DNA from: Siphonodentalium dalli
Lineage: Eukaryota; Mollusca; Scaphopoda; Gadilida; Siphonodentaliidae
Assembly: GCA_032622095.1 (NCBI GenBank)
Contig: CP136067.1
Coordinates: 128,685,030-128,749,029, forward strand
Direction: 5' to 3'
Length of the DNA: 64,000 nt
The position numbers were made by a program, and so were the translations under genes. The notes under the pieces are model-generated. The model did no database searches and was not told the origin of the DNA. It saw nothing but the letters and a program-made list of their open reading frames with translations. Below, piece by piece: positions 1 to 64,000 of this stretch (position 1 is the stretch's first letter; each line of letters opens with the position of its first letter).

Positions 1-262
1 TTTTGCCGGTTTGTCAAAATATCTGACACAAAAAAAGCCACTTGATTTTAGAGTTATCCATCTTTATCCGCAATTTGGTCCGAGACCGTCTTCTCGTCGA
101 CTTTTTACTGGGCCACTAAAGTATCGGTGGTGAAAAATAATAGATTTCACAAATCGATATCTGATCACACTGAGCTTTGTTGGGTGGGTTCCTCGACTCA
201 AATCAAATATTTTTACCTCCGAAGCCAAGGAAATAGTAATTTTCGAGCGTTAATTCGGATTA
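1..262. repeat. MITE-1 copy, truncated by window edge
   Basis: The interior matches the other MITE-1 copies (for example 43943-44393): a run resembling TTGCCGGTTTGTCAAA, the TTTTAGAGTTATCCATCTT block, the ACTCAAATCAAATATTTTT block, and the end CGTTAATTCGGATTAT. The left half lies outside the window. It sits in intron 2 of GST copy B, since exon 2 is at 526-618 on the minus strand. Confidence 0.75.
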
Positions 263-2201
263 TGCATGGACATCAGTAAGTTGTGATGCATGTGGACAAT
301 GGTTTATATTTTCCTTCCCCGTGCAGTAACTTTCATCTGAAAGCGCTCTTTATAATTTAGACTAAAGCATCCACAGTTCCATTAGAGCAACATTTATACT
401 TTCCACCCAAAGTGCAGATTGCGCTACGATTATTTGCAACGCAATTAATTATTATCACCCCTGCTCTAAAAACAATTCACCCCTGAAACGAGGCAAGGTC
501 ATTGTATACATGTATAATCACTCACCAAATTGCCTTCCAAGATAATTGAAGATAGCCATGGTGTGTGGTATAACTTCCCCATCAACTTCGAGAAGAGGTA
601 CCAATCCAAACGGCGTGTCTGGAAAGAGAGAGGCTATATTATAACGCTCAATGGGTCACTCGCACGTATTTTTTTGTTGGTATGATTAAGTTACCCATGC
701 AGGTTCCCAAAATTGTGATAAAGTTACACAATTTGGAATTGTGATAAATTTACCCAAGCAGGTTAGTCAAATCTACGACATGGATGGTATTTTAAAGTGA
801 ATGAGGGAAATGTACGATCCTTTTTGTCAAGAGTCCTGATTAACCGTTAATTTATAAATATTATATTATATAGCATAGTAGTCGGTCATTTTTTTATTTA
901 AAAAATGGTCAAATGGTCATGTGTACGTTTGATTAACTGGGTAACTTCATCACGGTTATCACCAGCGTGTCTAACTTTATCACAGAAAACCAATGAGAGC
1001 GACCAATTCATCATTAGACTGACACTGACATTTTAATACCAGTAAAATATGCTGCAAAATTCCCATCAATCTTTAAAGTTATGTGAAACACTGAGGTGTT
1101 CGACAGAATAAAATTAGCAAATAATCCTGAATAATCACGCCAAATTTATTTTCATCAATTTGATATCTATATAGGCAGAAAACAGCGTCTAGTATATAAA
1201 CGAATTGCACATGTACAGTTACTTATATTGCCGGATTGTCAATATAATATCTAACGCCAGAGCCACTTGATTTTAGAGTTATCCATATTCATCCGCAATT
1301 TGGTCCGAGACCTTTGGTTTGACGACTTTATTTTACCGGGTCTCCAATAACTACACATCTCGAGAAATAACAAATTTCAAAAATCGATATCAGATCACTC
1401 TGGCCTTTGATGGGTGGGTTTCTCGACTCAAATAAAATATTTTTTTATCACCGAAGCCAAAGAAATAGTAATCTGAGAGCGTTAATTCGGATTATACATC
1501 TTTAATATATTCTGCTTTGCAAAATTCCCATTAATCTTTAAAGTGATGTCAAACACTCCGCTGAGGGATTCAGAATGGAATAGCAAATAATCACGCCAAA
1601 AATAGTGTATGGATATCGAAAATAGCCAGAAAACAGTATAAACGAATTACACACCTTGACTAATTGTTGGCGGAGTCATTGCCGTATGTTAACCACTCGC
1701 TGATTCGTCCCGAATAAAGTAGTAAATATTTACATTTGTGCTTTGTTCATACGTTGTGTTTTCTGAAATGGTACACCCGATGTACTCGGAATTTTCGAAA
1801 ATTTTAGTTGAATGCTACATTATTGCAGGAGACAGAGTGTTTGAATACTAATTTATCGGATTTATTCACTGAAATAAGTGTAACAGACTGACTTGCTTCC
1901 ATGTTGGACATTGTCACTATACATACATACATACTGTTATTCCGCCCGTATGCGCGTACCCTATAGCTTCAGCAGAATTGTCCACCATGTATGTACTATT
2001 ATGCCACCCAGTATACTTATTTGGACCCCGAGAGTAATTTATATGTATAACGTTACCTGGTTTCATCTTCAGCCATTTATCTTTGTCTTTACCAAAATCC
2101 AATAAAACGTCTTCGAAGTCCACATTTGCTACCTTGAAAATCAAACGTATTGCTTCACCCCTCCCTCGGAAATTGAAGTAAGTTAGTTTATAGGACGCCA
2201 T
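1..2201 (-). CDS. Sigma-class glutathione S-transferase, copy B (5' part only)
   Basis: This is the 5' end of a second GST gene, in tandem with the complete copy A. Two exons are visible: 2201-2057 (start codon, 48 codons plus one base) and 618-526 (93 bases). Exon lengths, splice phases and protein are nearly those of copy A. The N-terminal thioredoxin-fold domain carries the YKLTYF motif with catalytic Tyr8, Arg14, Trp43, and the P-L-L-E-V-D-G segment after the cis-Pro. Relative to copy A, residue 11 is Phe instead of Val and residue 15 Gly instead of Ala. The usual sigma-class Gln-Ser glutathione pair is His-Thr (residues 67-68), as in copy A. Family role is cytosolic glutathione conjugation or prostaglandin isomerisation; the substrate cannot be told. 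Exons 3-5 should lie to the left of the window, so intactness cannot be judged. Confidence 0.88.
526..618 (-). CDS. GST copy B exon 2
   Basis: On the minus strand the exon follows a pyrimidine-rich acceptor ending in CCAG at 622-619 and ends before a GTGAGT donor at 525. It is 93 bases, phase 1 in and phase 1 out, identical in length and phase to exon 2 of copy A. It encodes about 31 residues, including VPLLEVDGEVIPHTMAIF. Confidence 0.88.
1225..1501. repeat. MITE-1 partial copy in GST-B intron 1
   Basis: It contains the MITE-1 interior and ends in GATTATACATCT followed by TTAA (1502-1505). The corresponding intron of copy A has the same element with the same private sequence near its left side (24940-24965), so this insertion predates the gene duplication. 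Confidence 0.75.
1530..1855. repeat. Dispersed repeat X
   Basis: It begins AAAGTGATGTCAAACACTCC and continues through a block containing AGTAAATATTTACA. The same order of blocks is seen at 38135-38455 and 60357-60690, and reversed at 44430-45276, where one part has expanded into a 60-bp tandem array. A shorter fragment of the same start lies at 1070-1140. Confidence 0.65.
2057..2201 (-). CDS. GST copy B exon 1
   Basis: The start codon is at 2201-2199 and the exon ends before a GTAACG donor at 2056. The 145 bases give 48 codons plus one base, the same as exon 1 of copy A. The start is chosen by alignment to copy A and by the MASYKLTYF N-terminus, which places catalytic Tyr at residue 8. Confidence 0.9.
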
Positions 2202-2560
2202 ATAAATTTTTCAAGACACCATGTGAACCACACAGCATAGATCGCGTGGGCACTGTTTACCACCCGCCAATATGTAAATCAGAGTTTGCATTGCTCAAAA
2301 GAAGGTCACATTAATATAAGGTATACTGTGAAACTTATTGCTTGTGTATCAGGTGGCGATTCACTATTGAGCTCCTTATTTACTTACCATACAACGCTTA
2401 TCGCAATGCGCGTGTGAAACATTTGCAGAGGGTATTGTATTGTATACAAATGAAATTGTAATTATATATACTTGTACAATCAGGGAGGTCATGAATTTAT
2501 ACCGTCATGGTTCATAGCGCTAATTGTATAGCTTATATTGTTATTAGATATATATATATA
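2202..2560 (-). promoter_or_regulatory. 5' flank of GST copy B, homologous to that of copy A
   Basis: The sequence upstream of the start codon aligns with 26950-27250 upstream of copy A (shared blocks such as GTGAACCACACAGCATA in plus-strand reading). The homology includes the presumed 5' UTR and promoter, so both copies probably began with the same control region. No TATA box or factor site is assigned. Confidence 0.4.
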
Positions 2561-2774
2561 TATGTCCACTATAATAGTGTGTTAGATATATATATTCATG
2601 CATGTATATTCCAAGTTTCATGAAACAGAACCAAAGCAAATTGGGGTGGTGATTGTGCATGTGCTCCAATTCTGAACGTTCACTGAAAGCTGCTGAGCAG
2701 AAAAGCATTATGCATTACATGGGCACTATAAGTCTTCATAACCTGGTTCATATAATGTGTGTCTGTCTCTCAAC

Positions 2775-3685
2775 TAGATGGTGTCATGAATTTCTACTCT
2801 TAGCTAACGCCCGATCGTATTCCACCAGTACAAAGTCTTGGAACTTTTTGAAGTTTTAAGTCGAAAAAATAACGCGGGGAATATATTTCTTTGTTATATG
2901 AGCTATTCCTCAATAATGTACTTCACTGGAGGTGAAGGTCCCAACTCGAAATTTCACGATTTAAGTGACTTTGTGAGCGATTATGCTTTGCGTCGTGTAC
3001 ATTATTATATAGAATGTCTCCTGGGTAATTAATTCAATGTTGATTGCGATATCGGCTCACGGTAGTCACAGGAAAACATTCAACAGATAATATATTTATT
3101 TCATACCTACATTGCTGGAGAAGACATTATATACATAATACAATAAGAATACTGGTTTCGTACAAAATGATGATGTGGGATAATACAGATATTCTTCCTT
3201 GGTGTGGATGTCTAAGTATGAACACGATCGATCAGTTGGCACATAACATAGATAAAATAGGCAGAATCCAGGATGATTTGGTCTAGGTTCTTTGTCATGA
3301 CGTCGGGTGGATTCAAGCAGTTGCTTCCATGGATCGGGGATGCGAGTATTGAACCGTCATCTCCCTGGTCCAAGTACAGAACTGTACCCACACCGAATCG
3401 GTTAATTATACATGTATGCTCCAATAATATATATAGGCATTCCTCAATCCTGGTCGCAAGCAAACGGTCGTCTGTGCAGTGCCGCATGGCGTGCAGTAAT
3501 TCATTACTAAATGAGTTAGTACAAGCACAACAGGGGCGATGGTTGTTCTGTTTTTGACTTTATAAGGTTCCCTGTCAAAACTTCAGAATGGTCTAAGGTT
3601 TTGTATACTGCATGGTGGAATATGATCTCTATATATATACGACGTTAGCCAGAGTAGATATTCATAACATGATCTATCTCTCAAC
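2775..3685. repeat. Foldback element F, long copy (inverted arms over 100 bp)
   Basis: The left arm (about 2780-2880: TCATGAATTTCTACTC, then the block around TTCCACCAGTACAAAG) recurs inverted at about 3545-3680. The same element, about 530 bp, lies at 37165-37695. Open frames inside it have no recognisable domain. It looks like a non-autonomous foldback transposon. Confidence 0.7.
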
Positions 3686-3886
3686 GACCTTTGCCTATAA
3701 ACTTTTCGCACAAACCGCCTTCAGGGAATATATTGATGTATCCACAATATTTATTTCATACAATTCAACATTTACAATATAAAATATGAATGGTAGTTGT
3801 TCTGATGGGGGTTGTTTCCGGTTGCGTGTGAATAATCCCACACTGTGCATTAGAGTGCATGCATGCTTACATATATACTATATTAA

Positions 3887-4098
3887 AAGTACTCAATCCG
3901 ATTCGATTGTCCCCATACCAGCAGATTCCAACAACAACAACAACAACATTTTAATAAATGCCGCTTCAGTTATCAGAATCGATTAATTGCCCAAAATTAA
4001 TGCTAACCACAGTCAACTATAGTACAAAATTTCCCAAAACCTGTTATTTATCAACATTTGGTCAACGAAATTGTGCCGGTTTGTCAAATATCTGACTA
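3887..4098. repeat. MITE-1 copy, one half
   Basis: It starts after TTAA (3883-3886) with AAGTACTCAATCCG, carries the CAACAACAACAAC microsatellite typical of the family, and breaks off near TGTCAAATATCTGACTA. A nearly full copy follows at 4296. Confidence 0.7.
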
Positions 4099-4295
4099 TA
4101 TGCAAATATTTCATATTTCTGTATGCATATCTATACACGTGTGTATATATATATGTATACATTCCATCTGGAATCACTATCCTAACTTTGGTTCTTCAAA
4201 GAACCCACATAATTCAAGGTTTGTGGGAACACCGCCTAGCTTAAATAATGACCTAGTCTAAAATTTAACAATATGTTCACGCGTTTTGGGGTTAA

Positions 4296-4709
4296 AGGTA
4301 CTCAATCCGATTAAGCACTCCTAAATTACTATTTCTTTGGCTTCAGGGGTAAAAAATATTTGATTCGAGTCGAGGAACCCACCCATCAAAGCTCAGAGTG
4401 ATCATATTGATTTTTGAAGTTTGTCATTTCTCGAGATGTGTACTAATAATTGCACCAGGAACACTTATTCAAACGGACGAAGATGGATAACTCTAAAATC
4501 AAGTGGTAATACTAACGCAATTTTGACCGAGACCATCCTTTTGACGGCGTGTTTCTGGGCCACAAACAATAGAAATAACAAAACATCAAAAATTGATATC
4601 TGATCACTCTGATCGTTCATGGGTAGGTTCCTCGACTCGAATCAAATAGTTTTTACCCCCGATGCCAAAGAAATAGTAAATTATGAGGGTCTGATCGGAT
4701 TGAGTACCT
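4296..4709. repeat. MITE-1, full-length copy flanked by TTAA
   Basis: TTAA (4292-4295) precedes AGGTACTCAATCCGATTAAG. The other end is ATCGGATTGAGTACCT, followed by TTAA (4710-4713). Terminal inverted repeats and a TTAA duplication are the signature of piggyBac-type insertion; no transposase is encoded. Confidence 0.82.
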
Positions 4710-4828
4710 TTAAGATGGTATGGGGAAGATCTAATCAAGCGATATCCATTTGAAATAACAATTCACACATGCCAAAAGAATGTTTCTAATCATATGTAAG
4801 ACTCTGATCATTTGATTGCTGGCGGCCG

Positions 4829-5338
4829 CAGGGTCCGCGCTGGACCGAAATTTACTTTTGCCAAATATTTATTTTTTTGCCAAACTATTTTAGCAATTGC
4901 CAAGTATCATTTTCTGCAACCCTAAGTCTTATGTTTCGATACTCTTTTGCACTGGTGGTTTTGGGGTGCTAACCCCGGGATGGTCGACACTCGCATTTTT
5001 GAACGACTTTTTATATCCATATAGCAAAGTAGTTAGTTGATAATTAATTATACTCGCATCTCTATTGTGATTTATCATACAACAATAAGCCAATCACCGA
5101 GCAATACACTTGCAGAAGGGTTTCTCCATCAGAAGGGCACAATCCCTTTCCCTAAACCTTATAAAACACTAATATCATGATGTTGTAAGAGTTTCCTTAA
5201 ATTACTGGTATTGATTGACCAATATTTTTTCAAATTGCTTGAGGAATTAAAAAGTGACTTGCCAAATGAAAATATTTTTTGCCAAATGTGAATTATTTTT
5301 GCCATTTGCAAATTTGGCAAGTGGCAGCGCGAACCCCA
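4829..5338. mobile_element. hAT-like MITE, family CAGGGTCCGYGCTGG (copy 1)
   Basis: It begins CAGGGTCCGCGCTGG and ends in a reversed GCAGCGCGAACCCC. The interior is rich in repeated TTTTGCCAAA motifs. The second copy at 34333-34950 has a perfect 8-bp target duplication, which identifies the family as hAT-like. Here the flanks (GGCGGCCG and GGCGGGGG) match only partly because a G-run of at least 13 has grown next to the right end. Confidence 0.7.
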
Positions 5339-5619
5339 CTGGCGGGGGGGGGGGGGTATCTCTATTGCTCATATCACAAATAGGGTGGAACATATGGAAC
5401 AATAACTTTATAAATATTACTATAAATCGATATCTCCTTCAGACACCAGAACATCTTTCGATCTTCGGGGTCTATTCGGGTGAGCCAATATCGTGTGATA
5501 TCAATTTTGAAGGGTATCGTATTTACGAACTAATAGAACATCTAGAAACAAAGACACATAAAACCTGCTTATAACCTACACATATCGTGTCATGTGACAT
5601 TGTTTACACAATCGCTCAT

Positions 5620-5935
5620 TGTTGTTTCCTGGTAGGCATTTAATAAACCAGATGGGGAACCCAAAGGAACTATTTGTTCTGGTTATATCCGGGGAACCAG
5701 ATAGAGAATCAAAGCAAGTCAAACGTTAGAAACAAGATTGGTTCCAGGTGGAACCAGAATGTCTGTTCTCTACTTAACTTGGTTCTTTAATTTGGTTCAT
5801 AATTTGGTTCTCCGAGGCACCTAAACATGTTAGGCTCTTCATTTGGTTCTTTATTTTGATTCTTCGCGAAGAACCAAAACATGCTTGTTTGGTACTTAAT
5901 TCGTTTGGTTCCCTACCGGGACAAGCCTGGGAACA
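5620..5935. repeat. GGTTC-rich repeat, copy 1
   Basis: Many GGTTCC, GGAACC and GAACCA words, with a block around AACCCAAAGGAACTATTTG. The same order of blocks recurs at 24030-24340. The two lie left of the two GST regions or within their introns, so this could be a dispersed element or part of the duplicated locus. Confidence 0.5.
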
Positions 5936-6199
5936 AGATCTGTCATGGTCTGTTTTTGGGGTTGAAAATGGTCAATTTGAGTTAAAAAATGGGTAAAATT
6001 GAGCGTTTTGTATGTGCAAACCAAGGGGCATAACTCAATGACAAATTTTACAAAGAAGCTAAAGTACAGACACCTAAAATTTCTGTCGAAATTAAAACAT
6101 GCTTGATGGGAACTATGCCAGAGATAATGGCTCAGCATTGATTTGAAGTACAGTACCCCGTCCCAGGTTGGCCAATATTACTGGAAATCGTGTATTGCT

Positions 6200-6415
6200 A
6201 CCTAAATATACTCATTGACGAGTAGTTCCCTTATGTAATGGTCTGTTAATGAGTTCAATATTTCCCACCAATAAATATGAATCATTCTGCTCTTGAAGTA
6301 TCGGTTTTTCTGTCTGCCGTCTGCTTTTATAACCCGAATACCCCTCCAAATGAATAATAGACCAATCAGATGTATGCTTTTATCACTGGTGAGAGAATCC
6401 ATTCAGTACAGAAGG
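6200..6415. repeat. Dispersed repeat Y, copy 1
   Basis: It starts ATACTCATTGACGAGTAGT and includes AATGAATAATAGACCA. Homologous copies lie at 56480-56740 and 63033-63275. Confidence 0.65.
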
Positions 6416-6419
6416 GGTT

Positions 6420-6610
6420 CACATATAATGTATCTATATATAGTGAGCGACTATACAGTCCATCGCATGCTGCCTCAGTTCGACTATATAGTCCATCGCA
6501 TGCTGCCTCAGTCATATAATGCATATAATCTATCTATAGTGAGCTACCGTAGTCCACTACACACTGTCTCAGTCTATATAGTGAGCGACTGTAGTCCATC
6601 ACATATTGCC
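6420..6610. repeat. Short imperfect tandem repeats, 3' of GST-A
   Basis: Imperfect units built on CAGTCCATCGCATGCTGCC and TATAGTGAGCGACT recur about four times. They fall immediately downstream of the GST-A stop codon, so they would form part of its 3' UTR or flank. Confidence 0.5.
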
Positions 6611-6796
6611 TCAGGCCACTAACGTTTTCACTCTGTCCGCCACCCTTTGTTTGACGGCTGGTATTTCTGCTACAATTGATCTGTTCCTGGTTAACTTTGG
6701 GTATTTGTCTAGCATCTCGTCGTCTTTCGAAACAATGCTAGCTCCACTCTGAGCTAGCAACAGGTAGTCGTAAGCTACGATATCAGCGATGGTTAG
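6611..6796 (-). CDS. GST-A exon 5 (terminal)
   Basis: Acceptor CTTCGCAG precedes 6796. The exon has 61 codons plus TGA at 6613-6611 and begins LTIADIVAYDYLLLA, the conserved N-cap box of GST helix 6, followed by the Y-P-K-L segment. Confidence 0.93.
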   Translation of the reverse strand, partial: LTIADIVAYDYLLLAQSGASIVSKDDEMLDKYPKLTRNRSIVAEIPAVKQRVADRVKTLVA

Positions 6797-9700
6797 CTGC
6801 GAAGAGAAATAACTCTATCCTAACACATGCAATCATGCAATAGCAAGCCTTAAATTCTTGTATTATAGATGAAAGAAGATTACATTTGCTGACAAAATAC
6901 AGTTGTCATATAAAACTAATTTTAACAGTCAAGAAAACTTCATGGTAAAATATAAGTGGAACAATAGAAAATGTATTGATTAATTAACATATAATTGAAC
7001 GCCGATTCACTTGTTTGCGGAAAACTGCCGAACCATGCATACTGATCAGATTACACATTCTCGCGTTTTCAACCTGCATTGCACAAGGATTAGGAAATTG
7101 TGTTTATCATCCATGTTTGCGAAATGTGTATGCGTGATGGGGACAGGTGGGGGGATTTTAGATACGAGCTTGGAAGATTGGAAAATGAAACAAAATTTTG
7201 TTTCTAATATTTGGACACCGTGCATGATGGGCGAATTTCTACAAACTAGTAATTTTTCATCCGTTGGAATCATCATCAAATTAGAGTTGACCAAAGTAAA
7301 TTTGCAAAAGCTCAATACCGTGAGCTGAGTGGCCATACACCGATCATACCTTGTCGCCAACCAAGTACCCAGATTCTCCACCGTATTGGCCCGCCATCTT
7401 TTCCAATGTTGCAAGCACTCGGGGAAGATAAGTTTCTCGGAAGTCACTTCGCATTTTGTCCTATAAAATATAGATTAACAAGTGGAATAAAATCAATCAA
7501 TATAAACTCAATATTAGGAAGAGTCGAGTGAGATGCGAGAACACTCGCATTTTGGCAATTTTGAATACAACGCTAATATATAGACCAACCACGTCACATG
7601 GCGTGGCTACAGAATGCTGTTTTTCAGGATAACCAGACAATTTCCTCTTGAGTCGGAACTTCCTATCTGACACACCTGGGCTTACAACTCTTGGGAAATG
7701 TTAACCAAACACCCGCAATATTTGGTTCGAACTTTGACCGAAATCTTCCATGGATGAACAAGAGCTACGCTGTCTGGGCGTGGCAGAATACGCCTGGTGT
7801 GCTTTTATGAACCGTACACATTCCGAACAATCAAGTATTTAAACTTTTAAGTCGAAAAGAGTCGTAAGTCAGTAAATTATATTCTGAACGAACCCATAAT
7901 CGAACTTGACCTGTATTTTGGACTGGAAAACTCACATACCAAATCATGTTCCGATAAAATAACCCAACCTAAAGTTATCCGAAAACCTCAAATATTGAAA
8001 AAAATTCTAAAAAAATTCTAAGTCGAAAAGAGCCGTAACTGGCGTAAGTCAGTACAAAATAATTGGAACGAACCGATAAATTCAAACTTGACCCGAATTT
8101 GGTCTGGAAAACTCACACACCAAATTTAGGGAGGGACATACGGACGGACACCCGGAGGGACGGACCAATCACGTAATACGGCCGTTTTTTTCAAACGGGC
8201 GAATCAAAGTACACAGTTCACACAACCGAGGAACAGACGATATGTGAACACATGCGATAATGGCAGTACTTACTATACGATCGGTGTTTTTTGCGTAGAA
8301 CATAGCAGCTATATGGTCCAGTATATCGTGGAACGTCAGCACCATGACGTCAACGCGCATGCGTTCTTGGTCGTTTGTGCCATCGAGAGCTGTGGTGCAT
8401 GAAACATAACAGTTAGATTGGATTGCAAGAGATATATTATAACATGTAAGTTTACATACATGGTTTTCACAGAAAATTACGGATGAAGATAGATAACTCT
8501 AAAATCAAGTCGCACGAAATAATCACAAACAATAAACAAATATAATACATTAATGCACAAAGTAATTGACCACTTAACCTCAGCAGAATTATGGGTAATT
8601 TTTCAGGATTTAGTCGGAAATATGGCTTGTTGCCATTCATCGGAAAGCTCTCACCGAGAGCTTTCCGATGAATGGCAATAAGCCATATTTCCGACTAAAT
8701 CCTGAAAAATTACCCATAATTATATTGTGGTTAAGTGGTCAATTACTTTGAGCATTACTGTAAACATCATCACAAAAAGAATCAGATATACAGAAAAACA
8801 AGCACGCCTCAATTAAAGGTACTCAATGTGACCACTCAGAGAGATGCCAACGTGCGCAAAAATGTAATAAAAAATAATAAAAAAAATTATTTCACTGTAT
8901 TTTACTTAATTTATTTAATTTAATTTAATTTAATGTTAGCAAAAAAAGACAATTACAATCTTCAATAATTTTATTGAGGGGATAACAGTGTGGTGTTTTG
9001 TGATTTCGGAAAGGTACATGGCGAATATACTGTGGCAAATTTAGTTAATGGACGACGGTGGAGCCGGAGCCCATTAACGAGTATTTGCCACAGTATATTC
9101 GCCATGTACCTTTCCGAAATCACAAAACACCACACTGTTATCCCCATTCTAATGCTCTTCGAACTTAAAAATGTTATTTAGACAAACAAATGGCTCGTAA
9201 TTATCAACGAAATGTGCGGCCATAGAAAACACTCAGCCAATTCACGACTTTTTATTTTAAATTTAATGCGCTAGATAAAATATAGTCCCCCAATTACCAT
9301 AGTCTTGATTGACAGCCGTCTTGTTCCAATAGACGTCTGATAACAGCTGCGGCCATCTTAATTTAAGATTAAGCTCCGCCCCTCGACATCTACCGGCGCT
9401 TTGTTGGGATGACATTAACTAACACGAACACTGACTTCCGGGTTGATAACACGTTTTTCGAAATATATAATTGAGCGTCTTACTGTATAGTATTATTCAA
9501 TAAATTTGACAGTTTGTGCTATAATTCGTTAACAATTGCAACAACTTGCTCGTAAAAATTTAAAATGGTGAAGTTTGTTTACCACGTTGGATAGGTCAAG
9601 GGTCATTGGCGAAAGGTCGAGGTCACTAGCTGTTCCCTGACGCCTAAAGTGTATGCTTGGCGTCAGGTTAGCCCTGGTTACAATTACCATCGCTCTTATC

Positions 9701-12700
9701 GTTTAAAAATACTGATAAACATGAAAAATTGCCACCTCAAATAGAAATAAATATGCACAACAATTAGTTTCTGCATGTACCTGATGTCTTTTTCAGATGT
9801 TTACCACTTACAAATTGCGGTTTTGATTTTACCGCGATCTTGAAGTTGAATTGAATCATCAAGTTACAGCAACAACAACATTTCTTTAAGTTAGTTATCA
9901 GAATCGAATAATTACAACAAAATAATGCTAACCACTCTCAACTATTGTATAAAATTTCCCAAAACGTTTTATTTAACAACATATTGTTCAACGAAATATG
10001 GCCGTATTATCACTTGATTATCACGAAATGTGACCGTATTATACCACTTGATTTTAAAGTTATCTATATTCATCCGCAATTTTGTCCGAGACCGCCGCCT
10101 TGGTGAATGTTTCCCAGGCCACAAGTAAGTACATATCTCGAGAAATAACAAACTTCAAAAATCGATATCTGATCACTCTGAGCTATGATGGGTGGATTCC
10201 TCGACTCGAATCAAATATTTTTTACCCACGAAGCCAAAGAAATAGTAATTTGGAAGCATCGATCACGGATTATTATCATCATCGTCATCAATCTACAGGA
10301 CAAGTCTTTTGACTTTTCGTTCCGGTAACAATTACATAATATTTAGTGACAATTTAATAAATAGCAGCTCGTCTGATAACCAGCTAATTAAGAGTCTTCA
10401 AATTGATAATTCTTGCTGTGGAAGAACGAATCCAAATAAGTTTTAAATTCAGATAGATCAACTGCCTCTGCTATCATATCTGGCAGGGAGTTCCAGTCGT
10501 TAATCACGCGTTGTGTGAATGAGAATTTCTTTATAGTTTTGTTCACATTCTGTTTCTGTATTTTCAGTGAATGTCCTCGAGTTTTTGTATACAGCCCTCT
10601 TTGAAAAAATTATTATCTCTATCTATAAGTTGTAATGCCATATGATTAATGTGTATATATACCCCATTACCCCAATCAAATCACCTCTGAACCTGCGATA
10701 TTTGAGGCTCATAAGATTGAGTTTAACTAACCGTTCTCTGTATGATAATTGTTTAAACTGTGGTACCATCTTCGTCGCTTTCCGTTGAACCTAATCTCCA
10801 ATTTATCGATCTGATATTACAAATGTGGACACCACACTGTATGGCAGTACTCCAAAATAGGTCTGACCATGCTGACACATATAGTAATCGAAACGTTTCT
10901 GGATCAGATAGTTTAATGTTCTGTTAATGGTGCCTATTATGCAATAGGCTTTATTACAAGCTGTGTTGATATGAACATGAAATTGCCGTCGATTATTACT
11001 CCCAAGTCTCTTCCGGCATTGCTGATCAGTATAGGAGATTAATCGGGCGTGTCAGACATGCAGTAACTTACTTTAGGGTTGTTGTGTCCGCAATGAACAA
11101 CATGTATCTTTGATGTGTTGAAAGATAACTGCCACTACATAGACCACATACATACTGCATCGATATCGCTTTGTATGTTGTCAAATATCGGGTTATATAT
11201 ACCAATATTTTGTGTGCCATCCGCGATCATTTCACACATAGAATTTACCATTTCCGGTAGGTCCTTTATCAAAACATGGAAGAGAATTTGCCCAAGAACT
11301 TACCCTTGTGGAACTCCATTGTAAACTAATTTCCAGTCAGAAACCTCTTGACCAACACGAACTCTTTGCTTTCGTCCAGAGAGAAATGCATCGACCCAGT
11401 CCCGAATTTCGTTTTGTGTGCCATCGGCTTCGAGTTTCGCGAGAAGACGTTTGTGGGGGACTGTATCGAAGGCCTTCCTAAAGTTCAGGTAAATAGCATC
11501 CTTCGGTTGGTCGTTGTCTAATTCCGTTGTCACGAGTGAAATATATTCAACAAGTTGTGTTGGACATGATAGCTTGCTACGGAATCCATGTTGTCTGTTT
11601 GAGAAGAGGTTATATTCTTCCATATGTTTGGTAATTGCTTCAGATATAAATGATTCAATGACTTTGCACAGGATACACGTGAAGCTAACAGGTCTACAAT
11701 TACTTGGGTTTGATGGAGTTCCCTTTTTAAGCTTGTTACATCAGCATTTTTCCAAACGTCGGGGATGAATCCTTCTGAAATGTATCTGTTGAGGAGGATA
11801 CATAGGGGTGTGCTTAATTCCGTTGCTGTTTCCTTTAAGAGTCGAGCCGGGATGTTATCCGGTCCAGAACTTTTATTTGCATTCAATGAGCGTAATTTAT
11901 TTTCTACTGCAACCGGTGTAACTTGCATGTTGACAAATAATCCATATGTATGAATGGCTGGCATTGATGGCATTTTGTCCGATTTTTCTTTGCTGAACAC
12001 TGATGCAAAGAATCGATTTAGAAGCTCGGCTTGTCCATGATCGTCTGTCGTTAGTTGGGAATTTTCACTTTATTTTAAATCGCTTATTCCGCTTATTCCC
12101 TTCTTCCCTTTGTTTTGCTCTGGACATATTTCCAAAACGCTTTTGGATTTTTCTTACATTCTGAAGATAATTTCTTTTCGAATGATCGCTTGGCTTCTTT
12201 GATTCGAGCGTTTGCTAGTTCTCTCAGCTGTTTGTATTATTTGCAAACGTTACCGTTCAGAGTTAATTGAGTGGTATTTCTTGTAAGCCCTCCTGCTTAT
12301 TCATCCACATGTTCCGCTGTTTCTTTTGCTTGTTTGTAGACATGGGAATGTGTTTACGTTTAAGTTCTTCAAGTTTATCATAGAACATTTTCCAAGCATT
12401 TCTTATGTTGGTCTGCATATTCTAGTTCTTTTTTGATACTCTGATTGTCTCCCTTATTGAATTGGTATGACTTCACTGGAGTGGCTTTAGATGTGGATAT
12501 TATGTTTGTATCCAGAATTATTTCCAACATGTCGTGATCACTTTTACCTAGAGGAGAGTTATGTTGTATTTCAAATATTATATCAGGATTGTTTGTTATC
12601 ACCAGATCGAGAATGTTGGGTGTTTGGTCGTTCCTGTGCCGTGTCGGTTCAGATATTAGTTTATGTAATAAGGTACCACTGTCGAGTCCCTTGACAAAGT

Positions 12701-15700
12701 CCAGTGCTGTTTCATCGGATGCTAGACCAGATTCCCACGATATACTGTTGTATATGAAATATTGTAGATGTGTTTTGCATGTTACGCATTAATTTGTGTC
12801 TTTGCAATAAAGCATTCACATTCGGAAGTTGAAATCTCCCAGTATGAGTATGTCCACTCTCACCTTATTAAGTCCATCGAGTAATTGTATGAGGATTTCA
12901 TTGTTTGCCGTCTCTGATGTAGGACTCCTATACATGTATATGCATCCAATGAGAACTGTTTCGTTTCGAATTGTCCATGAACACCAGACGGATTCGCAGA
13001 ATTCTATTTCGTTCATCCGCTCACATTCTTGAGCTCTTATAGTGATATGTGTGTGTATATTAGAACGCCCCTTTTGGGATTAGCCCCCTGGTTTTGGGAT
13101 TAGCTCCCCTGGAACAGACCGTAGTTTGGGATTAGCCGCCTGGAACAGACCGTAGTTTGGGATTAGCCGCCTGGAACAGACCGTAGTTTGGGATTAGCTC
13201 CCCTGGAACAGACCGTAGTTTGGGATTAGCCGCCTGGAACAGACCGTAGTTTGGGATTAGCCGCCTGGAACAGACCGTAGTTTGGGATTAGCCGCCTGGA
13301 ACAGACCGTAGTTTGGGATTAGCAGCCTGGAACAGACCGTAGTTTGGGATTAGCCGCCTGGAACAGACCGTAGTTTGGGATTAGCCCCCTGGTTTTGGGA
13401 TTAGCTCCCCTGGAACAGACCGTAGTTTGGGATTAGCCGCCTGGAACAGACCGTAGTTTGGGATTAGCCGCCTGGAACAGACCGTAGTTTGGGATTAGCC
13501 GCCTGGAACAGACCGTAGTTTGGGATTAGCTCCCCTGGAACAGACCGTAGTTTGGGATTAGCCGCCTGGAACAGACCGTAGTTTGGGATTAGCCGCCTGG
13601 AACAGACCGTAGTTTGGGATTAGCCCCCTGGAACAGACCGTAGTTTGGGATTAGCCGCCTGGAACAGACCGTAGTTTGGGATTAGCCCCCTGGAACAGAC
13701 CGTAGTTTGGGATTAGCCCCCTGGAACAGACCGTAGTTTGGGATTAGCCCCCTGGAACAGACCGTAGTTTGGGATTAGCCGCCTGGAACAGACCGTAGTT
13801 TGGGATTAGCCGCCTGGAACAGACCGTAGTTTGGGATTAGCTCCCCTGGAACAGACCGTAGTTTGGGATTAGCCGCCTGGAACAGACCGTAGTTTGGGAT
13901 TAGCCGCCTGGAACAGACCGTAGTTTGGGATTAGCCCCCTGGTTTTGGGATTAGCTCCCCTGGAACAGACCGTAGTTTGGGATTAGCCGCCTGGGACAGA
14001 CCGTAGTTTGGGATTAGCCGTCTGGAACAGACCGTAGTTTGGGATTAGCTCCCCTGGAACAGACCGTAGTTTGGGATTAGCCGCCTGGAACAGACCGTAG
14101 TTTGGGATTAGCCGCCTGGAACAGACCGTAGTTTGGGATTAGCCGCCTGGAACAGACCGTAGTTTGGGATTAGCCCCCTGGAACAGACCGTAGTTTGGGA
14201 TTAGCCGCCTGGAACAGACCGTAGTTTGGGATTAGCCGCCTGGAACAGACCGTAGTTTGGGATTAGCCCCCTGGAACAAACCGTAGTTTGGGATTAGCCC
14301 CCTGGAACAAACCGTAGTTTGGGATTAGCCCCCTGGAACAGACCGTAGTTTGGGATTAGCCCCCTGGAACAGACCGTAGTTTGGGATTAGCCGCCTGGAA
14401 CAGACCGTAGTTTTTGGGATTAGCTCCCCTGGTTTTGGGATTAGCTCCCCTGGAACAGACCGTAGTTTGGGATTAGCTCCCCTGGAACAGACCGTAGTTT
14501 GGGATTAGCCCCCTGGAACAGACCGTAGTTTGGGATTAGCCCCTGGAACAGACCGTAGTTTGGGATTAGCCCCCTGGAACAGACCGTAGTTTGGGATTAG
14601 CCCCCTGGAACAGACCGTAGTTTGGGATTAGCCCCCTGGAACAGACCGTAGTTTGGGATTAGCCGCCTGGAACAGATCGTAGTTTGGGATTAGTCCCCTG
14701 GAACAGACCGTAGTTTGGGATTAGCCGCCTGGAACAGATCGTAGTTTGGGATTAGCCCCCTGGAACAGACCGTAGTTTGGGATTAGCTCCCCTGGAACAG
14801 ATCGTAGTTTGGGATTAGCCGCCTGGAACAGACCGTAGTTTGGTATTAGCCGCCTGGAACAGACCGTAGTTTGGGATTAGCTCCCCTGGAACAGACCGTA
14901 GTTTGGGATTAGCCCCCTGGTTTTGGGATTAGCCCCCTGGTTTTGGGATTAGCCCCCTGGTTTTGGGATTAGCCCCCTGGTTTTGGGATTAGCCCCCTGG
15001 AACAGACCGTAGTTTTTCAATTGCAGTTCACTGGGTGAAATTTGATATTTGAAATTTTTCGGGAAAGTTTCTGTGATACATATCAGAGCAGGGACTTTAA
15101 AAGCTATAATTATGTTCAATTCATCCCCTTTATTCATGAAGTTGTCAGCATTACAGGTTACGGTGAAGTAATTATTTCCCATAGGCCTCAGTGTTAACAT
15201 ATAATGGCCTGCAGCCCTGACTATCCACGAATTGTATTAAATGAGTACATGATCACCAGGATTGGCATCTGCGCAAAGTTTCTGCATGAAACAAATCATA
15301 TCGTCGAGCATGAAATGTACCTTTAAATTTGGGATTTATAATCTAGAGTCAGAATTGCATGAAAAAAATATTGACATTTTTTACCTCCCACCAAAAAAAT
15401 TCAATCCAGGAACCACGTGCTTTGCAATGTACCAATGTTTTGTTTGGAGTCTGAAATTTCAAGAAGAGTGATTTCATGTATTTTATATGTTTAAATATCG
15501 AAACTACTACTGACCAACCAGAGCCCAGAATTGTTTTAATTCTCTCCTGTGGCTTCTTTGATTCGAGCGTTTGCTAGTTCTCTCAGCTGTTTGTATTATT
15601 TGCAAACGTTACCGTTCAGAGTTAATTGAGTGGTATTTCTTGTAAGCCCTCCTGCTTATTCATCCACATGTTCCGCTGTTTCTTTTGCTTGTTTGTAGAC

Positions 15701-18700
15701 ATGGGAATGTGTTTACGTTTAAGTTCTTCAAGTTTATCATAGAACATTTTCCAAGCATTTCTTATGTTGGTCTGCATATTCTAGTTCTTTTTTGATACTC
15801 TGATTGTCTCCCTTATTGAATTGGTATGACTTCACTGGAGTGGCTTTAGATGTGGATATTATGTTTGTATCCAGAATTATTTCCAACATGTCGTGATCAC
15901 TTTTACCTAGAGGAGAGTTATGTTGTATTTCAAATATTATATCAGGATTGTTTGTTATCACCAGATCGAGAATGTTGGGTGTTTGGTCGTTCCTGTGCCG
16001 TGTCGGTTCAGATATTAGTTTATGTAATAAGGTACCACTGTCGAGTCCCTTGACAAAGTCCAGTGCTGTTTCATCGGATGCTAGACCAGATTCCCACGAT
16101 ATACTGTTGTATATGAAATATTGTAGATGTGTTTTGCATGTTACGCATTAATTTGTGTCTTTGCAATAAAGCATTCACATTCGGAAGTTGAAATCTCCCA
16201 GTATGAGTATGTCCACTCTCACCTTATTAAGTCCATCGAGTAATTGTATGAGGATTTCATTGTTTGCCGTCTCTGATGTAGGACTCCTATACATGTATAT
16301 GCATCCAATGAGAACTGTTTCGTTTCGAATTGTCCATGAACACCAGACGGATTCGCAGAATTCTATTTCGTTCATCCGCTCACATTCTTGAGCTCTTATA
16401 GTGATATGTGTGTGTATATTAGAACGCCCCTTTTGGGATTAGCCCCCTGGTTTTGGGATTAGCTCCCCTGGAACAGACCGTAGTTTGGGATTAGCCGCCT
16501 GGAACAGACCGTAGTTTGGGATTAGCCGCCTGGAACAGACCGTAGTTTGGGATTAGCTCCCCTGGAACAGACCGTAGTTTGGGATTAGCCGCCTGGAACA
16601 GACCGTAGTTTGGGATTAGCCGCCTGGAACAGACCGTAGTTTGGGATTAGCCGCCTGGAACAGACCGTAGTTTGGGATTAGCAGCCTGGAACAGACCGTA
16701 GTTTGGGATTAGCCGCCTGGAACAGACCGTAGTTTGGGATTAGCCCCCTGGTTTTGGGATTAGCTCCCCTGGAACAGACCGTAGTTTGGGATTAGCCGCC
16801 TGGAACAGACCGTAGTTTGGGATTAGCCGCCTGGAACAGACCGTAGTTTGGGATTAGCCGCCTGGAACAGACCGTAGTTTGGGATTAGCTCCCCTGGAAC
16901 AGACCGTAGTTTGGGATTAGCCGCCTGGAACAGACCGTAGTTTGGGATTAGCCGCCTGGAACAGACCGTAGTTTGGGATTAGCCCCCTGGAACAGACCGT
17001 AGTTTGGGATTAGCCGCCTGGAACAGACCGTAGTTTGGGATTAGCCCCCTGGAACAGACCGTAGTTTGGGATTAGCCCCCTGGAACAGACCGTAGTTTGG
17101 GATTAGCCCCCTGGAACAGACCGTAGTTTGGGATTAGCCGCCTGGAACAGACCGTAGTTTGGGATTAGCCGCCTGGAACAGACCGTAGTTTGGGATTAGC
17201 TCCCCTGGAACAGACCGTAGTTTGGGATTAGCCGCCTGGAACAGACCGTAGTTTGGGATTAGCCGCCTGGAACAGACCGTAGTTTGGGATTAGCCCCCTG
17301 GTTTTGGGATTAGCTCCCCTGGAACAGACCGTAGTTTGGGATTAGCCGCCTGGGACAGACCGTAGTTTGGGATTAGCCGTCTGGAACAGACCGTAGTTTG
17401 GGATTAGCTCCCCTGGAACAGACCGTAGTTTGGGAATAGCCGCCTGGAACAGACCGTAGTTTGGGATTAGCCGCCTGGAACAGACCGTAGTTTGGGATTA
17501 GCCGCCTGGAACAGACCGTAGTTTGGGATTAGCCCCCTGGAACAGACCGTAGTTTGGGATTAGCCGCCTGGAACAGACCGTAGTTTGGGATTAGCCGCCT
17601 GGAACAGACCGTAGTTTGGGATTAGCCCCCTGGAACAAACCGTAGTTTGGGATTAGCCCCCCTGGAACAAACCGTAGTTTGGGATTAGCCCCCTGGAACA
17701 GACCTTAGTTTGGGATTAGCCCCCTGGAACAGACCGTAGTTTGGGATTAGCCGCCTGGAACAGACCGTAGTTTTTGGGATTAGCTCCCCTGGTTTTGGGA
17801 TTAGCTCCCCTGGAACAGACCGTAGTTTGGGATTAGCTCCCCTGGAACAGACCGTAGTTTGGGATTAGCCCCCTGGAACAGACCGTAGTTTGGGATTAGC
17901 CCCTGGAACAGACCGTAGTTTGGGATTAGCCCCCTGGAACAGACCGTAGTTTGGGATTAGCCCCCTGGAACAGACCGTAGTTTGGGATTAGCCCCCTGGA
18001 ACAGACCGTAGTTTGGGATTAGCCGCCTGGAACAGATCGTAGTTTGGGATTAGTCCCCTGGAACAGACCGTAGTTTGGGATTAGCCGCCTGGAACAGATC
18101 GTAGTTTGGGATTAGCCCCCTGGAACAGACCGTAGTTTGGGATTAGCTCCCCTGGAACAGATCGTAGTTTGGGATTAGCCGCCTGGAACAGACTGTAGTT
18201 TGGGATTAGCCGCCTGGAACAGACCGTAGTTTGGGATTAGCTCCCCTGAAACAGACCGTAGTTTGGGATTAGCCCCCTGGTTTTGGGATTAGCCCCCTGG
18301 TTTTGGGATTAGCCCCCTGGTTTTGGGATTAGCCCCCTGGTTTTGGGATTAGCCCCCTGGAACAGACCGTAGTTTTTCAATTGCAGTTCACTGGGTGAAA
18401 TTTGATATTTGAAATTTTTCGGGAAAGTTTCTGTGATACATATCAGAGCAGGGACTTTAAAAGCTATAATTATGTTCAATTCATCCCCTTTATTCATGAA
18501 GTTGTCAGCATTACAGGTTACGGTGAAGTAATTATTTCCCATAGGCCTCAGTGTTAACATATAATGGCCTGCAGCCCTGACTATCCACGAATTGTATTAA
18601 ATGAGTACATGATCACCAGGATTGGCATCTGCGCAAAGTTTCTGCATGAAACAAATCATATCGTCGAGCATGAAATGTACCTTTAAATTTGGGATTTATA

Positions 18701-21700
18701 ATCTAGAGTCAGAATTGCATGAAAAAAATATTGACATTTTTTACCTCCCACCAAAAAAATTCAATCCAGGAACCACGTGCTTTGCAATGTACCAATGTTT
18801 TGTTTGGAGTCTGAAATTTCAAGAAGAGTGATTTCATGTATTTTATATGTTTAAATATCGAAACTACTACTGACCAACCAGAGCCCAGAATTGTTTTAAT
18901 TCTCTCCTGTGGCTTCTTTGATTCGAGCGTTTGCTAGTTCTCTCAGCTGTTTGTATTATTTGCAAACGTTACCGTTCAGAGTTAATTGAGTGGTATTTCT
19001 TGTAAGCCCTCCTGCTTATTCATCCACATGTTCCGCTTTTTCTTTTGCTTGTTTGTAGACATGGGAATGTGTTTACGTTTAAGTTCTTCAAGTTTATCAT
19101 AGAACATTTTCCAAGCATTTCTTATGTTGGTCTGCATATTCTAGTTCTTTTTTGATACTCTGATTGTCTCCCTTATTGAATTGGTATGACTTCACTGGAG
19201 TGGCTTTAGATGTGGATATTATGTTTGTATCCAGAATTATTTCCAACATGTCGTGATCACTTTTACCTAGAGGAGAGTTATGTTGTATTTCAAATATTAT
19301 ATCAGGATTGTTTGTTATCACCAGATCGAGAATGTTGGGTGTTTGGTCGTTCCTGTGCCGTGTCGGTTCAGATATTAGTTTATGTAATAAGGTACCACTG
19401 TCGAGTCCCTTGACAAAGTCCAGTGCTGTTTCATCGGATGCTAGACCAGATTCCCACGATATACTGTTGTATATGAAATATTGTAGATGTGTTTTGCATG
19501 TTACGCATTAATTTGTGTCTTTGCAATAAAGCATTCACATTCGGAAGTTGAAATCTCCCAGTATGAGTATGTCCACTCTCACCTTATTAAGTCCATCGAG
19601 TAATTGTATGAGGATTTCATTGTTTGCCGTCTCTGATGTAGGACTCCTATACATGTATATGCATCCAATGAGAACTGTTTCGTTTCGAATTGTCCATGAA
19701 CACCAGACGGATTCGCAGAATTCTATTTCGTTCATCCGCTCACATTCTTGAGCTCTTATAGTGATATGTGTGTGTATATTAGAACGCCCCTTTTGGGATT
19801 AGCCCCCTGGTTTTGGGATTAGCTCCCCTGGAACAGACCGTAGTTTGGGATTAGCCGCCTGGAACAGACCGTAGTTTGGGATTAGCCGCCTGGAACAGAC
19901 CGTAGTTTGGGATTAGCTCCCCTGGAACAGACCGTAGTTTGGGATTAGCCGCCTGGAACAGACCGTAGTTTGGGATTAGCCGCCTGGAACAGACCGTAGT
20001 TTGGGATTAGCCGCCTGGAACAGACCGTAGTTTGGGATTAGCAGCCTGGAACAGACCGTAGTTTTGGGATTAGCCGCCTGGAACAGACCGTAGTTTGGGA
20101 TTAGCCCCCTGGTTTTGGGATTAGCTCCCCTGGAACAGACCGTAGTTTGGGATTAGCCGCCTGGAACAGACCGTAGTTTGGGATTAGCCGCCTGGAACAG
20201 ACCGTAGTTTGGGATTAGCCGCCTGGAACAGACCGTAGTTTGGGATTAGCTCCCCTGGAACAGACCGTAGTTTGGGATTAGCCGCCTGGAACAGACCGTA
20301 GTTTGGGATTAGCCGCCTGGAACAGACCGTAGTTTGGGTTAGCCCCCTGGAACAGACCGTAGTTTGGGATTAGCCGCCTGGAACAGACCGTAGTTTGGGA
20401 TTAGCCCCCTGGAACAGACCGTAGTTTGGGATTAGCCCCCTGGAACAGACCGTAGTTTGGGATTAGCCCCCTGGAACAGACCGTAGTTTGGGATTAGCCG
20501 CCTGGAACAGACCGTAGTTTGGGATTAGCCGCCTGGAACAGACCGTAGTTTGGGATTAGCTCCCCTGGAACAGACCGTAGTTTGGGATTAGCCGCCTGGA
20601 ACAGACCGTAGTTTGGGATTAGCCGCCTGGAACAGACCGTAGTTTGGGATTAGCCCCCTGGTTTTGGGATTAGCTCCCCTGGAACAGACCGTAGTTTGGG
20701 ATTAGCCGCCTGGGACAGACCGTAGTTTGGGTTTAGCCGTCTGGAACAGACCGTAGTTTGGGATTAGCTCCCCTGGAACAGACCGTAGTTTTGGGATTAG
20801 CCGCCTGGAACAGACCGTAGTTTGGGATTAGCCGCCTGGAACAGACCGTAGTTTGGGATTAGCCGCCTGGAACAGACCGTAGTTTGGGATTAGCCCCCTG
20901 AACAGACCGTACCGTAGTTTGGGATTAGCCGCCTGGAACAGACCGTAGTTTGGGATTAGCCGCCTGGAACAGACCGTAGTTTGGGATTAGCCCCCTGGAA
21001 CAAACCGTAGTTTGGGATTAGCCCCCTGGAACAAACCGTAGTTTGGGATTAGCCCCCTGGAACAGACCGTAGTTTGGGATTAGCCCCCCCTGGAACAGAC
21101 CGTAGTTTGGGATTAGCCGCCTGGAACAGACCGTAGTTTTTGGGATTAGCTCCCTGGTTTTGGGATTAGCTCCCCTGGAACAGACCGTAGTTTGGGATTA
21201 GCTCCCCTGGAACAGACCGTAGTTTGGGATTAGCCCCCTGGAACAGACCGTAGTTTGGGATTAGCCCCTGGAACAGACCGTAGTTTGGGATTAGCCCCCT
21301 GGAACAGACCGTAGTTTGGGATTAGCCCCCTGGAACAGACCGTAGTTTGGGATTAGCCCCCTGGAACAGACCGTAGTTTGGGATTAGCCGCCTGGAACAG
21401 ATCGTAGTTTGGGATTAGTCCCCCTGGAACAGACCGTAGTTTGGGATTAGCCGCCTGGAACAGATCGTAGTTTGGGATTAGCCCCCTGGAACAGACCGTA
21501 GTTTGGGATTAGCTCCCCTGGAACAGATCGTAGTTTGGGATTAGCCGCCTGGAACAGACTGTAGTTTGGGATTAGCCGCCTGGAACAGACCGTAGTTTGG
21601 GATTAGCTCCCCTGAAACAGACCGTAGTTTGGGATTAGCCCCCTGGTTTTGGGATTAGCCCCCTGGTTTTGGGATTAGCCCCCTGGTTTTGGGATTAGCC

Positions 21701-24700
21701 CCCTGGTTTTGGGATTAGCCCCCTGGAACAGACCGTAGTTTTTCAATTGCAGTTCACTGGGTGAAATTTGATATTTGAAATTTTTCGGGAAAGTTTCTGT
21801 GATACATATCAGAGCAGGGACTTTAAAAGCTATAATTATGTTCAATTCATCCCCTTTATTCATGAAGTTGTCAGCATTACAGGTTACGGTGAAGTAATTA
21901 TTTCCCATAGGCCTCAGTGTTAACATATAATGGCCTGCAGCCCTGACTATCCACGAATTGTATTAAATGAGTACATGATCACCAGGATTGGCATCTGCGC
22001 AAAGTTTCTGCATGAAACAAATCATATCGTCGAGCATGAAATGTACCTTTAAATTTGGGATTTATAATCTAGAGTCAGAATTGCATGAAAAAAATATTGA
22101 CATTTTTTACCTCCCACCAAAAAAATTCAATCCAGGAACCACGTGCTTTGCAATGTACCAATGTTTTGTTTGGAGTCTGAAATTTCAAGAAGAGTGATTT
22201 CATGTATTTTATATGTTTAAATATCGAAACTACTACTGACCAACCAGAGCCCAGAATTGTTTTAATTCTCTCCTGCATCTTGGTCCAAAATCCGTTGGAG
22301 GGCGCTACCAATCGAATTACTTCACTGTAACCTAAAGTGACAACAGCGTCAATGACATGCCATCTGAAAATGACACAAATCGGTCCCTGGACTCTTCACA
22401 TTTGAAAATAAAATACAAAATCTCTATCCATGACTTTCTTTTCGTCTTATTAACCCTTTCCTGACCCCACCCCTGTTTACAACCGCAACACAAAATATCT
22501 TAAAATGAACACGAAAAGTCACCATGTGAGGTCCATGTCGATAAAGTAAACGATGGTAGCATATATACACATCATTAGTGTTATAGCTGACCGATTTCTC
22601 TCTGAGAAAATATGGACGATGGTTCGCTCGATAAACATGGACACGCTTGAGCTTGAATTGGGCGCACTTGACAAATTCTGAGGCCTGGTAAACGAAATTT
22701 TTGCATAAAACTGAAGTTTTGAGTGCAGTAGAATTATTCCGTGCCTACATGTATGTACATGGGAACAGCCACATCACTCAAACACACCACCGTGTTACAC
22801 TTTTTGTCGACAAGCCACCTCAAGCAGACTAATTGGCTGCCATTTAACCCTGCCTGGTCATGTTTTACATCAAATTTTAGAGACCTGCCACAGATAGCGA
22901 TGTAGTTTGCTCTTATGGCTAGTCGAAAAGCCTTTATTTCAGTTGTGTACTGACCCTCGATGTTCAATGCGTGAATGGTTACCATGACATTCATTAAAGG
23001 TACACATATGGGCTCATAACGGACAAAAAAAAGGGATTTTCGAAGTGAAAATTTGAAGCAAAAATTGTCCCAGATGGGTTAATATTGGCTTCTCATTGAT
23101 TACCACCGACTCAAATAATATAATATGCCACGTGCTACAGGTTCCCTAATTGTTTGTTGGTCAATATTGATAGGAAACCCACCACTGGGCCCAAATGAGA
23201 AAAATGACAATTTTTGTGCTTTAGGTTACAGTGAAGTAATTATTTCCCATAGGCCTCAGTGTTAACATATAATGGCCTGCAGCCCTGACTATCCACGAAT
23301 TGTGATAAATGAGTACATGATCACCAGAATTGGCATCTGCGCAAAGTTTCTGCATGAAAAAAATCATATCGTCGAGCATGAAATGTACCTTTAAATTTGG
23401 GATTTATAATCTAGAGTCAGAATTGCATGAAAAAAATATTGACATTTTTACCTCCCACCAAAAAATTCAATCCAGGAACCACGTGCTTTACAATGTGCCA
23501 ATGTTTTGTTTGGAGTCTGAAATTTCAAGAGGAGTGATTGCATGTATTTTATATGTTTAAATATCGAAACTACTATTAACCAACCAGAGCCCAGATTTTT
23601 TTTAATTCTCTCCTGCATCAAATTGCGGTTGTAAGATGGATAACTCTAAAATCAAGTGGTTATTATTGTTAATAGTAACCACTTGATTTTAGAGTTATCC
23701 ATCTTACAACCGCAATTTGTCCGTTTGAGCCCGTGGTCCTGGACAAGATCTGGTCCACATACAATAGAAACAGTAAACTTCAAAGATCGATATCTAATCA
23801 CTCTGAGCTTTGATGGGTGGGATCCTCGATTCGAATAAAATATTTGTTACCCCCGAAGCCAAAGAAATAGGAATTTAGGAGAGTCTGATCGGATTGAGTA
23901 CCTTTACACGGTAATATAACGTATTTACCAACTAATAGTACACTCAGAAACAAAGACACATCAAACGTACTTATAACATACACATAGTGTCACGGGACAG
24001 TGTTTCCACAAGCATTCTCATTGTTTCCAAGTATATATATAGGCATTTAATGAACCAAATTAGGAACCCAAAGGAACTATTTGGTTCCATGTTCTAGTTC
24101 TATCCGGGGAACCAGATATAGAAGCAAAGCGGGTCACATTGGATCTCCCCTCGGGACAAAATTAGAAACAAGTTTGGTTTCATGTGGATCCAAAATGTCT
24201 TGTGTACTTAACTTGGTTCTTTAATTTGGTTCTTCGTGAAAAACCAAAACGTGTAATGTAATGTTTGTCTTTGCGAAGAACCAATTTGGTTCTTCGTTTC
24301 GTTCCCCCACTGGGACAAACCTAGGAACCAGTTTTAGTTACCAAGCTTTCTATGTATGCAGATAGCTGAAACGGGCTCCCTTTGGGAGCCTTTATACAGA
24401 GTCGGAAGTGAATTTTCTTTTTAGATTGAACTCCTTGCTCCGCTTATTTGCAACGCAATTATCACCCCTGCTCTAAAAATTCCACACCCCTGAGACGAGG
24501 CAAGGTCGTTGTACGTGTAGATGTAGAAACACTCACCAAATTGCCTTCCAAGATAATGAAAGATAGCCATGGTGTGTGGTATCACCTCTCCATCGACTTC
24601 TAGAAGAGGTATCAATCCAAACGGCGTGTCTGCAAAGAGAGACGCTAGCTGTATTATACTAACGCTCGATGGGTCACTCTCTGTGTTTTGTTGCGTTTTT

Positions 24701-26949
24701 GGGGGGATGAAGTTACCCATGCAGGTTCCCAAAATTGTGATAAATTATGATAAAATTACCCAGGTTAATTAAATTTAAAAATGGATGGTCCTCATATATC
24801 ATCAGATTCCAACAACAAATATATAACATTTTGTGTAATGCCCCTTCAGTTATTAGAATCGATTAATTGCCCAAAAATAATGCATAAAATTGTCCAGAAC
24901 GTGTTATTTATCAACATTTTGTTCAACGAAATATGGCCGAATTGTCAATATATCTAACGCCAGGGCCACTTGATTTTAGAGTTATCCATATTCATCTGTA
25001 ATTTGGTCCGAGACCGTCGGTTTGACGACTTTTTACCGGCCACCAATAACTACACATCTCGAGAAATAAAAAAATTCAAAATTCGATATCTGATCAATCT
25101 GAGATTTGATGGTGGGTTCCGACTAAAATCAAATATTGTTTACCACCGAAGCCAAAGAAATAGTAACTAATTGGGAGCGTTAATTCGGATTAGGTATCTT
25201 TAATATATGCTGCCCGGCCAAATTCCCATCAATCTTTAAAGTGATGTGATTAGCTTTATTTAAGGCCGTGCACCGTTTATGACGCCGTAAATATATAGCC
25301 ACTCATCCGGGGGGGGGGGGGTCGTGAGAAACTTTACACATACAGGGCCCAAACAAAAAAATTACAGCCCTTTTGCTACCCACCCACCCTTTTTGTGCAA
25401 AAAAAATATTTTTTTCCGCCTGATTTTTTTGGACCCACCCCCTAAAATAAGAAAAAAAATCATTTAAATCTATTCAAGACCTAATCAAACAGAATCAAAG
25501 GTAAGTTTTAAATTGGTCCGTTTCTGGCAGATTCCAAGTGTTCAAACAATTGAAAAACTATCAACGGTTATGATGTTGTTTTCGACATTGAAAAATACAT
25601 TTTGAAATAGAAAGTGTTTTATTCTACAGTATGCACATATATTGTGAGGTAATATTTATAGTGCCAATAAGCCAACATTGTGTTTAATTTTTACATAAAT
25701 AGTCCAGTTACTAATTAATGACTTCTTCACTGTTGTTCCCAAAAAGGTGCCACCAACCATCATATCAGAACACCTTATAGCCATGCCTGCAATGACAGTT
25801 ATAAAGTATATAAGTATCACTCTTTGGAGCCAAATAAACAGGCTGGCATGTTTATTTTTTAATTTGAGGTATTTTGTTAGCCAGCACTCTGCAGCACTAG
25901 TATTATTTGGTCATTAGACATGCCACAGTGAAACAATATTAATTTGAGGTGAAATGCAAATCAGCACTCCTATTCAGTCATCACTTTTATTTGGCACCAG
26001 AGAGTGCTTTATCTTATACCTACATATGTTCTTAAGTGTTGGTTAATGTCATAATCTATGTTAGAACCAGGGTTGGGTATAAGATATAAGTAATACAGAG
26101 GAGATCTTCCAAAAACATACCTATACCGGGCGGGTGGGTGCATCTCAGAGGCCTGAAAAAAATTGTTTGTGCAAATATTTTTCAATCCACATTATGGACA
26201 TTGTTTTAAGTTGTTTTCACTAATAAATGTGTTCTAAGTTAGAACACATTTATTAGTGAAAACAACTTAAAACAATGTCCATAATGTGGATTGAAAAATA
26301 TTTGCACAAACAATTTTTTTCAGGCCTCTGAGATGCACCCACCCGCCCGGTATAGGTATGTTTTTGGAAGATCTCCTCTGTATTACTTATATCTTATACC
26401 CACCCTGTTCCTAAGTGTCTGTAAAGGCCATAACCTGCCTTAGAACACAATTATTAATGAATATATTTGAAACAACTTAAAACAAGGGCAAAAATGTGAA
26501 TAGAATTTTTTTTGCACAAACTCCTTTTTTCGGGCCTCTTCGGACCCACCCATGGCACCCGGCCTGTATGATAACACTTTTGTGCGACCCCCCCCCCCCC
26601 GACTCATCTTAAATTTACGCCATGACGTCATTCGGGTTATTTCAAAGTTATTTGATGATATATAATATACCAAGCTCTGCTAGCGAATTATCCGAACGGA
26701 CGCGTACCCTGGCTTCAGCAGAATTGTCCACCATGCATGTACTCTTATGCCACCCAGTATACTTATTAGGGCATACACCGAAAGTAATTTATATATACAG
26801 TTACCTGGTTTCATCTTCAGCCATTCCGCTCTGTCTTTCCCATATTCCAGTAAAACGTCTTCGAAGTCTACATTTGCTACCTTGAAAATCAAACGTATTG
26901 CTTCAGCCCTCCCACGAACATTGAAGTATGTTAGTTTATAGGACGCCAT
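6611..26949 (-). CDS. Sigma-class glutathione S-transferase, copy A (complete, 5 exons)
   Basis: Exons on the minus strand are 26949-26805, 24629-24537, 8389-8274, 7460-7350 and 6796-6611. They total 651 bases, join in frame at GT-AG borders, and give 216 residues plus stop, close to the usual sigma-class length. The N-terminal thioredoxin-like domain (about 1-78) has YKLTYFNVRGRAE with catalytic Tyr8, Arg14 and Trp43, and cis-Pro56. The all-helical C-terminal domain (about 82-216) has the helix N-cap box T-I-A-D at 157-160. Such enzymes conjugate glutathione to electrophiles in the cytosol, and some isomerise prostaglandin H2; which applies is unknown. The glutathione-contacting Gln-Ser pair is replaced by His67-Thr68. 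Intron 2 is about 16 kb and full of repeats; intron 1 carries a 1.3-kb transposon absent from copy B. The reading frame is undamaged. Confidence 0.92.
7350..7460 (-). CDS. GST-A exon 4
   Basis: 37 codons, phase 0 at both ends. Acceptor TTTTATAG and donor GTATGA. It begins DKMRSDFRETYLPRVLATLE and ends GYLVGDK, which joins directly to exon 5 LTIAD. Confidence 0.92.
8274..8389 (-). CDS. GST-A exon 3
   Basis: 116 bases, phase 1 in and phase 0 out. Acceptor CACCACAG and donor GTAAGT. It encodes ALDGTNDQERMRVDVMV and ends FYAKNTDRI, the first helices of the GST C-terminal domain. Joined to exon 2 it gives YLGRQFALDG, matching the family's linker. Confidence 0.92.
8548..8760. repeat. TA-flanked palindromic MITE (about 95-bp arms)
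   Basis: Two nearly perfect inverted arms meet at about 8653 (GGAAAGCTCTCACCGAGAGC). The right end is GCATTACTG followed by TA, the left CATTAATGC preceded by TA. Related copies are at 37815-37955 and 54197-54340. TA flanks suggest Tc1/mariner-type mobilisation. It lies in GST-A intron 2. Confidence 0.75.
8978..9144. repeat. Palindrome with 73-bp arms
   Basis: The arm beginning GGGGATAACAGTGTGGTG is repeated inverted on the right, ending CACACTGTTATCCCC, around a loop of about 20 bases at 9051-9070. It is a foldback MITE or hairpin; no other copy was noticed in the window. Confidence 0.75.
9145..9850. other. Intron sequence with nothing recognised
   Basis: No exon, long repeat or hairpin was recognised here. 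It lies in intron 2 of GST-A. Confidence 0.4.
9855..10270. repeat. MITE-1 copy abutting the LINE 3' end
   Basis: It contains the CAACAACAACA run, the TCAGAATCGAATAATT block and the CTCGAGAAATAACAAA block, and ends near GATCACGGATTATTATC. A short ATC-rich stretch separates it from the LINE tail. Confidence 0.7.
10271..13066 (-). mobile_element. Decayed non-LTR retrotransposon (LINE), endonuclease and reverse transcriptase
   Basis: Read on the minus strand, fragments appear in order. An AP-type endonuclease is at 13020-12820 (ILGDFNF) and 12600-12380 (GKSDHDMLEI). A reverse transcriptase follows at about 12060-11200 (SSGPDNIPARLLKETA, then FRKAFDTVPHKRLLAKLE, then YNGVPQG). The C-terminal part ends NSLPDMIAEAVDLSEFKTYL with a stop near 10390. 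The tail ends in ATC-type short repeats. The frame is broken several times, and the expected F-A-D-D catalytic motif reads I-A-D-G (about 11225), so it is inactive. It resembles CR1/Jockey-type elements, but the clade is unresolved. It lies opposite to no gene: it has the same orientation as GST-A, inside intron 2. Confidence 0.88.
13072..15015. repeat. 31-bp minisatellite, array 1
   Basis: The core unit is TTTGGGATTAGCC followed by GCCTGGAACAGACCGTAG, with 32-bp (CTCCCCTGG) and short 20-bp (GGTTTTGGGATTAGC) variants, about 60 units. On the minus strand the unit contains AACTACGGTCTGTTCCAG, the codons of N-Y-G-L-F-Q in the LINE endonuclease. The array sits exactly at that position in the LINE. 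Confidence 0.93.
15016..15155 (-). pseudogene. LINE endonuclease N-terminal fragment, unit 1
   Basis: On the minus strand it reads FMNKGDELNIIIAFKVPALI and onward to NYGLFQGANPK, the start of an AP-endonuclease domain. It is cut by E1 upstream and by the minisatellite downstream. The same fragment recurs at about 18376-18515 and 21743-21881. Confidence 0.85.
15156..15549. mobile_element. TIR element E1, 3'-truncated copy (unit 1)
   Basis: It starts GGTTACGGTGAAGTAATT and shows 394 of the 451 bases seen in the complete E1 at 21882-22332. The truncation is the tandem-duplication breakpoint. Confidence 0.8.
15550..18909. repeat. 3.36-kb tandem unit 2
   Basis: 3360 bases, almost identical to unit 1 base for base, including its own minisatellite (about 16431-18375) with the same order of variant repeats. 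The few differences include single-base changes and length changes within the minisatellite. Confidence 0.93.
16431..18375. repeat. 31-bp minisatellite, array 2
   Basis: Same variant order as array 1, with scattered changes such as GGGAATAGCC near 17431 and GACCTTAG near 17701. The shared order shows the array existed before the large unit was duplicated. Confidence 0.93.
18910..22275. repeat. 3.36-kb tandem unit 3
   Basis: 3366 bases. It shares with unit 2 changes absent from unit 1 (for example CCTGAAACAG near the end of the array). It joins on the right to the rest of a complete E1. Confidence 0.93.
19791..21742. repeat. 31-bp minisatellite, array 3
   Basis: Same unit order as arrays 1 and 2, with extra small indels such as ACCGTACCGTAG near 20908 and a lengthened C run near 21085. 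It is the most changed of the three. Confidence 0.93.
21882..22332. mobile_element. TIR element E1, complete (451 bp)
   Basis: It begins GGTTACGGTGAAGTAATT and ends AATTACTTCACTGTAACC, an inverted repeat of about 18 bases with one mismatch. It carries TTTCCCATAGGCCTCAGTG and AGCCCAGAATTG, blocks also present in E2 (50826-51276), which has exactly the same length. It has no coding potential. The right flank is TAAAG, as in the E2 array. Confidence 0.8.
22333..23223. repeat. Spacer S1 between two E1 copies (891 bp)
   Basis: It starts TAAAGTGACAACAG and ends TTTGTGCTTTA, directly before the next E1. Spacer S2 (51277-52178) has the same borders (TAAAGCG, CCCTTTA) and nearly the same length, 902 bp. 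Open frames inside match no family I recognise. Confidence 0.7.
23224..23619. mobile_element. TIR element E1, second copy, truncated by MITE-1
   Basis: It starts GGTTACAGTGAAGTAATT and follows E1 to TCTCTCCTGCATC, where MITE-1 sequence begins. It is more divergent from the other E1 copies than the three triplicated ones are from each other. Confidence 0.8.
23620..23906. repeat. MITE-1 copy with inverted internal hairpin
   Basis: A foldback (about 23622-23718) repeats the AAGTGGTTATTATTG region and TTTTAGAGTTATCCATCTT in both orientations. The right half is ordinary MITE-1 ending CGGATTGAGTACCT. Confidence 0.7.
24030..24340. repeat. GGTTC-rich repeat, copy 2
   Basis: Same blocks in the same order as 5620-5935, including AACCCAAAGGAACTATTTGG and TCCGGGGAACCAGATA. 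Confidence 0.5.
24537..24629 (-). CDS. GST-A exon 2
   Basis: 93 bases between a CTCTCTTTGCAG acceptor and a GTGAGT donor, phase 1 at both ends. It encodes TPFGLIPLLEVDGEVIPHTM and ends HYLGRQF. It differs from copy B by few residues (Ile55 vs Val, His73 vs Asn). Confidence 0.93.
24790..25201. repeat. MITE-1 copy in GST-A intron 1
   Basis: It has the CAGATTCCAACAACAA start region and ends GGTATCT followed by TTAA. It is orthologous in position to the copy in GST-B intron 1. Confidence 0.75.
25308..26601. mobile_element. DNA transposon-like element with G-run/C-run ends and a 7-bp target duplication
   Basis: It begins with C plus a run of G and ends with a run of C plus G. The exact direct repeat ACTCATC flanks it (25301-25307 and 26602-26608). 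Subterminal sequences are also inverted (ACACATACAGGGCC against the reverse of GGCCTGTATGATAACAC). The right half contains a 164-bp-arm palindrome. Copy B of the GST gene lacks the element in the same intron, so it came after the gene duplication. The superfamily is not identified and no transposase is seen. Confidence 0.72.
26072..26404. repeat. Near-perfect palindrome, 164-bp arms with 5-base loop
   Basis: The arms meet around GTTCTAAGTTAGAAC at 26231-26245. The left arm starts near GGGTATAAGATATAAG and the right ends at its reverse complement. Divergence between the arms is very low, suggesting recent formation or gene conversion. Confidence 0.88.
26805..26949 (-). CDS. GST-A exon 1
   Basis: Start codon at 26949-26947, donor GTAACT at 26804. 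An in-frame upstream ATG at 27099 exists in the open frame, but the family begins at MASYKLTYF, with catalytic Tyr at residue 8, so the downstream start is chosen. Confidence 0.92.
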
Positions 26950-27250
26950 GGGAAAAAAATCAAGACACCAGGTGAACCACACAGCATATATCTCGTGGGC
27001 AATGTTTGCGACCCGATGTTTGCATTTCCAAAGAAGGTCACATTCAGATACTGTGAAGCTTATTGCTTTACCTTGTGTATGAGGAGATTCGAGCTCCATA
27101 TTTACTTACCATATATCGCTTATCACAATTCGCATGACAAACATTTGTAGAGGGTTTTGTATTTACGATACAAATGAAATTTAATTATATAATATACATG
27201 TACAATATGTCGTGTATTTATACCGCCATGGTTCGTAGCGCTTATTGTAT
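26950..27250 (-). promoter_or_regulatory. 5' flank of GST-A, homologous to GST-B
   Basis: It aligns with 2202-2560. The homology across the presumed UTR and promoter shows the duplication covered the control region. No factor site is claimed. Confidence 0.4.
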
Positions 27251-27599
27251 AGCTAATGTTATTGTTATTATATCAAATTGGTTGGCGATTGGTTGGCGAT
27301 TGGGTGTTACAAATCTGAACTTCCAGTATAGAAATACGTGGTAATTATAAGTTGCGATAACCTACATGGTTCACATAATTTGTGTCTATCAATGGCTCTC
27401 AATGACCTTTGTCTTTAAATTTTTTCACACAAACTGCAATAACGCCTAAAATGTATTGCCAGTATCGGAAATGTTCAAGTAAGCTAATGTCCCGGTAATG
27501 GGGTTTCTGAAATTCATCAGCGACAATTCAAAATAATTCCTATATAGCCATCCACTGTAAAAAAAATCATATGTTATAGTTATTCTTCACATGCAGTGA

Positions 27600-27859
27600 A
27601 AGGTAATCCGATTAGTCGGTCCCCATATCATCAAGTTACAACAACAACAACAACAACAACATTTCTTCAAAATACACTTTAGTTATCAGAATCGATTAAT
27701 TACAACAAAATAATGCTAACCACTCTGAACGATGATATAAAATTTCACAAAACGTGTTATTGTCGTTCAACGAAATATGGCTGTATTATCACTTGATTGT
27801 CACGAAATTTGGACGTATTACCACTTGATTTTAGAGTTATCTATCTTCATCCGCAATGG
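27600..27859. repeat. MITE-1, left half of a split copy
   Basis: It carries the CAACAACAAC run and the TTTTAGAGTTATCTATCTTC block, then stops at CATCCGCAAT. The rest of the element resumes at 29266 with TTGTCCGAGACCATCG. Confidence 0.75.
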
Positions 27860-29265
27860 ACCTATCCGTAGGTACCGCCCCAATTTCAATTATATATAGC
27901 CAATGAGCCGATAGCTTAAACCCGGAAGCGACATGTGCCTAGTGATATGAAATACACCACAAGCGGTTCCTTAACTACCATTGTAAGCCATAGGGAATTT
28001 ACGAACACGAGAGCAAAATGAGTGTTAAAAAGCTAAAACGGCATTGAAATGTACATGGGCAACATGTCCGGTTGACGAACGATTATTTATAACACATGTT
28101 TGAGTTCGGTTTCCTAAATAAAAAAGTAACCAAGACATCTGTTTACGCTGGATTAAACAATGCCAACGACCACGCTCGGATCCTAATGTTAATGTTATTT
28201 AAATTCCAATATTAATATAACAGATTTCAAACTAAAACGTGGAAATAGTAGTCCCGATCGATGATGCGTTATGAATATTAATTGTGCCGCGAGTATGTGT
28301 TTTATGTGAAGTGTTTTTCGTTATAAATGTATACACATGTGTTGCTGTTATAACACCGTGGTAATATTGAGTTCAAATGTATGTTATTCACACTAACCTG
28401 TGGGATCTCCTGCCCGGCCTGCGAACGTTTTACTGAATCCATTTGAGAATCTAAAGCTTCCTCCATATTAATGCGACAATGGACGTGTAAATGAGAATCA
28501 ACAGATGTTTTCCAAGAGAATTACACGAAATTTCACACATTGCACGTGCTTCGCGGTGTATACATGCAACCTTCACCGAACGAGTTCACTTTGTGCCATT
28601 GTTGCCCCATGGCAACATGTAACTGACTCCATGATAGTCGGCGTTTTCTTTAATGTACTTTAGTGACGGCAAAATAGGATGTGGAATTTTAAAAGACCAT
28701 TATTTGACAATCATTTGCATCCGGTCTGATGTCACCGGGGCTCATTCAGGACGCTCATTGTATGGTAAACTGATATCGTTATATTTATTTCGACAAAAGA
28801 GGGATTATAGATTAATTACCACATGTACACCTCCGTTTGGTTTATTTCATCAAGGTGTAAACTATTAGCATAGCTTCGATATTATATTTGCTATTTGATA
28901 TTGAAGTTTTATAATGGTTTCATTTACACAGTTTGATTCAACGTAAACATCGATTTGTGTTGGTTATCGGAAATGGCCTAACAATCACACCTGTTTTTTT
29001 TGTTTAAAAACTGGTTCTATTTTTGTTTATATCTAACGACAGTCACTTTTACAAGATGCATATATACACACATAGGTATCTTGAAAATCGTGAAATTCAG
29101 AAAGAAGCTATATTATCGTGTTACATGGCGTTTAACAACACAGTCCGTTCTCATCGGAAGCCATTTCAGCACTGAAGAGATAGCGAAATTGAGATGGCTT
29201 GTGTTGCGTAGTAACAGTAACCACGCAGTCTACAGGTGGGCGGGACGTACGGATAGGGCCATTGT
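27860..29265. mobile_element. 1.4-kb TIR element inserted in MITE-1
   Basis: The ends are inverted: left GGACCTATCCGTAGGTACCG, right (reversed) GGCCCTATCCGTACGTCCCG. MITE-1 resumes on either side as if uninterrupted, with possibly a 2-base AT duplication. Inside, a minus-strand frame at 28466-28398 of 23 codons ends at a good GTTAGT donor, but no second exon was found. No transposase domain was seen. Confidence 0.62.
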
Positions 29266-29452
29266 CCGAGACCATCGCCTTGGTGAATTTTTTTCCAGGC
29301 CACAAATAAGTAGGCTACATATCTCGAGATATAACAAATTTCAGAAATCGATAAGTATATATGCCTATCACTCTGAGCTTCGAATCAAATTTGTTATTCC
29401 CCGAATCCAATGAATTGTAATTTGGGAGCGTTAATTCGGATTATACATCTTT
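29266..29452. repeat. MITE-1, right half of the split copy
   Basis: It continues with the CGAGACCATCGCCTTGGTGAA block and ends GATTATACATCTTTAA, the TTAA-type end of the family. Confidence 0.75.
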
Positions 29453-29489
29453 AACGCAGGACTATTACCATGTTAAACATGAATTCCAG

Positions 29490-29900
29490 CGTGACGGAAT
29501 CACCAAATTTTACGGAATTTCACTTTTCTGTGGCCTATAAAATCTAAAATTATGACCAGTAGGGTACCGCTTAAAATAAAAAACATTGTACAAACTATAC
29601 AAAGTTGTTTGATTATATACAACTATATGTGTATTTAAGTATCATCTCACTCTGGGTCAAATTGTGTCCGTGACGGAATCACCAAAAAAGTGCCATCAAT
29701 ATGAGGGTAGGTCCGTACTATTGAAGAACCCTGCTCATTCAGCCAAGCTGACCTGGAAAAAGTTCCCAATTAGTAAAGTAGATACATTATACTTGCAGAA
29801 AAAAGCCGCATTGTCACACACTTATGTGTATATTACTAGTTAACTCGGTTTGTTCGCCGTGACGGAATCACACAACGGGCGTGACGGAATCACCGTGCGA
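29490..29900. repeat. Four spaced copies of CGTGACGGAATCAC
   Basis: The 14-base word occurs at about 29490, 29670, 29860 and 29882, three of them followed by C. The word is itself an imperfect inverted repeat (GTGA...TCAC). The intervals are not regular and the surrounding sequence is not otherwise repeated. Confidence 0.6.
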
Positions 29901-30760
29901 TTTTTTTAGGTATAGTTTTTTGTGTAACAAATGCGGACATTGTCATAAAAGCATAAAACTTGGCACATTTGTATATTAGGTCCCACGTATTATTTTCAGA
30001 TATGGGGGCAATCACGAAAATACTTTCCATGGCAACGGTTGCTATGCGACTGTTTTTACCTTAGAAACGGGTTGTTGGTAGGGGTTAAACCGTCATTTTA
30101 CTAAAATATATGTGCAAAAAGGGGATACTATGGTAATTGAGGCAGATTGTGATATGGGAAATGTGACAAAAATAACATTTCCACACATGCCCCACTATTA
30201 CCCTAGAATGACCATTGAGCTGCTTGAAAATTATATTTTGGTTCATTTGACCTTATTTGGCAAAACATGAAAATATGCGTTGACTGCGCATGCGCGCATC
30301 ATTGATCCCCAGTCACACAATATCTGGTGTTTAAGAGATTGTATAGTGAGGGCAATGACCATTCCAAAATATATTCATTGGATAGTAATAATGAAATACA
30401 GAAGAAGCAACAACATTCCCCGATGACATGACAATGATGCAAATGCCCATTATCGGTATCCATGGCCGCCTTTTCGTGGAATTCATGTTAAGGCCCATTT
30501 AATTTTCGAATCACCGATAATTATGTGTATGGTATACGGTTTAAATAACAATCTATCATCGGACATAAAATGATTAAAATACTATAATTCATCGTCATTT
30601 GGAACGTCTGTGTCTCATGAGGTGCCCATAGAGTAATAGAATATAGCTGAAAAAATTAAACGTTTTCCCTCGTTTCGCTCCCAGAATGCAACAGAGCTCA
30701 AACTAGATATAGAGTTATATTTTTGTTTATTTATATTTTACTCGTTTTAACGACACGCCC

Positions 30761-30812
30761 ATGTGGCCCAGTGGTGGCGTAGTTGGTAAGCTATCGGACT
30801 AATAATTAGTAA
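30761..30812 (+). repeat. tRNA-like fragment, possible SINE head
   Basis: GTGGCGTAGTTGGTAAGC matches an RNA polymerase III A box, followed by an anticodon-arm-like stretch (ATCGGACTAATAATTAGT). No B box follows, so it is a fragment at best and not a tRNA gene. Confidence 0.35.
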
Positions 30813-30902
30813 AAAAAAATGTATGCACATCGCACAATCAAGTTGGCCTACAAATTCTCAAAAGAAAACCCAGATAGCTCCTTTAATGTGGCGCGGTTGT
30901 AG

Positions 30903-30910
30903 TGACGTCA
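30903..30910. promoter_or_regulatory. Palindromic CRE-like site upstream of MOB3
   Basis: TGACGTCA, the full consensus for CREB/ATF factors, lies about 220 bases before the MOB3 start codon. A single 8-base match is weak evidence of function; the position is what makes it notable. Confidence 0.35.
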
Positions 30911-31131
30911 TTGAAAGTGAGGCAAAAATTCGAAACAATATCAAGGTTTTTAATTTACCTTAAAAAATAATGTGTTCCAAGTGACACGAGCAAAAATAAC
31001 ACACAATAAAACACGTGAAAACAATTTAGTTCGAGAAATTAATTTGAATACGAGTTATAGTGAATAAGTGATGATTATCTACAAATACGAAACTAAATTT
31101 TATGAGTTCATTTCCAAAACAGGAAGTGAAA

Positions 31132-31185
31132 ATGGCTGCTTCGAGAGCCAGATCAGATTTTAGGCACTTTTTCAACAGAGACAAG
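31132..31185 (+). CDS. MOB3: MOB3 exon 1
   Basis: 18 codons ([18 protein letters not shown]) before donor GTATAT. It ends with the F-N-R-D-K segment that precedes T-F-R-P-K in MOB3 proteins; phase 0. Confidence 0.85.
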
Positions 31186-34100
31186 GTATATATTGAGCAC
31201 CAACTTTGAAAATTATATGCACGTCGACTCTCCAAGCTAACAGTAAATCAAATAATTATATTCCAACGATTTCGTTCAGGCAAAAGTACATAGTCTATGA
31301 AACAGTTTCCTCGCTCATTTCGTTTTTCAAAAGTGTTGAAAATTTGTGTCAAAAACCCCAAAAAAATGAACATTCGGAAGAGAAAAGAGTGTTTAGTTGA
31401 CTTTTCTTTCGGAAAATCTTGCCGTGTCAGCTTCACGACGCCATTTTTTTACCTTATCCCAAGATAAAATGAAACAAACATTTTGATTGGCTCTTCAAAA
31501 CGGTCTCTCAGTCTCGCTATGTGTTTATAAGTATGAATTTCACCAGTTAGAACGTATGGAAAGCCACGTGCTTGACCATATCGACAAAATAGAAAACACA
31601 GTAAGTGATGCGTAAAATTATACAGTATAATATGATTGTATTGACCGCTCGTGCTTCCGTATTTCTTCCTCTCCTAATGCCAGTAATGGGAGTCCAGTCA
31701 CTTTGGGGAAAATATTTATCGTAAATGGATGCCAGCGGTTTATCCAATCGGACAAGACGTTGTAACCTCGTGCCCTTAACCTTCATTACTACGATCCAGG
31801 TAAATTGACATGCAGAAGCAGCAGTTTTATGTACACAATTTGTAAGTTCGATAAAATGTTTAATCAATCTCATAAAAGTGTTAATCAAATCGCCTTTGTT
31901 TGCACTGCGGCTGTTTTAATTAGTTGTACCGAAGGTGTTTCTGTGAAGCTTCACGTGCGGTCTAACTAATGAAATTAAAAGCTTGTGTCGATATTCGAGG
32001 TAGTCGTTGAACTGAAGGGACAGACTTAAATCCCATTAAAAATTAGCTCAATTTAGCTACATGAGCCCGACCTGGTCCTGGGAATCACTGACCATGTAAT
32101 ATTCAACTTGATTAAAATATACTTAATAAATATATTACCTTTACCACATATGATATAGAGAGAGACCTACCAGTTAGGCAACTTAAGATGTTGTTATTAT
32201 GCATACGGTACCATCATCAGATTGGCTGAAGACCACCCACCGTTATGTATGACTAAAACGAACAAGAAAAAAATGCAATTACCTATCCACATTTCACATA
32301 TGGCAATTAAGTAAATTTATCTTAATGCGCTTGTTCGGTCAGATAATCTACCTTGTCGGAGTTGTACAGAAATCGTATTTTTTCATCCATATATTCACAT
32401 TTTGTGAACTGGTATGGCTCCTTCAAGTGACGTAATTCTACACAAGCAGGAAGTTATCGATTCAGTTCCCTATTACGCATTCCTTAACACGTTGAGTGCC
32501 AGCTCCCATTTAATTACATGCAAAAAGTACGAGATAACTCATAGCTGGCACTCAACATGTTAATGCAAATTGGCAATATCTTTCTTCCAAGCTTTTCCAG
32601 TGTACCCGAACAATTGACTAAAATACGAACCGGATCCCGGACATCGCATATTGAACTGGTGTGAACGCGTGCAGTTAGTAGAGCCAATTTCTGAACATCC
32701 AATGTGCGTTTACTACCACAATAACCCCTGAAAATTGGGCATTGTAGCCAATAATCCGGTAATCAATGCGTGTCAAATTCATACCCAGAATACTTGTTTT
32801 ATGTCGTGTTTTTTAACAATCACCGGTTGGCAATTCGTGAATGAAATATTTATAGATTGGGTGGTTTTCTCAAAATTCCTGAGGAATCCCCATCACTTTG
32901 AGCTGAATTAATATTCGCGTAACTAACAGCTATTTTCTGGTAAGTGGGAAAAGATAGAAACAATCTGAATGCAACAGCGTTTCAAGAAAAAAATAAGGAA
33001 TATGATTATATAAACTCAGAATGGCCGAATGTTTGTTTGGCATGAACATTTTTACTGTATATTTTCGTACAAATCATCTGCCAATGAAAATCAATCTCAC
33101 AGAATTTGTACTTGCCCAACTTGTATTTCTATAGTATATTGACTGAATATACATGTATTATATTGACTTAATATTATTAATTATTATATTTAACAAATAG
33201 TGATTTCTAGGGACTGTGGCTTGCTCCACAAGAGTTTGTCAGAATGATAATAAATAATAGTAATAATAAATATGTACGAACAGAAACATAATAAAAGACA
33301 AGGATTGCATCTATGGGATTTTAAAGTGATTTGACCTATAAATTGTTATTTATAACTTTTTGACTCGAAAATGGGTAATGGTAAACACGTTATCGATCGT
33401 TCCGATCCTCAGATAGATTGTTATTATGACTATTATACATCAATCTGACCGCTTACATGTGACTTCTGTACCGTATCTGTATCTGTAGATATTACAGTGC
33501 AGGAACCAATTCTGGTTGTAGATGCACTGGTCCAGGTGCTACCACGGCCGAGTAACTTCATAACCCTGTGGTGACTCCAGTAGCGTTCTTTAACGTGCAC
33601 ACACCGAGGCGTGTATACGGGTCAGCCATTAATGTCTGCTCCCGATCGGACAGCGTACTGCACCAACAACAACATACCTGGACAAGTGTTGTAATGGGGG
33701 GAAGTCGGCATTTTGCATTCGGATCTTTATTCAGTGATCTCGAATGAGACTTTTCAGCCTGACAAAGTTGGTATCTGAACGGGTTCTGATTTTTGTCAGA
33801 CTATACCCTGACCAGGTTGCGATCCCGGTCCACTAGTACGAGAGACCAGTATGCTACCTCTCGGCTACCCTATGGGAGACTCACATATACATAAGAGAAT
33901 GCATTGGCACAGGGTTTTCGCAATGAATTGCCGATCATAGTCACTCACTATCTGAATATGACCAATAGTACAATGAGAGCCATAAAAAAGTGCAACTATA
34001 CAAGGTCAAGTGGTGTCACCACGGTAGGCATGCAGTATCAGCCAGAATCTTACCACGGTAATATTTTGTAACTGCGATAACCAAGTAAATACATGTACAT

Positions 34101-37100
34101 GTAACCACCACGTTAATTTTGCGAAAGCAAAAACTGAGAGTTCAATCTAGAAATTCTGAAACTTGTGAGTGCCATTTTCAATCAAGTTTTCAATTGTTAA
34201 ATACCATATCTACACCATCAGGGGTATCTTTATTTTCAAGTTACCAGTAACAGACACAAAAAATAGTTCAATTAATAAATTGTTTTCGGTTTACTCAACA
34301 TACAAAATTGGTCTTTGACCGACATTTGCGATCAGGGTCCGTGCTGGACCGAAATTTACTTTTGCCAAATGATATTTATTTTTGCCAAATTCTTTTAGAA
34401 TTGGTCAAATGCTATCCCTGATACTATCATTTTCTGCAACCTTGAGTCTGATATTTTGACACTCGTGGTTTGAACGACTTTTGCTATTGATAGGAAAGCA
34501 GTTAGTTAATAAGTACCGGTATCCTCGCATCTCTACTGCGGTTTATCATACAACGATAAATCAATCACCGAACAATAACATGATAGAAGGGTTGCTCCAT
34601 CAGAAGGGCGCATCACAATAGGATTAGCTGTGTAAACACCATCACCACACTAAATACTAGTAATCGCTCCAACCATCAGTACTAATGCTATGAGATTAAC
34701 TGCATGTCTGCATCTTAAATTCTTAATACAGGTGTTAACTTAACTTTTCCTAAACCTTATAAAACACCACTAATATAATTATGTTGTGAGAGTTTCCTGA
34801 AATGAATGGTATTGATTGACCAATATTTTTCAACTTTATTGAGGAATTAAAAAGTGACTTGCCAAAACTTTTGCCAATTGAAAATATTTTTTGCCAAATG
34901 TGATTCATTTTTTCCATTGGCAAATTTGGCAAGTGGCAGCGTGAACCCTGTTTGCGATTGGATCATCAATGCAGCGTCACGCCATGCCAGAAATAAACAA
35001 ATTCTCTGGTGTGGTTACAATGCCGACTTGAAAAAAAAAAATCTTATAAACATCGCAAGAAGAATATGGTCTGCCGCGAACACAAGGTGGTACCATGGTC
35101 GGCGACTGTATAATTTTCTGTGGTTGATTGCATGAACATGGTCGAGTACCACGGTAATACCAGTGGTCAACCTCGTTATTGAGGACAATTTATTAGACCA
35201 TACATGTAGCTGTATATACTTTATTGATACTTTTCCAACGAAAATTAGCATTTTGAAACCATTGTTATGTCAAGTTCTGATTAAACATTGGCATCTTATT
35301 GTACTAATTGCACATTGATCATAGGCTCCTGCGAATATTCGATATTCGATTCGAGATTCGATTCGAAAGTCAAATTCGATTCGAATTCGAGTCGAAATTG
35401 CCAACTCGAAATTTCGAATATACTTTGACGGAAACGTAAGCTGTTTACCGACAAGTACACATGTCGATCTTAGCTGTTTTTGTGGCATTTAATTCCAGAA
35501 AATTATGTATATATACACCTAATAATTCTTATTCTACATCGCGGATGTTCGCATGCTATTAAATATAATTATAGCCAGCAATTAGCCACTATAGGACGAC
35601 TAAATACGACGGGAATTATAGCTTTAAAATGGTAGCAAAAGCTCAGAGATTGCCGATGGACCGACGACGCGAGTAGCTATCAGTTGCTATGAGACTGAGC
35701 AACCGATAGCGTTATCCATCGTCTATCCATCTCAGATTCCGCGTTATGTAATATCGTTGAGACTGTAAACAACACGTGTTCCCGGTGTTGAAAAGAGCAT
35801 TTTGGCGGTGTTTTCTTTTGAAGTTGTCTTTCAGTTTCGAAGCTTTCGTTTACACTGGACAAAATGTCGACAGTCATTCATGTTTATTTTAAAGGTACTC
35901 AATCCGATAAAACTCCTCTCAATTACTATTTCAATGGCTTCGGGGGTCAAAAATATTTGATTCGAGTCGAGGAAGTCACCCATCAAAGCTCAGATTTGTT
36001 AGATATCGATTTTAGAAATCTATTATTTTTCATTATCGGGAATACTTTCTGGCCCAGAACTCAGTCAAAATTGCGTTATTATTACCACTTTATTTTAGTC
36101 TTGTCTGTTTTAATAGATTTTGGTGTACACATCCCAAGCAGATTACGGCAGTTGAAGGAAATTATTAGTATTCATCTCGAGTAAATAACAAATTTCAAAA
36201 ATTATTAGTACTTATCTCGAGTAAATAACAAATTTCAAAAATCAATATCTAATAACTATGAGCTTTGTTTGATGGGTTCCTCGAATCAAATATTTTTTAC
36301 CCCCAAAGCCAAAGAAATAGTAATATAGGACCCTCTGATCGGATTGTTGTTGATGGAATCTGTTGAGATGGGGACCCTCTGTTCGGATTGAGTACCTTTA
36401 AACATGATAAAGCTTCAGGCAGTGCAGGGACTTACACGTGTGATGAATGCAACATGGTGTATACATGTACATGTAAAACGCAAGCATCTGGGACAACTAC
36501 CCATCTATGGAATCATCTACCCTGCGACTGTTGTTGCGTCTTCAAGTTTATAACAACGAGTGTTTCCGAATGCCGAATTGCAATTTTGCATGTACATGCA
36601 GACTATATAAATTTTGCGTGATTTTAGTTCCGATAATCCGTTTAGTGGTAATATATTAATTGTTGTGATGGCAGCATGGACGTTTTAATTTGTTTTTTTT
36701 TCTCGACAATTATAAATCGAAGTTAATAGTATCACAAACGACGGTTCATCGCCACATAAGTCGTGATGGAACTTCATGCATGTAGTTCATAGAACGTTTC
36801 ACAAATCGTCTAATCATTAACAAAACATGCCTAATTGAGAAGCAACACACATATATGATTCGATTCGATATTCGATTCTATATTCGATTCGATTTCGTGA
36901 ATTCGATTCGAAATTCGATTCGATCAAAATATCCAATTCGCAGGACCCTAATTGATCAGTAATTTCACTGTTTACATACTAGTAACAATGATTTTAACAT
37001 GCAAAATCTTATTATTGGAGAGTTTTTTTATAATGAAAATAAGAATAAAGTCAATAAATTTTTCCATGCATTTTTTATGTAAGTGTTTTAGAGACTTTTA

Positions 37101-40100
37101 TGTTAGGCCGAACAAAACTAATGTTCTGTTTCCCAGCACCTGGCTCCTTCATAAAAGTATGGCCCACTGGTAGATCATGCCATGAATCTCTACTCTGGCT
37201 GACACCCGTAGATATCATATTCCACCAGTACAAAACCTTGGAACTTTTTAAAGTTTAGACAGGGAACCTTATAAAGTGGAAAAAATTACACGGGGAACAT
37301 ATTTCTTATTTATTATCTGTTCTTTAATAATGTACTTCACTGTAGGTGAAGGTCCCAACTCAAAATTTCATGATATAACTTTTTTATGTTATTTTGCTTT
37401 GCATTGCAATTATGGAATTTCTCCTGGGTAATTAATTCAATTTTATTGCAATATCATTATATCAGCTCGCAAAAATCACAGAAAAGCATGCAATTTCAAG
37501 TTGTGTCCTTCACTTACAGTGAAATACACTATTAAGGAGCAGATTATGACTAAGAAATATATTCCCCTCGTTATTTTTTCGACTTTATAAGGTTCCCTGT
37601 CAAAACATTAAAAAGTTCCAAGGTTTTGTACTGGTGGAATATGATCTCTATGGGCGTTAGCTAGAGTAGAGATTCATGGCATGATCCAGTCTGGAGTAAA
37701 CTACATGTATACATACCCATCAGTATCATTATGATTCTGAGTGTATGTTTACATAGACTGGGCATGATCTAGGCCCACTGGGTGCTATTTATGGGCCACT
37801 CAAAAAAAATTATACAGTAATGCTCTAAGTAATCGACTTCTTAACCACAGCAGAATTATGGGTAACTTTTCAGGATTTAGTATTTCCGACTAAATCCTGA
37901 AAAGTTACCCATAATTCTGCTGTGGTTAAGGAGTCGATTACTTAGGGCATTACTGTATATCATCCTGCCGCTCAGGTTTACAATGCGATGCCCACAATCT
38001 ATCAACTTGTATTTGATATTTCTCTTTATTATATCTGATGAAACTACATGTAGTGTTTTCTTTTTGGTTTGTTTAAACTTTATATACATGTACATGTGTT
38101 GTACAATAGACTGTTACATTGAAATTCTATTAAAGTGATGTGAAACACTCCGGTATGGTGTTTTAACAGAAATGGAGAATAATCTTGCTCAAAGTGGTTA
38201 TTTTAACAAATATTATATCCAAATCGACAACACACCCATCATTTCTATATATTAATTAAATGGCGAAAATCGTTTGCGTTCGTTTATCGGCGATAGTAGC
38301 GTCCCGAAACGAGAAGTAAATATTTACAATTAAGTGTAGTTTAGACGATGTTTTCTATGGAGTGGTACGGTCGATTTGTTTGAGATTTTCGGCGAAGTTA
38401 TTAGAATGTTATATTCCTCTAGTTGGAAAAGCGCATGAGTACAAACATAACAGTTTCATGCACCAAAAAACAAGTCCATAATATGTCTTTGACACTTAAT
38501 CATGAAAAGTCATGATATTGATTATTTGTGAGTAAACACAATGTGACATACCGGTACCTCCCTGCTGGGACATTTTTGTCTCAAAAAGCTTTATACATGT
38601 ATCAATGAAAATATCGCCTTGATAACTTAGGGAAATGCATTATATCTCAGGTTGTCTCGTACTGATTGGCCTGAAATTTTGTGTGTCGTATTCTAAGATG
38701 TGCCGTAGGGCATGGTCAAAATTTATGTGCAATGGGACATGAGGGTGATATATTTTTAGAAGCTGAAAAGTCGTTGCAGGCCCACCCACACACAAACACT
38801 TTTCTTTTATTTAGGTGAATTAGCTTTACACTATATACTGTTTATACACAAAAGAAATTCATCACAATTATTCCTCATTTACAGACTTTCCGGCCAAAAA
38901 AGAAACTGGATCCTGGAACACTAAAATACAGTTTGCATAAGCAGGCAAACGCTTCATTGAATGCCGGCATTGACCTCAAAGATGTCGTCCGACTGCCACC
39001 GGGAGAAGATATTAACGACTGGGTTGCTGTCCACGGTGAGTTCCCTTAAAGCCTTGAAATAGTCTGTCTGTCATTTGCAGAATGAGTTTCCCAGAGGGTT
39101 AGCATCACCAAATTCACCCCTGGGGACCTCATTAAGTATTTACTGGAATAATCGCATATATGTTGGTTCTAAATAAATAAAATTGCTGATTTAGACCCAC
39201 TAGTACTGTACAAGCCTGAGTTTAGTGTGCTTGTCATTTTCCAGAATGAGGTCCCCAAAGGGTGAATTTAGTGATGCTTTCCCACATAGCGGGCTAGCAT
39301 CACTAAACTCACCCTCTGGGGACCTCTGCTTAGGCCCCATCTTCTCTGGAAAGTTTCTTTGTTTATCTAATTTCTATACATGTAGGTACTTCTTCAGATA
39401 CAAATTCTATTTCTTTTTTAGTTTAGTTTCTCTATATCCCCAAATTGGCAGATGACACATTGCAAAATTGAGGTTCCCAATGAGTGTACATCACAATATT
39501 CACCATTTGGAAACATCAAGCTGAGTCTATGTCCATAGCAGATGAGGCCATGCAGAATGAGGTCCACAGAGGGTGAATTTGGTGATACTAGCCCACTATG
39601 CAGGGTAGCATCACTAAATTCCCCCTCTGTGGACCTCATTCTGCAATTGACAGGCACACTGAACTCAGACTTGCTACTGTACACCCATAAACTGCATCAC
39701 TAAATTCACCCTCATTCTGCAATAAACTGCATATATGGCAGTTTTTGGTGCAAAAAAATATACGACTAATTTGTAACCGGTTACTGGTTTTAAAAATGTT
39801 TTTTCTTGGTGGTTGTGTTTTAGTTTTATGTTATGACCCAGTTGTAAATGAATCATATTTTTTGGTTCACTTTTGGAGTTAAATGCACATCCGGAAGTCG
39901 TTTAAAAAATCTGACGTGTTTTTTGTCACAAAGTTTTATTTGCTTGCCTGAGAATAACTCTAACTAGAAAAATGAAAATATTTCCACTATGACAACATCA
40001 ATTTATTATTTTGATTTTTGTTCCAAGTTACAGATAAAGATCTTTGCATAAAAATAACATAGTGGAAATGGCTGCTTTACATTTATTGAAAGAGTTAGTG

Positions 40101-43100
40101 ATAAATAGTTAGAATGTCTACATGTTTGAGTCTTTTTTTTTCAGATTTTTTTTTTTGTATCTTTGTGAAATAAGTTGTAGGCGATGTTCGTATACCAGAC
40201 ATTAAAATTGGTGTCGCCGATGCTTGATAAAAAAGGGTTACAGCCCGTTTTTTTGTTACAAAGATACATTTGCTTACCAGAGTATAACTCCAACTAGAAA
40301 AATGAAAATATTTCCACTGTACTGCCATAAGTAGTAGTAAATGACTCATAGAACCGGGGTGCCCCCCCCCCCCCCCAACCCCCCCCCCCCCCCCACTTAG
40401 AAAGTGTTTTGGTTATACTTTAAGGATTGTGTGGTTAAATCAACTGGTATGAAACGGTAACTTCTAGTACAATTGTGGCTCCAGCAAATTTATATACAAT
40501 GTATGTCATAGAAATAACATTTGCTGACAGTCAGCAGTTAGCTACAGTGTATCCACAGTCCAGGAATATGTCCAGGGTTTCTTTTCTGCATTTAGTCTCA
40601 GTACCACGGCAGTTACAGAACCATTAACTGCTCTGCAGTTATGGTTTAACTGCAGTTATAAATGCATAATACCCCAGGGAGTATTCCAGGGCTAATTTGG
40701 GTGTGTCGGTCGCGTGAATTTTAGCGGCTCGAAAATACTTGATTTGGAAATTTTGGATGCTCAATTCATTAGCCATATTTGCAGGTCAGGAATCGTTGTT
40801 CTGGCAGGAAAATAGTATCATTACTATACAAATACACCGATCGTGGCCGGAAAACAGCCCTCTTCTCATGAAAGTAAACAAAAAAATTTGGGAATTCAAG
40901 AAAAACATTCATGCATATACATGTACAACATCACTGCTCTGTAACTTTGCACCAGAGTTGAGTAGGGATGCCTTGTGAATGTGAAAGGGAATTACTTTTA
41001 TTTAATTGACTTAATGTGTTTCGTGTGCAAATGTACCTCAACTGTATTATTTACCCACGCATTTGCTGCTTACAATCAAGATATAGATTGATGAGATGGG
41101 TTCGCAATTGTGAGAGATAGTTTGCCATCGGTGGCTGTTCTATTCCATTTCCCCGCCATTTTTGAAACATGTGCGCACAAAAGACATACTATTAGTTACA
41201 TGTATCTTTCTTCCTGCGAAATTTTCACTGAGTTTTAACTACCTACATGTACCTTCAGTAGTCTGTGTTGATTGAGTGGGTGAGTGTCTAGACATGGAAA
41301 GCAAACGAAATGAAAGGTTTTTCCCACTACATTCCCACTTACGATAGTAAAGTGTGTTATTTGCGGAAAGCTGCCAATAAAATTACAAAAATCTACACAT
41401 ACAGGTACAGTAGTATTGCTACACAGCCATGAGTCATGCCATGATCATTCTGTGAATGTTAAAGAAAGAGTACTCCAGTAAGATACGAATAAGAACGAAA
41501 ATACATGTCACCAGTGGCCATCTTGGATTTCAAATTTCAATCCATTAGCACTGGCTACAGGTCGTCTGATCATCATGAAATTTGTCATGGATTTTAATAT
41601 TGACATGTAGATGGGAACGAGTAATTTTGGGGTCGTTTGGACGAGAAACATGTACACCAGCGGCCATCTTGGATTTTACTCTTCGCATGACTAAATCCTT
41701 TAGCATGGGCTGCAGGTCATACTTTTGGTCTGATCATGAAATTTGTCATGGATGTTAACAATGACATGTAGATGGGAACGAGTCATTTTGGGGTCATTCG
41801 GCAAAAAAATATTGCCGCCAGCAGCCATCTTGGATTTTAGTCTTTGCATGACTAAATCCTTTGGCACAGGCTACAGGTCGTACTAGTACCTTAGGTCGGA
41901 TCATTATGAAATTTTGTTATGGCTATTGACATGTAGATGGGAAGGAGTCATTTTGGGGTCATTCGGTAAAAAAACAGTGGCCATCTTGGATTTAAAAATT
42001 CAATTCATTATCACGGGCTACAGGCCATATTGTTTGTCATCATCGTGAAATTTGTCGTGGATGTTAATATTGACATGTAGATGGGAACGAGATATTTTGG
42101 GGTAATTCAGCCATAAAACATGGCCACTGGCAGCCATCTTGGAATTTACTCTTCGCATGACTAAATCCTTTGGCACACCCTACAGTCCACTTCCCTCATC
42201 CGATCATCACCAAACTTCATATTAATCTTGATATTGATCTACTAGATGGAAGCTATCAAATGTTTTTGAATTTCATTGGAAAACATAGCCGTCAGCAACC
42301 ATCTTGGATTTTGTAATGAATACAATGAGAATGGATAATAAATGCAGTGAAAATGGATAATAAATGCAGTGAGAATGGGTAATAAATGCAGTGAAAATGG
42401 ATAATGAATACAATGTCAATGAGAATGGATAATAAATGCAGTGAAAATGGATAATGAATACAGTGAGAATCGGTAATAAATGCAGTGAAAATGGATAATG
42501 AATACAATGAGAATGGATAATAAATGCAGTGAGGATGGGTAATAAATGCAGTGAGAATGGATAATAAATGCAGTGAGAATGGGTAATAAGTGCATTGAGA
42601 ATGGGTAATAAATGCAGTGAGAATGGGTAATAAATACAGTGAGAATTGGTTATAAATGCAGTGAGAATTTGTTATAAATGCAGTGAGAATGGGCAATTAA
42701 TGCAGTGAAAATGGGTAATAAATGCAGTGAGAATGGGTTATGAATACAGTGATAATGGGTAATTAATGCAGTGAGAATGGACAATGAATGCAGTGACTCC
42801 CAGGGAGAATTGGTAATAAATGCAGTGAGAATTGGTAATAAATGCAGTGAGAATGGGCAATAAAAGCAGTGAGAATGGATAATAAATGCAGTGAGAATGG
42901 GCAATGAATGCAGTGAGAATGGGTAATAAATGCAGTGAGAATGTGTAATAAATGCAGTGAGAATGTGTAATAAATGCAGTGAGGATGGGTAATCTGAGAA
43001 TGGCCAGGGTAATCATTCTCTGGATTTGAATCATCAAGGCTCCCATCTAGAATGTAGCATTCTAATACACAAGTTACAGACAAGATTCTATGGAGTAAAT

Positions 43101-46100
43101 CAATCTAAGATACAGATTTACAGAATGTCTGTTCTGTGTAATGTTACTGAGCTTGTATTTGATATATTAAACCTAAAGCACCAGCAGCTGATACATGCTC
43201 CCCAGGGAGCCTGTTTGTTTTACTTCACCCTTTCATGACTGGAGCTTCCTGAAATTTGGCGAAAACCCTGTGCCAATGCATTCTCTTATATATGCGAGTT
43301 TCCCATAGTGAATGCATTGGCCTTACAATATTTACCTTGACCATGTAAGCCAGTGCATTCTATTATATATGTGAGGCTCCCTATGGGAAACTCCCACATA
43401 TAAGAGAATGCAATGGCACATTATCTTTAATGCTGCATCAGCGCAGCTCCAGTAACAAAAGGGCTGGGGAATAAATAAATCTAAGATGCAGATTTACAGA
43501 ATGTTTGTTCTGTGTAATGTTACAGAGCTTGTCTTTGATATATTATGGCTAAAGCACAAGCAGCTGATACATTCTCCCCAGGGAGCCTGTTTGTTTAACT
43601 TAACCACTGATTCATGAGGCCAATTAAAATATTTTTGGCTGGGGTTTCCTTTACTATTTCTGTTTATATATAACTTTGGTATATTTCATATTTTTTGCTC
43701 ATCAGGGCCCTGTGTATCTATCAATCATCTTACATAAACTGAGTTTGATCTACACAAAGCAACCGAAAAGAACATGCTAGGCTGATAAAAGAACACCCTT
43801 AGATTTTTCATAGAAATAAAGACAAATGTTGAAATACCTTTATTTGTACCCATAGGTTTATTATTTCAAATAAGATCATTGGCAAGGCCATCAAAATAGT
43901 TATATAAAGAAATAAAAACAAATTGTGGACTTATTTCATTAAAGGTACTCAATCTGATTCGATGGTCCCCATATCATCAGATTCCAACAACAGCAAATTT
44001 TTTTTAAATGCTGCTTCAGTTAACAGAATTGATTAATTGCCCAAAAATAATGCGAACCACGGTCAACTACATGTATAGTATAAAATTGCCCAAAACCTGT
44101 TATTTATCAACATTTTGTTCAATGAAATTTTGCTGGTTTATCAAATACCCGACACAAAAAAGCAACTAGATTTTAGAGTTATCCATCTTCATCCACCGTC
44201 TTCTCGTCAACTCTTTATTGGGCCACTAAAAAATTATCTGTTGTGAAAAATAATAGATTTCAAAAATCGATACCTGATCACTCTGAGCTTTGAGGGGTGG
44301 GTTCCTCTACTCAAATCAAATATTTTTTACCCCCGAAGCCAAAGAAATGATAATTTGTCAACGTTAATTCAGATTATACATCTTTAAATAAAAAATATCT
44401 GTTAGTATCTAAACACTATCCTCATTGGAAGAATGTAGCAATGAACTAAGATTGTCGAAAATTCCAACCACATCGACTGTAACATTTAAGAGAACACAGA
44501 CCTAAAAATCTGACGAGAATCAGAAACATGATTCTCATTTTGATTCTCATATAATTTGATGGTTTTTAAGGCCTGGAAGACAATGGTTGAACTACACACA
44601 AATGTAAATATTTACTACGTTATTGGGGACGCATTATTGGTCATAAACATTATGGTAATGATTGCGCCAATAATAGTCACTGCTTGAAATGCATTTATAA
44701 CGACGACGCTGTTTTCTAACTATTTGGATATAAAATTTATGAAAATAACTTATTTTGGCATGATTATTTGTTATTCCATCCGGGATCACCTCAGTGGAGT
44801 GTTTCACATCACTTTAACCATGATTATTTGTTATTCCATCTGGGAACACCTCAGTGGAGTGTTTCACATCACTTTAACCATGATTATTTGTTATTCCATC
44901 CGGGATCACCTCAGTGGAGTGTTTCACATCACTTTAACCATGATTATTTGTTATTCCATCCGGGATCACCTCAGTGGAGTGTTTCACATGATTATTTGTT
45001 ATTCCATACGGGATCACCTCAGTGGAGTGTTTCACATCACTTTAACCATGATTATTTGTTATTCCATCCGGGATCACCTCAGTGGAGTGTTTCACATGAT
45101 TATTTGTTATTCCATCCGGGATCACCTCAGTGGAGTGTTTCACATCACTTTAACCATGATTATTTGTTATTCCATCCGGGATCACCTCAGTGGAGTGTTT
45201 CACATCACTTTAACCATGATTATTTGTTATTCCATCCGGGATCACCTCAGTGGAGTGTTTCACATCACTTTAAAGATGCATAGTCTGATTAAGCCTTTAC
45301 CCAACAGAACGGCCCTGTGCCAATGCATTCTCTTATATATGCGAGTCGACCATAGGTCGCCTCGCATATATAAGAGAATGCATTGGCTTAACACATTAAA
45401 AATTAAAAAATTGTTAAAGAATGTAAGAAAAAATGGTAAAAAGTGTTAAAAACAGATTTTTTTTAGGCCAATGCATTCTCTTATATATGCGAGGCGACCT
45501 ATGGTCGACTCGCATATATAAGAGAATGCATTGGCACAGGGAATAACTGTAACCATCACAATGTGGTCAATGAGCCGGTTCCAATGATATCCATATTTGT
45601 ATGGTTTTATTGAGACAGACCCAAGATAATTTAGGCTGTTGCAGCTTTATTTGGTCGTTTTTGGCCGGTTTGTTGGGTAAAGGGTTAAGCGCTCCTCAAT
45701 TACTATTTATTTGGATTTGGGGGGTAAAAACTATTTGATTCGAGTCGAGGAACCCACCTACATGTACATGTAACAAAGCTCAGAGTTATTAGATATAAAT
45801 TTTTAAAATCTATTAATTTTCATCATCGAAACTTATAGTGGCCCAGTAAAAAGTCAACGAGCCGATGGTCTCAGACCAGATTGCGGACGAAGATTAATAA
45901 CTCTAAAATCAAGAGGCTTTGTTTTGATTATAAGCCCAAATTTCGTCGAACCACATGTTGATAAATAACATGTTTCGGGCAATTTTATACTATATTTGAC
46001 AGTGGTTAGCATTATTTTTTGGCAATTAATCGATTCTGATTGAAGCAGCATTTCTAAAAATGTTGTTGTTTGAATCTGATTATATGGGGACCATCAAATC

Positions 46101-49100
46101 GGATTGAGTACCTTTAAACAGAGTCACTTGCAAAAACAATATATTTGTTCATACAGTATATGTATGATAAACTCAGTTTGAGGGAACATTTGTATTAGTA
46201 CACTGTCAAGCCTTGATATAGTGTGTCTGAACAGAAGGAAAAGACTACTGGTAACTAAAAACAATGTTAATTTGGGACAATAGATACTTCCCAGAAGATG
46301 AGGCCTAAGCAGAATGAGGTTGCCAGAAGGTGAATTTACTGATGCTAGCCAACTGTGTGGGGTGGCATTACTAAATTCACCCTCTGGGAACCTCATTCTG
46401 CAAATGACAGACACACAATTTCAATGATACATGTAGGCATACATGTAGGACTGGATCCATGCAATCCAAGATATGCCACATTATCTTCCAGAATCAGGAT
46501 AGATGGGTATAAATAAACCTAAACTTGACTTTAATTCCCCATGGATCTTATAGGAGCACAGGTAGATGAAAGCTAATTACCTTTCCATGAGCAGGCAAAA
46601 TACATATGTAACAGAGAGTAATACTGGTAAGTGAGGCCAAAGAAAATTATGTGTTTGGTTGCAGTTATATGTCATATAATGTCTGATAAGATCATATGTA
46701 CCCCTGGTTAGACTTAACTCTTTCTAAACTAAAGCAATAACGAGTACCAGTTGGTCCCTCAAGCCTGAGTTTAGTGTGCCTGTCATTTTCAGAATGAGGT
46801 CCAAGAGGGTGAATTTAGTGATGCTAGCCCGCTATATCTGGGGACCTCATTCTGCATGGCCTCATCTGCTATGGGAGACATAAAATTCCAAATGGTGAAT
46901 ATTGTGATGTACACCCATTGGGAACCTTGATTATGCAATATGTCGTCTGCCAATTTGGTGATAGAGAAACTAACCTAAAAAAGAAATAGAATTTATGTGA
47001 AGAAGTCTAGAAATTTGATAATAAAGAAACTTTCCAGAGAATATGAGGCCTAAGCATAATGAGGTTCACAGAGGGTGAATTTAGTGATGCTAGCCCGCTA
47101 TGCCGGGTAGCATCACTAAATTCATCCTCTGGGGACCTCATTCTGCAGATGACAGACACACTAAACTTAGGCTTGGTTCCCCAAGGAAAATGTTTAGATA
47201 GTAATGGCTGTTTGTTGAATTTATTATCTAAACATTTCCCACCAATGACTATAGTGGGCTATCATCACTAAATTCACCATCTGGACCTCATATGCTTATG
47301 CCTCATCTTCTGGGAAGTCTCAAATTAACATTGTTTTTAGTTATTTAGTTTGTTCTGTTCAGTTTCTATAAACCCTGTATCCCCTAATTTTCAGAAGATA
47401 AAATGCATAATCGTTGTGATTAATGGTGTCAGAACATCACCAACTTCAACTGGTGAACTTCAATCTTATCCTACATGTAGGTCTCCCATAGGAATTGATG
47501 CCTGGGCAGAATGAGGTTCCCAGAGGGTGAATTTTGGGGATGCTAGCCCACCGTACAGTGGGCTAGCGTCACCAATTTCATCCTCTGGAGACCTCATTCT
47601 GCATGGCCTCATAGCTGATGGGAGACCTAGACACAGATTTAATTTTCCTGTAGTCTGGTCGTTGAGACTCGATTTTGTGGTGAACCTAGAACAAATTGTT
47701 TACAAGCTGTTTTCGGTGTCATTCGACGCGGAAAAGCATCAGGAACAACATATCCAAAATCCGCAAATATCCGCGTTGGGGAAACTTTGTTATCCACGAT
47801 GGCGTCCAACATGGTTGTCTATACTACATGTACATCAGTTCTCGATACAAGTCATTATACGATATATAGTGGCATCAGAATTATGCCGTTATATCAGTTT
47901 GTGTTAAATTAGAATGCGGGAGCGAGTAGAGTGACACGGACAGAAAATTATACAATCGTGGCCATGAAATGGCTGTCAAAATGGCCGCAACTCCAAACCA
48001 TACCACGTAGAAAGCAACATATTGGGTAACCACATAATAGTGAAATACGTATTGGCAATATACAAGTCGGTTGTTAAATATCTTTAAAGGTACACACATC
48101 ATTAAAACAGATCAATCTGAAGGATCATCGGTCACTGCACAGCAAGTCAACCCCCCAATGATTTACATCTTTAACGTTTGGGTGTTCTGCTTATCCAACA
48201 TCCAACTGTTGGGCAAAACAAAAATAGCTCGTGCATGCAACACACGAACTAATGTTTTGCCTCACAGTGCATGGTTATTTCATTCGGCATGGTGATTAAA
48301 TATTGAATGCAACGCCGAAATTTAAGTGCATACTCTAGAGGTATAAATACTAGTTATATTTCCGGAATTGTCAACACTCCCGGTGATAATAAACGATACA
48401 CGTATGTCGCAATGGTTATTATACTGTAAAGAAACACTCATATCTTCAATGGATTAGCACCGAATCTCACCAGGTCAAAGAGACTGTACATAGTACATTG
48501 TATTTAAGACTAATTTTCATTCTGCTACCAACCCGGTTTCTTAGTAGACAATTTTGTTAAAATTACTTCAGTGGCCGCTTTACAACTAGAATAAGCTACA
48601 GCGCAATGCACACTATTAGTTTTCAGTATATTTTTGTTTGAAAATATATTACCATTACCACCCACGTAATCGTGCTCAATATCAGGTGATCATCGTTTAA
48701 GATGTTATTCCAACGTTGAACATTCACCCAATATTGTTAGTTGTGGTTATGTGTGCAACAGAAAATGGGTAAACGCGTTGATGCGGTTGAAGACAACGTA
48801 GTAAGTTTCGCGTAGATGTGGCCTTGGTGAATTCAACCAAATATAATTTCCAGGTATAAACAGTCTCTGTCACAGATTAAGTAGGCAATTTTGGTCAAGT
48901 TTTGAATTTATTGAAGACAGTCTATGGTACTCATTTGTGATTTAATAAATTTAGTTCACGGTACACCATCACGCATTCTTGTGATAAAAGCAAAATATTC
49001 GTGTATCACTTGATCTGAGGCAACTATAACTACTATTTTGAGACACGTACAATAGGATCTACGCATTCTCCCCAGTACAATATGAACATAATTCAAACCG

Positions 49101-52100
49101 TTTTATAGCAATTAATTTTTTAAGGTTTTATACCGTAGATATCAAAATAAATGGTGATCGGTCTCATTCGTGAGACTGCTCTGAATACATATAGTTCTGC
49201 TTCTAGAGAATGGCCGCATAGTCAATACATCCCTACTAAATCCCGTTTAGCTGTTTAATTACACATATATCACACGATTCAAGATTAGCGGTACAGATAA
49301 AACTGCGTCATTTTTCCGTTTGTGGACACCCAAAAGTCCAGATTTAACCGCTCCACAAGACCCTGATTTCGCTTGCTCTCTCGTGAGATACATCAGAAAG
49401 AATTTGTACATCTCTAATCAAAAGTTTCTCTTATACTTGTAGTCATTCTTCCTCTCAATATTCGAGCGTTTGTTCACTCGTATAGGACTAGCTATTCAAT
49501 TTTGCACTAAATGTAAATTTCATTCGATTTTGTCCATTTTGGTGGCCATTTTGGGAAAAATATTCTACATATATGGTTTACGACTAAGCAATGTTTGTGT
49601 ATATTTCAATTTATTTCGAATTTGCCATTAATTGGAGCACCTGCCGCATAATTCAGTATTTTCCGATAACAACAGACATTATGGACACCATCTTCAATAG
49701 AGAATTTTCCCCAAAGCGGATTTTGGATATGTTGTTCCCTACATTCTGCCCGACTATATGACACCAAAAACAGCTTGTAAACAATTTGTTCTAGGTCCAA
49801 TGCTTCAACGACCAGACTACTGATGCTAAAGATTGTTGTACAACCATGGGGCATCACGATTATGCATTGTGTCCTTGGGGATACATTGTATAGACAAACC
49901 AAAAACTTAAAAACTTCTAAAGAAGTTTCCAATGAAACTAAAAAAAACTTGATAATAAGATACGCTCAAGAGAAGATGAGGAAAAAGCAGAATGAGGTCC
50001 ACAGAGGGTGAATTTAGTGATGCTTGTCCACTGGGTGGGGTAGCATCACTAAATTCACCTTCTGAGGACCTCATTCTGCAATTGTCTAGCACCATAATGA
50101 TATTTTCAAGCCCACTCAACTTGGAAACAATACAAATGCTATTCTTTGATTCCGAGTTATGACATCATATTTTTTAGTAGACACACATGTATTATCGGCA
50201 CGCGCAGTGATGTAACAGTTTAGTGCAATGATATCATTGTCAATGCCGGAACTTTATTATTATGTTAATTAGAATATACATGTAGTTGTGATATTCAATT
50301 TGTGTTGGGTTATTTAGTGTTGACTGAGAGATAAATATGGGTGATAATGGTGATTGAACAATTTTGTCAACATGAAAAGACACATTTAAAATGGAACTAT
50401 ATTTTTCCTCTTTGATTGTGATAAGGAAATAAATATTAATTTTGTTTAACCCCAGCCATTTAAGATCATTTTTCCTTACTAAGATGTGATTATGTGATAA
50501 AATGGATCTCAATTTCGTGGCAATTCTATACAAAATTTATTAACCTTATCCACTAAATTTGATTCAAGCTTCGGTAAAGCTTGGCTCAAATCAAATATAG
50601 TGCACTCAGTTAATAAATTTTGTATAGAATTGCAACTCATCAAAGATCCTCTGTCTATGCCCCACACAAGCCTTGAAATAGGGTGTCTGTCATTTGCAGA
50701 ATGAGGTCCCCAGAGGGTGAATTTGGTGATGCTAACCCGCTATGCGGGGTAGCATAACTAAATTCACTCTCTGCGGACCTCATTCTGCAAATGACAGACA
50801 CCCTATTTCAAGGCTTGGCCCCACAGGTTACACTGGTGTAAATGTTTCCCATAGGCCTCAGTGCTAACGTTTTAGCGTATAGTGTTGGCAATATAAATGT
50901 TGGGTCCAAAATTTTCTTTAAATCTGAAAAATTGACATTTTGGGAAACTTTTTACACAAAAAAATCATGTCTGTCTAGCAGGGAATTCGCCTTTAAATCT
51001 TATGTTTTCGTAACTAGTGTCAGAACCGCATAAAAAAATACAGTCATATTTTAGACCACACCAAAATATTCAAACTTCACTACAAAGGGTTAATTCCTGT
51101 GCCAATGGTTATTTTACCTATGGGAAATCATAGGGAAGAGGTGTGATGATTTTTTTATGTGAAAAGCACACAAGGCTATTGACCAATCAGGGCCCAGTGT
51201 CTATTTTATTCTCTCCTATATATTCCTCCCGCATCCGCTAGATGTCACTCGGAACCTTATTTACACCAGTGTAACCTAAAGCGATAGCCCGCTTTTTCGC
51301 GGAATAATTGTAACTCCCTACATTTCTTCAGAATTGCCCATCAATGGAAAAAATGTGTTCAAAAACAATATCACCCCTATGGTTCTTTATTTATCACACA
51401 CAATTTAACCCCACCCCCTTTAACAAATTATTCATCAAAAAGGCACAATTTTCCACCACCAGTCATGTTCAGGCCCCATTTTCACTCAGTTTTAGGGGTC
51501 TGGTGTTGCAAACTTGGATCAGCTATGGAAGACTGTACAATATTCTTTCCATGAGAGAACTTCTGGTGATGTGAGGTCATTGAGTCCAGATCTGATCAGC
51601 TGAGCATCAAGCGCATGACTTTATCAGCACATTGAAGAATAAAATATGACATTTTCAGGTCTGCAAGGGTGATCCAAGATAACTGGATGTGGGTGTATAT
51701 TGAATTAGTTGAATAAAGATATGCTCTCTTTGAATTGCTGAAGCATTTTCTTAAATGTGTCCAAGTTTTAGTGCTATTAACCTTCAAATGACCATACCCA
51801 CCAGTGGAAATGACACACTTTTATGATATATATCTGTATATCACTGGCTATAAAATCCAAAATACTTGTTAGATTAGGTTCTTATAACAATTGATATATG
51901 TGTCGTTGACATGCTCATGTTATGGGTCATTTGCATTATCATGTGACTATTACCACCTTGAAATTTTTTGAAAATACCTTGAAAAATTGGCATTTTTTAT
52001 GAAAAATCTTACTATTTTTTTGGCTGATGTAAGTGAAAGAAGACATCAGCAGCAAGAATAGCCACACCAAGCATGAGATATTCATTGGACTGAAAGACCA

Positions 52101-55100
52101 GGCTCTGTAAAATGCATTAAAATGCTTTAAAGTGACTCCCAGGAATCAAAAATGATAAAAAGCTATTTTTTCCCTTTAGGTTACACTGGTGTAAATGTTT
52201 CCCATAGGCCTCAGTGCTAACGTTTTAGCGTATAGTGTTGGCAATATAAATGTTGGGTCCAAAATTTTCTTTAAATCTGAAAAATTGACATTTTGGGAAA
52301 CTTTTTACACAAAAAAATCATGTCTGTCTAGCAGGGAATTCGCCTTTAAATCTTATGTTTTCGTAACTAGTGTCAGAACCGCATAAAAAAATACAGTCAT
52401 ATTTTAGACCACACCAAAATATTCAAACTTCACTACAAAGGGTTAATTCCTGTGCCAATGGTTATTTTACCTATGGGAAATCATAGGGAAGAGGTGTGAT
52501 GATTTTTTTATGTGAAAAGCACACAAGGCTATTGACCAATCAGGGCCCAGTGTCTATTTTATTCTCTCCTATATATTCCTCCCGCATCCGCTAGATGTCA
52601 CTCGGAACCTTATTTACACCAGTGTAACCTAAAGCGATAGCCCGCTTTTTCGCGGAATAATTGTAACTCCCTACATTTCTTCAGAATTGCCCATCAATGG
52701 AAAAAATGTGTTCAAAAACAATATCACCCCTATGGTTCTTTATTTATCACACACAATTTAACCCCACCCCCTTTAACAAATTATTCATCAAAAAGGCACA
52801 ATTTTCCACCACCAGTCATGTTCAGGCCCCATTTTCACTCAGTTTTAGGGGTCTGGTGTTGCAAACTTGGATCAGCTATGGAAGACTGTACAATATTCTT
52901 TCCATGAGAGAACTTCTGGTGATGTGAGGTCATTGAGTCCAGATCTGATCAGCTGAGCATCAAGCGCATGACTTTATCAGCACATTGAAGAATAAAATAT
53001 GACATTTTCAGGTCTGCAAGGGTGATCCAAGATAACTGGATGTGGGTGTATATTGAATTAGTTGAATAAAGATATGCTCTCTTTGAATTGCTGAAGCATT
53101 TTCTTAAATGTGTCCAAGTTTTAGTGCTATTAACCTTCAAATGACCATACCCACCAGTGGAAATGACACACTTTTATGATATATATCTGTATATCACTGG
53201 CTATAAAATCCAAAATACTTGTTAGATTAGGTTCTTATAACAATTGATATATGTGTCGTTGACATGCTCATGTTATGGGTCATTTGCATTATCATGTGAC
53301 TATTACCACCTTGAAATTTTTTGAAAATACCTTGAAAAATTGGCATTTTTTATGAAAAATCTTACTATTTTTTTGGCTGATGTAAGTGAAAGAAGACATC
53401 AGCAGCAAGAATAGCCACACCAAGCATGAGATATTCATTGGACTGAAAGACCAGGCTCTGTAAAATGCATTAAAATGCTTTAAAGTGACTCCCAGGAATC
53501 AAAAATGATAAAAAGCTATTTTTTCCCTTTAGGTTACACTGGTGTAAATGTTTCCCATAGGCCTCAGTGCTAACGTTTTAGCGTATAGTGTTGGCAATAT
53601 AAATGTTGGGTCCAAAATTTTCTTTAAATCTGAAAAATTGACATTTTGGGAAACTTTTTACACAAAAAAATCATGTCTGTCTAGCAGGGAATTCGCCTTT
53701 AAATCTTATGTTTTCGTAACTAGTGTCAGAACCGCATAAAAAAATACAGTCATATTTTAGACCACACCAAAATATTCAAACTTCACTACAAAGGGTTAAT
53801 TCCTGTGCCAATGGTTATTTTACCTATGGGAAATCATAGGGAAGAGGTGTGATGATTTTTTTATGTGAAAAGCACACAAGGCTATTGACCAATCAGGGCC
53901 CAGTGTCTATTTTATTCTCTCCTATATATTCCTCCCGCATCCGCTAGATGTCACTCGGAACCTTATTTACACCAGTGTAACCCACACTGCCAGCTGACAC
54001 TGCTGGAACTTTAGAGATTTTGATATCAGACTGATATATGAGCACATATGATGATGTATTTATATCCTGCTGTAGAAGCCAGCAGCTCTGTAATCAGTGC
54101 CCTGTAATTACCTGGGTTTCCTGGTCACTGATTTAGATAAATACACCATGATCTGATTGATTTCAAGTACAGTTGTTATCAAAACACTGTTAGGTACAGT
54201 AGTGCCCTAAGTAATCGACCCCTTAACCACATCAGAATTATGGGTAATTTTTCAGGATTTAGTCGGAAATATGGCTTGTTGCCATTCATCGGAAAGCTCT
54301 CACGGAGAGGGGTCGATTACAGTTACTAAGGGCATTACTCTACATGTAGATCCTGAGTTTCCACCAGCCGCACATCTTCTGGGAAGTATCTATAGTCTCA
54401 AATTAACTTTGTTTTTAGTTACTTTTTCCCTTCTGGGAAGTTTCTATATCCCCTAATTTGCAGAAGATAAAATGCATAATCGAAGTAACTAATGGGTGAA
54501 CATCAACTTCAACTGAGGAAATTCATTCTGATCCTATGGTAGGTCTCCCATAGCAGTTGAGGCCTAAACAGAATGAGGTTCCCAGAGGGTGAATCCGTGT
54601 GTGGGGTAGCGTCACTAAATTCACATGCTCTGGGGACATCAATCTGCATATGACAGACACACTATTTGCAAGCTTGGTTCGGACTTTTATTATATGACTA
54701 GCATTTTTCTTTCCCCAACTCCACTATAGTAAAGGGATCATTTCCTGACCATCGGATCAGCTACAGTTTGATCCAATGTCATACCACCCATCTCGCATAC
54801 TGCGCATGACCGCAAAAAGCCGGATGATTTATTATACAAAAATAGTTTCTTCTTTATTCTTGTTACCAGTGGCCAACATGTGGTTTCATTTCAAAATTAA
54901 TTGTGCTTTTTTAATTGTTGAAGAGGTCAGATCCCTGGATCAAACTGGATGCCTGCAGTGGCTCGTTTAATCCAGCAATCTGACCTCTTCAACTCCAGGT
55001 GATACTTAGCCCAGATCAATTCACTGCAGTGATAACATGTATGTATTCCATTAGTGTGAGACACTAATATGTATTTAATAGCTTGTGATTCACTCTTTAA

Positions 55101-58100
55101 TTTCTTGTCTTCGCCTTTCAGTTGTGGATTTCTTCAACAGAATCAACTTGTTATATGGGACGATTTGTGAATACTGTGTGGAGCAAACATGTAAAACGAT
55201 GAGTGGCGGCCCTAGGTAAGAATCAATCGGCAGAGTTTCTGCCTGTTATAATTGGAATCAGACTCTCAAACAGGCTACGCATTGCAGAGTCTAAAGGAAA
55301 TCATGAGGAATTTCATTATGACATTACCACCATGAAGCATTACATTGATTTCATCTGATAACAACATTTAATGATGAGGCCAATAAGGCGATTTGCAGAA
55401 TTCCTATACAACGATTTGCCACTAGCTAACAATAGTGCAATAAATTTCACATAGTGTTCACAAAATAAGAGATTATGACAACTAACTAAACTCTAAAAGC
55501 ATTGATGAACAGTCCAGAAATAACCAATATTACCTATCAAGGAGAATAGAATTAAGTATTTCCAAGAATTTCAACAGTTATAAACACTAGTTTGAAAAAC
55601 AAAACCGAAAGGTGATATGTCAATGATCAATTGTACAACTATTTGTGCGTTGTGACATCATACTACTGGGGTTGCATGCAAAAGCTATTTATAGCAGCGG
55701 TAAGATCCTGTAGACTCTGTAACGCGTAGCTTGTTCATACATGTACATGTACATTGTTTATAGATGGTCTATCTCTTTGTAAACATGAGCTATATACATG
55801 TAGTTACCAGGGTATATGAATCAAAGATTCCTCCGGAAATGCTTCTATCGACTAATATTGATTATATTTTGAATATGTTCTTGTCTAAAAACGTGTGGTT
55901 GTTTAGCTAATGAACAATAGTGGTTACTGTTAACAGAGACCAGAAATTATATTGTCACAATTTAGACTCAATATCGCTTATAACTATGGAATAAAACAAT
56001 ACAAACAATCAATCTGGGAAAGTTGACGTTCGGAACATAACTATGGGAACAGCCTAATGATCTTTATCGCTATATGTTATCGCCTGAATGGTTTGTTCTA
56101 AAAATAGAACAATAAAGTGTCCCCATTTAATCATCTCATTTCATAGTAAGATATTCAAAATAAAATCAATATTAATTGATAGAAGCGTTTCTGGACCAGG
56201 GTCTTCAATTCATATTTATTATTTTATACCCACGCATATAGACCAACTATTTCAAATTTGTGATTTAAAGAGATAATCCATTTTTAAGTAGAACAGGGTT
56301 TCTGTTAGAGGTTGAGGTAATGGGACCCCTTTAACCACTGCTGGAAAATCACAGTTAATACAAGGCCACATTTAAAATATCTCTGTTTCCCCTGACCTTA
56401 TCCATAGGCAGGTAGGTAGGTAATTAATTTGTTTCGAATTTCAAGTAATCGTTGGCTGAGTAATTAACCTTTTCTGTACTAAATACTCATTGACGAGTAG
56501 TGTCCTTAGGAAATTTTCAGATAATAAAATAAACAAAACAACCACACATGTAGGTCATTTGTTGAACTGCAATCATTTAAACATTTCCTCCAATAAATAG
56601 GACTCCTTCTGCCCTTGTAGTATCAGTCATCTGCTTATTTTTCCTAAACATCCCTCCAGATGAATAATAGACCAGTCCAATGTATACTTTTATAACTGAA
56701 TGGGAGAATTCATTCAGTAAAGAAAGATTTAATGTGAGTTTAATATTTGTTTTTGAGATTAAAATTTTATTTTAGTTATTTCTCTAAATATCATAAAATA
56801 AACTTATGATCCGTGTATCTTTCAAGCTGTAAACCCTTCCATGATTGAGCTTCCTGAAAGTTTGCGAAAACCCTGTGCCAATGCATTCTCTTATATATGT
56901 GATCTCCCATAGGGAGCCTCGCATATATAAGAGAATGCATTGGCCTAACATTATTTACCTTGACCTAGTAATCCAGTGCCTTCTCTTATATATACAAGGC
57001 TCCCTATGGATCTTTAATGCTGCACCAGCGCAGCTCCCGTCATGAAAGGGTTAAGGAGGATTCCATACTAATTAGATCTGTGTGTAGAATAAGTGGGTTC
57101 CACTATTCTATAGGAAATTATTTGTGTAGTATTTTTTTCAATATTTGATTGGCAAAATACTATGTGAAGTCAGTTATTTTTGCTCCCTGCTGAATCTATT
57201 ATAATGTCAAGTCATTCCTTGGCTGTTGTATTGCACTCAGGCAGAATTATCACCATCACAATGTAGTTATCATGATCCTTGCCATTACTCTTAGTGTTCT
57301 AAATAAACACGCAGTCCCATATAAACTTACAGGGTGGAAATCCTGATAAAATTTAATAAACTTGCAGTCCCAAATAACCATGCAGTCCCAAATAAACATG
57401 ATGTAGTCCCAAATAAACATGCAAGGTGGAATAAAATGTAATAAATATATTTATTACATGATCCGACCATTATTTCATTCATTAACCCCATTCTATAATA
57501 ATGATATGCATCAGTAAAAAATTTACAAAACTTGTCCAGTAAATTAGGTCTGGATCTTTCTCTAGATATCATAAAATAAACTTATGTAGTCTGTATATTT
57601 CAAGCTATGAAGATAAAAAAAATCATTTCGATTTCAAAAATGACATCAAAAAGTTAATTTCATTGTTGCAGATATGAATACCATTGGTGTGATGGTGCCT
57701 CCTACAAGAAACCAACGCCTCTTCCTGCCCCGACCTACATCGCTCTTCTCATGGAGTGGGTGGAAACACAAATCAACGATGAAAACATATTTCCTGTCGT
57801 TGTCGGTTTGTATCCTGAATGCATAAGCACATCTCTATAGCTACATGCAAGCCTGCAAATAGCGTGTCTGTCATTTGCAGAATGAGGTCTCCAGAGGGTG
57901 AATTTAGTGATGCTATCCCGCATAGCGGGCTAGCATCACCAAATTCACCCTCTGGAGACCTCATTCTGCTTAGGCCTCATATTATGGGAAGTATCTATAG
58001 TCTTAAATTAACATTATTTTTAGTTACGTTTTCCCTCTTGGGAAGTTTCTATATTCCCTAATTTGCAGAAGATAAAATGCATGATCGAGGTGCCCAATGG

Positions 58101-61100
58101 GTGAATATCACCATCTTCAACTGGGGAACTTCAATCTGACCCTAGGTCTCCCATAGCAGTTGAGGGCCTAAGCAGAATGAGGTCCCCAGAGGGTGAATTT
58201 GGTGATGCTAGCCCGCTGTGCGGGATAGCGTCACTAAATTCACCCTCTGGGGACCTCATTCTGCAAATGACAGACACGCTATTTGCAGGCTTGGCTACAT
58301 GCTCATATAGATATTATATAATTTTTGTTCCTGTTGTGAGTACGCTGTTGGCGATATGCGTGAAGGGGATATACATGTACATAAGCAAGACCAAGGCTGC
58401 AAATAGTGTGTCTGTTATGTGCAGAATGAGGTCCCCAGAGGATGAATTTGGTGATGCTATCCCGCACGGTGGCTAACATCACTTAATTCACCCTCTGGGG
58501 ACCTCATTCTGCTTAGGCCTCCTAAAATCTCAAATTAACATTGTTTTTAGTTACTTTTTCCCTTTTGTTCATTTCTATAACCTTTGGGGACCTCATTCTG
58601 ATTAGGCCTCAACTGCTATGGGATACCTGGGATCAGATTGAAGTTCCCCAGTTGAAGATAGTGATGTTCATCCATTAGTTTCCTCGATTATGCATCTTAT
58701 CCTCTGCAAATTAGGGGATATAAAAACTTCCTAGAAGGGAAAAAGTAACTAAAAACATTGTTATCCTCCTCCCTATTTTCCACCCTTCTGATTGGCCCAT
58801 GTGCTGTCACGTGCCGGGCGACAAATCACACTGTCGCCCGCTGACCCGGGAGACATTGTTTTTGTCGCCCGCCTAGTGTTATATTGCAAGAATATCTCCA
58901 AACACACACTGCAGTAACTCACCTATTTCACATCACTACGATGTACTAAAAAATCATAGATCTTATATACCCCACGGATTCGCAAAACACACCAGTTGTT
59001 GTGTTTGCTAATTTGCATATATTTAGGGAACACTAATATTCGAACTTTTAAGTTGATACTTTTATCGGACAAGCGTTATTATGTCCTTTTTACATCAAAA
59101 CATCTCGGTGATTCAATATGTTCATGTCGACATTATGATGCAAGATTGAAAGAGTGGATCCCTTGAGGTTGGTTGGTTATAAATGTTTGCTGGTGGACAA
59201 CGTAATGCATGCGTTTGTCGCGAATATTGAATATGCCACATTGCAGAAGGCGATAACATACCTTATGGCTTATTGGTTTACATTGCATGGACCGATATTG
59301 ACGATTTTACCACCAAAATCATCGTAACTAAACGCTGATTATCAAACGCTTAACGGCTTGACTATCGTTTATGGAACAGAAATCCTATAGGATGATAAGT
59401 AGTTACTGAAAATATACATAATCGGGGAAAATAGCACTCGCAACATCGTGCGTGTGGATGGCAAGGATTTTTTCCTGTGGTATAATCGGATAACAAAACA
59501 GTTGTTGCCCTTTTTCTCGGGAGACATCGAGATTTGTCACCCGCTCGAGACATTCCGTTCTCGAGCGGGTGACAAATCTCAATGTCTCCCTCGACAGCGG
59601 GCGACAACTGTATAATGTTAATTTGAGACTATAGATACTTCCGAGAAGAGGAGGCCTAAGCATAGTGTGGTCCTCAAGAGGGTGAATTTGGTGATGCTAG
59701 CCCACTGTGCGGACACACTAATGACAGACACACTATTTACACACAATAGACCATTACACGAACAATATTTCATTGTGTATTGCTTGAGAATATGTCTTCA
59801 TTTACACAAGTGTTTAATTCAAACATTCATGTATCTCGCCATGTATTTTAAATTTTTCCAAACTGTAGATATACAAGTATAAATTGCATCACATTTCACA
59901 TACATATAAATTGAGCAAAATATCAAAATATTAAAATATTAATATCAAAATATTAAAATATTAATTAATATTCCTTTCTATAACCTCTGGGGACCTCATT
60001 CTGATTAGGCCTCAACTGCTATGGGAGCCCTGGGATCAGATTGAAGTTCCCAGTGGAAGTTGCTGATGTTCTAGGAAGTTTCTATATCCCCTAATTTGCA
60101 GAGGATAAGATGCATAATCGAGGTATCTCATGGAGTGGGTGGAAACACAAATCAACTATGAAAACATATTTCCTGTCGTTGTCGGTTTGTATCCTGAATG
60201 CATAAGCTGAATGATGTGTTGCACATTTATAAAATTTTTTCAAACAATGGCTTACACAGCTCCTGGCTACTCAATGACATACTTGACTTGTCAATTACAA
60301 TGTGCTATATTCAAATGTAATCACCCATCAGCAGTCGGTGCTGCTGAATTTAAAACTAAAAGTGATGTGAAACACTCTCGTATGGTGATCAAATAGATTT
60401 TGAGAATAATCTTGCTCAAAGAAGTTTTTTTTACGATTAATAATCTAAATTTTAACACACATCCTTATTCTACTATATTAATTAAATGCAGTGACTCTCG
60501 ATGGCAAAATCATATGTGTCAGTTTATCGCTGATAGTAGCATCCCGAATGGAGATGTAAATATTTACAATTGAGCGTAGTTCAGAGGATGTTTTATATGG
60601 AGTGGTTTGGTTGATTTCTTTGAATTTTTCGGCGATGTTAGTATAATGCTATATTCTCCAGGTTGGCATAGCGCCTGAGTACTAACTTAAAATACATGTC
60701 ACGCACCCGAACAAGTCCACAATATGTCTTTTAGTTAGCCGTTCCTGACCAATCAGAATGTATGTTTCAGCCACAAATATTCAACTTGAATTACAATGAC
60801 ATTTAACCCTTTCAAGGCGGGAGCTGTGTTGGTACCACATTAAAGACCTTGTGCCAGTGCATTCTCTTATATATGCGAGTCTCCCATAGGGAGCCTAGAA
60901 TATATAAGAGAATGCACTGGCTTACAAGATCAAGGTAAATATTGTTAGGCCAATGCATTCTCTTATATATGCAAGGTGCCCTATAGGTGACTCATATATA
61001 AGAGAATGCACTGGCACAGGGTTTTTGCAAATTTTCAGGAAGCTCCAGTCATGAAAGGGTTAAAACCATACATACCATTCAAATTAAAAAATATATATTT

Positions 61101-63843
61101 ATAGTTTACAAAACATTTACTATTTTTATCACAGTGTAAGCTGATTGTCTCAATTCGGAAATAATCCAACAATTTTATTGATTGAAATGAATCTCTTTTA
61201 AATTTCAGGTGTGCCATTTCCAAAAAATTATATTCCACTTGTCAAGAAGATATTGACGAGATTATTCCGGGTGTTTGTCCATGTATATTATCACCATTTC
61301 GACAAGCTTGTCCAAATTGGAGCAGTAAGTATTAGATATAAACTTATATAGCTAGTGTTGTCACTTAAAAATGCATTATCCGAATTAATGCTCCCAAATT
61401 ACTATTTCTTTGGCTTCAGGGATTAAAAATATTTGAATTGAGTCGAGGAACCTACTCATGAAAGTTCAGTGATCAGATATCGATTTTTGAAATCTGTAAT
61501 TTCTCGAGATATGTGCTCTTTTCCGCCTGGCAAACTATTCATCAAACCGACCAAATTGCGGATGAAGATGGATAACTCTAAAATTAAGTGGCAATACGGC
61601 CAAATTTTGTGATAATCAAGTGATAATACGGCCATATTTCATTGGAACAACATGTTGATATATAACACGTTTTGGGAAATTTTATACCATAGTTGACAGT
61701 GGTTTATAGCATTATTTTGTTGTAATTAATCGATTATTTTGAATAAATGTTGTTGTTATTGCAACTTGATGGTATGGGGACCGTCTGATTGGATTGAGTA
61801 CCTTTAACCATTGTATACTAAACAAGCCTGAGGTTAGTGTGCCTGTCATTTGCAAAATGAGGTCCCCAGAGGGTGAATTTATTGATTCTATCCCCCACAG
61901 GGGGCTAGCATCACCAAATTCACCCTCTTGGGACATCATTCTGCATGGCCTCATCTGCTATGGGAGACTTAGACTCTGATTGAAGTTCCCAAATGGTAAA
62001 TATTGTGATGTACACCCATTGGGATCCTAGATTATGCAATGTTGCGTCTGCCAATTTGGGGATATAGAAAAACTGAACTAAAAAAGAAATAGAATCTTAT
62101 ATGAAGAAGTTTCTATAGAAATTTGATAATAAAGAAACTTTCCAGAGAAGATGAGGCCTAAGCAGAATGAGGTCCCCAGTGGGTGAATTTACTGTTTCTA
62201 GCCTGATATGTGGGATAGCATCACTATATTCACCCTCTGCCGACCTCATTCTGCAAATGACAGGCACCTTATTCTCAGGCCTGATGCTAAATCAGGGTTG
62301 CCAAAGTACCGACGGTACCACAACTTTCGGTACCGGTTCTGTACTGATCTTCAGTACCGCAAACCGGGTCGGTATCGGTACTCATCGAGTGGACTTTTAT
62401 ACTGCAAATAACTTTGGTTTCTTTGGGTTCCATCATCAATTATTCGTTAAGTTGTTAAGTTGTTATCTGCGGTGATTTTTGGCAAGTCGCAAAGGGAGGA
62501 TTTTTTAAAAGACGAAATACAGAGTGGAACGAATGTAGACATGTATGTTTGACTACTGGGCCGGCTAACATTGTAGGCTTGTATGGATACACGGTACACC
62601 ATATTATTTGTGTGGTAATTAATTAGAGAACTCACTAATCGGCCATATTACTCGCATGTTGTCATTTCATATATGATGTCACCCAATGAAACCAAAGTCG
62701 TTTCCAGTAAGCCTAATTGTAGTTGGCTAGTTCTAACATTTTGAATAGATTATGAAAGAAAATAGTCAAATACACTCTGTGTCTGAAACTCTTCATAGTG
62801 CTGCTTACTGTGCCTTTGATGTTTGAATGTGCTGACGATATCACGTTAACCCATCGCAGTTGTGTTTGGCGTTATGTTGAGCTGTTTAATTAACCCTTTA
62901 TATTCGTTAAGAGGTATATTAATAGAAATCAACAATCAGTACCGAGAACCGTCCGTAACCGACATCAGAACCGATACCGATTTAATTCCTGATTACCGCC
63001 GGTTCCGGTACCAGTACCTATTGGCAACTCTGTACTAAATACTCATTGATGAGTAGTTCCCTTAGGAAATGTGGAGGTAATAAGTTCATAGGTCGTTTGT
63101 TGAACTTATTATCTGAACATTTCCCACCAATGAATATGAATCATTCTGCTCTTGTTATCTTTTCATCTGTCTGTCATCTGCTTTTGTTACCTGAACACCC
63201 CTCCAAATAATAGGCCATTCCCATGTATACTTTTCTAACTGAATAAGAGAATCCATTAAGTAAAGAAACATGAACTGTTTATGTCTGTTTGGGGGGATTT
63301 GAGTGTCTATCAGGCGATATAGATGCCAAATTCACAGAGTGAACATAAAAACAACAGCTGCATATTTTAATTATCCATCGCACAAAATTTGCCCTTTGCA
63401 TAGGAAATCTGCCCATACATTTATGAGTCCACTTTCATTTCGCCGTGCATTTATGAGTCCACTTTCGTTTCGCCATGCATTTATGAGTCCACTTTCATTT
63501 CGCCCATGCATTATGAGTCCACATTCGATTCGCCCATACATTTATGAATCCACTTTTGTTTCGCGCATACATTTATGAATCCACTTTTGTTTCGCCCATA
63601 CATTTATGAATCCACTTTTGTTTCGCCCATACATTTATGAATCCACTTTTGTCTCGCCCATACATTTATGAATCCACTTTCCTTTTGTTTCGCCCATACA
63701 TTTATGACTCCATTTCCAATAAAATTCTAATCTAAAAATGTACTATTTATTTTCAGGAGGCTCATGTTAATACCTGCTATAAGCACTTCTACTATTTTGT
63801 ATATGAACATCATCTTGTTGACAAAAAAGAACTGGAACCTTTG
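31132..63843 (+). CDS. MOB3: MOB kinase activator 3 (MOB3-type), all but the last exon
   Basis: Six exons (31132-31185, 38885-39035, 55122-55215, 57672-57805, 61209-61324, 63757-63843) join in frame at GT-AG borders to 212 codons. A short last exon must follow outside the window, as the family is about 217 residues. The start lies in a good context (GTGAAAATGG). The MOB fold covers nearly the whole protein. Zinc ligands by analogy with MOB1 are Cys87 and Cys92 (C-x4-C) and His169 and His174. The [32 protein letters not shown] and [13 protein letters not shown] segments point to the MOB3 subgroup rather than MOB1, MOB2 or phocein. MOB proteins are small adaptors of NDR/LATS or MST kinases; MOB3 is reported to bind MST1. 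The introns total about 32 kb, mostly repeats, with no damage to the exons. Confidence 0.93.
31186..33470. other. MOB3 intron 1, first part: nothing recognised
   Basis: AT-rich sequence without a convincing exon, TIR or tandem array. Open frames here are short and carry no known motif. Confidence 0.4.
33480..33875 (-). mobile_element. tRNA-derived SINE-like element
   Basis: On the minus strand it opens with GGTAGCCGAGAGGTAGC (A-box-like), then CTGGTCTCTCG and GGACCGGGATCGCAACC (B-box-like at the expected distance). The distal part holds CACGTTAAAGAACGCTACTGG, a type of block seen in invertebrate SINE bodies. The poly-A or microsatellite tail is not clear, and the left edge near 33875 meets MITE-2-like sequence. 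Confidence 0.5.
33868..33925. repeat. Half hairpin of MITE-2 type
   Basis: CATAAGAGAATGCATTGGCA is the right arm of the hairpin found in pairs at 45310-45540 and 60807-61059. Confidence 0.55.
34333..34950. mobile_element. hAT-like MITE, family CAGGGTCCGYGCTGG (copy 2)
   Basis: The ends are CAGGGTCCGTGCTGG and GCAGCGTGAACCCTG, inverted relative to one another. The 8-base direct repeat TTTGCGAT flanks it exactly (34325-34332 and 34951-34958), as expected of hAT-type transposition. The interior is about 618 bp without a transposase frame, with several TTTTGCCAAA words. Confidence 0.85.
35864..36621 (+). pseudogene. BED-type zinc-finger N-terminus of a hAT transposase, split by MITE-1
   Basis: The start codon at 35864 opens MSTVIHVYF, which runs into MITE-1. 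After the MITE, from about 36400, the frame resumes with [14 protein letters not shown] and [10 protein letters not shown]. The Cys-x2-Cys followed by His-x3-His, with the G-T-T-x-H-L segment, is the BED finger pattern of hAT transposases. Removing the MITE and one TTAA restores an uninterrupted frame across the junction. No catalytic RNaseH-like domain follows; the frame stops at about 36621. Confidence 0.7.
35893..36397. repeat. MITE-1 nested in the hAT-type element
   Basis: TTAA at 35889-35892 and 36398-36401. The ends AGGTACTCAATCCGAT and GGATTGAGTACCT are inverted. At 505 bp it is longer than other copies because of an internal duplication around 36180-36245 (ATTAGTATTCATCTCGAGTA recurs in near-identical form). 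Confidence 0.85.
37165..37695. repeat. Foldback element F, short copy
   Basis: The left arm (GATCATGCCATGAATCTCTA, then the TTCCACCAGTACAAAACC block) is repeated inverted at about 37560-37690. Homologous to 2775-3685. Confidence 0.75.
37815..37955. repeat. TA-flanked palindromic MITE, 141-bp copy
   Basis: CAGTAATGCTCTAAGTAATC to the inverted GATTACTTAGGGCATTACTG, nearly perfect arms and a 10-base loop. Flanked by TATA on both sides. Confidence 0.82.
38135..38455. repeat. Dispersed repeat X
   Basis: It starts AAGTGATGTGAAACACTCCG and includes AGTAAATATTTACAATTAAG. It matches 60357-60690 over its whole length. Confidence 0.7.
38885..39035 (+). CDS. MOB3: MOB3 exon 2
   Basis: Acceptor CATTTACAG, donor GTGAGT. 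151 bases, phase 0 in and phase 1 out. It encodes [19 protein letters not shown] and ends [12 protein letters not shown]. Confidence 0.93.
39060..39730. repeat. Cluster of H-family hairpins
   Basis: Palindromic blocks CAGAATGAGGTCCCCA...GGGTGAATTT and their inverses occur at about 39075-39130, 39240-39340, 39550-39650 and 39700-39725. They are joined by the usual H interior (ATTGGCAGATGACACATTGC region). Some arms have been deleted. Confidence 0.75.
39925..40322. repeat. Direct repeat pair in MOB3 intron 2
   Basis: About 70 bases around AACTAGAAAAATGAAAATAT at 39925-39995 recur at 40255-40322. Confidence 0.6.
40362..40394. repeat. Interrupted poly-C tract
   Basis: Two runs of more than 15 C separated by AA. 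It resembles the C/G runs at 5342-5356, 25309 and 26588. The length is likely variable or poorly assembled. Confidence 0.8.
40395..41510. other. MOB3 intron 2 stretch: nothing recognised
   Basis: No array, hairpin or coding signal seen. Confidence 0.35.
41511..42310. repeat. Diverged tandem repeat, period about 145-165 bp, about five to six units
   Basis: The word CCATCTTGGATTT recurs at about 41518, 41663, 41825, 41978, 42134 and 42298. Each time it is followed by a block like ACTAAATCCTTTGGCACAGG and then ATTGACATGTAGATGGGAA. Units differ by many substitutions, so this is an old array. Confidence 0.82.
42315..42992. repeat. 22-bp minisatellite
   Basis: Unit AATGCAGTGAGAATGGGTAA (plus TA), about 30 copies with variants. 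Because 22 is not a multiple of 3, the array is open in several frames on the minus strand, which creates long but meaningless reading frames of 84-134 codons. Confidence 0.92.
43095..43600. repeat. Direct repeats of about 125 bp around MITE-2-type hairpins
   Basis: The blocks at 43095-43225 and 43470-43600 (shared core GATTTACAGAATGT and CCCCAGGGAGCCTGTTTGTT) flank paired hairpins with GCATTCTCTTATATATGCGAG at about 43270-43425. Confidence 0.72.
43943..44393. repeat. MITE-1, full-length copy (reference copy)
   Basis: TTAA at 43939-43942 and 44394-44397. Left end AGGTACTCAATCTGATTCG, right end GATTATACATCT. All the family's interior blocks are present in order, so this copy serves as reference. 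The two ends are only partly inverted, unlike the symmetric copies. Confidence 0.82.
44430..45276. repeat. Dispersed repeat X (reversed) with internal 60-bp tandem array
   Basis: The left part (44430-44760) is the reverse of repeat X, with TGTAAATATTTACTACG. At 44761-45276 its terminal block is amplified: nine units beginning TGATTATTTGTTATTCCATC, seven of 60 bp and two of 48 bp lacking CACTTTAACCAT. The 60- and 48-base periods are multiples of three, so frames of up to 241 codons stay open; they have no known domain. Confidence 0.85.
45274..46113. repeat. MITE-1 interrupted by MITE-2
   Basis: The left TTAA is at 45270-45273, the right at 46114-46117. It starts AGATGCATAGTCTGATTAA, then MITE-2 (45293-45684) intervenes, and MITE-1 resumes at GCGCTCCTCAATTACTATT, ending CGGATTGAGTACCT. 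Confidence 0.8.
45293..45684. repeat. MITE-2-like element with two hairpins, nested in MITE-1
   Basis: The ends GCCTTTACCCAACAGAACGG and GTTTGTTGGGTAAAGGG are inverted and flanked by TTAA (45289-45292 and 45685-45688). Two near-perfect hairpins with GCATTCTCTTATATATGCGAG lie at 45310-45388 and 45463-45540. Confidence 0.8.
46270..47640. repeat. H-family cluster
   Basis: H hairpins at about 46312-46412, 46785-46860, 47055-47160 and 47510-47610, with the H interior between them (ATTCCAAATGGTGAATATTGTG, and AACATTGTTTTTAGTTA). Parts appear twice in opposite orientation, suggesting two or three adjoining copies. Confidence 0.72.
47648..49822. mobile_element. 2.2-kb element with long (about 180-bp) inverted ends
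   Basis: The left end CTGTAGTCTGGTCGTTGAG and the following block (AACCTAGAACAAATTGTTTA, then CATCAGGAACAACATATCC) recur inverted at about 49640-49822. The arms have diverged noticeably. The interior (47830-49640) shows no transposase. No clear target duplication was found. Confidence 0.55.
49986..50092. repeat. H-family hairpin
   Basis: GCAGAATGAGGTCCACAGAG and its inverse near 50060-50090 (CTTCTGAGGACCTCATTCTGC), separated by a short loop. Confidence 0.75.
50518..50640. repeat. Inverted repeat, about 45-bp arms
   Basis: GGCAATTCTATACAAAATTT and its reverse ATTTTGTATAGAATTGC surround a palindromic core (TTCAAGCTTCGGTAAAGCTTGG). Confidence 0.65.
50667..50817. mobile_element. H-family element, minimal 151-bp hairpin with 8-bp target duplication
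   Basis: CAAGCCTTGAAATAGGGTGT and its inverse form the ends. The 8-base repeat GCCCCACA flanks it exactly (50659-50666, 50818-50825). It identifies H as a hAT-type MITE. Confidence 0.85.
50826..53982. mobile_element. Tandem array E2-S2-E2-S2-E2, flanked by CACA
   Basis: E2 is 451 bp (50826-51276, 52179-52629, 53532-53982), with perfect 19-base inverted ends (GGTTACACTGGTGTAAAT). S2 is 902 bp (51277-52178 and 52630-53531). The period is exactly 1353 and the units look identical. The whole array is flanked by CACA (50822-50825 and 53983-53986). No coding domain was recognised; small open frames repeat once per unit. Confidence 0.88.
54197..54340. repeat. TA-flanked palindromic MITE, rearranged copy
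   Basis: The ends CAGTAGTGCCCTAAGTAATC and GGGCATTACTC lie between TA dinucleotides. Only one internal arm is left: the middle matches 8590-8655 and the second arm is mostly deleted. Confidence 0.75.
54345..54680. repeat. H-family copy
   Basis: It contains the H interior (TCAAATTAACTTTGTTTTTA) and a degraded hairpin (GCAGAATGAGG-like CAGAATGAGGTTCCCAGAGG and inverse). Confidence 0.68.
55122..55215 (+). CDS. MOB3: MOB3 exon 3
   Basis: Acceptor TCGCCTTTCAG, donor GTAAGA. 94 bases, phase 1 in and phase 2 out. It encodes [20 protein letters not shown] and [10 protein letters not shown], with both zinc Cys residues. Confidence 0.93.
55216..56470. other. MOB3 intron 3 stretch: nothing recognised
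   Basis: AT-rich intron sequence without repeats that I could match elsewhere in the window. Confidence 0.35.
56480..56740. repeat. Dispersed repeat Y, copy 2
   Basis: It starts TACTAAATACTCATTGACGA and matches 6200-6415 and 63033-63275 to AGAATTCATTCAGTAAAGAA. Confidence 0.7.
56830..57052. repeat. MITE-2 copy
   Basis: Hairpin GCATTCTCTTATATATGTGA and inverse at 56880-56942, then a half hairpin. The right end CCCGTCATGAAAGGG is followed by TTAA. Confidence 0.7.
57308..57432. repeat. Imperfect tandem repeats of AAATAAACATGCAGTCCC type
   Basis: About six units of 16-40 bases with the words CAGTCCCAAATAA and AAACATGCA. Confidence 0.6.
57672..57805 (+). CDS. MOB3: MOB3 exon 4
   Basis: Acceptor TTGTTGCAG, donor GTTTGT. 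134 bases, phase 2 in and phase 1 out. It encodes [20 protein letters not shown] and ends [12 protein letters not shown] partial copy of its 3' half plus donor lies at 60126-60207. Confidence 0.92.
57848..58293. mobile_element. H-family element, full length (446 bp), 8-bp target duplication
   Basis: The ends CAAGCCTGCAAATAGCGTGT and inverse are perfect over more than 40 bases. GCTACATG flanks it exactly (57840-57847 and 58294-58301). It has a hairpin at each end and a central part with AACATTATTTTTAGTTACG. It lies 42 bases after MOB3 exon 4. Confidence 0.88.
58392..59748. repeat. H-family copy split by an insertion
   Basis: It starts CAAGGCTGCAAATAGTGTGT with a hairpin to about 58520, then a scrambled duplicate of the interior. 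H sequence stops at 58762 (AAAAACATTGTTA) and resumes at about 59614 (ATGTTAATTTGAGAC), ending near CAGACACACTATTT. Confidence 0.65.
58763..59613. mobile_element. 0.85-kb insertion with GTCGCCCGC-rich inverted ends
   Basis: The left side contains CTGTCGCCCGCTGACCCGGG, the right side, reversed, TTGTCGCCCGCTGTCGAGGG. A perfect inner palindrome (GAGATTTGTCACCCGCTCGA and inverse) lies at 59528-59583. The flanks share TGTTA. The superfamily is unknown. Confidence 0.6.
59614..60120. repeat. H-family fragments and AT-rich repeats
   Basis: H interior pieces at 59614-59740 and 59975-60120. Between them an AT-rich stretch (59915-59970) repeats CAAAATATTAAAATATTAA. Confidence 0.6.
60126..60207 (+). pseudogene. 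Partial duplicate of MOB3 exon 4 and its donor
   Basis: 82 bases match 57747-57828 with one difference (G to T, making an Asp codon read Tyr). The copy holds the last 59 bases of exon 4, the GTTTGT donor and 23 bases of intron. It has no acceptor of its own at the left edge, where H-family sequence ends. It is in the same orientation, inside intron 4. Confidence 0.9.
60357..60690. repeat. Dispersed repeat X
   Basis: AAGTGATGTGAAACACTCTC at the start, AGATGTAAATATTTACAATT in the middle. Homologous to 38135-38455. Confidence 0.7.
60807..61059. mobile_element. MITE-2, complete (253 bp), two hairpins, TTAA flanks
   Basis: CCCTTTCA and its inverse TGAAAGGG form the ends, between TTAA at 60803-60806 and 61060-61063. 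Two hairpins with GCATTCTCTTATATATGCGA are separated by a short link (ACAAGATCAAGGTAAATATT). Each hairpin could form a stable RNA stem if transcribed with the MOB3 intron. Confidence 0.82.
61209..61324 (+). CDS. MOB3: MOB3 exon 5
   Basis: Acceptor TAAATTTCAG, donor GTAAGT. 116 bases, phase 1 in and phase 0 out. It encodes [19 protein letters not shown] and [19 protein letters not shown], with the two zinc His residues. Confidence 0.93.
61369..61803. repeat. MITE-1, full-length copy
   Basis: TTAA at 61365-61368 and 61804-61807. Starts AAATGCATTATCCGAATTAA, ends TTGGATTGAGTACCT. It begins 44 bases after the exon 5 donor. Confidence 0.8.
61823..62283. mobile_element. H-family element, 461 bp, with near-perfect target duplication
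   Basis: CAAGCCTGAGGTTAGTGTGC to the inverse ending CTCAGGCCTG. Flanks ATACTAAA (61815-61822) and ATGCTAAA (62284-62291), one difference. Confidence 0.82.
62293..63032. mobile_element. hAT-like element, 740 bp, GGTACCG-rich ends
   Basis: CAGGGTTGCCAAAGTACCG and inverse CAGAGTTGCCAATAGGTAC form the ends. The 8-base flanks TGCTAAAT (62285-62292) and TACTAAAT (63033-63040) differ at one base. Subterminal GGTACCG/CGGTACC words are abundant on both sides. No transposase domain is recognised. Confidence 0.78.
63033..63275. repeat. Dispersed repeat Y, copy 3
   Basis: TACTAAATACTCATTGATGA at the start, then the blocks of 6200-6415 in order to AGAGAATCCATTAAGTAAAG. Confidence 0.7.
63412..63716. repeat. 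31-bp minisatellite in the last MOB3 intron
   Basis: About ten units of CCATACATTTATGAATCCAC plus TTTTGTTTCGC, ending 40 bases before the exon 6 acceptor. The sequence is unrelated to the 31-bp unit in GST-A despite the equal length. Confidence 0.9.
63757..63843 (+). CDS. MOB3: MOB3 exon 6
   Basis: Acceptor TTATTTTCAG, donor GTGAGT. 29 codons, phase 0: [19 protein letters not shown] and then KKELEPL. The family has about nine more residues, which must lie in one more exon beyond the window. Confidence 0.92.
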
Positions 63844-64000
63844 GTGAGTTTTGGAAGAATTTATTAGGAAACAGTAGTTTAACGCTTTCATGGGTTCATG
63901 ATGGGAGCTGCGCTGATTAATCCTTTCAGTGCCGAATCCATCAATGTATCACATTATTATAATCAAGGAAATATGGGTTGATACAAAAATCGGACTCGGC

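Follow-up and report, generated by a model that had tools for sequence, protein, structure and literature searches.

KolobokP was described in 2022 as an animal DNA transposon, a composite-like lineage of Kolobok (Kojima & Bao, Mobile DNA 13:24; PMC9587614). In the available text of that description, the elements carry long terminal direct repeats (LTDRs) of about 450 or 660 bp, each with its own inverted ends of up to 18 bp in the form 5'-RR…YY-3'. The internal region (INT) between them encodes a DDD/E transposase on the direct strand and, downstream, an antisense nuclease resembling I-PpoI. The transposase has a CCHC zinc finger after the first D and a DxxH motif between the second D and the E. 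Duplications of 3-5 bp surround solo repeats, monomers and multimers, and the forms reported include solo LTDRs, (LTDR-INT)n-LTDR multimers, INT-INT junctions, which have lost 3 or 4 bp almost always, and non-autonomous families. The same text likens KolobokP to bacterial composite transposons and to TRIMs. It presents the origin of the multimers (for which unequal crossover, circle integration and nuclease-induced exchange are proposed) and the purpose of a homing-type nuclease as models awaiting experiment (PMC9587614). A literature search for the KolobokP name found only this paper, and one that combined Mutator-like transposase and homing endonuclease gave no paper.

We analysed a window of 64,000 nucleotides in which two families of a terminal repeat (E1, E2) and an internal segment (S1, S2) are laid out in the same way (Table 1). 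E corresponds to the KolobokP LTDR, and S to a non-coding INT. We consider it very probable that E1-S1-E1 and (E2-S2)n-E2 are two non-autonomous KolobokP families, most likely moved by the transposase of coding relatives and forming arrays that grow mainly in place. The assignment follows from the match between their anatomy and the available part of the published description: LTDR length, inverted ends with RR…YY termini, 4-bp duplications, a direct-strand transposase and an antisense nuclease in the coding relatives, and solo, multimeric, INT-INT and non-autonomous forms are alike. The earlier note on this DNA had recognised no described superfamily here; that view falls away since the anatomy is that of KolobokP (PMC9587614, as far as its available text goes). 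Judged by anatomy and domain matches, the element is a new member within known KolobokP rather than an unrecognised superfamily.

Table 1. KolobokP-related features of the window (INT, internal region; LTDR, long terminal direct repeat).
Feature	Position	Strand	Remarks
E1 fragment (1-394)	15156..15549	+	within 3.36-kb tandem duplication
E1 fragment (1-394)	18516..18909	+	within same 3.36-kb tandem duplication as 15156..15549
E1, complete LTDR	21882..22332	+	451 bp; non-autonomous KolobokP family; 18-bp inverted ends, one mismatch
S1, non-coding INT	22333..23223	+	891 bp; ends TAAAG…CTTTA; 71 genomic matches listed
E1b, 3'-truncated LTDR	23224..23619	+	matches E1 1-398
E2 LTDR, first copy	50826..51276	+	451 bp
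S2 INT, first copy	51277..52178	+	902 bp
E2 LTDR, second copy	52179..52629	+	identical to first E2
S2 INT, second copy	52630..53531	+	902 bp; identical to first S2
E2 LTDR, third copy	53532..53982	+	identical to other E2 copies

E1, S1 and E1b are arranged head to tail, and the inverted ends of E1 read GGTTACGGTGAAGTAATT and AATTACTTCACTGTAACC. The match of E1b to E1 is 96%, with the last 53 of the 451 bp missing, and its right side abuts an unrelated foldback, where the composite is damaged. Owing to this loss, E1-S1-E1b in the window offers no readable right-hand target-site duplication. The second family forms an array with a period of 1353 bp (50826-53982) and a CACA flank on either side. 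Aligned end to end, E1 and E2 are 63.6% identical (E = 8e-39) and have TTTCCCATAGGCCTCAGTG and GRGCCCAG…CTCTCCT in common, and their GGTTAC…GTAACC ends form terminal inverted matches of 18/18 positions in E2 and 17/18 in E1. S1 and S2, by contrast with their common TAAAG…CTTTA ends, are otherwise near-unrelated: their best local match has E = 0.12, and the score of their global alignment lies at z = 3.8 relative to 200 mononucleotide shuffles. Much of this had been read correctly in the earlier note, which reported that E1/S1 repeats the layout of E2/S2, with the lengths that we measured, and that GGTTAC ends, internal E motifs and CTCTCCT are common to both families, as are the TAAAG…CTTTA borders of S. 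It also gave the lengths and order of E1-S1-E1 as we find them, but the right-hand E1 is incomplete, being cut at base 398, and the two further E1 fragments in Table 1 were overlooked. We note that window 52470-52480, inside E2, carries the conserved TTTCCCATAGG of that repeat once more in inverted form, as CCTATGGGAAA; by eye there is no such copy in E1.

Coding relatives were found with a general E-start pattern, which has 1904 matches; among the 100 listed, five pairs lie 4.2 to 6.0 kb apart. At all five loci E-like repeats flank a coding internal region of about 4 kb, one repeat (in L083) being cut by the piece end. The four copies with both ends (L079-L082) all show 4-bp duplications (ATAA, TAGA, TAAT, AGTA), and their INT ends, TAAAG (CAAAG in L080)…CTTTA, are like those of S. 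Coding E repeats are 451 bp (L081) and 450 bp (L083) long and about 70% identical to E2 or E1; none of the coding copies has repeats identical to either. E1, E2 and these two have their ends and TTTCCCATAGGC in common. S1 and S2, set against the internal regions of the coding copies L081 and L083, showed nothing significant beyond the 5-bp ends.

The domain matches belong to these coding relatives, not to S1 or S2. A 593-residue reading frame of L081 matches the Mutator-like transposase family PF20700 (E = 8e-48), and a 132-residue ORF on the opposite strand matches zf-His_Me_endon (E = 2.8e-13), as does the nuclease of L083 (7e-14). Against PDB sequences, the antisense nuclease matched I-PpoI (E = 5e-4), and the transposase had no match at E up to 10. 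Both coding families contain the nuclease motif SH-x-C-x4-C-x4-H-x3-E-x4-N, in keeping with the S97/H98/H110/E114/N119 spacing given in the available text of PMC9587614; by our own reading, its cysteines would correspond to positions 100 and 105. Candidate transposase motifs identified by eye are DAQADG, VTDPD, DSAH and QKAEAFN, and between the first and second D both families conserve C, H, C and C, in the order C-H-C-C, not CCHC. In PHROGs, the small ORFs matched endonuclease/HNH families and the transposase had two matches at chance level; NCBIfam gave no match for three ORFs. Scoring the best 74 of 708 candidates gave, counting the query's own locus, 75 transposase matches, 44 of which span query residues 1-593 without a stop. 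Coding units also occur in tandem, with eight at 4495-bp spacing on C2. A separate stretch, C3:3219782-3289244, holds at least 15 listed tandem coding units, most at spacings near 4.48 kb, and in 14 of them the first ~91 query residues of the transposase are missing.

We then counted ends and junctions across the genome (2.23 Gb, 9 contigs) as exact matches, so that all such counts are lower bounds. The 25-base E2 5' end occurs 261 times, and its reversed control 0 times. The S2-to-E-start junction (the last 12 bases of S2 plus the first 13 of E, a pattern that includes E variants outside the 261-count pattern) occurs 3389 times, with 0 in the control. The first 100 listed E2 starts fall into 43 clusters, of which 28 have 2 to 9 copies and 15 are single; neighbour spacing is exactly 1353 bp in 30/57 cases and departs from this by no more than a few bases in most of the rest. 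These ends, spacings and junctions indicate that the E-S layout is not due to chance.

Outer flanks were taken for all 43 E2 clusters, and 28 were readable on both sides; the remainder comprise eight with S on the left, four with S on the right and four without a readable 3' end, one cluster being in two groups. Identical 4-bp outer flanks were present in 22 of the 28, as against 3.6% of mismatched flank pairs, around clusters with 1, 2, 3, 4 and 6 E copies. The other six had no matching duplication; they include C3:254589134, a cluster also read as flanked by S. These outer duplications identify the whole (E-S)n-E array as the inserted unit. Together with the identical layout of the coding version, they support the earlier note's view that the composite is real and has a tandem way of life.

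For E1, the best 40 of 1384 candidates were scored, 39 of them outside the window, and these copies are ranked by likeness to the window copy rather than sampled at random. S1 adjoins 17 of the 39 (13 of 35 single loci plus four members of two E-S-E pairs), and 22 have no S1 on either side. The alternative that E is usually solo, without an S spacer, is thus true of just over half of these best E1 copies but not of the listed E2 sample, in which 28/43 clusters are multi-copy; frequent solo E1 is expected of KolobokP terminal repeats. A 4-bp duplication is present in 11 of the 22 E1 copies without S1 (mismatched pairs, 9.5%) and absent in 11; two E1 loci, L106 and L117, have the same flanks and may be one event. 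By eye, TNNA fits 12/22 E2 and 10/11 E1 duplications and TTAA 0/33, and the inner E/S borders, TTTA and TAAA, likewise fit TNNA. At two loci on C1 (L103, L109), E1 lies between CTTTA and TAAAG although neither S1 end is present; perhaps it adjoins another internal region there.

If E were a miniature, TRIM-like LTR enclosing the interior of a non-autonomous LTR retrotransposon (S), with arrays arising via LTR recombination or template switching, the direct repeats at the termini, the 4-bp duplications, the solo repeats and the multimers with shared repeats would look alike. We regard this as extremely unlikely. The repeats begin and end with GGTTAC…GTAACC, not TG…CA, and their termini are inverted over 18 bp; Pfam identified no retroelement domain (reverse transcriptase, integrase, gag) in the four ORFs scanned; the coding copies, with PF20700 transposase and zf-His_Me_endon nuclease, contradict it. 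The likeness to bacterial composite transposons and TRIMs extends to direct terminal repeats round an internal region, solo repeats and tandem arrays, but the transposase here lies in the internal region and not in the repeats. It is also extremely improbable that E began as a separate miniature inverted-repeat element, inserted by chance into an S satellite, and that the mixture then spread by unequal crossing-over. That account would accommodate direct S-S tandems with interspersed E and the E1 copies without adjoining S1. However, S2-to-E-start junctions (3389) far exceed S2-S2 junctions (440) among exact matches, the E/INT borders are the same in two diverged families and in the coding element, and the S-E-S border, TTTA-E-TAAA, holds no 4-bp duplication; dispersed (E-S)n-E units enclosed whole by outer duplications refute it.

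To ask how KolobokP arrays grow, we examined the differences among 46 full S2 units; these come from 17 arrays, several of which are parts of longer arrays: the window array, three picked for S-S junctions (L075, L077, L078) and 13 with at least three E copies. S2 units differ on average by 2.9 changes within arrays vs 4.8 between them, and E2 repeats by 1.2 vs 2.2 (in each case 0/5000 label shuffles were as low). Thirty-one S2 variants occur in more than one unit; 23 of these are confined to a single array and eight are common to several, where shuffling, which treats S2 units as independent, gives a mean of 1.3 private variants and a maximum of 11 in 2000. The multimers have therefore probably grown largely in place, and this is the reading that we favour. 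For instance, about 19 bp are absent from all three S2 units of L091.

Could the multimers instead be built first, circles being one possible source, and only then transpose as complete arrays? The single outer duplication round arrays of up to six E copies would suit such a route, as would the eight of 31 multi-unit variants found in several arrays and the units that are as close to other arrays as to their own; in L085, units are 1 to 13 changes apart, and the closest unit outside the array is at 0 changes. Nevertheless, 11 of the 17 arrays carry at least one multi-unit variant that is absent from all the other arrays compared (the 23 private variants all fall in these), and in 10 of the 11 every full unit has it. 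Three coding units on C9 likewise follow a common 6.2-kb period, measured as match spacing, where about 4.5 kb is usual. We therefore consider assembly before insertion unlikely. In-place growth alone does not explain L085 and the eight between-array variants, for which exchange between arrays, or insertion as a multimer, may account. Beside the E2 array of L077 (C3:234754100-234760100), about 90 bp away, lies an opposite-strand E-type repeat, 75% identical, which is probably a further family.

Direct S2-S2 and S1-S1 junctions number 440 and 257 genome-wide. Of the first 100 S1-S1 junctions listed, 98 lie in C2:86964883-87057002, and the array is at least this long (92 kb). Another region, C9:130421198-130535757, holds 56 of the 71 listed S1 matches, and 9.8 kb read within it consists of S1 with E1 between some units only. 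The first 100 listed S2-S2 junctions are concentrated in two stretches of C1 (237.98-238.08 and 275.62-275.91 Mb) and one of C2 (12.07-12.47 Mb), and take the forms CTTTAAAG, with 2 bp lost, and CTTAAAG, with 3 bp lost. Among the first 100 S1-S1 junctions listed, those on C2 have either CTTTAAAG or the intact CTTTATAAAG, with no base lost. Junctions within an array are not independent events. The available text of PMC9587614 differs in giving losses of 3 or 4 bp, compared with 2 bp, 3 bp or none here, and at most LTDR-(INT)4-LTDR, compared with at least 98 S-S junctions in 92 kb. The signs of in-place growth, satellite-scale S-S tandems and S1-S1 junctions without microdeletion are thus mildly new additions to what is known of KolobokP.

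Two other described systems bear comparison. Canonical Kolobok, as outlined in the same text, also has RR…YY ends and 4-bp duplications, many of which are TNNA here, but its duplication is TTAA, found in none of our 33, and our elements have in addition paired long direct repeats. In Crassostrea gigas, CgiSat13 and CgiSat16 are likewise satellite-scale tandem repeats annotated DNA/Kolobok (available text of PMC8268682), although their monomer is 2414 bp and the likeness runs via that annotation rather than a KolobokP label.

Taken together, these structures are consistent with the following scheme. A DDD/E transposase supplied by coding relatives would most likely cut the outermost GGTTAC…GTAACC ends, and the whole unit would be inserted with the 4-bp duplication that we see, S being an internal region that may have lost, or never held, coding sequence. 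Arrays would then enlarge mainly in place, as the direct repeats E undergo unequal exchange or serve in the repair of breaks. Where E is excised or lost through recombination, the S-S junctions observed could be left behind, which may in turn enlarge to tandems of satellite scale, and solo E could come from recombination or from its own transposition. A more specific proposal, which we think distinctly unlikely, is that the target of the His-Me nuclease is either the E/INT border or the INT-INT junction CTTTAAAG, and that repair of its breaks from a neighbouring unit drives in-place growth as a homing-like drive. This junction is palindromic with the centre TTAA, which resembles the TTAA overhang given for I-PpoI in the available text of PMC9587614. 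If this were true, a DNA transposon would be turning its own internal region into a satellite. In this genome, transposase copies free of stops are numerous and nearly identical, E-S junctions run into the thousands and arrays have private variants; these make it a good test ground for nuclease-made tandem arrays and for a route from transposon to satellite.

Several further structures lie around the first family. Window 12191-22275 contains a 3.36-kb unit in three copies, each with about 1.8 kb of 31-bp repeats; by eye, E1 base ~394 is joined at the unit's junction to an antisense endonuclease/LINE-like stretch. Two distinct E1 breakpoints, 4 bp apart (394 and 398 of 451; window 15549, 18909 and 23619), fall at CTCTCCTGCATC, and their near-coincidence could be chance, or reflect a fragile or cut site. 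A break near base 394-398 was seen in 0/6 E2-type loci with odd 3' ends, four of which align across the whole repeat and two of which end at base 84. The foldback adjoining E1b (23619-23721) is near-perfect. An Rfam scan of 21700-23800 (E up to 1) found no hammerhead or other ribozyme, and gave 10 microRNA matches under gathering scores, all inside 23617-23721, plus one further chance-level match (E = 0.8) at the same foldback; the microRNA-family matches are probably due to its hairpin shape. Finally, window 26071-26405 is an inverted repeat with 167-nt arms that are 99% complementary and 1 nt between them.
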